From: Lachnospiraceae bacterium
Lineage (GTDB): Bacteria > Bacillota > Clostridia > Lachnospirales > Lachnospiraceae
Direction: 5' to 3'
Assembly: GCA_029054245.1 (NCBI GenBank)
Contig: JAIDFQ010000040.1
Location: 1 to 46,726 of the forward strand
Length of the DNA stretch: 46,726 bases
A program made the translations under genes and the position numbers. A model generated the notes under the pieces. It was not told the DNA's origin. It saw only the letters and a list, made by a program, of their open reading frames with translations, and made no database searches. Every line of letters starts with the position of its first letter. Positions within the stretch are counted from its first letter, which is position 1. Positions 1 through 46,726 of the stretch are shown piece after piece.

Positions 1-585
1 AGGGACGATAATACGGGCGGACACATCAGACGTACAGCGGCATATGTGGAGTGCATTGCAAAGGAGTTGAAAAGGCATGGAAGATACAGTAATATTCTTA
101 CGGGCAGATATCTGAGCGATATGATGGTTGCAGCGCCGCTTCACGACATCGGGAAAATACATATACCGGATGCTGTCCTGAACAAGCCGGGAAGGCTGAC
201 GGAAGAAGAATTTGAAATAATGAAAACACACACCACGGCAGGGGAGGAACTGCTTACCCACGCAAAGGCAGAGCTTGGGGAATCGGGGTATCTGAATATG
301 GCGGTGGAGATGGCGGCGTATCATCACGAGTGGTGGAATGGAAAAGGCTATCCCTATGGCATCAGCGGGGAAGAAATACCGCTCTGTGCAAGAATTATGG
401 CGGTGGCGGATGTTTTTGACGCACTAACTTCCAAACGATGTTATAAAAACGCCATGCCGCTTGAAAAAGCGTATGCAATCATCAGGGAGGAATCCGGCAC
501 GCACTTTGATCCAACAGTTGTGGATGCGTTTTTTGCTGTAACAGAAGACATGGAGGAACGGGAAGAACTAAATAAAATGATTTAA
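1..585 (+). CDS. HD-GYP domain protein, 3' part only
   Basis: The reading frame is open from the first base of the window, so the gene starts upstream and only the C-terminal 194 residues are seen. They cover most of an HD-GYP domain: LHDIGK near residue 48, HHEWWNGKGYP near residue 108, and the helix AVADVFDALTSKRCYK near residue 132. This family hydrolyses cyclic di-GMP (or related cyclic dinucleotides) at a metal centre, and the visible metal ligands are intact. The missing N-terminus probably holds a REC or other sensor domain, as in the related gene at 40928. Two tandem hairpins follow the stop codon, the second of which looks like an intrinsic terminator, so this is probably the end of its transcription unit. 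Confidence 0.9.
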   Translation, partial: RDDNTGGHIRRTAAYVECIAKELKRHGRYSNILTGRYLSDMMVAAPLHDIGKIHIPDAVLNKPGRLTEEEFEIMKTHTTAGEELLTHAKAELGESGYLNMAVEMAAYHHEWWNGKGYPYGISGEEIPLCARIMAVADVFDALTSKRCYKNAMPLEKAYAIIREESGTHFDPTVVDAFFAVTEDMEEREELNKMI

Positions 586-614
586 TAGGTTTTATTTCAT
601 CAAAGAGCCAGACA

Positions 615-692
615 TCCAATCCATGCTGTGCATAGATTGGACGCAGAGCTGATAAGTGAATAAATAATCACTGTTTATCAGCTCTGTTTTTT
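615..692 (+). terminator. Tandem hairpins, second one an intrinsic terminator
   Basis: A first hairpin (615-641) pairs TCCAATC with GATTGGA around an inner ATGC/GCAT stem. The second (644-685) pairs CAGAGCTGATAA with TTATCAGCTCTG plus an inner GTGA/TCAC stem, and is followed by a T-run to about 692. It probably ends the HD-GYP transcript. Confidence 0.75.
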
Positions 693-797
693 GTTATCGG
701 ACTTTTACACATCAGTTCAAACAGATACTGGACTGTGGGTATAATATCTTCTGTTCATTTTTCAATTAAAGTTTACAAACACACTTGACAATCTCTC

Positions 798-1226
798 TCT
801 GAAGCGGGAGTGGGGTCGGCGCTGGCAAAATGTGGTCTGCCACGAGAAGAGTTCTTTATCACCACCAAGGTGTGGATTTCCAATGCTGGTTATGAGAAGG
901 CGAAGGCATCTATTGCGGAATCGCTAAAAAAGCTTCAGACTCCTTATATTGACCTGCTGCTGATTCACCAGCCGTTCGGGGATTATTATGGGACTTACCG
1001 CGCGATGGAGGAGGCATATAAAGAGGGAAAAGTACGGGCAATCGGCGTATCTAATTTTTATCCTGATAGATTTCTTGATATACATCATTTTTCAGAAATC
1101 AAGCCGGCAGTCAATCAGGTGGAAACACATGTATTCTGCCAGCAAAAGGAGGCAAAGGAGTATCTGAAAAAGAATGGCACACAGATTGAATCATGGGGAC
1201 CGTTTGCAGAAGGAAGAGATATTTGA
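798..1226 (+). pseudogene. Aldo/keto reductase fragment (both ends missing)
   Basis: Translation from about 798 gives a middle portion of an aldo/keto reductase: EAGVGSALAKCGL, then EEFFITTKVWIS, YIDLLLIHQPFGDYYGTYRAMEE, KVRAIGVSNFYPDRF, PAVNQVETHVFCQQ and a last recognisable WGPFAEG. Family members are about 270-330 residues. Here the N-terminal strand with the catalytic Asp/Tyr region is absent, and the frame stops after WGPFAEGRDI, losing the NADPH-binding C-terminal part. A GTG at 810 could start a 138-residue product, but it would lack the catalytic residues, so I call it a remnant. A TATAAT at 740-745 lies upstream, without a convincing -35. Confidence 0.8.
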
Positions 1227-1342
1227 CTGCAACAGCAGCGCTATTTTCTAAAGCCATATTTCTAAGCGCTGACCAATATTGACGAGGAGGGGGAGAATCG
1301 TTAGAATGTTGGTAGATATTTTTAAGCCTGTGGAGGCAGGGT

Positions 1343-2113
1343 ATGCAGGCGTTGTATAATGGAGCAAAAGGTATGGATATCATTGAAAGAGACATTTATG
1401 CTTTGATTTGCAAAAGTGACGGCATAAAGGCAAGGGAAATAGCGAAAAAATTAAAAAAAGAGAAAGGGATCATCAATCATTATCTTTATGCATCCCCCTA
1501 TATGCATGAGCTTTGCTATTGTGATAAGGATTTCAATTGGCATGGATATATCCGTCAGATGAGACCGCATAAGGGTCTGGGAGATTTTTGCGGTTTTTAT
1601 TCCACCGTTGGCGAATTCCTTTGCATGGAGGCAGAGGAATGGTTTGACGCCTTAACATCCGGCTGCAAAGAGATTGGACGTAACCTGAATGACACCAGAG
1701 GACTTTTTCATTCTTTCCGGGATACTGGGGAAACGATGCGGGCGTTATTTGCCGACTTGGATGGAATGGATTACAGGGATTGGGAGATCGCGTTTGAACT
1801 TCGTATCAAAAAATCCCGTTTCATACGGATTTACGCGGATGTACTGGTGATTACGGAAAAGTACGTGTTTTCGCTGGAATTTAAAATGAATGATAAGATA
1901 GAAGAGGAAGAAGTTCTGCAGGCGGCAAAATACAGCGCATATCAGGAAGTGTTATTCGGACCGGCGTATGACGTGATTCCGGTGCTGGTGCTCACCAAGG
2001 CACATGACCTTTACCGCTATGTGCAGCTGAAAGATACCACAGCAGAGATTCCGGTGTGCGCAGGGGATATGCTCTTTAATATTTTTGATGAATACCTGGG
2101 GTTTTTGGGCTGA
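1343..2113 (+). CDS. Winged-helix protein with PD-(D/E)XK-like C-terminal domain, function unknown
   Basis: 256 residues. The N-terminal part (about 11-70) reads like a winged-helix DNA-binding unit: a helix with ALICKSDGIKAREIAKKL, then a recognition-like helix GIINHYLYASP and a wing ending in FNWHGYI. The C-terminal half has the layout of a PD-(D/E)XK nuclease: an acidic residue in RIYADVLVI, a strand YVFSLEFKMND carrying the E-x-K motif, and a following helix with QAAKYSAYQEVL. The family is not one I can name. GTGGAGG about six bases upstream of ATG 1343 supports this start, though ATG 1373 also has a GGAG upstream. It sits alone between reductase debris and a two-component system, 31 bp before the latter. 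Nuclease activity is an inference from motif layout only. Confidence 0.6.
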   Translation: MQALYNGAKGMDIIERDIYALICKSDGIKAREIAKKLKKEKGIINHYLYASPYMHELCYCDKDFNWHGYIRQMRPHKGLGDFCGFYSTVGEFLCMEAEEWFDALTSGCKEIGRNLNDTRGLFHSFRDTGETMRALFADLDGMDYRDWEIAFELRIKKSRFIRIYADVLVITEKYVFSLEFKMNDKIEEEEVLQAAKYSAYQEVLFGPAYDVIPVLVLTKAHDLYRYVQLKDTTAEIPVCAGDMLFNIFDEYLGFLG

Positions 2114-2144
2114 AAATTTTTGAAGCAAATGAAGGGAAGAGAAA

Positions 2145-2858
2145 ATGTATCACATAGTAATATGCGATGATGAAAAAGAGATTTTGAATGACCTATATAA
2201 GAAAATTCAAGATTGTTTCAATAAAAATGCGATACAAGCTGAGTACACATGTATTGATGATGCAAGGAATTTGATGGCGCGTATGCAGCACGAGAGTATA
2301 GATGTACTATTTCTTGATATAGACATGCCGTATCATAACGGGATGGAGGTTGCGGGATATATGAGCAGCCAGGAGCACAAGACAATCCTCATCTTCGTAA
2401 CCAGTCATGATGCATTGGTTTATCAGACTTTCGCGTACAGACCCTTTGGCTTTATCAGGAAAACGCATATAGATGAGGAACTGGATGAACTGGCAGTACG
2501 GATTCGTAAGGAATTGCTGGAAAACCAACAGGAATTGATGATTCAGAAAGGGCAAGAACTCTGCCGGCTGCTTTTTAGTGATCTGATTTATATTGAGGCG
2601 GAAGGAAATTATCTTGTGTTGCAACTGAAAAATGACAAGTTTCGCATAAGGGAAACTATGACCAATATGGAAAGCAGGCTTTGCGGAAAAGGGTTTATCC
2701 GGTGCCATAAGGGTTATTTGGTGAATACCCGTTACATCGAAAAATATAAGAGCGCGGAGATACTGGTAAAACTGAGGGATGAGAGCATGGCAATTCCTGT
2801 AGGCAGAAGCTATGAAAAAGACGTGCGAAAGCAGATTTTTGCAATGCTCCGGGACTAA
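2145..2858 (+). CDS. LytTR-family response regulator (AgrA-like)
   Basis: 237 residues. The N-terminal receiver domain (1-120) has the acidic pair CDDE at 8-9, the phospho-acceptor Asp at about 58 in LFLDIDMP, the Thr/Ser of FVTSHD and the Lys of GFIRKTH. The C-terminal LytTR domain (about 135-235) shows IYIEAEGNYLVL, FIRCHKGYLVNTRYI and IPVGRSYEKDV. These regulators bind paired short direct repeats upstream of targets. It is followed 24 bp later by its presumed kinase and then by an ABC-2 transporter operon, which it probably controls. An RBS of the form GAAGGGAAGAG precedes the ATG. Confidence 0.9.
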   Translation: MYHIVICDDEKEILNDLYKKIQDCFNKNAIQAEYTCIDDARNLMARMQHESIDVLFLDIDMPYHNGMEVAGYMSSQEHKTILIFVTSHDALVYQTFAYRPFGFIRKTHIDEELDELAVRIRKELLENQQELMIQKGQELCRLLFSDLIYIEAEGNYLVLQLKNDKFRIRETMTNMESRLCGKGFIRCHKGYLVNTRYIEKYKSAEILVKLRDESMAIPVGRSYEKDVRKQIFAMLRD

Positions 2859-2882
2859 ATAAGGAGCAGAATTGAGGTTGAT

Positions 2883-3668
2883 ATGTATATTGTTCTTGTA
2901 GCAATCATGATTGTTCAGGGCATCCTGCTGATGAAAGGGGCAAATAAAAGAAGAGCAGATCGCATAAAATATGAGGACCAGGACAGGGCGCTTGCGCGGG
3001 CGGTGGCAGATAATCTGGACCTAAACAAGCGTTTATCGGATATCAAGTATGATTATGACAGGCAGCAGGAGATAGCGGATGAAATCCAAAGGACGCAGCA
3101 GCAAATCGGGTTATTGAAGCATGATATGAAGAATCATACATTGGTTATCTTATCCTACCTTGAGGAGGATAAAACAGAGGAAGCGAAGCGGTATGCAGGC
3201 GAGATCCTGGACAAGCTCAACAGAATGTACACCTATGTCAATATAGGAAATTCCCTGTTAAGCTATATCCTTAACAGCAAGCTTTCGTTGGCAAAAGAGC
3301 AGGGGGTGGAGATCAAGGCGGAAATAGAGAATCTGCCCTTTTCCTATATGGACAGTGTGGATTTTTCATCACTGCTCAATAATATGCTGGACAATGCGGT
3401 CTGCGCGGCACTCCATTCCAGGAGAAAAAAACTTGAAGTGAACATTGCTTCTAAGAAAGGAATCGATGTGATAACGGTCAGGAACAGCATTGATGGATCT
3501 GTCCTTGATAAGAACCCGGAACTGAAATCGTCCAAGGAGGAGCCGGGGCATGGATACGGCATCAAACAGATTAAGACGATTGCGGAAAAATATAATGGGA
3601 ATGTAGATATTTACGAGAATAAAGAAATGTTTATTATAAGCGTTATGCTGTTGTTCGTCCCCATATAA
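2883..3668 (+). CDS. GHKL sensor histidine kinase (AgrC-like) without a multi-span sensor domain
   Basis: 261 residues. One short N-terminal hydrophobic segment (about 2-18) is followed by a coiled-coil linker rich in charged residues. The phospho-acceptor box is LLKHDMKNHTL near residue 80, the N-box is LLNNMLDNAVCAAL near residue 162, and the G-box is HGYGIKQIK near residue 223. AgrC-type kinases usually carry five to seven membrane spans before the H-box. Here that part is missing, so input must come through the single anchor, from the cytoplasm, or from the neighbouring transporter. ATG 2883 is preceded by GAGG at 2874-2877. No agrB or agrD homologue is visible in the window. A weak hairpin follows. 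Confidence 0.85.
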   Translation: MYIVLVAIMIVQGILLMKGANKRRADRIKYEDQDRALARAVADNLDLNKRLSDIKYDYDRQQEIADEIQRTQQQIGLLKHDMKNHTLVILSYLEEDKTEEAKRYAGEILDKLNRMYTYVNIGNSLLSYILNSKLSLAKEQGVEIKAEIENLPFSYMDSVDFSSLLNNMLDNAVCAALHSRRKKLEVNIASKKGIDVITVRNSIDGSVLDKNPELKSSKEEPGHGYGIKQIKTIAEKYNGNVDIYENKEMFIISVMLLFVPI

Positions 3669-3679
3669 AAGTAGTTTAT

Positions 3680-3712
3680 CCCACATTGATTGACGTGTGG
3701 GATTTTATTATA
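3680..3712 (+). terminator. Weak hairpin after the kinase gene
   Basis: CCCACA at 3680-3685 pairs with TGTGGG at 3696-3701 and is followed by ATTTTATTA. It could be a weak or leaky terminator between the two-component genes and the transporter genes. Confidence 0.4.
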
Positions 3713-3764
3713 TAACATTTAGGATGCCTCGCGAAGGCAAAGTAAAGACAGGTGGTGAGATCTG

Positions 3765-4724
3765 CTGATCGTACTTCAAAATGTGTGCAAAATTTTATCA
3801 GGCAGGGAGGTGCTCAAGGACATCTCTTTTCACATTGCTGAAAATGAAAATGTGGGAATTATTGGATTAAACGGCGCAGGGAAGACAACGCTGCTGGATA
3901 CGATTGCCGGAATGGTGAAACCGGATTCCGGTTTTATCAGGTCAGACGGAAAGGAAAGTGTGATTGAAGAGAAAACATCCTTAAGAAGGTTTGCGTATGT
4001 ATCGGGTACAAGGTCCCAGCTGTGGGAGGCACTGAAGCTGAAAGATTCTTTTGACAATTGCATCAGCATGTATCGGCTAAATAGGCGGGATGCCGCTAAA
4101 AGGCTTGCGGAGCTTGCAGAAACATTTGAAATTGGTGCATTTATGGAAAGGACGCCTAAAGGTTTGTCTTTAGGAGAAAGAATGCGGTGTGAACTGGTTT
4201 ATGCATTGCTTACGCAGCCTGGGATCTTGATGCTCGATGAGGTCATGAATGGTCTGGACGTTTCCATGAAATATAGGATTATGCAGTATCTTGAGAGGTA
4301 TAAAAATGAGAGCCATGTCACAATGATCTATACCAGCAACCAGCTTACAGAGGTGGAAAAGCTCTGTGACAGGGTGCTGCTCATAGACCAGGGAAGACTA
4401 ATCTTTGATGGAACGATGGCGCGAATCATAAAGCATTTTTCGCCCCATTACCGGATAGAGATAAGGGGTTTGGACAGGCTCCCTGACTTTGAGGATCTGC
4501 CCATTGAAAAGTACAGTCTGGATGGAGAGGCGCTGACCATTATCTATGATAAACAAAAGATAGGGACAGTACAGATTTTAAGCCATGTTATGGAAAAATG
4601 CAAAATCAGGGATGTAAAGCTTTTTGAACCGAATCTGGAAGACACGATCAAGAAGATTTATAGAGGGCAACAGATTAAAATGTCGATTGCGCGGCGGAAT
4701 GAGAGGGAAAAATGGAAAATATGA
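3765..4724 (+). CDS. ABC-2 type transporter ATP-binding protein with degenerate H-loop
   Basis: About 319 residues from a CTG at 3765. The ATPase has Walker A GLNGAGKTT, a Q-loop region with SQLW, signature LSLGERMR, and Walker B ILMLDE, but then VMNGLD in place of the usual PTxGLD. The H-loop reads YTSNQLTEVE where active subunits have THD, so the switch histidine is Asn. GTG 3783 would be the first conventional start, but it lacks a ribosome binding site and cuts off the first beta strand. An in-frame CTG at 3765 (or 3762) restores the strand LIVLQNV and follows an AGGTGG at 3750-3755. The gene overlaps the next ATPase gene by 13 bp, suggesting a heterodimeric ATPase pair with one weak catalytic site. 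Confidence 0.82.
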   Translation: MIVLQNVCKILSGREVLKDISFHIAENENVGIIGLNGAGKTTLLDTIAGMVKPDSGFIRSDGKESVIEEKTSLRRFAYVSGTRSQLWEALKLKDSFDNCISMYRLNRRDAAKRLAELAETFEIGAFMERTPKGLSLGERMRCELVYALLTQPGILMLDEVMNGLDVSMKYRIMQYLERYKNESHVTMIYTSNQLTEVEKLCDRVLLIDQGRLIFDGTMARIIKHFSPHYRIEIRGLDRLPDFEDLPIEKYSLDGEALTIIYDKQKIGTVQILSHVMEKCKIRDVKLFEPNLEDTIKKIYRGQQIKMSIARRNEREKWKI

Positions 4725-5677
4725 TTGAGGTCCGGGATGTAAAGAAGTATTACAAAATTGCAAAGAGGGATAAAGGGTTTGCCGCAGCGGCAGGAAATCT
4801 TTTTAATAGAAAGTATGAGACGAAAAGGGCGGTCGACGATATCAGTTTTTCCATAAAGAAGGGGGAGATTGTGGGTTTTATCGGTCCGAATGGGGCAGGA
4901 AAATCCACAACGGTTAAAATTCTTTCCGGCATCCTGTACCCGGATGCCGGGGAAGTGAAAATAAATGGATTTGTGCCATATAAACAGAGAAAACAATATG
5001 TAAAAAACATTGGCGTGGTGTTCGGTCAGAAATCACAGCTCAATTGGGATCTGCCTTTGATTGAAAGCTTTGAGCTGATGAAATTCATTTACAAGATACC
5101 CCAGAAAAAATATGAAGAAAATTTAAGCCTTTTTTCCAGGCTCCTTGATATGGAAGACTTCATCAACCAGCCTGTAAGGCAGCTGTCGCTGGGGCAGAGG
5201 ATGCGGGGGGATATCGTTGCATCGCTGCTGCATTCCCCTGAAATCGTGTTTTTGGATGAGCCTACGATCGGTCTGGATGTGGTGGCAAAGGAAAGAATAC
5301 GGGAATTTGTCAGATATATGAATGAGACGGCGCACACCACCATCATTTTCACCACCCACGATATGCAGGATATAGAGAAGGTCTGCGACCGGCTGATTAT
5401 CATAGATAAAGGGAGGAAGGTCTATGACGGAAGCATTGAGGAGATTAAGAACAAATATGCCAATGTAAAGACAATTGAGCTGTTGCTTGAGGACGGCAGG
5501 AAGGAAACCAAAACCTTTGATGTAAGCGTGACACCTATGAACGCTGTTATGGAAGCTCTCTTTTCTGAAAAAAATATCAAGGATATTACCATCTGTGAAT
5601 CAGAGATAGACAGTATCATCCGCGATATTTATGAGGGAAGAGTGATTCTTGATAATCTGGAAGCAGAGGGGAATTAA
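4712..5677 (+). CDS. ABC-2 type transporter ATP-binding protein, canonical partner
   Basis: 321 residues with all ATPase motifs intact: Walker A GPNGAGKSTT near residue 62, Q-loop FGQKSQLNWDLP, signature LSLGQRMRGD, Walker B IVFLDEPTIGLD and H-loop FTTHDMQD. The long loop before Walker A and the NWDLP sequence resemble the COG4586 type of ATPase, which is normally encoded next to two permeases of the COG4587 and COG3694 types, as here. The start overlaps the end of the degenerate ATPase gene, indicating translational coupling. The substrate is unknown. Export of a lipophilic or peptide compound, with drug or bacteriocin resistance, is possible but not shown. Confidence 0.9.
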   Translation: MENMIEVRDVKKYYKIAKRDKGFAAAAGNLFNRKYETKRAVDDISFSIKKGEIVGFIGPNGAGKSTTVKILSGILYPDAGEVKINGFVPYKQRKQYVKNIGVVFGQKSQLNWDLPLIESFELMKFIYKIPQKKYEENLSLFSRLLDMEDFINQPVRQLSLGQRMRGDIVASLLHSPEIVFLDEPTIGLDVVAKERIREFVRYMNETAHTTIIFTTHDMQDIEKVCDRLIIIDKGRKVYDGSIEEIKNKYANVKTIELLLEDGRKETKTFDVSVTPMNAVMEALFSEKNIKDITICESEIDSIIRDIYEGRVILDNLEAEGN

Positions 5678-5680
5678 GGT

Positions 5681-6469
5681 ATGAGGGCTTATGTGGAATT
5701 TGCCATTAAGAAATTTCAGGACAAAATGGCATACAGATTAGATTTTTTTATGGGAATTGTTAATACGGCAATCACCATCTTGGTTTATCTGTGTATCTAT
5801 AAGGCGCTGTATGGAGATGCAGCGGATATTGACGGAATATCTTATTCTATGGTGGCTACCAATTTTGTGATTACCCTGGGATTGTCAAATGCTTTTCACT
5901 ATAATGAGATGTTCCTCCAGGATAAGATCCGTGACGGAAGCATAACCAATGAGTTTTTGAAACCCGTCAGCTTTATCCTGCGGCTCCTTTCTGAGAACAT
6001 TGGTGAGGGCGCATTCAAAATCATCTTTCATTTTATTCCGGCGTTAGGTATCACCATTTTATATACCAGTCTGTGTCCGCCTAAGAGTGTGCTTGGACTG
6101 CCCGTCATGTTTTTAAGTGTGGCGCTGGGGTATCTGATCTTATGGCTGATCAGCTTTATCATCCAGACATGGAGCTTCTGGCTTTTCAGTGTGTGGGGAA
6201 TCATTACAATTAAGAATGTGTTCGTAAGCATTTTGTCGGGAACGCTTTTGCCTTTATGGTTTATGCCGCAGGCGCTTAGAAACATCATTTCCGTAACCCC
6301 TTTTGAATCTATTTATTTTACGCCTGTGAGAATCTATCTCGGGGAGCTGGGGGGAAGGGAGATCCTTTCGGCTTTGGCAGTTCAGGTTATGTGGATCGCC
6401 ATTCTGGGGGTGATTGCGAACGTGTTCTGGAAAAAAGGCGTTAAAAAGCTTGTGGTGCAGGGAGGGTAA
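5681..6469 (+). CDS. ABC-2 family permease (first of pair)
   Basis: 262 residues with about six hydrophobic segments, including MGIVNTAITILVYLCIYKAL, a long block LGYLILWLISFIIQTWSFWLF and a C-terminal span before WKKGVKKLVVQGG. The cytoplasmic start RAYVEFAIKKFQDKMAYRLDF and the motif DGSITNEFLKP match the COG4587-type permease that pairs with the ATPase upstream. The gene begins three bases after that ATPase and is followed after five bases by the second permease, so the four transporter genes form one operon. Confidence 0.85.
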   Translation: MRAYVEFAIKKFQDKMAYRLDFFMGIVNTAITILVYLCIYKALYGDAADIDGISYSMVATNFVITLGLSNAFHYNEMFLQDKIRDGSITNEFLKPVSFILRLLSENIGEGAFKIIFHFIPALGITILYTSLCPPKSVLGLPVMFLSVALGYLILWLISFIIQTWSFWLFSVWGIITIKNVFVSILSGTLLPLWFMPQALRNIISVTPFESIYFTPVRIYLGELGGREILSALAVQVMWIAILGVIANVFWKKGVKKLVVQGG

Positions 6470-6474
6470 AACTG

Positions 6475-7278
6475 ATGGGTGAAGCGAGGATTGCTTTGCA
6501 GTCGTTAAAGATGAGTTTCAGGACGAGGATGCAGTACAGAGTGGATTCGCTGGTGGCGACGCTGGCAGTATTTATCAGGGAATCTGCCAATATTATCGTG
6601 ATTTATCTGGCACTGCTTAAATTTGACAGTATCAACGGCTGGAACGTAAATGAAATGCTGTTTTTATTCAGTATTCTGTTTCTGACATATGCGTTTGTAG
6701 TTTCTTTGTTTGCCGATCTGCGGGATTTTTCGCGGATGATTAGGGAAGGCAGGTTTGACAGGCTTCTTGTAAGACCAAGGGGACTTTTGTTTCAGTTGAT
6801 TTTGAATAATGCAGACCTGATTGCATCGGTGGGACATGGGACTTTAGGGGTGCTTTTGTTTCTCATATCTGCGGGAAAGGTTGGCATACATTGGGATTTT
6901 GCAACAATCCTGTATTATGTATGCGCGATTATCAGCGGCGTATTGATACAGGGAGGAATGTTCATTATTTTTTCATCCTTAAGTTTTTATTTTGTGGAGA
7001 CCAACAGTATTCGGGAGATTTTATATTGGAACATGCGTAAGTTTGCGGGTTATCCAATCAGTATTTATCACAAATTGATACAAGGGCTTATCATTTATGT
7101 GATTCCTTTTGCATTTGTGAACTACTTTCCGGCACAATATCTTTTGCGGAAACCGGATATGGCGAATTACAACGAAATTTATATTTATATTGCACCGCTT
7201 GTGGGAATCATAGTGTACCTTGCGGCGTATGTTTTCTGGCGGGTGAGCGTAAAGAGATATTATAGTACAGGAAATTAA
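6475..7278 (+). CDS. ABC-2 family permease (second of pair)
   Basis: 267 residues, about six membrane spans. The N-terminal MSFRTRMQYRVDSLVA and the loop REGRFDRLLVRPRG are typical of COG3694-type permeases, which are related to and dimerise with COG4587 proteins. The hydrophobic blocks at about 70-85, 110-130, 140-170, 195-215 and 235-255 fit the ABC-2 fold. It is the last gene of the operon and is followed by a strong terminator array. Confidence 0.85.
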   Translation: MGEARIALQSLKMSFRTRMQYRVDSLVATLAVFIRESANIIVIYLALLKFDSINGWNVNEMLFLFSILFLTYAFVVSLFADLRDFSRMIREGRFDRLLVRPRGLLFQLILNNADLIASVGHGTLGVLLFLISAGKVGIHWDFATILYYVCAIISGVLIQGGMFIIFSSLSFYFVETNSIREILYWNMRKFAGYPISIYHKLIQGLIIYVIPFAFVNYFPAQYLLRKPDMANYNEIYIYIAPLVGIIVYLAAYVFWRVSVKRYYSTGN

Positions 7279-7318
7279 AATCAGAGACAAAGATTTGTAA
7301 TTGTCTCAAACATATGAC

Positions 7319-7404
7319 GGTTCAACCTGCAAGGGCAGTGCGGCAGGGGAACCAATCGAGCAGGAGGCTGATCAATCAATGATCAGCCTCCTGCTCGATT
7401 TTCT
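7319..7404 (+). terminator. Two stacked hairpins, the second a 20-bp perfect terminator stem
   Basis: Hairpin one pairs GGTTC (7319-7323) and CCTGC with GCAGG and GAACC (7349-7353). Hairpin two is a perfect 20-bp inverted repeat (7354-7373 with 7381-7400, seven-base loop) ending in TTTTCT. The long symmetric stem could stop transcription from either side. Confidence 0.75.
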
Positions 7405-7569
7405 AAGGAAGCTTACACGATATAGAATACCATATCATCTATGATAGATGCATAAAACAGCTTTCTCATATTATCTTCATATAGAATTCATAAGCATGTG
7501 TTACAATAAGTGTATCGTATTTGAGAATAAGCGCTTATCAGACGAATACGCCTAAATGAGGAGGAAAGA

Positions 7570-8226
7570 ATGCAGATTCTATTTTTAGAAGATGAACCCA
7601 CCATACGGGAGGTTCTGACGGAGTATATGAAAATGCAAAATTATGATGTGACCTGTGCCGGAGATGGCGAAGAAGCGCTGGGGTTTTTAAAGACCAGCCA
7701 TTTTGACATGGCAGTGTTGGACATCATGGTGCCCAAGGTGAACGGACTTGATGTGCTTGGCTACATCAAAGAGCACAAGCCGGAGATGGCAACGATTATG
7801 TTGACGGCGCTGGGGGATGAAAAGACCCAGGTGCAGGCATTTAATCTCTATGCGGATGATTATGTCATCAAGCCCGTGTCCCCTATTATTCTGTTAAAAA
7901 GAATGGAGACTATCCTGCGGCGGGTGAAAAGGACGGAGCTGAGGGAAGAAAAGGGGCTGGTGCTTCAGGAAGAGTCCTATCAGGCTTTTTATGACGGTAC
8001 CCCGCTGGAGCTGACTTTGAGCGAATTTTTGCTGCTGCAGGTGCTTTATAGGGAACCGAAGCGCGCATTTACCAGAGAACAGCTGATTTTGCGTATATTC
8101 AATGAAGATTATGTGGGGAATGACAGGATCATCGATGCTCATGTGAAAAATCTGCGGAAAAAGCTTCCCGGAAATTATATCAAAACAGTAATCGGAGTCG
8201 GTTACCAGTTTCAGGAAGGAGATTGA
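7570..8226 (+). CDS. OmpR-family response regulator
   Basis: 218 residues. The receiver domain has the acidic pair LEDE at 7-8, phospho-acceptor Asp51 in VLDIMVP, MLTALGD and Lys in YVIKPVSP. The C-terminal winged helix (about 125-216) shows LTLSEFLLLQVLYREP, FTREQLI, IIDAHVKNLRKKL and TVIGVGYQF. It is followed directly by its histidine kinase and then by a two-gene ABC transporter, the usual arrangement for peptide-antibiotic sensing modules. Upstream there is a TTACAAT-like -10 near 7500 and a GTTACA motif that is the reverse complement of the TGTAAC found twice before the transporter genes. Confidence 0.92.
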   Translation: MQILFLEDEPTIREVLTEYMKMQNYDVTCAGDGEEALGFLKTSHFDMAVLDIMVPKVNGLDVLGYIKEHKPEMATIMLTALGDEKTQVQAFNLYADDYVIKPVSPIILLKRMETILRRVKRTELREEKGLVLQEESYQAFYDGTPLELTLSEFLLLQVLYREPKRAFTREQLILRIFNEDYVGNDRIIDAHVKNLRKKLPGNYIKTVIGVGYQFQEGD

Positions 8227-8228
8227 AG

Positions 8229-9857
8229 ATGGGACTGTCTAAAAAAACGTTTCTTTACAGCATGGCAATTGCAGCAATCATGGTTGCTTTTATTATAGGA
8301 TATTTTGTCCTTATGCTTCCTTCGCTGTATGTAGATTATGTGAAGGAAAGTAATTATGAGAGTGTGGTGGCGATTCAGGAGGGGTATATAGAAAGCCGCA
8401 CTTATGATAATCTGGAGGTTAAAAATCCTTCGTCGGTTTATACACTGGAGGTGCCTTATGAAGGGACGAAGCTTTACCTGTCGGGGAAATTTTTTAAGCT
8501 TACGGCGGACGTTAAGGATGCAGAATTAATAACCATGCTGGATAATCTTAGAAACAGGATGAAAGGTATGGGCGGGCAGAAATTTTCAGAAGAAAAATTG
8601 TTTGAAAGCTTGGAGGAAGAGGAATTTCAGGAACAGGAATTGCAAGAAGAGGAATTTCAGGAACAGTGGGAGACTATAAAGGAAAAATTTAGGGGTGCAG
8701 ATCTGTTTTCAGGAGAAGATTTCGTAGAAATACAGGTAGAGAAGAAAGCGGACATGGGGGAGTTTACGGAAGAATATACCAAGGTCCATGCAGTATCAGA
8801 CCGGCTTTTCGTCTATGAGGCAGGGGCTTCGGACGGAAATTATGGATATACAACTTATACGGCTTTTTCCAGCACGGAAGATGCCTTTATCATTACGGTG
8901 GTTCCCACTCTGACGCCCCGGATGGATGAAATCAGACCGGTAGTGATGGGAAGCCTGCCAATGATTATTGCAGTGATATTTTTATTGATTTTGATATCAT
9001 CCCGCTTTTTCTCAGGCAAAATCGTAAATCCCATTATTCGTCTGGCGGGTTATGCGGAAAGTGCAAAGCTTGCCAGGAACTTTGATGTGGAGGTCTTTGA
9101 CGGAGGCGGTGAGGATGAAATCGGAGCCCTGGGAAGGGCTTTGCAGGAACTATATGAGGAGCTTAGGGATAATTATCTGGAGCTGGAGCAGAAGAACAAT
9201 GCCCTTAAGGAGGAAAATACCAGACAGGAGGTTTTCTTAAGAGCGTCTTCCCATCAGCTCAAAACGCCGATTTCGGCGGCGCTTTTACTGGTAGAAGGCA
9301 TGATGAATGAGGTGGGAAAATATAAAAACACCAAAGAATACCTTCCAGAGGTAAAAAAACAGCTCTTGTCCATGAGGAAGATTGTGGAGGATATTTTATA
9401 TCTGAATTATCACGCGGACCATATGCAGATGGAGGCGGTTTCCCTTAAGGATTTGACGGAAGAGCTTTTAAAAGCTTATACGGTCCAGCTAGAGGATAAG
9501 AAACTGAATCTGACTGTCACGGGAAATGGAACCATTCAGGCGGACCGGGAAATGATGAAGAAGATCATGGACAATCTATATTCCAATGCAGCAGGGTATA
9601 CGCCGGAGGGAGGAAAGATTGAGATTATGATTTCAGGAAGCGAGATTCAAATAGAGAACAGTGGTGTCACTATAGATGAAGCGTTACTCCCCAATGTCTT
9701 TGATCCTTTTGTCAGCAGTGACGAGAGCAGGAAAGGAAAGGGGCTGGGATTATATGTGGCATCCTATTACAGCAGACTTATGGGATTTAAACTGGAGATT
9801 GACAATGTAGAAAACGGGGTGCGCACAAGGCTCATATTTCAAGAGAAAAAATACTGA
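8229..9857 (+). CDS. HAMP-containing sensor histidine kinase with large extracellular sensor
   Basis: 542 residues from ATG 8229, chosen because GGAAGGAG ends seven bases upstream. TTG 8223 is the other option. A first membrane span (about 8-28) and a second (about 240-260) flank an extracellular domain of about 210 residues. That domain contains a Glu/Gln-rich stretch built from a duplicated unit EEEFQEQ, encoded by two identical 21-nt copies at 8616-8636 and 8646-8666. A HAMP segment follows, then a DHp domain with the phospho-acceptor His in SSHQLKTPIS near residue 341, and an ATPase domain with DNLYSNAAGYTPEGG and KGLGLYVASYY. It probably senses a cell-envelope threat and signals to the OmpR regulator encoded upstream. 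Confidence 0.92.
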   Translation: MGLSKKTFLYSMAIAAIMVAFIIGYFVLMLPSLYVDYVKESNYESVVAIQEGYIESRTYDNLEVKNPSSVYTLEVPYEGTKLYLSGKFFKLTADVKDAELITMLDNLRNRMKGMGGQKFSEEKLFESLEEEEFQEQELQEEEFQEQWETIKEKFRGADLFSGEDFVEIQVEKKADMGEFTEEYTKVHAVSDRLFVYEAGASDGNYGYTTYTAFSSTEDAFIITVVPTLTPRMDEIRPVVMGSLPMIIAVIFLLILISSRFFSGKIVNPIIRLAGYAESAKLARNFDVEVFDGGGEDEIGALGRALQELYEELRDNYLELEQKNNALKEENTRQEVFLRASSHQLKTPISAALLLVEGMMNEVGKYKNTKEYLPEVKKQLLSMRKIVEDILYLNYHADHMQMEAVSLKDLTEELLKAYTVQLEDKKLNLTVTGNGTIQADREMMKKIMDNLYSNAAGYTPEGGKIEIMISGSEIQIENSGVTIDEALLPNVFDPFVSSDESRKGKGLGLYVASYYSRLMGFKLEIDNVENGVRTRLIFQEKKY

Positions 9858-9872
9858 TTGGTGGCAGGACCC

Positions 9873-9906
9873 AATAAAAGCTGTAACACATAATAAAATC
9901 TGTAAC
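9873..9906 (+). promoter_or_regulatory. Direct repeat upstream of ABC operon, candidate response-regulator site
   Basis: Two 15-base copies, AATAAAAGCTGTAAC at 9873-9887 and AATAAAATCTGTAAC at 9892-9906, are 19 bases apart and differ at one base. They sit 27 bases before the transporter ATG. Tandem direct repeats are the usual target form for OmpR-family dimers, but the assignment is an inference. Confidence 0.45.
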
Positions 9907-9932
9907 GTTTTAGAAGAGAAAGGAACAGAAAC

Positions 9933-10817
9933 ATGTTATTGACGATCAAACAAATGCAGGTAAAGTATGGAAATCAGACTGCCCTTCGGATTCATGAGCC
10001 AATCACCTTTGAAAAAGGGGAGCGTATCGGTGTGATTGGTTCTAACGGCGCAGGAAAAACCACACTGGTGAATGCGCTGCTTGGGTTGGTACCTTACGAG
10101 GGAAGGGTGGTTACCCAGCTTAAACCAGAGCAGATGGCGGTACATATGCAGCATAATGAATATGTAACCACCGTCCCGGTGAAGTGCATCATGGAAACAA
10201 TACTCAATACAAAGATAAAAGAAGACAAAAGGCTGCAGGAACTGATTTCCTTCTTCGATTTTGAGGACTGCCTTAGAAAAAGGTTTAACGCCCTTTCCGG
10301 GGGACAGAAGCAGAAGTTTACGATCATCATGGTCATGATGCAGAAGGCAGAGCTGACTTTTTATGATGAGGTCACATCAGGTCTGGACTTTGAGACCAGA
10401 CAGAAGCTGGTGGAAAAGCTGGTTGAGTGGTATCGGGACAAAGATGATACGCTGGTGATTATTTCCCACTATTATGAGGAACTGGAACAGATGGCAGATA
10501 AGCTTTTGATTCTGGATCAGGGCAGGGTGATTGCCTATGGAAAAAAGGAAGAATTATTTGAGACTTATTGTGGAAAATCAGTCTTTGTCATGGAGAATAC
10601 CCCGGAAAACCAAAAGCTCTCACAAGAAATCAAAATGCTGAAATTAACGAACCATCAACTTGCCCTGTCCTGTAAGGACGATAGGGAGGAAGAAGAACTG
10701 GCAGCAGTATTGATTAAGAATAATGTGGATTTTAAGAGAAGTCATTCAGATATTGAACTGATATTTGTAAATGCAAGGGAGCAATTTTATAAGAAACAGG
10801 GAGGAGTGGAAGCGTGA
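9933..10817 (+). CDS. ABC transporter ATP-binding protein
   Basis: 294 residues. Walker A GSNGAGKTT is near residue 36, signature LSGGQKQKF near 125, Walker B LTFYDEVTSGLD near 145, and H-loop IISHYYEE near 175, with Val in place of the usual Pro after the catalytic Glu. The C-terminal 80 residues form a helical extension. The gene ends by a four-base GTGA overlap with the permease gene, so the two are translated together. Placement after an OmpR-type two-component system suggests an export or detoxification role induced by that system. Confidence 0.9.
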   Translation: MLLTIKQMQVKYGNQTALRIHEPITFEKGERIGVIGSNGAGKTTLVNALLGLVPYEGRVVTQLKPEQMAVHMQHNEYVTTVPVKCIMETILNTKIKEDKRLQELISFFDFEDCLRKRFNALSGGQKQKFTIIMVMMQKAELTFYDEVTSGLDFETRQKLVEKLVEWYRDKDDTLVIISHYYEELEQMADKLLILDQGRVIAYGKKEELFETYCGKSVFVMENTPENQKLSQEIKMLKLTNHQLALSCKDDREEEELAAVLIKNNVDFKRSHSDIELIFVNAREQFYKKQGGVEA

Positions 10818-11581
10818 AAAAGAAATGTACCTTGAAGATGGTTTTATATGAGTTGAGAAATCTAAACGGTAATCTTATGCCTCACTTTTTTGGAATTATT
10901 TTTCCCAATCTGATGTGTGTGCTTTTGCCGAGGACAGTGGCAAGCGGGCTGCCGACGGAAATACGGCAGGAAGTGACAAACTCTATTGTGCTGTCAATGG
11001 CAATCGTGATTCCCTTGTCGATTATGTTTTTAGGATACGGCGCTGTGTATTCGCAGGAGGTTGAAAGAGGGATTCCCCTTAGGATGCGGCTTTTTGGATA
11101 CGAAGAAAAGAGCGCGATCATGGCAAAGGTCTTTGCTCATTTGATTTTACTTACGATTGCTTTTGTTATTTTTGCAGTTTTTCAGATGACAGTGACAAAG
11201 GTATCAGTACCGGCATTTTCTTCCTTTTTATGTCTTGTGGTTTCGTTATATTTGATAGGCGTTATTTTATTGGTCATATCTCATGCGCTTGCCAATCTTT
11301 TTAAGAGGTTCAGCGTTGTCTTTGGACTGGAAATGGGACTTTACTTTTTCATCATAATCTTATGCGGAATGATGGGTGTAAAGACGAGTGCGCTGCCGAA
11401 TGTATTGCAGAAAATCGCGGCGGTCTTTCCCATGACGTATATCGCCAATGAGTTTGTAGACTTCTGGCAGGGAGGCGCTTATCAGTTCATGCCATTTATC
11501 CAGTCCTTCCTCTTTATGGGAGCGATAGCAGGAATTTTACTCATATTTTCTCTCTATAAAGATAAAAGAGCAGTCAAATAG
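10814..11581 (+). CDS. ABC transporter permease (ABC-2 type)
   Basis: 255 residues with six predicted spans: about 20-40, 55-75, 100-120, 135-160, 170-190 and 230-250. The loop YSQEVERGIPLRMRLFGYEEKSA is typical of ABC-2 permeases. The start is a GTG overlapping the ATPase stop codon. The stop codon lies only three bases before the outer end of the first giant hairpin element, which may therefore form the 3' end of this transcript. Confidence 0.87.
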   Translation: MKKKCTLKMVLYELRNLNGNLMPHFFGIIFPNLMCVLLPRTVASGLPTEIRQEVTNSIVLSMAIVIPLSIMFLGYGAVYSQEVERGIPLRMRLFGYEEKSAIMAKVFAHLILLTIAFVIFAVFQMTVTKVSVPAFSSFLCLVVSLYLIGVILLVISHALANLFKRFSVVFGLEMGLYFFIIILCGMMGVKTSALPNVLQKIAAVFPMTYIANEFVDFWQGGAYQFMPFIQSFLFMGAIAGILLIFSLYKDKRAVK

Positions 11582-11584
11582 AGG

Positions 11585-11971
11585 TAGCTGCAGTTCCGCC
11601 TTCTGTAGAAAGCAGTGTGTGATGCGGGGACAGCCGGGCGTATGGTTGGTGGACGGACTTGGCACAGGCAGCATCACATAGAATCTTTTCGAGTCTCATC
11701 TCAAGAATCGGATTTCACTAGCAGAATGTGTTTACGTGTTTCAAAACGATCGGGTCGGAGCCAGCGGCATCCGTGCCGCCCGCTCCTAAAATCGCCATCC
11801 ATGGCGATTTTTCCCTAGTCATTCTACATTCTGCAAGAGAAATTGCCGATTTTTCACAGAGACTCGAAAAGATTCTATGTGATGCTGCCTGTGCCAAGTC
11901 CGTCCACCAACCATACGCCCGGCTGTCCCCGCATCACGTACTGTTTTCTGCAGAAGGCGGAACCGTTGCTA
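11585..11971 (+). repeat. Giant hairpin element, copy 1 (105-bp inverted arms around a conserved core)
   Basis: Bases 11593-11697 are the reverse complement of 11859-11963 over 105 positions with no gaps and four differences. In a plus-strand RNA all four become G.U or U.G pairs, so the whole stem still pairs. Outside the arms the pairing continues with mismatches to about 11585/11971. The arms enclose a core of 161 nt (11698-11858) that closely resembles the core of the second element at 15490-15651, while the arms of the two elements are unrelated. Each arm also has an internal inverted repeat (TGTGATGC near its outer part, GCATCACA near its inner part). I see no protein gene here and no target-site duplication. 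It may be a structured RNA, a mobile palindromic element or both. Confidence 0.85.
11707..11850 (+). ncRNA. Conserved structured core of giant hairpin copy 1
   Basis: Reading inwards, ATCGGATTTC and GCAGAATG (11707-11728) pair with CATTCTGC and GAAATTGCCGAT (about 11827-11850), with a two-base bulge and A.A mismatches. GGG (11752-11754) can pair with CCC (11813-11815). Two hairpins lie inside: 11757-11786 with stem GCGGCA/TGCCGC and loop TCCG, and 11789-11810 with stem AAATCGCCA/TGGCGATTT and loop TCCA. The invariant stretch GTGTTTCAA lies at 11736-11744. The arrangement looks like a junction RNA. Strand and function are inferred. Confidence 0.5.
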
Positions 11972-11973
11972 TA

Positions 11974-12654
11974 CTATAATAGGAACATGAGGAGCAGGAT
12001 GAGGTATGCTTTTTTTAAATCTCTGTTTACTAAAAGGAATACACAGCCAAAGGCAAATCCCAGAGCGGCGCCCATGATACCTGTAGCAAAATCTTTGGTG
12101 AGGATATGTCCCAGTCCCCAGGTGAGACCGCAGAGGATGCCGCCGTAAGGAAAGCCCTCCTTGTGGAACCACACTTCGCAGGCTTTTTGCCCAAATAGGA
12201 TGATCAGTAAAAACAGCATGGTTTCAAATGCATAGTAAAGATACTGAAAGGCAAACAGCAAAGGTCCCTTTCCGGCAAATTCCAGATACACCTTAAAACC
12301 GCCCCAGGAGTTGTAACTCTGCCAGAATGCAAGTGCAAGAAGCAGCAGGCACAGTCCCCACTGCCAAGGCTTTAACGGAGCGCCTTTCTTTAGCAGATCG
12401 AATTCATATCGCTGCCGCGCTTTCTTTATGAGAACAAAGGCAAAGATTCCCCATGTGGCGCAGGTGAGGCACCAGTGAATCATCGTTTGTCCGGAATTCC
12501 AGTTTTCCATGGTGGTTCCATAAAGGGCAGGCTCCAGCAGGAAGGCATAGAGAGCTTCCATTCCCAAACCTGCAAATGCATATAGTCCAAGATTGAGATA
12601 GCTGCTGCCTTTTATCCCTTGTTTTTTGCCCTCTGTTTCAGTTTGCTTTCTCAT
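11974..12654 (-). CDS. Multi-span membrane protein, possibly CPBP-like but without the full motif
   Basis: 226 residues from the ATG at 12654, which follows a GGGGG stretch. A longer frame to 12693 has no ribosome binding site. Six or seven hydrophobic segments are visible. WGLGHILTKD sits where CPBP intramembrane proteases have their second motif, but the EExxxR of that family is not convincing (AFETMLF only), so protease function is doubtful. It overlaps the DUF3021 gene upstream by 17 bp and ends two bases from the outer stem of the giant hairpin. As the third gene after LytTR and DUF3021 it is probably a target or partner of that regulator. Confidence 0.75.
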   Translation of the reverse strand: MRKQTETEGKKQGIKGSSYLNLGLYAFAGLGMEALYAFLLEPALYGTTMENWNSGQTMIHWCLTCATWGIFAFVLIKKARQRYEFDLLKKGAPLKPWQWGLCLLLLALAFWQSYNSWGGFKVYLEFAGKGPLLFAFQYLYYAFETMLFLLIILFGQKACEVWFHKEGFPYGGILCGLTWGLGHILTKDFATGIMGAALGFAFGCVFLLVNRDLKKAYLILLLMFLL

Positions 12655-13075
12655 TTTGATACCCCCGTATTTCTTCCAAAGCTTTGTTGGCATGTTTTAT
12701 TTCAAAAAAGAGTGAGACATAATAGATGATTGCACCAATGATATAGGGAATGGTGAAAGACAAGAACATATCCCTGTATGCGCTTTCATGCAGCGATTCA
12801 AAAAAGGAGGAAATCCATGTAATCAGCATGACAATGCCGATCAGCAGAAGATACTGCACCAGAATGACCAGTAAAAGAGGAAAATTTCCAAAACGATAAT
12901 GCTGGGAAAGAACAGCCACTGCAAGCACCGATAATAAAAGCATCAACAATAAATTCTGTTGATCGTTTCCAAATTTCCCTAGAACGATGGCTTCTAGGAT
13001 CACATTGCCAATTGACAGCAGGGTAAAACAGATACATATAATGGGGAAAAAATTTTGTTTATCAATCACTTTCAT
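12638..13075 (-). CDS. DUF3021-like four-span membrane protein
   Basis: 145 residues from ATG 13075, which has GGAGGT six bases upstream. The track-length frame to 13105 would lack an RBS. Four membrane spans are clear (about 8-32, 42-60, 65-92, 104-128), followed by a short charged tail. Genes of this size and topology next to a stand-alone LytTR regulator belong to the DUF3021 family, where the membrane protein is thought to control the regulator. It overlaps the LytTR gene by 14 bp and the next gene by 17 bp, so the three are one operon. Confidence 0.85.
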   Translation of the reverse strand: MKVIDKQNFFPIICICFTLLSIGNVILEAIVLGKFGNDQQNLLLMLLLSVLAVAVLSQHYRFGNFPLLLVILVQYLLLIGIVMLITWISSFFESLHESAYRDMFLSFTIPYIIGAIIYYVSLFFEIKHANKALEEIRGYQNEKAN

Positions 13076-13523
13076 GGCAAACCTCCTGTATATGATGCAA
13101 TGCATCCAAAAATGATTTTTTGTAGCTCCTGTTGAGAATCAGCGTCTCTCCGTTTTCCATTATAAGATGAAGCCTCATGTTGAAATCTGCTTTCACCTTA
13201 TTCACTTTGTAGATATTCACCGCCATGGACTTTCCGATTCTGACAAAGCCGCTGTTTTCAAAACATGCAAGGAAACTCCGCAGGCTGTAATCCAGCTGGT
13301 AGACTTCCTTTTTCTGATAGGCAAAGAGCTTTCGGTCTACCACTTCCAGATAATAGATACTGCCGGGATGCAGTTTTTGTACGCAGTCATCTTTTTTTCC
13401 CATGATGCTGTGCAGGGATAAGAAAAAATCTTTGACCAGCGCAATGGATTCGTTTTCTTCCCGGTAATGGACATCGACGTAATCCTCTTTTAATAAGGGC
13501 TCCTTTAAGTATTGTACTTTCAA
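13062..13523 (-). CDS. LytTR DNA-binding regulator without receiver domain
   Basis: 153 residues. The C-terminal LytTR domain (about 50-150) has IYYLEVVDRKLFAYQKKEVYQL, FVRIGKSMAVNIYKVNKV and LILNRSYKKSFLDAL. There is no receiver domain, so activity is probably set by the DUF3021 membrane protein. I choose TTG 13523 as start: an AGGAGG lies eight bases upstream, whereas the GTG at 13532 overlaps that Shine-Dalgarno sequence itself. Promoter elements and an inverted repeat lie just upstream (13547-13576). Confidence 0.88.
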   Translation of the reverse strand: MKVQYLKEPLLKEDYVDVHYREENESIALVKDFFLSLHSIMGKKDDCVQKLHPGSIYYLEVVDRKLFAYQKKEVYQLDYSLRSFLACFENSGFVRIGKSMAVNIYKVNKVKADFNMRLHLIMENGETLILNRSYKKSFLDALHHIQEVCHESD

Positions 13524-13546
13524 CGTGTGCACCTCCTATAACAGTC

Positions 13547-13576
13547 ATTATACAGAACAGACTTGAATTCACAAGT
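13547..13576 (-). promoter_or_regulatory. Promoter of the LytTR operon with inverted repeat over the -35
   Basis: On the minus strand, TTGTGA (13569-13574) and TATAAT (13547-13552) are separated by 16 bases. An inverted repeat ACTTG-6-CAAGT (13561-13576) overlaps the -35 hexamer and is a candidate operator. Confidence 0.6.
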
Positions 13577-13610
13577 ACTGTCTGCGCAAACTGCATGTGA
13601 GGCTGCTTAT

Positions 13611-13641
13611 CTTGCAATCTGGCAAGTGATTCTTTTATAAT
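13611..13641 (+). promoter_or_regulatory. Promoter of the ECF sigma operon with inverted repeat over the -35
   Basis: TTGCAA (13612-13617) and TATAAT (13636-13641) are 18 bases apart and face the sigma factor gene. An inverted repeat CTTGC-6-GCAAG (13611-13626) overlaps the -35, with the same 5-6-5 geometry as the repeat at the divergent LytTR promoter. Confidence 0.5.
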
Positions 13642-13721
13642 CATTTCTAAAATGTCACCTTCGTCCAGCTTTATACGTATTAGATGTATAAGAAGCAAGA
13701 AGACTTCAGAAGGGAGGAATT

Positions 13722-14186
13722 ATGTGCATAGAGGAACTGGTATTGAAATACAGCAACATGCTTTATAAAATTTGTATCGTTATGCTGTGCAACGAGCAGG
13801 ATGCAAAGGACGCCATTCAGGATACTTTCTGCAGATATCTGGAAAAGAGACCGGACTTTGCAAATGAGGAGCATGCGAAAGCCTGGCTGATCCGCGTAGC
13901 GTCTAATATCTGCCGGGACATGCTCCGCTTAAGGAGCCGGCATCCTAAGATTTCTATAGACGATTTGTCAAACTGCCTTGTAGCTCCGGCGCAAAGGGAG
14001 GTCCTTACAGAGTTGATGGAATTGCCGCCTAAGCAGAAGGCGGTGATTTATCTTCACTATGTAGATGGATACGGCGTAAAGGAAATTGCAGATATTCTGA
14101 AAATTACAGAAAGTGCAGTGAAAAAAAGGCTGCAGCGGGGCAGGGAATCTCTGCGGCTGTCATGGAAGGAGGATTATAGCAGATGA
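13722..14186 (+). CDS. ECF-type RNA polymerase sigma factor
   Basis: 154 residues. Region 2 (about 5-70) shows LVLKYSNMLYKICIVML, DAKDAIQDTFCRYLEK and AWLIRVASNICRDMLR. Region 4 (about 95-150) shows LMELPPKQKAVIYLHYVDGYGVKEIADIL and ESAVKKRLQRGRESL. Spacing and size are normal for the group. It overlaps the next gene by four bases (ATGA), and that gene encodes a membrane protein likely to act as anti-sigma factor. A strong AGGGAGG precedes the ATG. Confidence 0.93.
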   Translation: MCIEELVLKYSNMLYKICIVMLCNEQDAKDAIQDTFCRYLEKRPDFANEEHAKAWLIRVASNICRDMLRLRSRHPKISIDDLSNCLVAPAQREVLTELMELPPKQKAVIYLHYVDGYGVKEIADILKITESAVKKRLQRGRESLRLSWKEDYSR

Positions 14187-15358
14187 AGAACACAAAATTA
14201 AAAGAAACCATAGATCAGGTAAATATTCCAGAGGATATGCAGGAAGAAATCATGCAAAACCTCCGCAGGCTGGAAGGGCAGGGAAGGTATCGATATCATT
14301 ATAGATCCCATTTCATGAAGAAAAGTCTTCCGGCGGCAGCAGCGCTCCTTCTGGCAGTGGGAATCGTCAGCATTCCGGTTCAGGCAGGCATCCGCTATCT
14401 GGTAAAAGCAAGAATGGAAAGCATCCCCGCCGAGGAGATGGAAGAGACGCTTGAAATGCAGAAAAGCCAGACCGGCGAAGCGAATCTTTTTTCCAGGGAA
14501 TATTCTCAAGATGAGAAGCAGAGAATGGAAGCGCTTTTCAGGGCTTATCAGAAGGGGACCTTCCCTCAGGGACAAGTGCTTTTGGTGGAAACAGAAGATC
14601 AGGTGGTGGATGATACCCTTTGCTACCTAAAAAGTACAGGTTGTTTTTATCTCCCAGATCGAGAACTGACCGATGAGGAGATTCTGGAAATCATTGAATT
14701 TGAATATAAAAAGGAATACGCGCTGACATTTGAACCGGAAGTTCAGGCAGAAATGGAAAAACGCAAGGAGGAGCAAAGCGAGATCAGTGCTCAGGTACAG
14801 GCAAGTGGCGGCATCAGCGAAGCGGAGGCTGTTGCAGTGGCACAGGAGTGGATGAATGTCTTTTTCGGCGTATCCACTGATGGTATGGAAGAGACGATTT
14901 ATCTGGATGAGGAATGGTTTGATGTCCCTATCTATCATATTACTTATGAAATTCGGAGCGCTTGTTACTACTCTTTTTCCATTAGTACGATAGACGGCAG
15001 TATCATGTCTGTGGATGTAAGCATTGTATCCCAGCGGGATGCGCCTAAACTGACGGAAGAGCAGGCGAAAGCAGAAATGCAAAAAGGGTATCGGGATGTG
15101 ATGCGTTTTTTAAAAGAGCAGTTTGGAATCCAGGAAGAGTTTGAAAATATCTATTGTTTCTATATAGCCGAAGACGGAAAGCTGATTTCCAGCGATTTGA
15201 CTTACTTTTTAGAGAAAGCGGATGGAAGCTTTTATCGGGTTGCGTTTTACTATGATACCAATGAATTATCCGGTTATGCCTGCGTTACCAGTGACTCCTT
15301 CAAACAACAAAGGGAATGGGAAAATGCGGTAGTAGTGACTGTAGATTTAGAAAATTAA
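14183..15358 (+). CDS. Membrane-anchored protein, probable anti-sigma factor of the ECF pair
   Basis: 391 residues. A cytoplasmic N-terminus (1-47) starts with a helical segment TIDQVNIPEDMQEEIMQNL, followed by one membrane span (about 49-68, SLPAAAALLLAVGIVSIPV). The rest is extracellular and acidic, with two repeated alpha/beta stretches: one near 210-280 beginning ISEAEAVAVAQEW, another near 290-385 beginning LTEEQAKAEM, which look like PepSY-type folds. This layout is common for proteins encoded directly after ECF sigma factors in Clostridia. A zinc-binding anti-sigma motif is not seen. The gene ends 34 bases before the second giant hairpin. Confidence 0.75.
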   Translation: MKNTKLKETIDQVNIPEDMQEEIMQNLRRLEGQGRYRYHYRSHFMKKSLPAAAALLLAVGIVSIPVQAGIRYLVKARMESIPAEEMEETLEMQKSQTGEANLFSREYSQDEKQRMEALFRAYQKGTFPQGQVLLVETEDQVVDDTLCYLKSTGCFYLPDRELTDEEILEIIEFEYKKEYALTFEPEVQAEMEKRKEEQSEISAQVQASGGISEAEAVAVAQEWMNVFFGVSTDGMEETIYLDEEWFDVPIYHITYEIRSACYYSFSISTIDGSIMSVDVSIVSQRDAPKLTEEQAKAEMQKGYRDVMRFLKEQFGIQEEFENIYCFYIAEDGKLISSDLTYFLEKADGSFYRVAFYYDTNELSGYACVTSDSFKQQREWENAVVVTVDLEN

Positions 15359-15392
15359 AAACATGCCTCATAGCAGCTTTAAAGGGGGAGTA

Positions 15393-15748
15393 CTGGTTAC
15401 CGTTCAGAACGTAAGGGGCGCGGGAGGGGATGCGGGCGGAAAAATGGCATGGCATCCGGGGCAGCGCTTACGTTATCTTTGCAAGGCTCGTCTTCAAATC
15501 GGATTTCACTAACAGAATGTATAGAAGTGTTTCAAGACGTACGGGGGCAGAGCCGTGCGGCATCCGTGCCGCATGGCTCTTAATCCGGCATCCATGCCGG
15601 CTTCCCCTGGTGTCTCACCATTCTGTAAGTGAAATTGCCGATTTTTCGCCAGAGCCTTGCAAAGATAACGTAAGCGCTGCCCCGGATGCCATGCCATTTT
15701 TCCGCCCGCATCCCCTCCCGCGCCCCTTACGTTCTGAACGGTAACCAG
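15393..15748 (+). repeat. Giant hairpin element, copy 2 (perfect 97-bp inverted arms around a conserved core)
   Basis: Bases 15393-15489 and 15652-15748 are exact reverse complements over 97 positions. The 162-nt interior resembles the core of the element at 11585, but the arms share no obvious sequence with those of copy 1. Each arm contains its own inverted repeat AACGTAAG and CTTACGTT, matching the internal repeat arrangement of copy 1. The element lies 34 bases after the stop codon of the anti-sigma-like gene and ends 26 bases before the BlaI promoter. Short open frames within the arms are by-products of the palindrome. The first 14 bases inside the arm, GGTTACCGTTCAGA, recur at 32031. 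Confidence 0.87.
15497..15644 (+). ncRNA. Conserved structured core of giant hairpin copy 2
   Basis: ATCGGATTTCACT and ACAGAATG (15498-15519) pair with CATTCTGT and AGTGAAATTGCCGAT (about 15619-15642), leaving one A.A mismatch and a two-base bulge. GGGG (15543-15546) can pair with CCCC (15604-15607). Hairpin 15549-15580 has stem AGAGCC/GGCTCT plus TGCGGCA/TGCCGCA and loop TCCG. Hairpin 15585-15600 has stem CCGGCA/TGCCGG and loop TCCA. Compared with copy 1, stem bases change in pairs while loops stay the same. Confidence 0.5.
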
Positions 15749-15774
15749 CAGTGTTATAGGGCGTGATTTTTTTC

Positions 15775-15803
15775 TTGACAATATAGTCTATAGAGGATAG
15801 ACT
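15775..15803 (+). promoter_or_regulatory. Promoter and candidate operator of the BlaI-type repressor
   Basis: TTGACA (15775-15780) and TAGACT (15798-15803) are 17 bases apart. A perfect inverted repeat AGTCTAT-AGAGG-ATAGACT (15785-15803) fills the spacer and the -10, an ideal position for autorepression by the BlaI-like protein encoded 43 bases downstream. Confidence 0.75.
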
Positions 15804-15845
15804 GAAGGTGATGTCAAAGAATCCAAGCAGGAAAGGAATGGGCAT

Positions 15846-16232
15846 ATGGGAGGATATAAATTAGCGGATGCAGAAAAGAAATTTGCGGAGATTATCTGGG
15901 ACAGGGAGCCGATTACGTCGCCAGAATTGGTGAAAATCTGCGAGAAGGAAATGAACTGGAAGAAATCGACTACCTATACGGTATTGAAAAAATTGTGTGA
16001 TAAGGGGATCTTTCAGAATGAAAATGCGTTGGTGCGTGCCAGAATGAGCAAGGAGGAGTTTTACGGAGCGCAGAGCAGAGAATATGTAGAGCATGTGTTT
16101 GCAGGATCCCTGCCCCGTTTTCTGACAGCGTTCTGCAGCGGAAGAAAACTGTCCTTGAAGGAGGCGGAGGAGATGAGAAAGTTTATTGACGAAAATTTAG
16201 GAAAAGATATAGGAGAGGGACAGGAAGCATAG
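15846..16232 (+). CDS. BlaI/MecI/CopY-family transcriptional repressor
   Basis: 128 residues. The N-terminal winged helix reads LADAEKKFAEIIWDREPITSPELVKICEKEMNWKKSTTYTVLKKLCDKGIF, followed by a wing with an Arg-rich strand and a C-terminal helical dimerisation part. Family members bind dyad operators and are cleaved or released when a partner M56 peptidase is activated. The partner gene lies 44 bases downstream. An inverted repeat overlaps this gene's own promoter. Confidence 0.92.
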   Translation: MGGYKLADAEKKFAEIIWDREPITSPELVKICEKEMNWKKSTTYTVLKKLCDKGIFQNENALVRARMSKEEFYGAQSREYVEHVFAGSLPRFLTAFCSGRKLSLKEAEEMRKFIDENLGKDIGEGQEA

Positions 16233-16276
16233 CAGCAGAGACGGACGGGCAGAAGAAGGCGGTCGATATTGCTAAA

Positions 16277-17509
16277 ATGGAACAAGGCTGGATGATTGCA
16301 GGAGGGGCTTACTTTGCTGGATTATGCATATTGCTTTTGTATTCCATGGGAAACTGGCGGCTGTTTCAAAGGAGGCTGAGAAGCTTAGAAATCAGCAGAG
16401 AAGAGAAATGTGGAAGAGTGTGCAGGATGATTGTAGCGAAAGAAATAAAGGAGCCGTTTGTTTCCGGGATATTTAAGCCTGCAATTTATCTTCCCCAAGG
16501 ACTGCCTAAAGAACAGCAGGAGATGGTGTTGACACATGAACTGGTGCATATCAGGCGTGGGGATCATCTGATCAAGCCCATAGCGTTTGCAGGGGTCTGT
16601 CTCCATTGGTTCAATCCTTTCGTTTGGGCGGCGTTTCACTTTATGGAAAGAGATATGGAAATATCCTGTGACGAAGCAGTGCTGAAGAAGGCAGGCTATG
16701 AAAACAAGAAAACGTACGCAGACACCCTTCTGTATCTTTCGGGAGGGCAAGGGAAAATGAACTGCCCCATTGCCTTTGGAGAAAAAAGTGTTAAAACCAG
16801 AATCAAAAATGTAATCAGGCTTAAGAAGACGAAAAACTATATTACTGCATTTGCCGCGGTGGTCGTTGCCTGTGCGGCAGTGATGCTTTTGGTAAATGGA
16901 AAACAGGATTTACCGGGAGTATCCGGAACGGACAGTAATGTGGAGACATACTATATATATTCAGACAATCTCTCAGATGAAATTACTTATCTGCCATCTG
17001 AGGAAGTTGCCCACACGGAAGAGATTTCTCCTGACACAGCAATGACAACAGAGCATGCGTATTATGTGGTAACAGCAGACAGGCATTCTGTTCTCTTAAG
17101 GCAGGAGGAAGGGGCGTTCCATGATATTTTGATTGAATATATCTGTCCGGTGGAAGACAGCCGTATATCAGATACTTATGGAGAACGGGTTCATCCAGAG
17201 ACGCAGGAGCGGATGATGCACAGTGGTCTTGATTTTGCTGCCGAAAAAGGCACGCCGGTGAAGGCAGCAGCGGGAGGAACTGTATTTGAGACAGGGTTCG
17301 ACGCATACTGCGGCAACTATCTAATTCTTCAACATGATAACGGCGATATGACCTATTATGCTCACTGCGATGAAATCATGGCAGAAATGGGGGCAGAGGT
17401 CGCGCAGGGAGAGCAGATTGCATCAGTGGGAAATACAGGGGCAAGCATAGGTCCGCACCTGCACTTTGCAGTGAGCAGGAATGGAAAATTCGTGGAAGTG
17501 GAGATGTAG
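16277..17509 (+). CDS. M56 (BlaR1-type) metallopeptidase fused to an M23 peptidase domain
   Basis: 410 residues. A first membrane span (about 5-25) leads to a cytoplasmic M56 domain with the zinc motif HELVHIRRGDH near residue 88 and ERDMEISCDEAV near 124. A second span (about 190-206) is followed by an extracellular linker and a C-terminal M23/LytM domain (about 290-410) with HSGLDF, TYYAH and HLHFAV, so all M23 zinc ligands are present. BlaR1-type proteins usually start with two further membrane spans, which are missing here. The frame is open upstream to 16226 but has no ATG, GTG or TTG. It probably transmits a cell-wall signal to the BlaI repressor, with the M23 domain in place of a penicillin sensor. 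Confidence 0.88.
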   Translation: MEQGWMIAGGAYFAGLCILLLYSMGNWRLFQRRLRSLEISREEKCGRVCRMIVAKEIKEPFVSGIFKPAIYLPQGLPKEQQEMVLTHELVHIRRGDHLIKPIAFAGVCLHWFNPFVWAAFHFMERDMEISCDEAVLKKAGYENKKTYADTLLYLSGGQGKMNCPIAFGEKSVKTRIKNVIRLKKTKNYITAFAAVVVACAAVMLLVNGKQDLPGVSGTDSNVETYYIYSDNLSDEITYLPSEEVAHTEEISPDTAMTTEHAYYVVTADRHSVLLRQEEGAFHDILIEYICPVEDSRISDTYGERVHPETQERMMHSGLDFAAEKGTPVKAAAGGTVFETGFDAYCGNYLILQHDNGDMTYYAHCDEIMAEMGAEVAQGEQIASVGNTGASIGPHLHFAVSRNGKFVEVEM

Positions 17510-17550
17510 TCCTTCCAAAAAATTCTGTGTAGAAACAGGAGGATAGTATC

Positions 17551-18057
17551 GTGGAAAATCAACTGACCAAAGCAGAAATTGATAATTTCAAATATGGTCT
17601 TCCGGGGGACAGGAAGATTTTAAATATATTGACAGTGGTATTTTTCGGGGGAAGTGCAGCTTGGTTCGTTTTTCTTTGCAATCGTCTTTTTTGTGAGTTG
17701 AGGGAAAAAGCCGAAGTCGAAGTGATTGCGTCATCGATTGGTCTTATTATTATATTTTGTATTTTGACAGCTATATTTTTGTTGTGCCGGACAATCATTA
17801 GCAGAAGGAATAATAAAATCTATCAATGTTTGAAAAATGGCGAATACACTCTTATTGTCAGTTCCATTACAGCAAAAGACTTTCGATATGAGGGCGCTGG
17901 TAAGAGTAAATATAGAGTGGATTTTTATAAATGCCCGGAAATCAAGGGGGAGATCATGCCGGTTTCCCCGAAACAATTTCGGCGTGCCAGAGTTGGAGAT
18001 AAGTTGAAGGTGGTCGTTGTGAGTAAAATGCATGTGATTTATGGGATTGTAGAATAA
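17551..18057 (+). CDS. Two-span membrane protein of unknown function
   Basis: 168 residues from a GTG start preceded by AGGAGG eight bases upstream. Two spans (about 25-43 and 62-82) are followed by a basic stretch SRRNNK and a soluble C-terminal beta-rich domain of about 80 residues ending DKLKVVVVSKMHVIYGIVE. I do not recognise the family. It lies 41 bases after the M56-M23 gene on the same strand and may belong to that operon. Confidence 0.75.
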   Translation: MENQLTKAEIDNFKYGLPGDRKILNILTVVFFGGSAAWFVFLCNRLFCELREKAEVEVIASSIGLIIIFCILTAIFLLCRTIISRRNNKIYQCLKNGEYTLIVSSITAKDFRYEGAGKSKYRVDFYKCPEIKGEIMPVSPKQFRRARVGDKLKVVVVSKMHVIYGIVE

Positions 18058-18393
18058 GATTACCGTTATGCCCCAATGCCACCCCTTAACGATATGATAT
18101 GTTGTGAACTGTAGATGTAAACATTTTCGGTAAACGCAGAATTTTAGCAGAAATGTGCGTCTGCTAGAATACAACATATGCTGCTGGGGAAGATGCTTTT
18201 TGCAGGACTTCTCTGAACTACATTGGAACAAACTGCGGCTGAAATAGCACATGCAACAGCAGGTTTTGTGAAAAATCCTTTTGTTTTTCCGCTTCCTATA
18301 TTATAATAAAAAAGGCGGCGCCGATACTGGTGGATTGTGTGGAATGCAGGTATTGGCAATCATAGCAGAAATACGACTAAGGGAGAAATGAAA
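18058..18393. other. Intergenic region, little recognisable
   Basis: About 335 bases without a supported gene. A TATAAT-like sequence sits near 18300 (ATTATAATAAAA), upstream of the CofE-like gene, without a clear -35. I see no terminator or riboswitch. Confidence 0.4.
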
Positions 18394-19584
18394 ATGGAGA
18401 GAAGAGTAGGTACCGTATCAAGAGGAATCCGTTGCCCGATTATCCGTGAGGGCGACGATCTGGTAAAGATTGTGACAGACAGTGTGCTGGAGGCAGCACA
18501 GGCAGAAGGGTTTGAAATCCGTGATAGAGATGTCATTGCAGTGACCGAATCAGTGGTAGCCAGGTCACAGGGTAATTACGCATCGGTAGAAGCGATTGCA
18601 AAGGATGTGCGCACGAAACTGGGAGGAGAGACCATAGGCGTTATTTTCCCTATTTTATCCAGAAACCGCTTTGCAATCTGCCTTAGGGGAATCGCCATGG
18701 GAGCGAAGAAGGTGGTCCTGATGCTGAGCTATCCCAGTGATGAGGTGGGAAATGAACTTGTTTCTTTAGATCAGTTGGATGAGGCAGGCATCAATCCTTA
18801 CAGCGACGTTCTTACATTGGAAAGATATAGAGAATTGTTTGGAGGAAATAAGCATCCTTTTACAGGAGTCGATTATGTGGAATATTATGGAGAATTGATA
18901 AAGGAGGCGGGCGCAGAGGTGGAAATCATCTTTGCAAATGACTGCCGCAGCATTCTCCCTTATGCGAAAAAAGTCTTGAACTGCGATATTCATACGAGGG
19001 TACGGACAAAGAGGCTGTTAAAGGCAGCAGGCGCAGAAGTGGTAGTGGGGATGGATGATATTCTCACCAGTCCTGTAGACGGAAGCGGCTGCAATGAGAA
19101 ATATGGTCTGCTTGGTTCTAATAAGTCTACGGAAGATACGATCAAGCTTTTCCCCAGAGAGTGCACGGATCTGGTGATGGATATTCAAAAAGAGATATTG
19201 GACAGAACCGGCAAGCATGTGGAAGTCATGGTATATGGCGACGGTGCATTTAAAGACCCAGTAGGAAAAATCTGGGAGCTGGCAGACCCTTGCGTATCTC
19301 CGGCAAGCACCCCTGGGCTTGAGGGAACGCCCAACGAAGTAAAGCTGAAATATCTTGCCGACAATGATTTTAAGGATTTGTCCGGCGAGGCACTGAAAGA
19401 AGCGATATCCAACCGTATCAGGGAAAAGAAAGAGAATCTGGTAGGAGATATGGCATCCCAGGGAACCACACCGAGAAGGCTGACCGATTTGATTGGTTCC
19501 TTATGCGACCTGACCAGCGGTTCAGGAGACAAGGGAACACCGGTTATCTTGATTCAGGGATATTTTGATAACTATGTCAGCTGA
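18394..19584 (+). CDS. F420-0:gamma-glutamyl ligase-like (CofE-type) protein
   Basis: 396 residues from ATG 18394, nine bases after GGGAG. ATG 18388 is also possible, and the longer frame to 18337 is unlikely. The N-terminal part has IIREGDDLVKIVTDSVL, RDVIAVTESVVARSQGNY and an RNRFAICLRGIAMG segment. Later come HTRVRTKRLLKAAGAEVVVGMDDIL, YGDGAFKDPVGKIWELADP and GTTPRRLTDLIGSLCDLTSGSGDKGTP. CofE adds glutamate to F420-0 by a GTP-dependent reaction in actinobacteria and archaea. Clostridia generally lack F420, so the homologue probably ligates an amino acid to another substrate. The gene stands alone. Confidence 0.8.
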   Translation: MERRVGTVSRGIRCPIIREGDDLVKIVTDSVLEAAQAEGFEIRDRDVIAVTESVVARSQGNYASVEAIAKDVRTKLGGETIGVIFPILSRNRFAICLRGIAMGAKKVVLMLSYPSDEVGNELVSLDQLDEAGINPYSDVLTLERYRELFGGNKHPFTGVDYVEYYGELIKEAGAEVEIIFANDCRSILPYAKKVLNCDIHTRVRTKRLLKAAGAEVVVGMDDILTSPVDGSGCNEKYGLLGSNKSTEDTIKLFPRECTDLVMDIQKEILDRTGKHVEVMVYGDGAFKDPVGKIWELADPCVSPASTPGLEGTPNEVKLKYLADNDFKDLSGEALKEAISNRIREKKENLVGDMASQGTTPRRLTDLIGSLCDLTSGSGDKGTPVILIQGYFDNYVS

Positions 19585-19682
19585 CACATGATAAGAGATG
19601 GGATTTTGGCAGCCTCTGCCGATTTTTAGAAAGAAGTAAAGAGATATAAACATAATTTATATCACATATAAAAAAGATTGAT

Positions 19683-19879
19683 TTTACTTATGACTATTCT
19701 TTGTGTATAATCATAAAGTAAGAAGCTGATAATAAAAAGCAGGTTTTTACGAACCTGCTTTTTATTATCATAAGGATACAACGCGAAGTGTGGTATCCGT
19801 TGATTAACATAAGGATATTTTGCAAAGAATGGCATCTGTTGTTTCGCCTGAATTTGTGGAGAGGGTTCTTAAAAAGAAC
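19683..19879 (+). promoter_or_regulatory. purA promoter and structured leader with a tandem repeat
   Basis: TTTACT (19683-19688) and TATAAT (19706-19711) are 17 bases apart. Just downstream is a perfect 19-bp stem (19727-19745 with 19752-19770, six-base loop). Next come two 39-base imperfect tandem copies starting CATAAGGATA at 19769 and 19808, the first of which can form a GGATAC/GTATCC hairpin. A small GTTCTT/AAGAAC hairpin lies at 19865-19879. The leader is about 200 nt long, unusually structured for purA, and matches no riboswitch I know. Confidence 0.5.
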
Positions 19880-19922
19880 AATTCCATAGAGAAGGGCTCG
19901 TACAGGAAAGGCAGGGAGAAAA

Positions 19923-21215
19923 ATGGTTAAAGCAGTAGTGGGCGCCAATTGGGGCGACGAAGGAAAAGGTAAAATCACAGATATGCTGGCACAGCAGGCG
20001 GATATTATCGTCCGCTTTCAAGGAGGTGCCAATGCAGGGCACACAATCGTGAATAAGTATGGCAAGTTTGCGCTGCATACACTGCCGTCAGGTGTGTTTT
20101 ACAGCCATACGACCAGTATTATCGGCAATGGTGTGGCACTGAATATACCAGTGCTTTTTAACGAGATTAAATCTATTACAGACAGAGATGTGCCGATGCC
20201 TAAAATCCTGGTTTCAGACAGGGCACAGATGGTGATGCCGTATCATATTTTGTTTGACCAGTATGAGGAAGAGCGGCTGGGGGGAAAATCCTTCGGATCC
20301 ACCAAATCTGGTATTGCGCCCTTTTACTCTGATAAATATGCCAAAATCGGTTTTCAGGTGAGCGAGCTTTTTGACGAGGAACTTCTTAAGGAAAAGGTGG
20401 AACGGGTCTGTGAACAGAAAAATGTCATGTTGGAGCATATGTATCACAAACCTGTCATTGATCCAAAGGAATTGCTTGCAACGCTGCATGAATATAAAGA
20501 AATGATCGAGCCCTATGTATGTGATGTGTCATCTTACCTGCATGAGGCAATCAAAGACGGAAAGACCATTTTGCTGGAAGGACAGCTTGGAACCTTGAAA
20601 GATACGGATCACGGCATTTATCCCATGGTTACATCCTCATCCACACTGGCGGCATACGGCGCTATCGGCGCAGGAATCCCGCCTTATGAGATAAAAGAAA
20701 TCGTTACCGTGTGCAAAGCCTATTCATCGGCAGTGGGAGCAGGGGCGTTCGTCTCTGAGATTTTTGGGGAAGAAGCAGACGAGCTGCGGCGCAGGGGCGG
20801 TGACGGCGGAGAGTTTGGCGCCACCACCGGGCGTCCCAGACGTATGGGCTGGTTTGACTGTGTTGCCTCCAAATACGGGTGCAGACTGCAGGGAACCACG
20901 GATGTTGCATTTACCGTATTAGATGTTTTGGGATATCTGGAAGAGATTCCTGTGTGTGTCGGATATGAAATTGATGGGGAAGTGACCACAGATTTCCCTG
21001 TAACCCATAAATTAGAAAAGGCGAAACCAGTTCTTAAAACCATGCCTGGTTGGAAATGCGATATCCGGGGCATCAAAAAATATGAGGATTTGCCGGAGAA
21101 CTGTAGAAAATATGTAGAATTTATCGAGGAGCAGATTGGATATCCTATCACCATGGTTTCCAATGGACCGGGAAGGGATGATATTATCTATAGGGAAAGT
21201 CCGCTGAAAAACTAA
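19923..21215 (+). CDS. purA: Adenylosuccinate synthase
   Basis: 430 residues, the normal length. The enzyme joins IMP and aspartate using GTP in the first committed step to AMP. The N-terminal loop WGDEGKGKITD carries the catalytic Asp and phosphate-binding Lys. NAGHTIV, IGNGVALN, GSTKSGIAP, LEGQLGTLKDTDHGIYPMVTSS and the C-terminal substrate loop TGRPRRMGWFD are all present. It is preceded by an unusual structured leader and followed 36 bp later by queH on the same strand. AGGCAGGGAG provides the ribosome binding site. Confidence 0.97.
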   Translation: MVKAVVGANWGDEGKGKITDMLAQQADIIVRFQGGANAGHTIVNKYGKFALHTLPSGVFYSHTTSIIGNGVALNIPVLFNEIKSITDRDVPMPKILVSDRAQMVMPYHILFDQYEEERLGGKSFGSTKSGIAPFYSDKYAKIGFQVSELFDEELLKEKVERVCEQKNVMLEHMYHKPVIDPKELLATLHEYKEMIEPYVCDVSSYLHEAIKDGKTILLEGQLGTLKDTDHGIYPMVTSSSTLAAYGAIGAGIPPYEIKEIVTVCKAYSSAVGAGAFVSEIFGEEADELRRRGGDGGEFGATTGRPRRMGWFDCVASKYGCRLQGTTDVAFTVLDVLGYLEEIPVCVGYEIDGEVTTDFPVTHKLEKAKPVLKTMPGWKCDIRGIKKYEDLPENCRKYVEFIEEQIGYPITMVSNGPGRDDIIYRESPLKN

Positions 21216-21251
21216 AGTATTGATACCGGATATCGTGGAGAATGTAAAAGT

Positions 21252-21896
21252 ATGAACCGGAACTATGCAAAGGAATTAGACCAGATACTTGCAAGGGTAG
21301 AAAATAAAGGAAAACATTTATTCCTCCACAGCTGCTGCGCCCCTTGCAGCAGCTACGTGCTGGAATATCTGCGCCCTTTTTTCAGAATTACAGTATTTTA
21401 CTATAACCCGAATATCACGATGGAAGAAGAGTATCAAAAGCGGGTGGCAGAGCAGAAACGGCTGATTGCGGAATTTAACAGGCAGACGCAGCAAAGCGGG
21501 GCGCCGGATGCCTATCCCATCAAAGTCATAGAGGGCGATTATGCAAAAGCCCTCTTTTTTGACAGCGTAAAAGGATTGGAACACTGCAAAGAGGGCGGCG
21601 AAAGATGCTATGTCTGCTATGCACTGCGCCTAAAAGAGACTGCCATACAGGCAATGCAGGTTCATGCCGACTATTTCACAACGACCCTCACTATCAGTCC
21701 ATTAAAGAACGCCTCTAAAATCAATGAAATAGGAGATGCTCTTGCAAAGGAATACGGAATTTCCTTCCTCCCTTCTGACTTCAAGAAGAAAGATGGCTAT
21801 AAGCGTTCCATAGAGCTTTCTAAAGAATATGACTTATATCGACAGAATTATTGCGGCTGTATCTTCTCTAAACGTGATGGTGGAACGGCACCGTAG
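21252..21896 (+). CDS. queH: Epoxyqueuosine reductase QueH
   Basis: 214 residues. QueH reduces epoxyqueuosine to queuosine in tRNA and is the unrelated alternative to QueG. The cysteine motifs are present: HSCCAPCSSYVLE near residue 27, GGERCYVCYALRL near 117 and a C-terminal YCGCIFSKRD. The stretch FTTTLTISPLKNASKINEIG is also typical. The gene probably follows purA in one transcript. The spacing is 36 bp with a weak Shine-Dalgarno sequence (GTGGAG). Confidence 0.93.
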   Translation: MNRNYAKELDQILARVENKGKHLFLHSCCAPCSSYVLEYLRPFFRITVFYYNPNITMEEEYQKRVAEQKRLIAEFNRQTQQSGAPDAYPIKVIEGDYAKALFFDSVKGLEHCKEGGERCYVCYALRLKETAIQAMQVHADYFTTTLTISPLKNASKINEIGDALAKEYGISFLPSDFKKKDGYKRSIELSKEYDLYRQNYCGCIFSKRDGGTAP

Positions 21897-22315
21897 GGAG
21901 CAGGACTTAAGGTTCTCTGCCAGCATTTTTGTTTGCCTTTTTTTCTGCAACAAGGTAACGGTGATAAAAATAATTTGTATATTTTATGTTTTTTTGAGAG
22001 CAGTGGCAATCTATATCAAACGATAATTGTTTCCAGTAGTTCATATTTTTCCTGCTATAGATTTCTTGATATCCATTTAAATATTGAGGGTATTTTTCAG
22101 AGATATAGGATAAAATTTCTCGTTTATAATCCCCCGGAGATTTAGATTTTCAAACCAATATTCACACATAAACCTAAAAATGGCGGATTGGATTTTACTT
22201 TTAATGGAATTCGGTTCGTCATTTTTGCGGCATACACTCTCACCATCCGCCGATAGACATAAAAATGTGATTTTGATGCACAATAACCCCAATAAAAGTG
22301 TGAAGGAGTGTATCT
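21897..22315. other. AT-rich intergenic region with RBS-pairing inverted repeat
   Basis: About 420 bases without a supported gene. The short frames here show no start signals or family features. ATACACTC (22234-22241) is complementary to GAGTGTAT (22306-22313), and the second arm covers the GGAG ribosome binding site of the next gene, so a leader transcript could hide that site. Confidence 0.4.
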
Positions 22316-23668
22316 ATGGAACGATTGATTTTGAATAGGCTGCTGGATTGGAAGAATTCACCTTACCGCAAACCGTTAATCTTAAAGGGTGTGCGTCAGG
22401 TGGGTAAGACTTGGGTCCTCAAAGAATTCGGCAGACGTTATTATGAAAATACAGCCTACTTTAACTTTGATGAAAACGAGGAATACAAGCAGTTTTTTGA
22501 GACCACCAAAGATGTAGATCGCATTTTACAGAATCTAATGCTGGCCAGTGGCCAGAAAATTGTGCCAGAAAAGACACTCATTATCTTTGACGAGGTACAG
22601 GACTGCCCCAAGGTTATCAACTCCATGAAGTATTTCTGTGAGAATGCTCCGCAGTATCACATTGCCTGTGCCGGTTCTTTGCTGGGGATTGCCTTGGCGA
22701 AGCCATCCTCCTTTCCGGTGGGCAAAGTCAACTTCATGCAGATCGATCCTATGACCTTCATGGAATTTCTACTCGCCAACGGCGACAAAAATCTGGCCAA
22801 GTATCTGGAGAGCGTGGATACCATTGAGCCGATTCCTGATGCCTTTTTCAATCCGCTCTATGAGAAATTGAAGATGTACTATGTTACAGGCGGTATGCCG
22901 GAACCAGTGCTCATGTGGACGGAAGCACGAGACGTTTCTGCTATGCAGGAAGCCTTGTCCGGGATCATCGGTGCTTATGAGCGTGACTTTGCCAAGTACC
23001 CCAATATCAGCGAGTTCCCGAAGATTTCTATGATATGGAAGTCCATACCGTCCCAACTGGCAAGGGAGAATAAGAAATTTATCTACAAGGTGGTTAAAGA
23101 GGGGGCACGAGCCCGGGAATATGAGGATGCTTTGCAGTGGCTGGTAGATGCCAGGCTGGTGCATAAAATCTATCGCAGCACTGCTCCCGGTCTGCCGGTA
23201 GCTGCCTATGATGACCTGTCTGCATTTAAGATCTATCTGGTGGATGTGGGGCTGCTCCGCCGCCTGGCCCAGCTGGCTCCTACGGCCTTCGGAGAAGGCA
23301 ATCGTTTGTTCACCGAGTTCAAAGGTGCACTGACTGAGAACTTTGTGCTACAGACTTTAATCACGCAGTTTGAAGTGGTTCCCCGGTACTGGAGCCGGAA
23401 TAATCCGCCCTATGAGGTAGATTTCCTTATCCGGCGGGAGAATGATATTTTCCCTATAGAGGTCAAGTCCGAGACCAACACCACCAGCAAGAGTTTAAAG
23501 AAATTCAAGGAGCTGTTCCCGAATCAAGTCAAGCTCCGTGTGCGGTTCTCGCTGGACAATTTGAAGTTGGACGATGATGTGTTGAACATTCCATTGTTTA
23601 TGGCTGACCAGACGGATCGGCTGATTGGACTGGCACTGGAACAGCGACAAGTTGACACACATAATTAA
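22316..23668 (+). CDS. AAA_14/DUF4143 family ATPase
   Basis: 450 residues. Walker A is GVRQVGKTW near residue 25 and Walker B LIIFDEVQDCPK near 90, followed by CAGSLLG (sensor 1 region). The C-terminal DUF4143 part shows KIYLVDVGLLRRLA, GALTENFVLQTL and YWSRNNPPYEVDFLIRRENDIFPIEVKS, the last being a PD-(D/E)XK-type strand pair. Such proteins are widespread and frequently horizontally transferred in gut bacteria and archaea. Their role is unknown, with suggestions of nucleic-acid processing. The flanks are AT-rich and gene-poor, which fits an insertion. Confidence 0.92.
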   Translation: MERLILNRLLDWKNSPYRKPLILKGVRQVGKTWVLKEFGRRYYENTAYFNFDENEEYKQFFETTKDVDRILQNLMLASGQKIVPEKTLIIFDEVQDCPKVINSMKYFCENAPQYHIACAGSLLGIALAKPSSFPVGKVNFMQIDPMTFMEFLLANGDKNLAKYLESVDTIEPIPDAFFNPLYEKLKMYYVTGGMPEPVLMWTEARDVSAMQEALSGIIGAYERDFAKYPNISEFPKISMIWKSIPSQLARENKKFIYKVVKEGARAREYEDALQWLVDARLVHKIYRSTAPGLPVAAYDDLSAFKIYLVDVGLLRRLAQLAPTAFGEGNRLFTEFKGALTENFVLQTLITQFEVVPRYWSRNNPPYEVDFLIRRENDIFPIEVKSETNTTSKSLKKFKELFPNQVKLRVRFSLDNLKLDDDVLNIPLFMADQTDRLIGLALEQRQVDTHN

Positions 23669-23923
23669 CGCCACGGAGAATCGTAGATATCCCATGCCAT
23701 AGACAATATATTTACCTAAATTGAACGAATTATTGAGGCAAATAAAATGAATCAGTATAATGAAATTTCAACACTTCAATATATGGGGAGATTCATATTA
23801 TGCAACTATCAGGTGCAAAATAATGTTGTACTGCCGATTTTTTTCTTCCTTTCTATTTCATTCTTTAGAGCGTAGTGCTATAATAAAGCCGCCGATTAAT
23901 CAGAATTAAAGGAGGAAAATAGT

Positions 23924-24454
23924 ATGGGACTATTCTCAAAAAAGTCAAAAGAACCAGAATATGATGCAACGGATTGTGAAATAAAGAAAAAAAGAATGAG
24001 GGAAGTTTTTAACGAAGCAGTCAAAGATGGGGATACTTATGAAATTCTGTATGCCTTTATGACTACTTCAAAATTTGAACGTGGTTTTGTGTTTGATACA
24101 AATACTACTTCGTTTTTCTATTATATCGCTGGATTCAGACAAAACGATTTTAGCTTAGTCCTTGTGCAGATAGACGCAGCCTTACAAGAACATGCACAAC
24201 CGTTCTATGTTGATATGGATAATGTGGACAATGTATCTTATGACCCAAAGATTCATCAATTATGCTTCAGGTATAAAAAAGGCTCAAAAGATTATGGAGA
24301 ATTGCTGAAGATAGGCGGGACAAGTGCTAAAACTTTGTATGGTCCCAAAAACATACATCAGCCGGACGAGATTGAAAAAATCCTTAATTTTGCAGAAGCA
24401 TTTCGTACAAAGCTGGAACAAAAAGGATATAAACTGGATAAGTGGAAAAGGTAA
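23924..24454 (+). CDS. Hypothetical soluble protein
   Basis: 176 residues, starting MGLFSKKSKEPEYD after an AAAGGAGG. There is no signal peptide or membrane span. The charged N-terminal helix (about 15-40) is followed by a mixed alpha/beta region with FERGFVFDTNTTSFFYYIAGF and YDPKIHQLCFRYKKGSKDYGELLKI, and a final amphipathic helix. The central part could be a PH-like or small beta barrel fold, but I do not recognise the family. A TATAAT at 23879-23884 gives a possible promoter of its own. Confidence 0.75.
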   Translation: MGLFSKKSKEPEYDATDCEIKKKRMREVFNEAVKDGDTYEILYAFMTTSKFERGFVFDTNTTSFFYYIAGFRQNDFSLVLVQIDAALQEHAQPFYVDMDNVDNVSYDPKIHQLCFRYKKGSKDYGELLKIGGTSAKTLYGPKNIHQPDEIEKILNFAEAFRTKLEQKGYKLDKWKR

Positions 24455-24530
24455 ATCGGGATTTTTTAAACGATAATTTTAAAAGGGAGTATTCTGATGA
24501 CAGAAAAGAACACCTTATGGAGGAAAGAAG

Positions 24531-26297
24531 ATGAAAAAGTTTCTGGATCTTATTTCGGAAGAAATGAAACAAGCTTTTGAAGCATCCGGCTACGATAAAG
24601 AACTAGGTAAGGTAACTTTGTCCAACCGTCCGGATTTATGTGAATATCAGTGCAACGGCGCCATGGCAGGCGCAAAGCTTTATAAGAAAGCGCCTATCAT
24701 GATAGCAACAGATGTAGCAGAAAAATGCAAAGACAGCAAAGTTTTCTTAAGCGTGGAGGCAGTCCCTCCCGGATTCCTCAATTTGAAGGTAAAGGAAAGC
24801 TTTGTAACGGATTATCTTATTCAGATGCACAATGCGCCTAAATTCGGTCTGGATATGCCAAAGAAGCCAAGCCTCATCATACTTGATTACGGCGGACCTA
24901 ATGTGGCAAAACCACTCCATGTAGGGCACCTACGCTCTGCTGTTATAGGAGAGAGCATCAAGCGGATTATAAGATATGCGGGACATAATGTGATTGGCGA
25001 TATCCATTTGGGTGACTGGGGATTGCAGATGGGGCTGATCATCACGGAACTTAAGGATCGTCAGCCGGATCTTTTGTATTTTAACGACGATTATCAGGGG
25101 GATTATCCTAAAGATGCGCCCTTTACCATTTCCGAATTGGAAGAGATTTATCCCACAGCCAGCAGCAAATCAAAGGAAGATCCCGCCTACAAAGAACGTG
25201 CGATGGAGGCGACCTTTAAACTGCAAAACGGCGTGAGGGGATACCGCGCCCTGTGGGATCATATCATCCATGTGTCTGTGGCGGATTTAAAGAGAAATTA
25301 TCAGAGCCTGAATGTGGACTTTGATCTCTGGAAGGGAGAGTCGGACGTGCACGATGTGATACCGGGGATGGTAGACTACATGAAGAAGGAGGGCTACGCA
25401 TATATAAGTGAAGGCGCTCTTGTGGTGGATGTGAAGGAAGAGACGGACACGAAAGAAGTGCCGCCCTGCATGATTTTAAAATCAGACGGCGCATCCTTAT
25501 ATAACACCACCGATCTGGCAACTATCATGGAGAGGATGCGGGAACATCACCCGGATCGCATGATCTATCTTACGGACAAGCGTCAGGAGCTTTATTTTGA
25601 ACAGGTTTTCCGCTGTGCAAGAAAGACAAAGCTGGTGGAGCCGGAGACGGAACTTTTACACATTGGGTTCGGAACTGTGAACGGAAAGGACGGAAAGCCG
25701 TTTAAGACCAGAGAGGGCGGCGTCATGCGTTTAGAAGCCCTGATTAAGGAAATCAACGATGAGATGTACCGAAAGATTACCGACAATCGTCAGGTGGATG
25801 AAGAAGAGGCAAGGCAGACGGCAAAAGTAGTGGCTTTATCTGCAATCAAATACGGTGATCTGTCCAATCAGGCATCTAAGGATTACATTTTTGACATTGA
25901 TAAATTTACATCCTTTGAGGGCGATACGGGTCCCTATATTCTGTATACAATTGTCAGAATCAAGTCTATTCTAAATAAGATCAAAGAACAGGGCGGCGCA
26001 GTGGAAGGCGCTGTATTAAGGCAGGCGGACAGCGATGCAGAAAAAGCGCTTATGCTGGAAATAGCAGGTTTTAATGCCATGATGGAGACAGCTTATCAGG
26101 AGTCAGCCCCCCACAAAATTTGTGCCTATATTTATGAACTTGCCAATGCCTTTAACCGTTTTTATCATGAAACGAAGATTGTGGCAGAGGAGAACGAGGA
26201 AAAGAAGTCGGGATGGGTGGCGCTTCTTTTACTGACTAGAGACATTTTAGAAACCTGTATTGATGTGCTGGGATTTGCAGCACCGGAAAGAATGTGA
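24531..26297 (+). CDS. argS: Arginyl-tRNA synthetase
   Basis: 588 residues. Class I synthetase that charges tRNA-Arg. The N-terminal additional domain is followed by YGGPNVAKPLHVGHLRSAVIGE, with HVGH as the HIGH signature near residue 131. GDIHLGDWGLQMG and the downstream KPFKTREGG replace the KMSKS loop as usual in this family. The C-terminal anticodon-binding DALR domain includes ANAFNRFYHETKI. AGGAGG-like GGAGGAAAG precedes the ATG. A 27-codon frame at 24497-24580 overlaps the start in another frame. Confidence 0.97.
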   Translation: MKKFLDLISEEMKQAFEASGYDKELGKVTLSNRPDLCEYQCNGAMAGAKLYKKAPIMIATDVAEKCKDSKVFLSVEAVPPGFLNLKVKESFVTDYLIQMHNAPKFGLDMPKKPSLIILDYGGPNVAKPLHVGHLRSAVIGESIKRIIRYAGHNVIGDIHLGDWGLQMGLIITELKDRQPDLLYFNDDYQGDYPKDAPFTISELEEIYPTASSKSKEDPAYKERAMEATFKLQNGVRGYRALWDHIIHVSVADLKRNYQSLNVDFDLWKGESDVHDVIPGMVDYMKKEGYAYISEGALVVDVKEETDTKEVPPCMILKSDGASLYNTTDLATIMERMREHHPDRMIYLTDKRQELYFEQVFRCARKTKLVEPETELLHIGFGTVNGKDGKPFKTREGGVMRLEALIKEINDEMYRKITDNRQVDEEEARQTAKVVALSAIKYGDLSNQASKDYIFDIDKFTSFEGDTGPYILYTIVRIKSILNKIKEQGGAVEGAVLRQADSDAEKALMLEIAGFNAMMETAYQESAPHKICAYIYELANAFNRFYHETKIVAEENEEKKSGWVALLLLTRDILETCIDVLGFAAPERM

Positions 26298-26301
26298 GAA
26301 T

Positions 26302-27999
26302 ATGCAGTCATCGTTAGAGTTAAGAAACAAACTAAAAAGTATCGATCATAAGAGTTATCCTGCTTACAAGGATCTGCGGGGACAATACGATTTTAAAGAT
26401 TACGTGCTCTCTATTGACCACGTGCAGGGCGACCCTTTCGCGGCGCCCTCTAGGCTTTCTGTACGGGTGAAAGGAGAAAAGGCAGGCTTTTTGCCTGCTT
26501 TTTATGATACCCATGCAAAAAGAATCACCATGCAGGATCATCTGACAAGATTGTTTGCAAAAGAAATAAGCGGCGGCAGTCATCAGGCGAAAGGCTCTGG
26601 AAAAAGCGGGCTGCTTAGTGTGTCCAGATGTGGGCAGCAGGTACTTGAGCGGACGGCGCTTAAAGTGGAAAAGGGAAACATCACACTGCGGTTCGAGGCT
26701 GGATTTCCTGCAAATGGAAGAACCATAAACGCAAGGGAATTGGAAAAGATGCTGTTTGATATTCTGCCTGTCTGCGTCAGGAAAAGCCTGTATTATTCCC
26801 AGATCGATCAGAACAAGTTAAAGCAGGCAATCTGCCTTTGTGAGGATCAGCAGTATATCAGAGAAAAGCTGCCGGAATTATCCTTGTGCGCATTTATAGC
26901 GGATGGGGCTATCCTGCCCAGGGAAAGCGGCATTTCGGAAAGACCCATGAAAGGTGCAGTGCCATTTAAGTCACCTGATTCTCTTGAGGTGACGCTGGAT
27001 CTGCCAAACAAAGGCAAAGTGACAGGGATGGGAATTCCCAAAGGAATCACCCTGTTCGTAGGAGGCGGCTATCACGGAAAGTCCACCATTTTGCAGGCAC
27101 TTCAAAACGGCGTTTATAATCATATCGGCGGGGATGGAAGGGAGCTTGTGATTACGGACGAGACTGCGGTGAAGCTTCGGGCGGAGGATGGACGCAGCAT
27201 CAAAAGCGTAGATATATCGCCTTTTATCAGCAATCTGCCGAATAAGAAGGATACTACCCATTTTTCCACGGAAGATGCCAGCGGCAGTACTTCTCAGGCG
27301 GCAAATCTTATGGAAGGCGTGGAGGCAGGAAGCAGTCTGCTGCTCATTGACGAAGACACTTCGGCGACTAACTTCATGATTCGTGACCAACTAATGCAGG
27401 AGGTCATTTTGACCGGAGAAGAGCCGATTACGCCTTTCATCTGCCGGGTAAAAAGCCTTTACCGGGATTTGGGGATTTCCTCTGTGATTGTGGCAGGAAG
27501 CTCAGGCTCCTATTTCCACGTGGCGGATACGGTTATACAGATGAAGGAATATGTGCCTTTTGATATTACCCAGAAGGCGAAGAAGGCAGCGGAAGGGTAT
27601 CCTGCCATGAGCGGGGAGGATGTTCCTTTTCCAGCATATGTCAAGGAAAGGTGTCCGCTGCCTGATATGGGTCTAAAAAAAGAGGATAGAATTAAGATAA
27701 AAGCTATGGGAACCAGCGAACTTATGCTGTCCAGGGAAGGTGTGGAGCTGCGGTATTTAGAGCAGCTTAAGGATCAGGAACAGACAGCAGCCCTTGCCTG
27801 GATTCTCAAGTTTGCGGAATGTAAGCTGATGGATGGCAAAAAGGATTTAAGGCAGATTGGTGCGTTTTTAGAAAAGCAGATAGACAAGGATGGTCTGGAA
27901 AGTCTTTTTGAGAGAGGAGATGTGTCAGCCGCTCTGGCAAGACCCAGAAAGCAGGAAGTGATGGCGTGCATCAACCGCTATCGGAAGCTGCGTTTTTGA
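26302..27999 (+). CDS. ABC_ATPase (PF09818-type) predicted P-loop ATPase
   Basis: 565 residues from ATG 26302, five bases after argS. The frame to 26260 lies inside argS and has no RBS. N-terminal YPAYKDLRGQYDF and SIDHVQGDPFAAPSRLSVRV are typical of this family. Walker A is GGGYHGKSTIL near residue 256, Walker B LLLIDEDTSATNFM near 349, followed by VAGSSGSYFHVADTVIQM. These are soluble ATPases of the ABC class without membrane partners and with unknown role. It sits between argS and an ABC exporter and is probably cotranscribed with both. Confidence 0.9.
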   Translation: MQSSLELRNKLKSIDHKSYPAYKDLRGQYDFKDYVLSIDHVQGDPFAAPSRLSVRVKGEKAGFLPAFYDTHAKRITMQDHLTRLFAKEISGGSHQAKGSGKSGLLSVSRCGQQVLERTALKVEKGNITLRFEAGFPANGRTINARELEKMLFDILPVCVRKSLYYSQIDQNKLKQAICLCEDQQYIREKLPELSLCAFIADGAILPRESGISERPMKGAVPFKSPDSLEVTLDLPNKGKVTGMGIPKGITLFVGGGYHGKSTILQALQNGVYNHIGGDGRELVITDETAVKLRAEDGRSIKSVDISPFISNLPNKKDTTHFSTEDASGSTSQAANLMEGVEAGSSLLLIDEDTSATNFMIRDQLMQEVILTGEEPITPFICRVKSLYRDLGISSVIVAGSSGSYFHVADTVIQMKEYVPFDITQKAKKAAEGYPAMSGEDVPFPAYVKERCPLPDMGLKKEDRIKIKAMGTSELMLSREGVELRYLEQLKDQEQTAALAWILKFAECKLMDGKKDLRQIGAFLEKQIDKDGLESLFERGDVSAALARPRKQEVMACINRYRKLRF

Positions 28000-28016
28000 T
28001 TAGACAGAGGTGTTTT

Positions 28017-29747
28017 ATGAACAAAAATTTAAAGAAAATGCTCAGTTACTATAAGCCCTATCGGAAAATTTTCTGGGCGGATATGTTCTTTGCAGCCCTA
28101 AGTGCGGCGGCAGCTCTTGTGATACCCTTGGTGGTCAGATATGTGACGTCTACCCTGATTTATCTGCAGGCGGATGAAATTCTGCGCCAGATTGGGTATA
28201 TTGCAGTTTTTCTGCTGGCGCTGCTTGCAATTGACTGTTATAGCAGATTTTTTATCGGCAATTATGGGCATGTGATGGGGGCAAAGATTGAATATGATAT
28301 GCGTGGGGAAATATTTGCCCATATGCAGAAGCTGTCCTTTTCTTTCTATGATGATGCCAAAGTAGGGCAGCTGATGAGCCGCATTACCACGGATTTATTT
28401 GACATTACGGAACTTTTGCACCACGGTCCGGAAAACATTATTTTGTCCGTGCTTAAGATTACAGGCGCATTTATCATTTTGGTGAGAATTGACGGTTTCC
28501 TTGCACTTGCAGCGTTTATTGTTCTTCCCTTTATGTTTTTGTTTGCCTTTTTGCTGAACAAGAAGATGCGCCGGGCATTCCGCCGTAACAGGGAAAAGAT
28601 TGCCGAGATCAACGGGCAGATCGAGGATAATCTATCAGGGATACGGGTGGTCAAATCTTTTGCAAATGAAGAGATTGAGAACCGGAAGTTTCGGTTAGGA
28701 AATGATGGCTTTTTGTCGGCAAAGAAAAACAGTTACCGCTATATGGGAAGCTTTCAGGCGGGAGTGGGTACATTTACCACCCTGATTCAGGTCAGTGTCA
28801 TTCTTACGGGTAGCGTGTTGATTGCCTATAATCGGTTGAATGTCAGTGATTTGGTTACATTTTTACTCTACATTGGTGTTTTTACCGATCCCATCCGCAC
28901 GTTGGTGGATTTTACAGAGCAGTTCCAGAATGGCTATACGGGCTTTGAAAGGTTCCGTGAAATCATGGATATTATGCCGGACATTGAGGATGCTGCGGAC
29001 GCAGTGGAGCTTACGGATGTGGAGGGAAATATTTCCTTCGAGGGCGTTTCTTTTCATTATAAGGAAAACAAAGAATGTGTACTGAATCATATTGATCTGG
29101 ACGTAAAGGCAGGCTCCTATATGGCGCTTGTGGGTTCTTCAGGTGCAGGAAAAACGACGCTCTGCTCGCTGATTCCACGCTTTTATGATGTGACAGGAGG
29201 AACCATACGCATTGATGGGAAGGATATCCGTCATGTAACCTTAAAAAGCCTCCGCAATCAGATTGGAATCGTACAGCAGGATGTCTATTTGTTTGCCGGA
29301 ACAATCTATGAGAATATTGCCTATGGAAAACCGGGGGCGAGCCGGGAAGAGGTCATTCAGGCGGCAAAGAATGCAAATGCCCATGAGTTCATTATGGCTT
29401 TCCCTAACGGGTATGATACCGATATTGGACAACGGGGAATCAAACTTTCCGGCGGACAGAAACAGAGGCTTTCTATTGCCAGAGTATTTTTAAAAAATCC
29501 GCCAATTCTTATCTTCGATGAAGCCACCTCGGCGCTGGACAATGAAAGTGAAAAGGTGGTGCAGGACTCTTTGGAGATTCTTGCGAAGAACAGGACGACT
29601 TTTGTGATTGCCCACAGGCTGACCACAATCCAGAATGCGGAGAGAATCTTAGTACTGACAGAGAACGGAATCGAAGAGTCGGGAACCCATGAACAGCTCC
29701 TTGAAAAGGGCGGGATCTACGAGAAACTTTATCATATGCATGCTTAA
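28017..29747 (+). CDS. ABC exporter, fused membrane and ATPase domains
   Basis: 576 residues from ATG 28017 (AGAGGTG upstream), 17 bases after the ABC_ATPase gene. The N-terminal membrane domain has six spans (about 20-40, 60-80, 135-180, 245-265 and 275-295 visible). The ATPase domain has Walker A GSSGAGKTTL near residue 378, Q-loop IGIVQQDVYLFAGTIYENIAYG, signature IKLSGGQKQRLSIAR, Walker B LIFDEATSALD and H-loop IAHRL. It is an MsbA/multidrug-type half transporter that would act as a homodimer, or with a partner elsewhere. Confidence 0.95.
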   Translation: MNKNLKKMLSYYKPYRKIFWADMFFAALSAAAALVIPLVVRYVTSTLIYLQADEILRQIGYIAVFLLALLAIDCYSRFFIGNYGHVMGAKIEYDMRGEIFAHMQKLSFSFYDDAKVGQLMSRITTDLFDITELLHHGPENIILSVLKITGAFIILVRIDGFLALAAFIVLPFMFLFAFLLNKKMRRAFRRNREKIAEINGQIEDNLSGIRVVKSFANEEIENRKFRLGNDGFLSAKKNSYRYMGSFQAGVGTFTTLIQVSVILTGSVLIAYNRLNVSDLVTFLLYIGVFTDPIRTLVDFTEQFQNGYTGFERFREIMDIMPDIEDAADAVELTDVEGNISFEGVSFHYKENKECVLNHIDLDVKAGSYMALVGSSGAGKTTLCSLIPRFYDVTGGTIRIDGKDIRHVTLKSLRNQIGIVQQDVYLFAGTIYENIAYGKPGASREEVIQAAKNANAHEFIMAFPNGYDTDIGQRGIKLSGGQKQRLSIARVFLKNPPILIFDEATSALDNESEKVVQDSLEILAKNRTTFVIAHRLTTIQNAERILVLTENGIEESGTHEQLLEKGGIYEKLYHMHA

Positions 29748-29998
29748 GACAGATACCTTGCGCAAATGTTGATGACCTTTGCATTGGTTTTGGACATTAT
29801 TGTATTCAATCAAATATCCCCCTTGCAGCGCGCAGAAATTCATCTCGTGTAATGGAAAAAACCAATAAGTCATTTCGCACCTATTATATATCCAATTTCT
29901 CTTGGCGGAATTAAGATAAGTTGCTTTTTAGCACCAGCTAAGTTCTTTTCTTTCCTTACAACAAGTCTTATAATGAAAAGAAAGGAGAGTGATTTTGC

Positions 29999-30478
29999 AT
30001 GGACACGCATATGATAGCAAGATATTTACAATTTTTGCGTAAAAGTCATAACTACACGCAGGATGATTTGGCAAAAAGATTGGATTTGTCAAGACAGGCG
30101 ATATCAAAATGGGAAACCGGAACAACTATTCCCGACTTGGAAATTTTGCTTAAACTATCCAAGCTATATGATATTACAATAAATGACATGTTAGAACCTA
30201 GGATACAACCGCAGAGGATAACTGATTTTGAGCAAATTTCCAAAATTCCCGAAGCTGAATTGAAATCGATATTAAAGCAAATAGATGTAAAATCGATTAT
30301 AATAGCTTTGATGGGAGCTTCACCTGAAACAAATCATCTTTTGGAAAGGGTATTCCCTGAAATCGATTACGCAGCAGAAATGGAAAATATAGGAAGGGTC
30401 AGGGTTGACACAGTGGAAGAGATGCAGAATAAGATTGTTTCATTGATTAATTTATACGCAATTGATAGAGATAATTGA
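29999..30478 (+). CDS. XRE-family HTH protein with a FliG-like C-terminal domain
   Basis: 159 residues. Residues 5-66 are a classic Cro/XRE helix-turn-helix (LAKRLDLSRQAISKWETGTTIP). The rest, from about 75, does not look like a usual peptide or phage-repressor tail. AELKSILKQIDVKSIIIALMGAS, then ETNHLLERVFP, then IGRVRVDTVEEMQNKIVSLI resembles the FliG middle/C-terminal repeat, where the equivalents are V-D-x-x-x-L-x-x-AL-K/M-GAS and LG-x-V-R-x-x-DVEEAQ-x-x-IV. FliG is the flagellar rotor switch protein, so this domain on a transcription factor is unexpected. TATAAT lies at 29969-29974, with GAAAGGAGAG as RBS. Confidence 0.85.
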   Translation: MDTHMIARYLQFLRKSHNYTQDDLAKRLDLSRQAISKWETGTTIPDLEILLKLSKLYDITINDMLEPRIQPQRITDFEQISKIPEAELKSILKQIDVKSIIIALMGASPETNHLLERVFPEIDYAAEMENIGRVRVDTVEEMQNKIVSLINLYAIDRDN

Positions 30479-30532
30479 AGGAAATAAATGTTGTTTATAA
30501 AAGATATTTTCTTAAAAAAATTCATAAAGTGG

Positions 30533-30561
30533 TTGACAGAATAAGAAAAAAGGGATAAAAT
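30533..30561 (+). promoter_or_regulatory. tRNA promoter
   Basis: TTGACA (30533-30538) and TAAAAT (30556-30561) with a 17-base spacer lie 12 bases before the mature tRNA. Confidence 0.8.
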
Positions 30562-30572
30562 ATCATTTGTTC

Positions 30573-30656
30573 GCAGGAATGGCGGAATTGGCAGACGCGC
30601 ACGGTTCAGGTCCGTGTGGTAGCAATACCATGAGAGTTCAAGTCTCTTTTCCTGCA
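30573..30656 (+). tRNA. tRNA-Leu (anticodon CAG)
   Basis: Acceptor arms GCAGGAA and TTCCTGC pair over seven bases, with discriminator A at 30656. The anticodon stem CACGG/CCGTG encloses loop TTCAGGT with anticodon CAG. A long variable arm (TGGTAGCAATACCA) is as expected for leucine, and the T arm GAGAG-TTCAAGT-CTCTT is normal. CCA is not encoded. Confidence 0.95.
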
Positions 30657-30660
30657 TGAA

Positions 30661-30693
30661 AAGAAGCCTTAGAAATGGGGCTTCTTTTTCTTT
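30661..30693 (+). terminator. Terminator of tRNA-Leu
   Basis: AAGAAGCC (30661-30668) pairs with GGCTTCTT (30679-30686), followed by TTTCTTT. Confidence 0.85.
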
Positions 30694-30719
30694 GTGTTGC
30701 ATTGTTATATTTTACGGAA

Positions 30720-31050
30720 AAATAATAGGACCGATGTGGAAGCGGATGTTGCTGACAAAATTGGCTATAAGAAAACGATGGTGTTGTGCTGCGGCATTGC
30801 TTACGGAGGCACATCAGACTATTACTGTTTTCTCAATCAGCTCCAATATGAAAAATTCGGTTTGGACAACGCTGCCATTGGGTATATTTATATTATAGCA
30901 ACGTTGCTTGGCGAGGCGGGAATTTTACTGTTTGACTGTGTTGCCGTGGGCACAAATCTGGGTTTTGGAGCGCTGGCAGAGGCAGGTCTTGTAATGGCAT
31001 ACTGGTTTGGCGCCGGAATCTGTGTTGTTAGTGTAATCCTTTTTTTGTAG
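30720..31050 (+). pseudogene. Remnant of a membrane transporter (MFS-like)
   Basis: Translation from about 30720 gives VADKIGYKKTMVL, a typical major-facilitator loop, then a hydrophobic stretch with IGYIYIIATLLGEAGILLFD and a final span LVMAYWFGAGICVVSVILFL before a stop. Only about 100 residues of an expected 400 are left, with no good start codon or ribosome binding site. It directly follows the tRNA terminator, so it may be debris of an element or of a deleted gene. Confidence 0.6.
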
Positions 31051-31194
31051 GAGCATCGGAAGATGGGCGTTGAATACAGCGGTGAAGCCGAACTGTTATA
31101 ATTAAAGTTGCCATGCACAAAGAATAGCAAGGTGTATATTTATAAAATAGAGGTAAGCATCCGGCAGTCAAAAAGGGTGCGGAAAGAGGAAAAT

Positions 31195-31989
31195 ATGAAT
31201 CAGGCAATTGGTTGGGCAGCCATGGGAACTGGCTTTACATTTCTGATGACCACCTTTGGCGCCAGCGTGGTATTCATCTTTAAAAAGGAAATGGGAAAAA
31301 GTGTTCAAAGGGCATTTTTAGGCTTTGCAGCAGGGGTTATGATGGCAGCTTCCGTTTGGTCTTTGTTGATTCCGGCGATAGACGAGACAGAGAGTGCGGG
31401 GGGCATTGCCTGGATTCCTGCGGCAGGAGGATTTGTACTGGGAGGAATCTTTTTATACTTATTGGATTTTCTGATGCCTCATCTGCATTTAGGGGAAAAA
31501 AATCCTGAGGGTGTCAGAACTTCTTTTCACAGAACGACGCTTTTGGTGCTTGCTGTGACGCTGCATAATATCCCGGAAGGAATGGCTGTAGGGCTTGCAT
31601 TTGCCATGGCAGCCCAGCATCCCCATGATCCTGCGCTTTATGCCTCTGCATTTGCACTGGCGATTGGAATCGGAATTCAGAATTTTCCGGAAGGCGCAGC
31701 GATTTCCCTTCCCCTCCGGCAGGAAGGAATGAGCAGGATGAGAGCCTTTGTTTTCGGCAGCCTGTCAGGACTGGTGGAACTGATCTTCGGTATAGGGATT
31801 ACGCTGATTGCAGCACAGATCACACCTTATATGCCATGGTTTCTCTCATTTGCGGCGGGAGCCATGATTTATGTAGTGGTGGAGGAACTGATTCCTGAGG
31901 CAAATCAGGGAGAACATTCAAACTTAGGAACGATAGGAGTTATGGCAGGATTCTTGATTATGATGATCCTGGATGTGGCATTGGGGTAA
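31195..31989 (+). CDS. ZIP-family metal transporter
   Basis: 264 residues from ATG 31195 (AGAGGAAA upstream). The longer frame to 31108 is not supported. Eight membrane spans are visible. The metal-site helices carry LAVTLHNIPEGMAVGLAFAMA and IGIQNFPEGAAISLPL, the HNIPEG and QNFPEG motifs of ZIP transporters of the GufA/ZupT type. A His-rich loop (MPHLHLGEK) precedes them. It probably imports zinc or another divalent cation. A perfect 10-bp hairpin follows (32001-32030). Confidence 0.93.
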   Translation: MNQAIGWAAMGTGFTFLMTTFGASVVFIFKKEMGKSVQRAFLGFAAGVMMAASVWSLLIPAIDETESAGGIAWIPAAGGFVLGGIFLYLLDFLMPHLHLGEKNPEGVRTSFHRTTLLVLAVTLHNIPEGMAVGLAFAMAAQHPHDPALYASAFALAIGIGIQNFPEGAAISLPLRQEGMSRMRAFVFGSLSGLVELIFGIGITLIAAQITPYMPWFLSFAAGAMIYVVVEELIPEANQGEHSNLGTIGVMAGFLIMMILDVALG

Positions 31990-32000
31990 AAGAAAGTAAA

Positions 32001-32044
32001 GCCTGCGGAAGTTTACATGGTTCCGCAGGCGGTTACCGTTCAGA
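32001..32044 (+). repeat. Hairpin followed by a motif shared with giant hairpin copy 2
   Basis: GCCTGCGGAA (32001-32010) pairs perfectly with TTCCGCAGGC (32021-32030) but lacks a T-run. The next 14 bases, GGTTACCGTTCAGA (32031-32044), are identical to the outer arm of the element at 15395-15408. It may be a terminator or a degraded arm of a related element. Confidence 0.45.
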
Positions 32045-32238
32045 CTAAAAAGGCGCAGACTTTCTAAAATAATTATAAATTTCAAATAGTTTATTGACAG
32101 AAAAAATCTAATCTGATAATCTGATATCACTTTCAAAAATCAATTCAAGCAACAGAATCTATTTTCTTATTTTTATTCTTTGTAGTTATTATTTCGAATA
32201 TTTCCTAAGTGATTGTAATGAAGGATGGAGGTGTTTAT

Positions 32239-35200
32239 TTGCCTTTCACAAAAGAGAGTATAGCGTCAGAAAAGAGAATCTTATTGATTTTCAGTGCTTT
32301 TGTCTGCATTAGGAGACCGTTGTCATCTGGTGTAGAAGGGGAGTATAGGATTGCATTGCCGCAAGAGGAGACAGGCTTAGAGGCGGATATTGTCATTCCC
32401 CTTGCATGGAAAAATGGGGGATGGAGAATTAAGGAAAAGGAATTAAGCGAAAGAAATCCTTTTTTTCTATATACCCAAAAGAATGAAAAACTTTTATTAT
32501 TACTTTCAGCATCAATAAACTGTCTGACGGCAACGGAAAAATTTGAAATCAGCGGGGAGACGCAGCTACAAATCGGAAGCGCATTTAGAAACCAGATTTT
32601 TTATAGCTGTTATTCGCTGGTTAACGAAGCGCATGCACAGATTTCGTTTGTAAATGGGGAATATAAGGTATGGAATCCTGGATATGAAGGGATTTATGTG
32701 AATGGAAAAGCAGTTCATGGAAAAAAGGCATTAAAGATTGGTGACTGTGTGGATTTATATGGACTTCATATTCTTTTTTTAGGAAAACTGCTTGTATGTG
32801 TTACTTTCTGTGGTGTCTTCCGGGCTGCCGGAGGAGGGATTGTGCAAAAGAGGGAGGATGCTGGAAGGAAAGCAGAAGAGGATAGGGAGGGCGTGTGGGT
32901 AGAGCGCAGGCGTGAGCCGGAAAGAGCGCTTCATGCAGGGGAGGTGGAAGTTCTGCCCCCCGAACAGCTGCCGCCAGAGCCGGAACAGCCGCTTATCTTA
33001 AGTTTAGGACCGACGCTCACGATGGTACTGCCAATGCTTCTTGTGGCGCAGCTTAGCGGTCGTTTCATGGAAGGGACAGGAAGCAGCTTTTATTATATGT
33101 CTGTGGTGCTGGCTGCTGGCAGTGCGTTTCTGGCGCTATTTTGGGGGCTGATGAATCATGGATACAGGAAAGGGCTGCGAAGGAGAAAAGCAAGAGAGCA
33201 GGAACGTCAGTACCGCGAATATCTGGACGAAACAGAAAAACAGCTTCTGCTGTGCGAAAAAGATAACAGAGAAATATTGGAGCAAAAGTATCCTTCGTTG
33301 ACGGCGATATGTGGGGAGGAGGATGGCAAGGCGGCAGTATTATGGAACAGGTATCATCGTCAGAGGGATTTTCTGTTTTTACGTATTGGGACAGGGGAGA
33401 TGCCGTTTCAAATGAAAGTGAAATTATCCGATGCGCATAAAAGGATTGTGCAGGGGAAGCTTGTGAAAAGGGCGCAGGAACTGGTTGAACGGTTTACAGT
33501 TTTAAAACACGTGCCGGCGGTGGTAGATCTGTATGAAAACCGTCAGGTGGGAATCGTGGGAAGCTTGTATAGAGAGGAGATAATCGGCGTCCTTTTGCAG
33601 CTGCTGCTTCAGATCGCCGCCTGTCATTGTTACACGGAGGTAAAAATGGTCTGCTTTTATCACAAGGAAAGAACCAGGGATCAGGAAATTGCCGATTGCA
33701 TGAAGTGGCTGCCACATAGTTGGTCTGCCAATAGAAAGGTCCGGTTCCTTGCAGGCGACGATAAAGAGGCATCAGGGATACTTCCCATTCTGACGAAAGG
33801 GCTGGCAAAGGGAAGAGAAGGTAGGGAAAAGGGAATACGAATCCCGTGGTATATCGTGGTGGTCTTAAATGGAGATTTGATACGGGGTGAGATACTGTAT
33901 CAGTATCTCACAGATCCTTTAGAGGCGTGTCCAGTGAGCACCATATTTGCCGGGATGGAAGGGGAGGAATTTCCCAAAAGCTGTAGATATCTGATTGACA
34001 GGAGAGGACGGGATGGGGAAATTCTCAATCTGGGAAGGGAACAGATCATCAGACAGAAAATTCAACTGGAAACATGCAGTGGGGCAAAAGCGCAGGCGTA
34101 TGTGAGAAGGGCAGCGGGTTTCCGGGTCCGTGAGGAGGAAAATAGCCTGCAGCTTCCTGAGCAGGTGAGCTTTTTGCAGCTTTATGGATGCGTGAAGGTG
34201 GAGGAGCTTGTGTGTGAAAGGAGATGGAGTCTATCAAGAACGGAGGAAAGACTGAAGGTTCCAATAGGGCAAAGGGCAGGGGGGAATGTGGTAAGTCTTG
34301 ATGTACATGAGAAATTTCACGGTCCCCATGGTCTGATTGCCGGAACCACCGGCTCTGGCAAGAGTGAGCTTTTGCAGACCTATCTGTTATCTATTGCAGT
34401 ATCATTTAGCCCTGCGGATGTTAATTTCTTTATGATCGATTATAAGGGCGGCGGAACAGGCAATTTATTAAGGAATCTTCCGCACTGCGCAGGTGTCATA
34501 TCTAATTTATCAGGAAAACAAATCAAAAGAGCCATGTCGGCGATAACAAGCGAAAACAAACGAAGACAGATTTTGCTGGGAAACTATCAGGTAAATCATA
34601 TCGATGCATATGCAAAGCTTTACAGGGAAGGAAAAGCAGCAAAGCCTATGCCCCATCTGATTTTGGTGGTGGACGAATTTGCCGAGCTTAAAAAGGAAGA
34701 ACCAGAGTTCATGCAGGAAATCATTTCTCTCGCACAGGTAGGACGCAGCCTTGGCGTACACTTGATTTTGGCTACGCAAAAACCGGCAGGAACCGTGGAT
34801 GACAAAATATGGAGCAACGCAAGGTTCCGATTGTGCTTAAGGGTGCAGGACCGCCAGGACAGCATGGATATGCTGCATAACGGTGATGCGGCGCTACTTA
34901 CCAGCGCTGGGCAATGTTATTTGCAGATTGGGAATCACGAGTACTATGAGTTGTTTCAGGCGGGTTATTGTGGCGGAATATATAGAGAGGAAGGTGAGGA
35001 GAAAACAAGGGCAGTTCTTTTGCATAATACGGGCGAAAAGAGAAAGATGCCGGAGAAGCAGGCTTCTGAAAATGGGAAAAGCCTGATAGAAAGTTTAATA
35101 GATTATATCGGTCAGACCGCGAAACAGCTTTGCCATCTGCCAGCGCAGGCATTATGGATGCCGGAACTGGCTGGAAGGATTTTACTTTCTGAAATAAAGG

Positions 35201-36750
35201 GGGAAAGAGGAACGCTTAGGGACGGAGAACCGGAGCTGATCCTTGGACAATGTGATGATCCTGAAAATCAGCGTCAGTTTACGCTTTTGTATCAGCCTGC
35301 TATGCAGGGGCATATGGCAATCTTCGGTGGTCCTGCTACGGGGAAGACCACACTGCTCGTAACACTTATGTGGCAGCTTTGTGTTTGCTTTACACCGGCT
35401 GAAATACAGATTGTGGCAGTGGATATTGGGCAGGAAGGGATTGGGTGTTTTCAGGCTATGCCGAATTGCCTTGGGGTGCTTAAGAAAAAAGAAGATAAGG
35501 AGATCTTCTTCCATCACTTAAACGTTCTATTTAAAAAGAGAAAAGACTTCCTTGCGGGAAGCAGCTGCAGTAAATACAACAAGACAGGGAAAGAAAAAGT
35601 TCCGTTTGTTTTTCTGGTCATTGATGACTTTGGCGGGTTAAAAAAGTTTATGGACGAAGAACAGCAGGAGTTCTTGATGAAACTGGCGTCAGAGGGACAA
35701 AAGCTTGGCATTTATCTGATTCTTTCCGCATCAAGCGTAGGAGAAGTGGGAGGGAAGCTATATGAAAAAATAAAGACTTCATTGGCGCTGGAGATGAGTG
35801 ACCGCTTTTTGTATGGAGACGTTTTCCGCCAGTATTATATTAAAGTGGTGCCGAAAGAAAATCAAAAGGGGCGGGGACTTTGCAGGGTAGATGACAGAAT
35901 CTTAGAATTTCAGGTGGCGCTTGCTTTAAAAGAGCAGGAGGATCATGCGTATTTGAGGATGATTGAAGCGGCGGGAGAGGAAAAGGAGCGGAAGATGCGA
36001 AGAAAGGAGCAGGTACTGCCTTCTAAATTTGAAATGATACCGCAGGAGAGAGACTATAGGGCAGCAACAGAGCGTTTTGACTGGAGCAGCGGAAAGCTTC
36101 CTTTGGGGTACTGTCTTTCTACGGGAGAACTTTGTGCGGTTTCTGTGTATGATACAGCTTGTTTTTTGATATCGGGGACGGAAAGAACTGGAAGAAGCAC
36201 ACTTTTGCGATGCATGATCGAAGGCGCTATACGTCAGCAATATCAGACGGTTCTGCTGGATACGGGCAAAAGGCTGCAGGATTTTAAGGGGCGGGATGGG
36301 ATCGTTTATCTGTCAAAAGAGGAGGAAATGGAAAACTGGCGGAAGAACATAGAAAGCAAGGGAGAAGAAAAAGATAAAATCTGCATTTTTGTCAGTGATA
36401 TGGGGAGCTTTAGCGCCTTTATCTATCGATCGGGGGAAGAAAGGGAGAGAAGAAGCCTGTTTTGGGAAAAGGCGGCTATGGGGAAAAACGACGGAATGTT
36501 TCTTGCGGGTATCTATCATCCAGGGAGAGATTATGAAGCAGCGGGAAGTATCTTTTTTAAAGAATTTATTGCGTGGCAGCAGGGGATTCATCTAGGCGGA
36601 AATGTGGCAGGGCAGAGAGCGCTTAACTTTGATGATTTAAGCTATACCCAGCAGAATCAGCAAGAGAAGGCAGGAATCGGGTATTTAAAGGCAGGACCGG
36701 GGACAGCATGCCGCAGGCTGTTGCTGCCCTGCTACGGAGAGAAAGGATAG
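32239..36750 (+). CDS. EssC-like FtsK/SpoIIIE ATPase of a type VII secretion system
   Basis: About 1503 residues from TTG 32239, chosen because GGAGGTG ends six bases before it. GTG 32209 would give ten more residues but has no RBS. An N-terminal FHA-like domain lies at about 107-184 (LQIGSAF, NEAHAQISF, IYVNGKAV, GDCVDLYG). Two membrane spans lie near 253-300, followed by a coiled coil. Three FtsK-type ATPase domains follow: D1 near 700 with GTTGSGKSEL and LILVVDEFAEL; D2 near 1030 with GGPATGKTTL and FLVIDDFGGL; D3 near 1312 with GTERTGRSTL, where the Walker Lys is Arg, and IFVSDMGSF. This is the motor of Firmicutes T7SS. It starts an operon that runs to 40773. Confidence 0.93.
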   Translation: MPFTKESIASEKRILLIFSAFVCIRRPLSSGVEGEYRIALPQEETGLEADIVIPLAWKNGGWRIKEKELSERNPFFLYTQKNEKLLLLLSASINCLTATEKFEISGETQLQIGSAFRNQIFYSCYSLVNEAHAQISFVNGEYKVWNPGYEGIYVNGKAVHGKKALKIGDCVDLYGLHILFLGKLLVCVTFCGVFRAAGGGIVQKREDAGRKAEEDREGVWVERRREPERALHAGEVEVLPPEQLPPEPEQPLILSLGPTLTMVLPMLLVAQLSGRFMEGTGSSFYYMSVVLAAGSAFLALFWGLMNHGYRKGLRRRKAREQERQYREYLDETEKQLLLCEKDNREILEQKYPSLTAICGEEDGKAAVLWNRYHRQRDFLFLRIGTGEMPFQMKVKLSDAHKRIVQGKLVKRAQELVERFTVLKHVPAVVDLYENRQVGIVGSLYREEIIGVLLQLLLQIAACHCYTEVKMVCFYHKERTRDQEIADCMKWLPHSWSANRKVRFLAGDDKEASGILPILTKGLAKGREGREKGIRIPWYIVVVLNGDLIRGEILYQYLTDPLEACPVSTIFAGMEGEEFPKSCRYLIDRRGRDGEILNLGREQIIRQKIQLETCSGAKAQAYVRRAAGFRVREEENSLQLPEQVSFLQLYGCVKVEELVCERRWSLSRTEERLKVPIGQRAGGNVVSLDVHEKFHGPHGLIAGTTGSGKSELLQTYLLSIAVSFSPADVNFFMIDYKGGGTGNLLRNLPHCAGVISNLSGKQIKRAMSAITSENKRRQILLGNYQVNHIDAYAKLYREGKAAKPMPHLILVVDEFAELKKEEPEFMQEIISLAQVGRSLGVHLILATQKPAGTVDDKIWSNARFRLCLRVQDRQDSMDMLHNGDAALLTSAGQCYLQIGNHEYYELFQAGYCGGIYREEGEEKTRAVLLHNTGEKRKMPEKQASENGKSLIESLIDYIGQTAKQLCHLPAQALWMPELAGRILLSEIKGERGTLRDGEPELILGQCDDPENQRQFTLLYQPAMQGHMAIFGGPATGKTTLLVTLMWQLCVCFTPAEIQIVAVDIGQEGIGCFQAMPNCLGVLKKKEDKEIFFHHLNVLFKKRKDFLAGSSCSKYNKTGKEKVPFVFLVIDDFGGLKKFMDEEQQEFLMKLASEGQKLGIYLILSASSVGEVGGKLYEKIKTSLALEMSDRFLYGDVFRQYYIKVVPKENQKGRGLCRVDDRILEFQVALALKEQEDHAYLRMIEAAGEEKERKMRRKEQVLPSKFEMIPQERDYRAATERFDWSSGKLPLGYCLSTGELCAVSVYDTACFLISGTERTGRSTLLRCMIEGAIRQQYQTVLLDTGKRLQDFKGRDGIVYLSKEEEMENWRKNIESKGEEKDKICIFVSDMGSFSAFIYRSGEERERRSLFWEKAAMGKNDGMFLAGIYHPGRDYEAAGSIFFKEFIAWQQGIHLGGNVAGQRALNFDDLSYTQQNQQEKAGIGYLKAGPGTACRRLLLPCYGEKG

Positions 36751-36756
36751 AGAAAA

Positions 36757-37002
36757 ATGATATTAGTGGATCTGCAGGTTCCTGTTTTTGACAGGGTATA
36801 TGATTTTGAATTAGATGAACAGCTTAAGCCAGAGGAATTGATGAAAGATATTCTGATGCTGATCGGCAGGGAAGAAGCGTGCGGTCAAAGCAAAGAAGCC
36901 GGGATGGCGCTTTATGCGGTCAGATTAGAGCGGATTCTGGACTTAGGCAGAACATTGCATCAGCAGGGGGTGCGGGATGGGGACAGGCTGATCTTGATTT
37001 AG
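36757..37002 (+). CDS. EsaB/YukD-like ubiquitin-fold protein
   Basis: 81 residues, six bases after the EssC-like gene. The pattern LVDLQVPVFDRVYDFELDEQLKPEELMKDIL followed by LGRTLHQQGVRDGDRLILI is that of the small ubiquitin-like T7SS component EsaB/YukD, with a final GVRDGDRLILI strand. The protein is cytoplasmic and required for or regulating secretion in characterised systems. Position between the motor and the WXG100-like genes supports the call. Confidence 0.85.
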   Translation: MILVDLQVPVFDRVYDFELDEQLKPEELMKDILMLIGREEACGQSKEAGMALYAVRLERILDLGRTLHQQGVRDGDRLILI

Positions 37003-37012
37003 GAGGAGACAG

Positions 37013-37309
37013 ATGGAGTGGGAGATACAGCTAAAGACAAAAGGATTGAATCAATGGATTTTGGATGCAGAACAGAAATTGACGCAAGTCAGGGACTTGC
37101 TGGATGTGCTCAAGACGGAAGAGGCGCAGTTTAAGAAGGTATGGAAGAGCAGCGCCATGGAGATGTGGGAGAAGGAGTTTTGGCTGTTACTGGTAAAAGC
37201 AAGGCGGCAGCTTAAGGAAATGCAAAAGCTGATACTACTTCTTGATGAGTCGGCATGCGCACTGGCACAGTCTGAAAAAAAGATGGAACACAGTGCAGAA
37301 GAAATATAA
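37013..37309 (+). CDS. WXG100-like small helical protein 1
   Basis: 98 residues, two long helices around a WKSSA turn (about residue 43) in place of the canonical WxG. No signal peptide or membrane span. AGGAGG precedes the ATG. By location and fold it is a secreted substrate or chaperone-like partner of the T7SS. The altered motif makes this a diverged family member. Confidence 0.75.
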   Translation: MEWEIQLKTKGLNQWILDAEQKLTQVRDLLDVLKTEEAQFKKVWKSSAMEMWEKEFWLLLVKARRQLKEMQKLILLLDESACALAQSEKKMEHSAEEI

Positions 37310-37723
37310 GTGCGGGATAGCCATTTAAGCAAGATTCTGTATGGAAGCATCTTTACAGGAGCATTTTTAAAAGAAAGGAGACAAAAGCAGGTGGAGGAGA
37401 AAGAAGGCGTTGTGAACGCAGATTTAGAACAAAAGGAAATTGTTGTGACGACAGAATTCCTGCGTCAAAAGCAGGAGGAATGGAAGGAAATGGCGGTGCA
37501 GGCAGAACAACTTTTTTGTGAGGCTGCCGATAGCGTAAAGACATTGGAACCGATTTTTTATGGAAAGCCTGTCCTTACGTTAAAAACAGTTTTTCTAGAC
37601 CAGAAAGAAAAAGGAATAAAGAACTTTGAACGCTTACTGCGTCATCTAGAAAAACTGGATACGATTGCATTTGTATACGAAAAGGTGGAAAGGGAAAACC
37701 GTGGATTCATCAAAGGAAATTGA
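37310..37723 (+). CDS. Small helical T7SS-locus protein 2, divergent
   Basis: 137 residues from a GTG directly after the preceding stop codon. The RBS is weak, suggesting translational coupling. The protein is highly charged and helical (about 25-75 and 95-130), with FYGKPVL between the two helices where a WxG would be. No signal peptide. The family is not certain. It could be a LXG-type partner (Lap-like) or a diverged WXG100 protein. Confidence 0.65.
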   Translation: MRDSHLSKILYGSIFTGAFLKERRQKQVEEKEGVVNADLEQKEIVVTTEFLRQKQEEWKEMAVQAEQLFCEAADSVKTLEPIFYGKPVLTLKTVFLDQKEKGIKNFERLLRHLEKLDTIAFVYEKVERENRGFIKGN

Positions 37724-38012
37724 GATGTATTTTGCAGAGATCATGCACCTGGCAGAGCAGATTGAGAGTCTTGCAGGCGCATTAAAGACGGCTGCGCAGG
37801 ATGAGCTGATGCAGATCATCTGTAAAAATAGGGCATGCTGGAACAGCAGATGCGCAGATATTCTGATAGGGAAGGAGGCACAGATCGGTGCAGGACTGAT
37901 CCATGAGGCAGTTGAATTATTTGAAATAGCTGATCAGATGGAGCATCAGGCGAAAAGAATGTATCAGGCGGAGCTTATGAATAACCAGCTTGCTACAACA
38001 AGAATTTATTAG
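37701..38012 (+). CDS. Small helical T7SS-locus protein 3, WXG100-like
   Basis: 103 residues from GTG 37701, or 95 from ATG 37725. Both have a purine-rich RBS, and the ATG follows AAAGGA by seven bases. The frame overlaps the preceding gene by 23 bp if the GTG is used. Two helices flank CWNSRCADIL, which takes the place of the WxG turn. It resembles DUF5082-like or Lap-like helical partners in T7SS toxin loci. Function inferred from context. Confidence 0.7.
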   Translation: MDSSKEIEMYFAEIMHLAEQIESLAGALKTAAQDELMQIICKNRACWNSRCADILIGKEAQIGAGLIHEAVELFEIADQMEHQAKRMYQAELMNNQLATTRIY

Positions 38013-38048
38013 CAGCAATCATGGAAATGATTAGGAAAGGAGAATATT

Positions 38049-38348
38049 ATGTCATTTTTCAGAGTAACATCATCAGAATTAAGGAGAAAAGCAGATAGGA
38101 TTTCAGAACTGAACAATCAGTTTAGATCAAAAGCCAATGAACTTGGAGAACAGGAGGCAGCTCTTTGCAATATGTGGGAGGGGCAGGCGAAGGATACTTT
38201 TCATCAAGCTTTTTTAAGAGACAGGCAGCAGATGGAAATTTTTTATCAGTTGATTGGACAGTATGTGCAGGCACTTTTGGAAATTGCGTCCAGATATGAG
38301 CGGGCTGAGGAACGAAACAGAGAAATTGCTGCAGCCAGGAATTATTAA
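38049..38348 (+). CDS. WXG100-family protein 4
   Basis: 99 residues: helix, MWEGQAKDTF turn near residue 43, then a second helix ending ERNREIAAARNY. This is a canonical WXG100 (W-E-G). GAAAGGAG precedes the ATG. Such proteins are secreted as dimers by the EssC motor and often act as co-secreted partners of larger toxins. Confidence 0.9.
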   Translation: MSFFRVTSSELRRKADRISELNNQFRSKANELGEQEAALCNMWEGQAKDTFHQAFLRDRQQMEIFYQLIGQYVQALLEIASRYERAEERNREIAAARNY

Positions 38349-38362
38349 AGGAGGAAGAAATT

Positions 38363-38677
38363 ATGGAAGGTATTTTAAGAGTAACACCCGAAAAATTGAT
38401 TCAGACATCTGGGGAATTTGCAACGACAGGAAATCAGATGAAGAATCTTACCAGCGAAATGATATCCCAGATACAGGGGATGAAAGGAATCTGGCAGGGA
38501 GAGGCAGCAGAGGCTTATGGAATAAAATTTAATTCCCTCCAGACAGATATGGATAAGCTTTACCGGATGGTGCAGGAGCATGTAAAAGATCTGCAGGAGA
38601 TGGCAGGCCAGTACCAGATGGCAGAGACGGGAAATGCGGAGCAGGGAAGCGGCTTGAATATTCATGTCATTGTGTAG
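38363..38677 (+). CDS. WXG100-family protein 5
   Basis: 104 residues with the turn IWQGEAAEAYGIKF (W-Q-G) between two helices and a C-terminal tail. AAAGGAGG precedes the ATG. The stretch LRVTPEKLIQTSGEFATTGNQM is typical of the first helix. This is the most EsxA-like of the five and could be the locus's main WXG100 substrate. Confidence 0.92.
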   Translation: MEGILRVTPEKLIQTSGEFATTGNQMKNLTSEMISQIQGMKGIWQGEAAEAYGIKFNSLQTDMDKLYRMVQEHVKDLQEMAGQYQMAETGNAEQGSGLNIHVIV

Positions 38678-39377
38678 AAAAATGACAATTTGCACTCTGG
38701 CGGGCATATTGGTCATGACATTAAGCAATTTATATCTATGCCGGAAAGGAGAAAAAAGCAAAATGGTGGCATACATGGAACATAAATACGGAGAATCCTT
38801 TTCTGTGATGGAATCCTATGCAGGGCAGTTTGGAAAAGATTATACCATGCTTAGGATGCGGAGCAATGACAAAAATCAAGAAGGAATTCTTGTACGTGCA
38901 TCTGAAGGAGAGGAGACGGTCTATCAGGATAATTATCTTGCTTATCTTCTGAAAGAAGAAGTCGTACAGTTGCTTACAAGGCCCGCCAGGCAGGCATTTG
39001 GAGAGTGCAAAGTGTTTTATAGGATACCCGAATTGGTATTTCCGGCAGCATTTCCCGCCGACATGGAGGCGGATGCTTTTTTGAGGCATCCGCTGTCTAA
39101 GGTGAGGGTGTACATCTATGTCAGAAATTTTTCATGTCTTCCGGATATAAAGAACAGAACAAGTGAGTTCTTTTCTCAACTGCAAAGCAGGGGGTACATT
39201 GTCGGCGGTATGATCAGCTGTCCTGTGGAGGAAGAGATGTATGAAATGATTACAGAAAATAATTTCAAGGGTGACCTTTATCAGGGGTATCAGAGCATGG
39301 TGGAGGCGGTTTTTTCTATGGATGAAAGTGGAAAGCTGATGTATCTGGAGTGGAAGGGGGAAATGAAGCATGAGTGA
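38664..39377 (+). CDS. Single-span membrane-anchored protein, possible immunity or accessory protein for the lipase
   Basis: 237 residues if it starts at ATG 38664, which overlaps the preceding gene by 14 bp. ATG 38682 is an alternative start. An N-terminal hydrophobic segment (about 9-25) is followed by a soluble domain beginning KMVAYMEHKYGESFSVMES, with VYQDNYLAYLLKEEVVQLL further on. There is a cysteine near residue 26, but the preceding residues do not make a lipobox. I do not recognise the family. Placement directly before the lipase, with an eight-base overlap, suggests an immunity or accessory role by analogy with other T7SS toxin loci. This is an inference. Confidence 0.65.
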   Translation: MSLCRKMTICTLAGILVMTLSNLYLCRKGEKSKMVAYMEHKYGESFSVMESYAGQFGKDYTMLRMRSNDKNQEGILVRASEGEETVYQDNYLAYLLKEEVVQLLTRPARQAFGECKVFYRIPELVFPAAFPADMEADAFLRHPLSKVRVYIYVRNFSCLPDIKNRTSEFFSQLQSRGYIVGGMISCPVEEEMYEMITENNFKGDLYQGYQSMVEAVFSMDESGKLMYLEWKGEMKHE

Positions 39378-40773
39378 AAGGATTTCGGAGGCGGAAATCA
39401 GTATGGTGTTGGATACTTTTATGTATCTGGATTATAAAGAAGCCAGGGATGGCACTTCCCTTAAAAACATTTTAAAGGATTTGGAATCCCTTGAAGATTA
39501 TGGGGGAGGCGGTGTTCATTATGGAGAATACACCGTACTAAGGCAGGCAGCTGAAAGGGAAGAGATAGGGAACCTGATCATCACCTGCCAGAGTATCAAT
39601 ATGGGATATGATTCAGGAACCTGCGCATGCACATTCATGACTCCCGACGGTAGCGATGTTTATGTGGTATACCGGGGCACGGGTGACGGGGAATGGCCAG
39701 ATAATGGCATAGGAATGACCAGTGCCGTCACCATACAGCAGAAAAGAGCCCTTTCTTATTTCGAGCAGGTGGTAGAAACTTTGGATATCAGAGACAGTCA
39801 AAGGCTGATTGTGACAGGGCATTCCAAGGGAGGAAACAAAGCGCAGTTTGTTGCGATGGAAACAAAATATGCAAGACTTCTTGATGCGTGCTATTCTGTT
39901 GACGGACAGGGGTTTTCAGAACAAGCGATAGAGAGATGGAAAGAAAAATATGGGGAAAGGGGATATCGAAGCAGAACAGAAAAGCTATATGGCATTCAAG
40001 GAGAAAATGATTATGTCAGCGTGCTTGGAAATTCAATTATTCCAAAGGGGCACATAAGATATGTTGCAACGCCGGTGGAAAAAAGCAATTTTGCAGGATA
40101 CCATGATATCAAATATATGTTCGCATCTCTTGTTTATGATGAGAAGACGGGAAACTACAGGACCGTTTTTGGAGGCAGGAAAAACAATGACACCGGAAAG
40201 CAGGGGGAGCTTGGAACGTATGCTGCTTTGCTTTCATCTCACGTCATGGAACTTACCCCAGATAAGCGCGATGGCTGTGCCGCGGTCATCATGCAGCTGA
40301 TGGAAATCTGTGATGGACGGAAAAAAGGCATAAACGGAGAAACGTTAAAACTCACAGATTTAAGAGATTTCACATTTCAGGGAATTCCTGTCATTGCCAA
40401 GAGCTTGTTTGGGGAAAATGAAGGCAGAGCGCTTCTGGATGCTTTTAAGGGGGAGGATGTGCAATTAGGAAAACTTCCCTCCGATATAGCGCTTCAGGTA
40501 AATGCACGATTCCTCTTAAATCAGGCAGGGGAATTGGGGCAGACAGCACAGCGTATTCACACTCTGTTGGAAGAACTTGAGGAAACAGCCTGCAAAATTC
40601 CTGCATATATGAAAAATGGAGTTGTTTTTTACAATAGACTAAAGCGGTCAATAAAAGAGGTGGAAAGATGGTACAAAAAATTGAACAGGGCAGCTGACGT
40701 ACAGGAAAATATTGCTATATCCTATCAAAAGTGGGACGAGACAGGCATCTTTTTTGCTCAAATGCCTCTATAA
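39370..40773 (+). CDS. DUF2974/Mbeg1-like lipase, probable T7SS effector
   Basis: 467 residues. The N-terminal part (about 10-260) is an alpha/beta hydrolase of the lipase class 3/DUF2974 kind: strand VYVVYRGTGD, nucleophile elbow GHSKGG with Ser152, a candidate catalytic Asp214 in GENDYVSVLG and His245 in AGYHDIKY. The C-terminal part (about 365-467) is helical with coiled-coil character and no membrane span. There is no signal peptide, so export would be by the T7SS. The order enzyme first, helical domain last, with small helical proteins encoded upstream, matches the reversed arrangement described for the staphylococcal T7SS lipase TslA. Effector status and target lipid are inferred. Confidence 0.85.
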   Translation: MSERISEAEISMVLDTFMYLDYKEARDGTSLKNILKDLESLEDYGGGGVHYGEYTVLRQAAEREEIGNLIITCQSINMGYDSGTCACTFMTPDGSDVYVVYRGTGDGEWPDNGIGMTSAVTIQQKRALSYFEQVVETLDIRDSQRLIVTGHSKGGNKAQFVAMETKYARLLDACYSVDGQGFSEQAIERWKEKYGERGYRSRTEKLYGIQGENDYVSVLGNSIIPKGHIRYVATPVEKSNFAGYHDIKYMFASLVYDEKTGNYRTVFGGRKNNDTGKQGELGTYAALLSSHVMELTPDKRDGCAAVIMQLMEICDGRKKGINGETLKLTDLRDFTFQGIPVIAKSLFGENEGRALLDAFKGEDVQLGKLPSDIALQVNARFLLNQAGELGQTAQRIHTLLEELEETACKIPAYMKNGVVFYNRLKRSIKEVERWYKKLNRAADVQENIAISYQKWDETGIFFAQMPL

Positions 40774-40927
40774 TCTTAAGTGTAAATATCATAAGAATGA
40801 TTCTCAAAGAGTGGTATCAGATTTTTTTATAAAGCAGCTGAATCCGTACCCGAAATGAATTGACATTTAAATTAAAAAATGATAATTTATTTATTAGAGG
40901 AAAATACCATTTAGATGAGGAGACATT
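40774..40927. other. Boundary between the T7SS locus and the signalling block
   Basis: About 150 AT-rich bases without a gene or a clear terminator. The regulatory genes that follow probably have their own promoter in this stretch, but I cannot place it with confidence. Confidence 0.35.
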
Positions 40928-42013
40928 ATGCATAAACAGCAGATATTAATTGTTGATGATGAAGAAATAAACCGCGTGATATTAAGAGGTCTATTTCAGG
41001 ATGAATATCAGATTGTTGAAGCAGGAAATGGGCAGGAAGCAATTGCCCGGATTGAAGAGAACCAGAACATTGTGCTTATCCTGTTGGACATTGTTATGCC
41101 TGTCATGAATGGCTTCGGAGTGCTTGACTATATGAAAGAGCATGAATTGCTGGAAAAGATTCCTGTCATTCTGATTACTGGTGAAACTGTCATAGACAGC
41201 GATGACCAGGCATATGCGTATGGGGTAGCTGATGTGATGCATAAGCCATTCTATCCTCATATCGTGAAGCGCAGAGGAAAGAATATCATTGAATTATATC
41301 AGAATAAGCACTATATGCAGGAGCGGCTCAAGGAGCAGGAAGATGCGATAAGAGCGCAGGAAAAGAAAATTCGTGAGAGCAATGAATTCATGATTGATGC
41401 CCTAAGCTCCGTTGTAGAATTCAGGAGTCTTGAAACGGGTGAACATATCAGGCGCATTAAATATTTTACAAGGATACTGCTGAAATATCTTATGAAATAT
41501 TTTCCCAAATATGGTCTCACGCCGATGCAGGTTGATGAAATTGCAAGAGCAGCAGCTCTGCACGACATAGGTAAGATTGGTATTCCAGATGCGATTCTAT
41601 TAAAGCCAGCACGTCTTACACCGGAAGAATTTGAAGTTATGAAAACACATACCACAATTGGCTGCGAAGTTTTGGAAAGGTTCCGTGAGAGACAGACAGA
41701 TGAATTTTACAAGTATTGTTATGAAATCTGTCGCTACCATCATGAGAGATGGGATGGAAACGGATATCCAGACCACCTTGTGGGAGATGAAATTCCAATT
41801 AGTGCACATATAGTTGCTATTGCGGATGTTTATGACGCACTGGTAAGTCCAAGAGTATACAAGAGTATATACGCAAACAACATAGCGTATGATATGATCA
41901 TGAAAGGCGAATGTGGGCAGTTTTCACCTGACGTATTAGAATGTTTCGCGCTTGCCAAGGCAGATTTCTTCAATATTGTAGAAGTAATTAAAATGTTTGA
42001 TTTTTCGTCATAA
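40928..42013 (+). CDS. Response regulator with REC and HD-GYP domains
   Basis: 361 residues. The receiver domain (1-120) has LIVDDEEINR, the phospho-acceptor in LLDIVMPVMNG near residue 54, and a Lys in VMHKPFYPH. A coiled-coil linker leads to an HD-GYP domain with LHDIGKIGIPDAIL near residue 215, KTHTTIG, HHERWDGNGYPD near 275 and IADVYDALVS. All metal-ligand motifs are intact, so it is probably an active cyclic di-GMP phosphodiesterase. A terminator follows the gene. Confidence 0.95.
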   Translation: MHKQQILIVDDEEINRVILRGLFQDEYQIVEAGNGQEAIARIEENQNIVLILLDIVMPVMNGFGVLDYMKEHELLEKIPVILITGETVIDSDDQAYAYGVADVMHKPFYPHIVKRRGKNIIELYQNKHYMQERLKEQEDAIRAQEKKIRESNEFMIDALSSVVEFRSLETGEHIRRIKYFTRILLKYLMKYFPKYGLTPMQVDEIARAAALHDIGKIGIPDAILLKPARLTPEEFEVMKTHTTIGCEVLERFRERQTDEFYKYCYEICRYHHERWDGNGYPDHLVGDEIPISAHIVAIADVYDALVSPRVYKSIYANNIAYDMIMKGECGQFSPDVLECFALAKADFFNIVEVIKMFDFSS

Positions 42014-42024
42014 AACAGATAGCA

Positions 42025-42055
42025 GGCAGCAAAAATACTTTGCTGCCCTATTTTT
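42025..42055 (+). terminator. Terminator after the REC-HD-GYP gene
   Basis: GGCAGCAAA (42025-42033) pairs with TTTGCTGCC (42039-42047), loop AATAC, followed by a T-rich tail. Confidence 0.8.
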
Positions 42056-42086
42056 ATTGATATAAGGCTATCTTTGGAGGAGCAGG

Positions 42087-43553
42087 ATGGAGCAAAAGGA
42101 AAATCGTACAAACACTGATACATTTCCCATTGGAATATTTCCCGCAGAAGATGCATTGGAAATGATTTTGATGTTTGATCATGCAGGCAAAATTTCTTAT
42201 GCAAATGAAATAGTCAGACAGAAACTTGAATATGATGAAAATGATTTATGTGGAAGGCATATCAGCGCTGTTTTTCCAAATACTTTTCAGGCAGCAGAAG
42301 ACAGTTTTGGAATCGAGCGCTTTGAATTAGACACGTTACAGAATCTTGTGGCATACCGCAAAAATTTAACCTGCTTTCCGGTAGAGGCAAAAATCATAAA
42401 GAGTGATATCTGCCCAGATATATTTGTGTGCATGGCTACCGATATATTGGAGAGGGAATATCTTGGCAGAGAAATAGAGAGAATCAAGCAGGAATCACAG
42501 GAAGCAATGAAGGTAAAATCTGAATTTGTTGCGAATGTGACGCATGAACTTAGGACTCCGGTGAACGGGGTGCTTGGAAATGTCAAGGAAATGCTTGACT
42601 GGGAGTTAGATGAAAAAACAGAAAAGTCACTGCGGCTGATTCAGCGTTGTTGTGATGATATGAATAAGATCATTAATAATATTTTGGATTTTTCAAAGTT
42701 GGAGGCAGGTAAATTTAATTTGGAGCCGCGCAAATTCCATTTCAGGAATATGCTGGAATATGTGAAGGCAAATCATATTAATAAGATTACTGAAAAGGGG
42801 TTGGATTTCTTCATGACGGTATCGCCCCAGATTCCAGAATATATTATCGGAGATGAATTGCGGATCGTACAAATACTCAATAATCTTTTGTCCAATGCAC
42901 AGAAATTTACTTCATGGGGAAAGATTACTTTGGAAGTATTTAGGACTGCCCAGGTGAATGACAGGATAGAATTATTTTTTATTGTATCAGATACAGGGAT
43001 AGGAATCGATCCGGGAGACAGAAATAAACTGTTCCAGAGTTTTTCACAGGTGGATGCTTCCATTTCCAGGAAATATGGAGGGACAGGTTTAGGACTCAAT
43101 ATCTGTAAACAGCTTGTTGAACTCATGGGCGGCAGCATTGAGGTGGAGAGTGAAAAGAACAGAGGAAGTAATTTTTCTTTTTCCATATGGGTTGAGGTCT
43201 GTGACGGAGAAGAAGATGTTCTTAACCGCCCAGATGACGTCAGAAATCCGTTGACATTTACAGCGCATGAGGCTGCCTCGGGCAGTGAAGGTGCGAAAAG
43301 CCTGAAAGATGTCAGAAAATATGGAACACATGAAAATCAGGAAAATTTAAAGAAAAATCTTTCCAAGTTGATTTTATGCGTAGAAATGGAAAACTGGGAA
43401 AAAGCAGAGATGTTTATGGAGACGATAAGACAGTTGACGGAAGAAGCGCCGTGGGAGGTGAAGCGCATAGCGCTGAGACTGAAAATGGCGATTCAGAAGG
43501 AAAATTATGAGAAGGTAGCCGCAGAATTTGAGGCACTGAATCGTTTCTTATAA
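42087..43553 (+). CDS. PAS-type sensor histidine kinase
   Basis: 488 residues. A PAS-like sensor domain (about 20-125) with MILMFDHAGKISYANEIV is followed by a DHp domain with NVTHELRTPVNGVLGNV (phospho-acceptor His near residue 154) and LDFSKLEAGKF. The ATPase domain has NLLSNAQKFTSWG, VSDTGIGIDPG and KYGGTGLGLNICKQLVELMGG. A C-terminal helical extension (about 425-488) resembles an HPt bundle but has no candidate His in the usual AHxLKG context. No membrane span, so it is cytoplasmic. The next gene starts 13 bases later and encodes a likely partner. Confidence 0.93.
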   Translation: MEQKENRTNTDTFPIGIFPAEDALEMILMFDHAGKISYANEIVRQKLEYDENDLCGRHISAVFPNTFQAAEDSFGIERFELDTLQNLVAYRKNLTCFPVEAKIIKSDICPDIFVCMATDILEREYLGREIERIKQESQEAMKVKSEFVANVTHELRTPVNGVLGNVKEMLDWELDEKTEKSLRLIQRCCDDMNKIINNILDFSKLEAGKFNLEPRKFHFRNMLEYVKANHINKITEKGLDFFMTVSPQIPEYIIGDELRIVQILNNLLSNAQKFTSWGKITLEVFRTAQVNDRIELFFIVSDTGIGIDPGDRNKLFQSFSQVDASISRKYGGTGLGLNICKQLVELMGGSIEVESEKNRGSNFSFSIWVEVCDGEEDVLNRPDDVRNPLTFTAHEAASGSEGAKSLKDVRKYGTHENQENLKKNLSKLILCVEMENWEKAEMFMETIRQLTEEAPWEVKRIALRLKMAIQKENYEKVAAEFEALNRFL

Positions 43554-43566
43554 GGGGGAGACGCAT

Positions 43567-44628
43567 ATGATTTATAAAGATATGGACTCTGGTAAAGCAA
43601 GGATTCTTATTGTTGATGATGTGGAAATGAACAGGGTCATCTTGGAAGAAATCATAAAGAATATGGGAGGATATCCGCTTTTAGCAGAGAGCGGGGAGCA
43701 GGCGCTTGAAATTATGAAGGATGGACCGCCCCAGTTGGTTCTGACGGATATTTCCATGCCGGGAATGGATGGGTATGAGCTTTGCAGAATATTAAAGAAA
43801 AATGAAGAGACAAAAAATATTCCAGTGGTTTTTATTTCGGCATTTGACGATCCGATGGATATTATAGAAGGATTTTCGCTAGGCGGCGAAGATTATATTA
43901 CCAAGCCGTTTATTCCAGAGGTAGTGCAGGCAAGGGTGGGGGTTCATTTAAGGCTCCACGAGGCAAAACGGGAACTTATGGAAACGAACAGGAAGCTGCA
44001 GATTTCTGTAAGCGAGCAGCTTAAGCAGATTGAGTCGGAGAAAAAGAATATCCTGTATGCTATGGCGAATATAGCAGCCCAAAATTTGGATTATGACAGA
44101 AAACATATGGATCGTCTAGGGCATAACTGTATGGTTCTTGCACAGGGAATGCAGCTTTCACCTTTGTTTGAGGCGCAGATTTCAGACTCCTATATCGACA
44201 CGATAGAATTGGCAGCGCCGCTTTGCGATATAGGAAATATCGGCGTCCCAAAAGAAATCCTGCAAAAGAAAACGGAACTGACGAATGAAGAAGAGGCAAT
44301 TATTGAGAATCATACGAATATTGGAGCAGATCTGCTTCGAGATCTGCATGTCAATAGCGATTATAATGAGTTTATAGGCACTTCAGTGGATATTGCCAGA
44401 TGTCATCATGAAAACTGGGATGGAAGCGGGTATCCAGAAGGATTGTCCGGCGAAAATATTCCTCTTAGCGCGCAGATAGTTTCCGTTATGGAAAGGTATT
44501 GCATGCTGACAGGAAAGGAAGGGCTTTCTAGAGAGGAAGCGCTTGAGAAGATGAAGGAAGAATCCGGTATTAGATATAATCCAGACATTTTTAAGATTTG
44601 TTGTAAAATATCACGCCAATTTTGTTGA
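43567..44628 (+). CDS. Response regulator with REC and degenerate HD-GYP domain
   Basis: 353 residues. The receiver domain has LIVDDVEMNR, LTDISMPGMDGYE (Asp near residue 59) and DYITKPFIPE with its Lys. The output domain follows the HD-GYP plan, with ENHTNIGADLL and HHENWDGSGYPEGLSG intact. However, the first ligand motif reads PLCDIGNIGVP where active members have LHDIGKIGIP: His is Cys and Lys is Asn. I infer a weak or non-catalytic enzyme that might bind nucleotide or sequester a partner. It forms an operon with the kinase upstream. Confidence 0.92.
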   Translation: MIYKDMDSGKARILIVDDVEMNRVILEEIIKNMGGYPLLAESGEQALEIMKDGPPQLVLTDISMPGMDGYELCRILKKNEETKNIPVVFISAFDDPMDIIEGFSLGGEDYITKPFIPEVVQARVGVHLRLHEAKRELMETNRKLQISVSEQLKQIESEKKNILYAMANIAAQNLDYDRKHMDRLGHNCMVLAQGMQLSPLFEAQISDSYIDTIELAAPLCDIGNIGVPKEILQKKTELTNEEEAIIENHTNIGADLLRDLHVNSDYNEFIGTSVDIARCHHENWDGSGYPEGLSGENIPLSAQIVSVMERYCMLTGKEGLSREEALEKMKEESGIRYNPDIFKICCKISRQFC

Positions 44629-44640
44629 GCGGAAAATTTA

Positions 44641-44670
44641 TAGCAGCTTGGCTTTATGGCTTCGCTGCTA
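44641..44670 (+). terminator. Hairpin between the degenerate HD-GYP gene and cheR
   Basis: TAGCAGC (44641-44647) pairs with GCTGCTA (44664-44670). No strong T-run follows, so it is more likely a processing or attenuation hairpin. Confidence 0.35.
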
Positions 44671-44706
44671 CGAGAATTTCATTTATTGTGACGGGAGGAA
44701 GGAAAG

Positions 44707-45534
44707 TTGATTACAGATGAAGAGTTTATACGAATCTCAACGTTTGTGAAACAGCGTTATGGAATTGATTTAAGCCAGAAGAAGGTAATTGTAAATGGAC
44801 GATTAGAGAATTATCTTAAAAGGAAAGGACTAAAGAATTTTCACGAATTCATGGATGCGGTTGAAAATGACAAAAGTGGAAATGAAGAAAGAATGCTGGT
44901 TAATTATCTGACCACCAATCATACATATTTTATGAGGGAATTTGAGCACTTTGATTTTTTTAAGGGTGTAGTGCTCCCGTGGCTTAAGACAAAAGAAAGC
45001 GGGAACAAAGATTTACGTATATGGTGCGGTGCTGCTTCTACAGGGGAAGAACCTTACATGATAGCCATGGTCCTGGCAGATTTTTTTGGTCTGGAGCGGA
45101 ACCAGTGGGACACCAAGGTGCTCGCTACAGACATTTCAACCAAGGTGCTGCAACAGGCAATAAGGGGAATTTACACGTCAGAGCAGCTGAAAAATGTGCC
45201 TGAACAATGGAAAAAGCATTTTTTCAAAGCAATCAACGGAGGCGTACAATATGAGGCAAAAGAGGAATTGAAAAATGAGGTCATTTTCCGGCAGTTTAAT
45301 TTAATGGACCCATTTCCCTTTAAAAGAAAAATGCACACTATATTTTTACGCAATGTTATGATATATTTTGATGAGAAGACTAAACAGGAGCTGGTACAGA
45401 AAGTGTATGATGCTTTAGAGCCGGGAGGATATTTGTTCATTGGAACGACTGAAACTCTGGATCGGAACAATACACCTTTCCAGATTGTCCAGCCTTCGAT
45501 TTTTCGGAAAGGAGAGGGAGGAGTTAAAGTATGA
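44707..45534 (+). CDS. cheR: Chemotaxis protein methyltransferase CheR
   Basis: 275 residues from TTG 44707, preceded by a strong GGGAGGAAGGAAAG. It methylates glutamates of chemoreceptors using SAM. The N-terminal helical domain (1-80) precedes NYLTTNHTYFMREFEHFDFF, the SAM motif IWCGAASTGEEPYMIAM near residue 103, ATDIST and the catalytic-domain LRNVMIYFDEKTKQ and YLFIGTTETL. It overlaps cheB by four bases. Confidence 0.96.
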   Translation: MITDEEFIRISTFVKQRYGIDLSQKKVIVNGRLENYLKRKGLKNFHEFMDAVENDKSGNEERMLVNYLTTNHTYFMREFEHFDFFKGVVLPWLKTKESGNKDLRIWCGAASTGEEPYMIAMVLADFFGLERNQWDTKVLATDISTKVLQQAIRGIYTSEQLKNVPEQWKKHFFKAINGGVQYEAKEELKNEVIFRQFNLMDPFPFKRKMHTIFLRNVMIYFDEKTKQELVQKVYDALEPGGYLFIGTTETLDRNNTPFQIVQPSIFRKGEGGVKV

Positions 45535-46559
45535 TACCAATCAAAGTTCTGGTGGTGGAGGATTCTATCGTATTCCGAGAACTGCTGGTTCAAAATTTGA
45601 ATAAAGATCCTGCCATTCAGGTCGTGGGAACTGCAAAAGATCCTTTCGAGGCAAGAGATGCCATTCTTGCACATAAGCCGGATGTTATGACTTTGGATGT
45701 AGAACTTCCCAGAATGAGTGGAATTGAGTTTTTGCGAAAATTGATGCCGCAGTATCCGCTTCCAGTGGTTGTAATCAGTTCTCTTAGCGAAAAAGTGTTT
45801 GATGCAATGAACGCGGGGGCTGTGGATTTTGTGGCAAAGCCGGCGGTATCAAACCGTTCGCAGCTGGAAGATTTTATCAGAAACGAACTTCTGGTAAAAA
45901 TCAAGATTGCATCGACTGCTAAAATCAGCAATATCAAAAAAGCAGTGATGAGTCAGGAACAGCAGCATCTCGATGTAAAGACGAACAATCTGATTGTTGC
46001 AATCGGGGCTTCCACAGGAGGCACAGAGGCGATTTTTGAAGTCGCAAAAGAATTTGGAACAGATATTCCGGGCGTTGTAGTAGTGCAGCATATGCCGCCA
46101 GGATTTACAGCAATGTATGCAAAGAGGCTGAATGACCAGTGCCGGATTCAGGTAAAGGAAGCAGAGACCGGCGACAGGGTAATGCCGGGACGTATGTTGA
46201 TTGCACCGGGAGGTGATAGGCATATGAGGCTGCTTAAGGTAAACGGAGTTTACCAGGTGGAATGTAAGGCAGGTCCTAAGGTGAATGGTCATTGCCCGTC
46301 TGTGGATGTTCTGTTTGATTCTGTTGCCAAATCCGCAGGTAAGAATGCGGTGGGAATCATATTGACCGGTATGGGAGGTGACGGTGCAAAGGGACTGCTG
46401 GAGATGAGGAAGGCAGGCGCCAGAACCATCGGGCAGGATGAATCTACCTGTGTGGTATATGGAATGCCAAAAGTTGCATATGATCTTGGAGCAGTGCAGC
46501 ATCAGGAAAAATTGTCTGATATTGCCAAAAGAACGTATGCAGTACTAAATAATATGTAA
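45531..46559 (+). CDS. cheB: Chemotaxis response regulator/methylesterase CheB
   Basis: 342 residues. The receiver domain has VVEDSIVFRE, LDVELPRMSGIE with the phospho-acceptor near residue 56, and AVDFVAKPAV. The methylesterase domain (about 155-340) carries the catalytic Ser in IGASTGGTEA, His in VQHMPPGFTAMYA and Asp in TGMGGDGAKGL. It removes receptor methyl groups, opposing CheR. It is followed 24 bases later by cheA. Confidence 0.96.
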   Translation: MIPIKVLVVEDSIVFRELLVQNLNKDPAIQVVGTAKDPFEARDAILAHKPDVMTLDVELPRMSGIEFLRKLMPQYPLPVVVISSLSEKVFDAMNAGAVDFVAKPAVSNRSQLEDFIRNELLVKIKIASTAKISNIKKAVMSQEQQHLDVKTNNLIVAIGASTGGTEAIFEVAKEFGTDIPGVVVVQHMPPGFTAMYAKRLNDQCRIQVKEAETGDRVMPGRMLIAPGGDRHMRLLKVNGVYQVECKAGPKVNGHCPSVDVLFDSVAKSAGKNAVGIILTGMGGDGAKGLLEMRKAGARTIGQDESTCVVYGMPKVAYDLGAVQHQEKLSDIAKRTYAVLNNM

Positions 46560-46583
46560 AATAATAAAAGAAAGGAGTAGGAC

Positions 46584-46726
46584 ATGGCTGAAGAATTTAG
46601 TACAGATGGTATGCTGGATATATACCTTTTTGAGAATGAACAGCTCCTCGAACAGCTCCAGGAAAGAGTGCTGGAGCAGAAGGATGCAGACTGCTTTGAC
46701 GAGGACAGCATAAACGAGATATTCAG
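46584..46726 (+). CDS. cheA: Chemotaxis histidine kinase CheA, 5' part only
   Basis: The frame is open to the end of the window. ATG 46584 follows AAAGGAG. The first 47 residues include MLDIYLFENEQLLEQLQERVLEQ, the first helix of the P1 (HPt) domain of CheA. The catalytic domains lie outside the window. With cheR and cheB just upstream this is the start of a chemotaxis-type operon. No flagellar gene is visible in this window. Confidence 0.8.
   Translation, partial: MAEEFSTDGMLDIYLFENEQLLEQLQERVLEQKDADCFDEDSINEIF

Follow-up and report, generated by a model that had tools for sequence, protein, structure and literature searches.

The window analysed here (the whole 46,726-nt stretch of Lachnospiraceae contig JAIDFQ010000040.1) contains two large hairpin elements, at 11585-11971 and 15393-15748, and raises the question of what such elements are and how their arms remain paired. 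We consider it fairly probable that each of the two is a copy of a MITE-like, non-autonomous palindromic mobile DNA element, with an ISBst12-type IS66 transposase acting in trans on young copies and with pairing maintained via arm-to-arm DNA copying. The elements are laid out as follows:

11585 to 11697: left arm of the first hairpin, 113 nt, 94% complementary to 11859 to 11971
11603 to 11610: apparent 8-bp target duplication of the first hairpin, left copy, CTGTAGAA, matching the right copy at 7 of 8 positions (by eye)
11697 to 11860, strand -: TwoAYGGAY core of the first hairpin, RF01731, 72.3 bits, two hairpins with AYGGAY loops
11859 to 11971: right arm of the first hairpin, 113 nt, partner of 11585 to 11697
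11948 to 11955: apparent 8-bp target duplication of the first hairpin, right copy, CTGCAGAA (by eye)
15393 to 15489: left arm of the second hairpin, 97 nt, 100% complementary to the right arm
15396 to 15407, strand +: IS66/ISBst12-like end of the second hairpin, GTTACCGTTCAG, 3 mismatches to the 21-nt end pattern
15489 to 15651, strand -: TwoAYGGAY core of the second hairpin, RF01731, 86.4 bits
15652 to 15748: right arm of the second hairpin, 97 nt, 100% complementary to the left arm
15734 to 15745, strand -: IS66/ISBst12-like end of the second hairpin, same motif as at 15396 to 15407 on the opposite strand

The original prediction described long inverted arms around related cores of about 160 nt, and this layout holds: the arms lie 161 and 162 nt apart, and the cores are related through three direct-repeat blocks of 77-84% identity. 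It also held that no known family fits. This fails, because a covariance-model search with the full model matches both cores end to end with Rfam RF01731 (TwoAYGGAY), at 72.3 and 86.4 bits against a gathering score of 43. The arms, said to share no visible sequence, are alike by eye over their inner ~16 nt (GAATCTTTTCGAGTCTC / TATCTTTGCAAGGCTC), and BLAST at E 0.01 between the arms of the two window hairpins finds no match. An internal 8-bp inverted repeat had been put forward as a trait of the arms; we attribute it to chance, as the longest internal repeat reaches P ≤ 0.05 in 1 of 41 arms (7 bp in the first window element, P = 0.12; 8 bp in the second, P = 0.017).

The host genome (G000) carries 45 RF01731 matches, 44 of them above the cut-off. 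As in MITEs, these copies are non-coding, scattered through the genome and bounded by terminal inverted repeats. Their arms span 33-170 nt and are 92-100% complementary in 43 of the 45 measured. These arms exceed the length that a transposase should need and vary between copies while matching within each copy, which sets the element apart from the Correia, RUP and Yersinia palindromic sequences. According to the accessible text of PMC2229807, those bacterial MITEs are likewise short, dispersed, non-coding and bounded by inverted repeats. We also considered whether arms are taken from other copies and rejected this, as an all-against-all comparison reveals arms related beyond their inner ends (70-94% alike) only in a subset of copies. 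Beyond this lineage, the arms are as a rule shorter, and pairing is often only 70-90%. Matches to the core occur in 17 of 37 genomes of the genus, with 0 to at least 53 per genome (55 candidates scored in each), in 35 of 200 genomes of the family, and in 28 of 291 genomes of the class, 21 of which have at least 2 matches with 9 candidates scored per genome.

Comparisons with relatives reveal that the element is absent from a related genome at 3 of 7 sites. For example, the site of the first window hairpin is empty in G007 and G035, where a small hairpin stands alone that matches the outermost ends of the element (~11585-11602 and 11956-11971). The site of L017 is also empty in both genomes, and that of the pair L019/L002 is empty in G007. 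The site orthologous to the second window hairpin is not empty in G007 and G035, and holds a different, ~178-nt GTAAC-ended element. At two further sites, G007 retains a stump of the element or a remnant resembling an arm, and G000 and G035 have one copy pair in common; therefore, not every difference represents a fresh insertion.

Orthologous copies also show how the arms change. Among 17 scored ortholog pairs of two related species (G009 and G011), 179 arm columns have changed, 101 of them in both arms (53 transitions and 48 transversions); the other 78 substitutions are unpaired, and 881 columns are unchanged. Paired substitutions are found in 13 of these 17 pairs and are absent from 4; in two of the 17 the cores are only 79-81% alike, and one of these is without alignable flank. 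Shortened arms account for two of the large paired gaps in ortholog pairs. Between G000 and G035, the arms of orthologous copies A and B are largely different, yet each copy is still paired, and in copy B the arms differ by a block that occurs in both arms. The arms thus change fast yet stay matched, and DNA copying from one arm to the other is the most likely reason.

The ends of the element point to how it may have moved. An end motif with up to 2 mismatches is present at one or both ends of 12 of 43 G000 copies, compared with 4 of 164 background windows, and such IS66-like ends are scarcer in relatives (4 of 47 copies in G009, 6 of 37 in G011). In the 11 scorable copies with recognisable GTAAC..GTTCAG ends, from which the end pattern itself was derived, the 8-bp flanks match at 4.18 positions on average against 2.22 ± 0.49 when shuffled, a level that none of 2000 shuffles reaches, and the two 8-mers agree at 7 or 8 positions in 3 of the 11; for the second window hairpin, the match is only 5 of 8. 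GTAAC...TTCAG ends are common to some element copies and to single-ORF IS66 transposons of the genus. Of the IS66 loci examined, only three have such an end, namely L200, L202 and the fragment L205; L200 and L202 end in GTAACTATTCAG, with flanks that are an exact 8-bp duplication in L202 and not an exact one in L200. L186 was discarded as an end match, its ends being of the GTAAGCG type. An IS66-family transposase (PF03050) is present in 21 of 37 genomes of the genus, including G000, where none of the loci examined (contigs C66, C23 and C3) has an end within 1 mismatch. Within the ISBst12 group, ISDge4 is given ends of GTGACTACTCAGCA / GTAACTGCTCAGCA and an 8-bp repeat in the accessible part of PMC12898284. 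That group resembles some copies of the present element in both ends and duplication (as in L202); by contrast, the element has no transposase gene, very long arms and an unrelated interior. Judging from sequence, the young copies probably owe their movement to an IS66-type transposase.

Mobility by some other route (REP/RAYT-like, reverse transcriptase or other), with the IS66-like ends coincidental or added later, would account for the absence of these ends from most copies, for some copies in other genomes that end in GGGTGTCAAAAGG or GTGTCAAAAGG instead, and for copy-rich genomes without an IS66 match, as in the PF03050 search of G011 (39 copies) and G028 (36 copies). We find this improbable, given that young copies combine GTAAC ends with shared 8-bp flanks and that autonomous IS66 elements of the genus carry the same ends. 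Less plausible still is that the hairpins are repeated large bidirectional terminators or mRNA 3′-end protectors. A convergent pair of ORFs does flank the first window hairpin, which is nested in a small hairpin resembling a terminator, but its empty site keeps that small hairpin and lacks the element. Moreover, a simple ORF scan places 9 of 43 copies in G000, 12 of 47 in G009 and 6 of 37 in G011 between two gene starts, with other orientations about equally common.

The likeliest rival is that the elements are transcribed into a structured RNA, perhaps one that acts as a decoy for CsrA, with arms and stems kept by selection on RNA pairing. The original prediction had offered a structured RNA and a palindromic mobile element with arms regenerated by fold-back copying as alternatives. 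Empty sites, 8-bp flank duplications and symmetric two-arm changes between orthologous copies support the latter, while the RNA option gains little: the core covaries strongly (35 of 37 pairs), which is usually taken as a sign of RNA, but G-U pairs are rare and show no excess on the RNA strand. Specifically, the core stems scored contain 1338 Watson-Crick, 25 G-U, 16 A-C and 77 other combinations, G-U makes up 1.8% of their paired cells, and folded cores on the Rfam strand have 2-3% G-U compared with 10% in TPP riboswitches. G-U is commoner than A-C in the second core hairpin (13 vs 5), but not in the basal stem (9 vs 10). Arm mismatches lean towards A-C (36 G-U and 47 A-C in G000; 36 and 52 in 49 copies of G009 and G011), and the pooled count over four sets (135 G-U vs 184 A-C) leans mildly away from the Rfam strand. 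The G-U intermediates expected from selection on RNA pairing are thus not enriched on the proposed RNA strand, and transversions make up 48 of the 101 paired arm changes. Nor does the Rfam strand have a folding advantage: two sets give P = 0.14 and 0.33, and in G009 and G011 it is the complement that folds better (P = 0.0007). In the ORF scan, the genes flanking the copies show nearly even orientations. In favor of a decoy, GGA hairpin loops are found solely on the Rfam strand (at least 2 loops in 33 of 44, 54 of 86 and 33 of 52 cores in overlapping sets; none on the complement), G000 encodes CsrA, and CsrA binding has been proposed for TwoAYGGAY in print (PMC4333381, in the part available). 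However, CsrA is present in 33 of 37 genomes regardless of copy number and was not found in the copy-rich G005 and G035 (89% and 86% complete). On balance, we regard the RNA reading as unlikely.

Under the mobile-palindrome reading, an ISBst12-type IS66 DDE transposase would act in trans, at least on young type I copies, and arm complementarity would be maintained at extruded hairpins, through either template switching or intramolecular conversion. One-arm changes would become two-arm changes through such copying, and the arms would therefore drift fast with pairing retained, while conserved core loops and linkers may be under sequence selection for a putative binding partner. Similar processes are described in the accessible portions of two reports. 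In mitochondrial palindromes of Nematomorpha, substitutions fall in both arms with pairing preserved and template switching is proposed, although these palindromes are located within coding genes and are not mobile (PMC6649704). Stems of rRNA and microRNA maintained by template switches also undergo double changes, as well as multi-base jumps, with pairing preserved (PMC8794818), whereas the present case concerns the ~100-nt arms of a mobile element. Each ingredient is already known, and their combination is not described in the open-access literature we found, where nothing ties MITEs or inverted repeats to Lachnospiraceae, IS66 to MITEs with 8-bp repeats, or Rfam families to MITEs.

A mobile-element explanation is thereby offered for an RNA family of unknown function that has been listed since 2010. 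The Rfam model is restricted to the 168-position core, which is classed there as cis-regulatory, and published descriptions of TwoAYGGAY, in their accessible parts, mention no mobility, long arms, 8-bp duplications or copy number. More tentatively, TwoAYGGAY as a whole might be primarily a mobile palindrome and not an RNA gene, its covariation arising largely from arm-to-arm DNA copying, and its spread through Clostridia carrying GGA loop pairs that seed CsrA-binding decoys where transcribed; we consider this somewhat unlikely. If true, covariation alone can mistake mobile DNA palindromes for structured RNA. A practical test to tell the two apart would combine G-U scarcity and strand symmetry with changes mirrored in both arms. 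The many orthologous copies also provide a natural system for measuring pairing-preserving template switching over arms of ~100 nt. Carriage by phages or plasmids was considered and set aside, the second core as query giving no match in phage and plasmid collections. Separately, an exact-pattern search of viral contigs gave one match.

Both giant hairpins of the window carry a core for which the original prediction knew no fitting family, and which matches the Rfam family RF01731 (TwoAYGGAY) with 72.3 bits for the first core and 86.4 bits for the second (gathering score 43); the Rfam model covers the core only.

11585-11971, core on the minus strand: first window hairpin, arms 113 nt, 94% paired, 161-162 nt between arms (range for both hairpins)
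15393-15748, core on the minus strand: second window hairpin, arms 97 nt, 100% paired, 161-162 nt between arms (range for both hairpins)

The entry for TwoAYGGAY in a 2010 discovery table grades it as probably an RNA and probably not cis-regulatory, with human gut, gamma-Proteobacteria, and Clostridiales as sources (PMC2864571). The window elements probably combine this already known RNA-family core with a MITE-like carrier whose arms are unusually long, self-matching, and fast-changing. Every ingredient is already known singly; in the literature searched, we found no description of an RNA-family core, a MITE-like element, and self-matching arms in combination.

The host genome (G000; 3.85 Mb, 80 contigs) holds 45 RF01731 matches, 44 of them above the cut-off. 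All 45 were measured, and in 43 the arms are 33-170 nt long with 92-100% identity, the exceptions being L036 (arm of 12 nt) and L043 (at a contig start). Within the genus, 17 of 37 genomes have matches, the number per genome running from 0 to at least 53 (no more than 55 candidates scored for any one); in the family the figure is 35 of 200 genomes, and in the class 28 of 291, among which 20 are above the cut-off and 21 have at least two matches. Arms reach at least 30 nt in 46 of 57 copies from other genomes and in 8 of 16 copies from the class-wide search (taken from 17 new loci). Outside the copy-rich lineage, most such arms measure 30-80 nt and many are 70-90% paired, the longest exceptions reaching 264 nt. 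Because arms elsewhere are shorter and less paired, giant near-perfect arms are mainly a trait of this lineage, in contrast to the widespread core. The genomes are drafts in which certain contigs terminate at copies, and contigs start at, or less than ~1 kb from, the hairpins or orthologous sites of L018, L022, L043, and G007 C9, so draft copy counts may be too low. Three cores (G009 C15:13903, G009 C5:43078, and G011 C41:8864) are ~40 nt longer than usual. Neighboring copies <1 kb apart lie in minus-then-plus order in 15 of 16 pairs (G000 4/4, G009 7/7, G011 4/5), a count in which G009 and G011 have some sites in common.

Seven host sites were set against G007 and G035, a comparison between species, not strains. 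Where the host carries the first window hairpin, the two relatives show only a short hairpin, CAGTTCCGCTTTCGGCAGAAGGCGGAACTG, between flanks 83-87% identical; within this short hairpin the window has the element, flanked by CTGTAGAA and CTGCAGAA (by eye). Both also lack a hairpin at the L017 site, and the pair L019/L002 is missing in G007, with ~1.47 kb of other sequence at the site in G035. Overall, one or both relatives have an empty site in 3 of 7 cases, and the remainder reflect sharing, decay, or other elements. The pair L005/L026 (copies A and B) is common to G000 and G035, its site being a contig break in G007; at L009, a stump of the element end alone is left in G007 and two other copies are found in G035; and at L029 (L122:18018-18490) both relatives (loci L145 and L150) have no core and keep an arm-like remnant, ACAGGCGACAGCGTAT..TCGTTTC (by eye). 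In place of the second window hairpin, the relatives (loci L317/L318) have another element of ~178 nt, which ends in GTAACAGTT on both sides and by eye shows no evident RF01731 core. These site comparisons indicate that the TwoAYGGAY element moves, or moved in the past.

Young-looking copies terminate in GTAAC[A/C]GTTCAG. A 21-nt pattern derived from them recognizes both ends (≤6 mismatches) in 11 copies, whose 8-mer flanks match at a mean of 4.18 positions vs 2.22 (s.d. 0.49) with right flanks shuffled; 0 of 2000 shuffles reached the observed value. Individually, L022 matches at 8/8, L039 and L042 at 7/8, and the other eight at 1-5 of 8; L031 is also 8/8, and falls outside the 11 scored copies because its left end is lost. 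GTAAC..TTCAG ends also delimit two elements of the genus, each with one IS66-type transposase:

L200: transposase of 478 aa, PF03050 1.7e-38, no exact 8-bp duplication
L202: transposase of 485 aa, PF03050 4.7e-20, exact 8-bp duplication AGGAATTA

Comparable ends, GTGACTACTCAGCA and GTAACTGCTCAGCA, together with an 8-bp repeat, are described for ISDge4, which is assigned to the ISBst12 group of IS66 (PMC12898284). The end motif is present in 12/43 G000, 4/47 G009, and 6/37 G011 copies (background 4/164, 2/178, and 2/140, respectively), and PF03050, the domain used to find IS66 transposases, has no match in G011 or G028. Given these few copies and the lack of a PF03050 match in G011 and G028, we claim the IS66 link for young copies with GTAAC..GTTCAG ends (type I) only. 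L055, L087, L046, and L047 have outer ends in common that include GTGTCAAAAGG and may represent another type of end.

The site of copy A (G000 C69:30527) is also occupied in G035 and G009, and that of copy B in G035. The flanks of these orthologous copies can be aligned, and their cores moderately well; the arms are very different, each still pairing with its own partner. In G035, copy B has an extra block in both arms. For G009 and G011, 47/49 and 39/39 matches were excised and compared copy by copy. Flank matches gave 29 rows; 17 adjacent ones were accepted as orthologs, most of the others being partner elements within close pairs, and an 18th pair was added on the basis of its neighbor and outer arm, not flanks. 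Seventeen pairs were scored, with 4 columns trimmed at the outer end and 12 at the inner, the remaining pair having no arm in G011. Among their columns, 881 are unchanged, 101 carry a substitution present in both arms (53 transitions and 48 transversions), and 78 are unpaired; gaps add 15 paired events (106 nt) and 13 unpaired columns. Two of the large paired gaps, in the C7:11506 and C9:22758 pairs, reflect arm shortening rather than internal indels. Thirteen of the 17 pairs show paired substitutions; the other four lack them, and one of these has 9 unpaired. Leaving aside two scored pairs with 79-81% cores, subtraction gives 730 unchanged, 75 paired (41 + 34), and 68 unpaired. Right flanks are 91-98% alike in 15 of 18 pairs, and cores 95.7-99.4% alike in 13 of 18 (two 92%, three 79-81%), from which it follows that arms change faster than flanks and core in most pairs. 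Whichever strand is read, the 5' arms of G000 copies are rich in purines (paired columns: G 1092, A 786, C 798, T 493). The right arm of L021 has near-tandem CTGGTACAGT-TATAA units at its outer end, which slippage or repeated copying might leave.

If pairing were selected at the transcript level, G-U mismatches should be common on the transcribed strand. G-U is not common among the arm mismatches, which number 36 G-U vs 47 A-C in G000, 36 vs 52 in 49 G009 and G011 copies, and 8 vs 16 and 55 vs 69 in two sets of other copies. Within the core, double changes affect 35 of 37 predicted pairs (52 chosen cores, many genera), and stem cells comprise 1338 Watson-Crick, 25 G-U, 16 A-C, and 77 other (both hairpins after removal of two pairs that align poorly, plus the basal stem for 45/52 rows). 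When cores are folded, G-U accounts for 2-3% on the Rfam strand and for 4-6% on its complement, vs 10% in TPP riboswitches, a small control from one family only (27 aligned out of 30, same genus). The Rfam strand folds no better than the complement in two sets (P = 0.14 and 0.33), the complement folds better for G009 and G011 cores (P = 0.0007), and the TPP control folds better on its own strand (P = 0.019); short-read assembly may set a core in either orientation between perfect arms, and this bears on strand-based counts in general. Arm-to-arm copying at the DNA level would keep pairing, and is the most economical reading of the paired arms. Hairpin stems are known to be made and mended by template switching (PMC8794818), and natural palindromes of nematomorph mitochondria are reported to have matched substitutions in both arms (PMC6649704).

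Loops and linkers of the core are conserved on one strand. At least two GGA-loop hairpins are found in 33/44 G000 cores, 54/86 from G009 and G011, and 33/52 of the chosen cores (overlapping sets), and none on the complement strand of the same three sets. CsrA binding is suggested for TwoAYGGAY in a motif study (PMC4333381). A CsrA gene is present in 33 of 37 genus genomes, G000 among them, and was not found in copy-rich G005 (89% complete) or G035 (86% complete); this distribution gives the CsrA idea neither support nor exclusion. The orientation of genes flanking the copies is near even.
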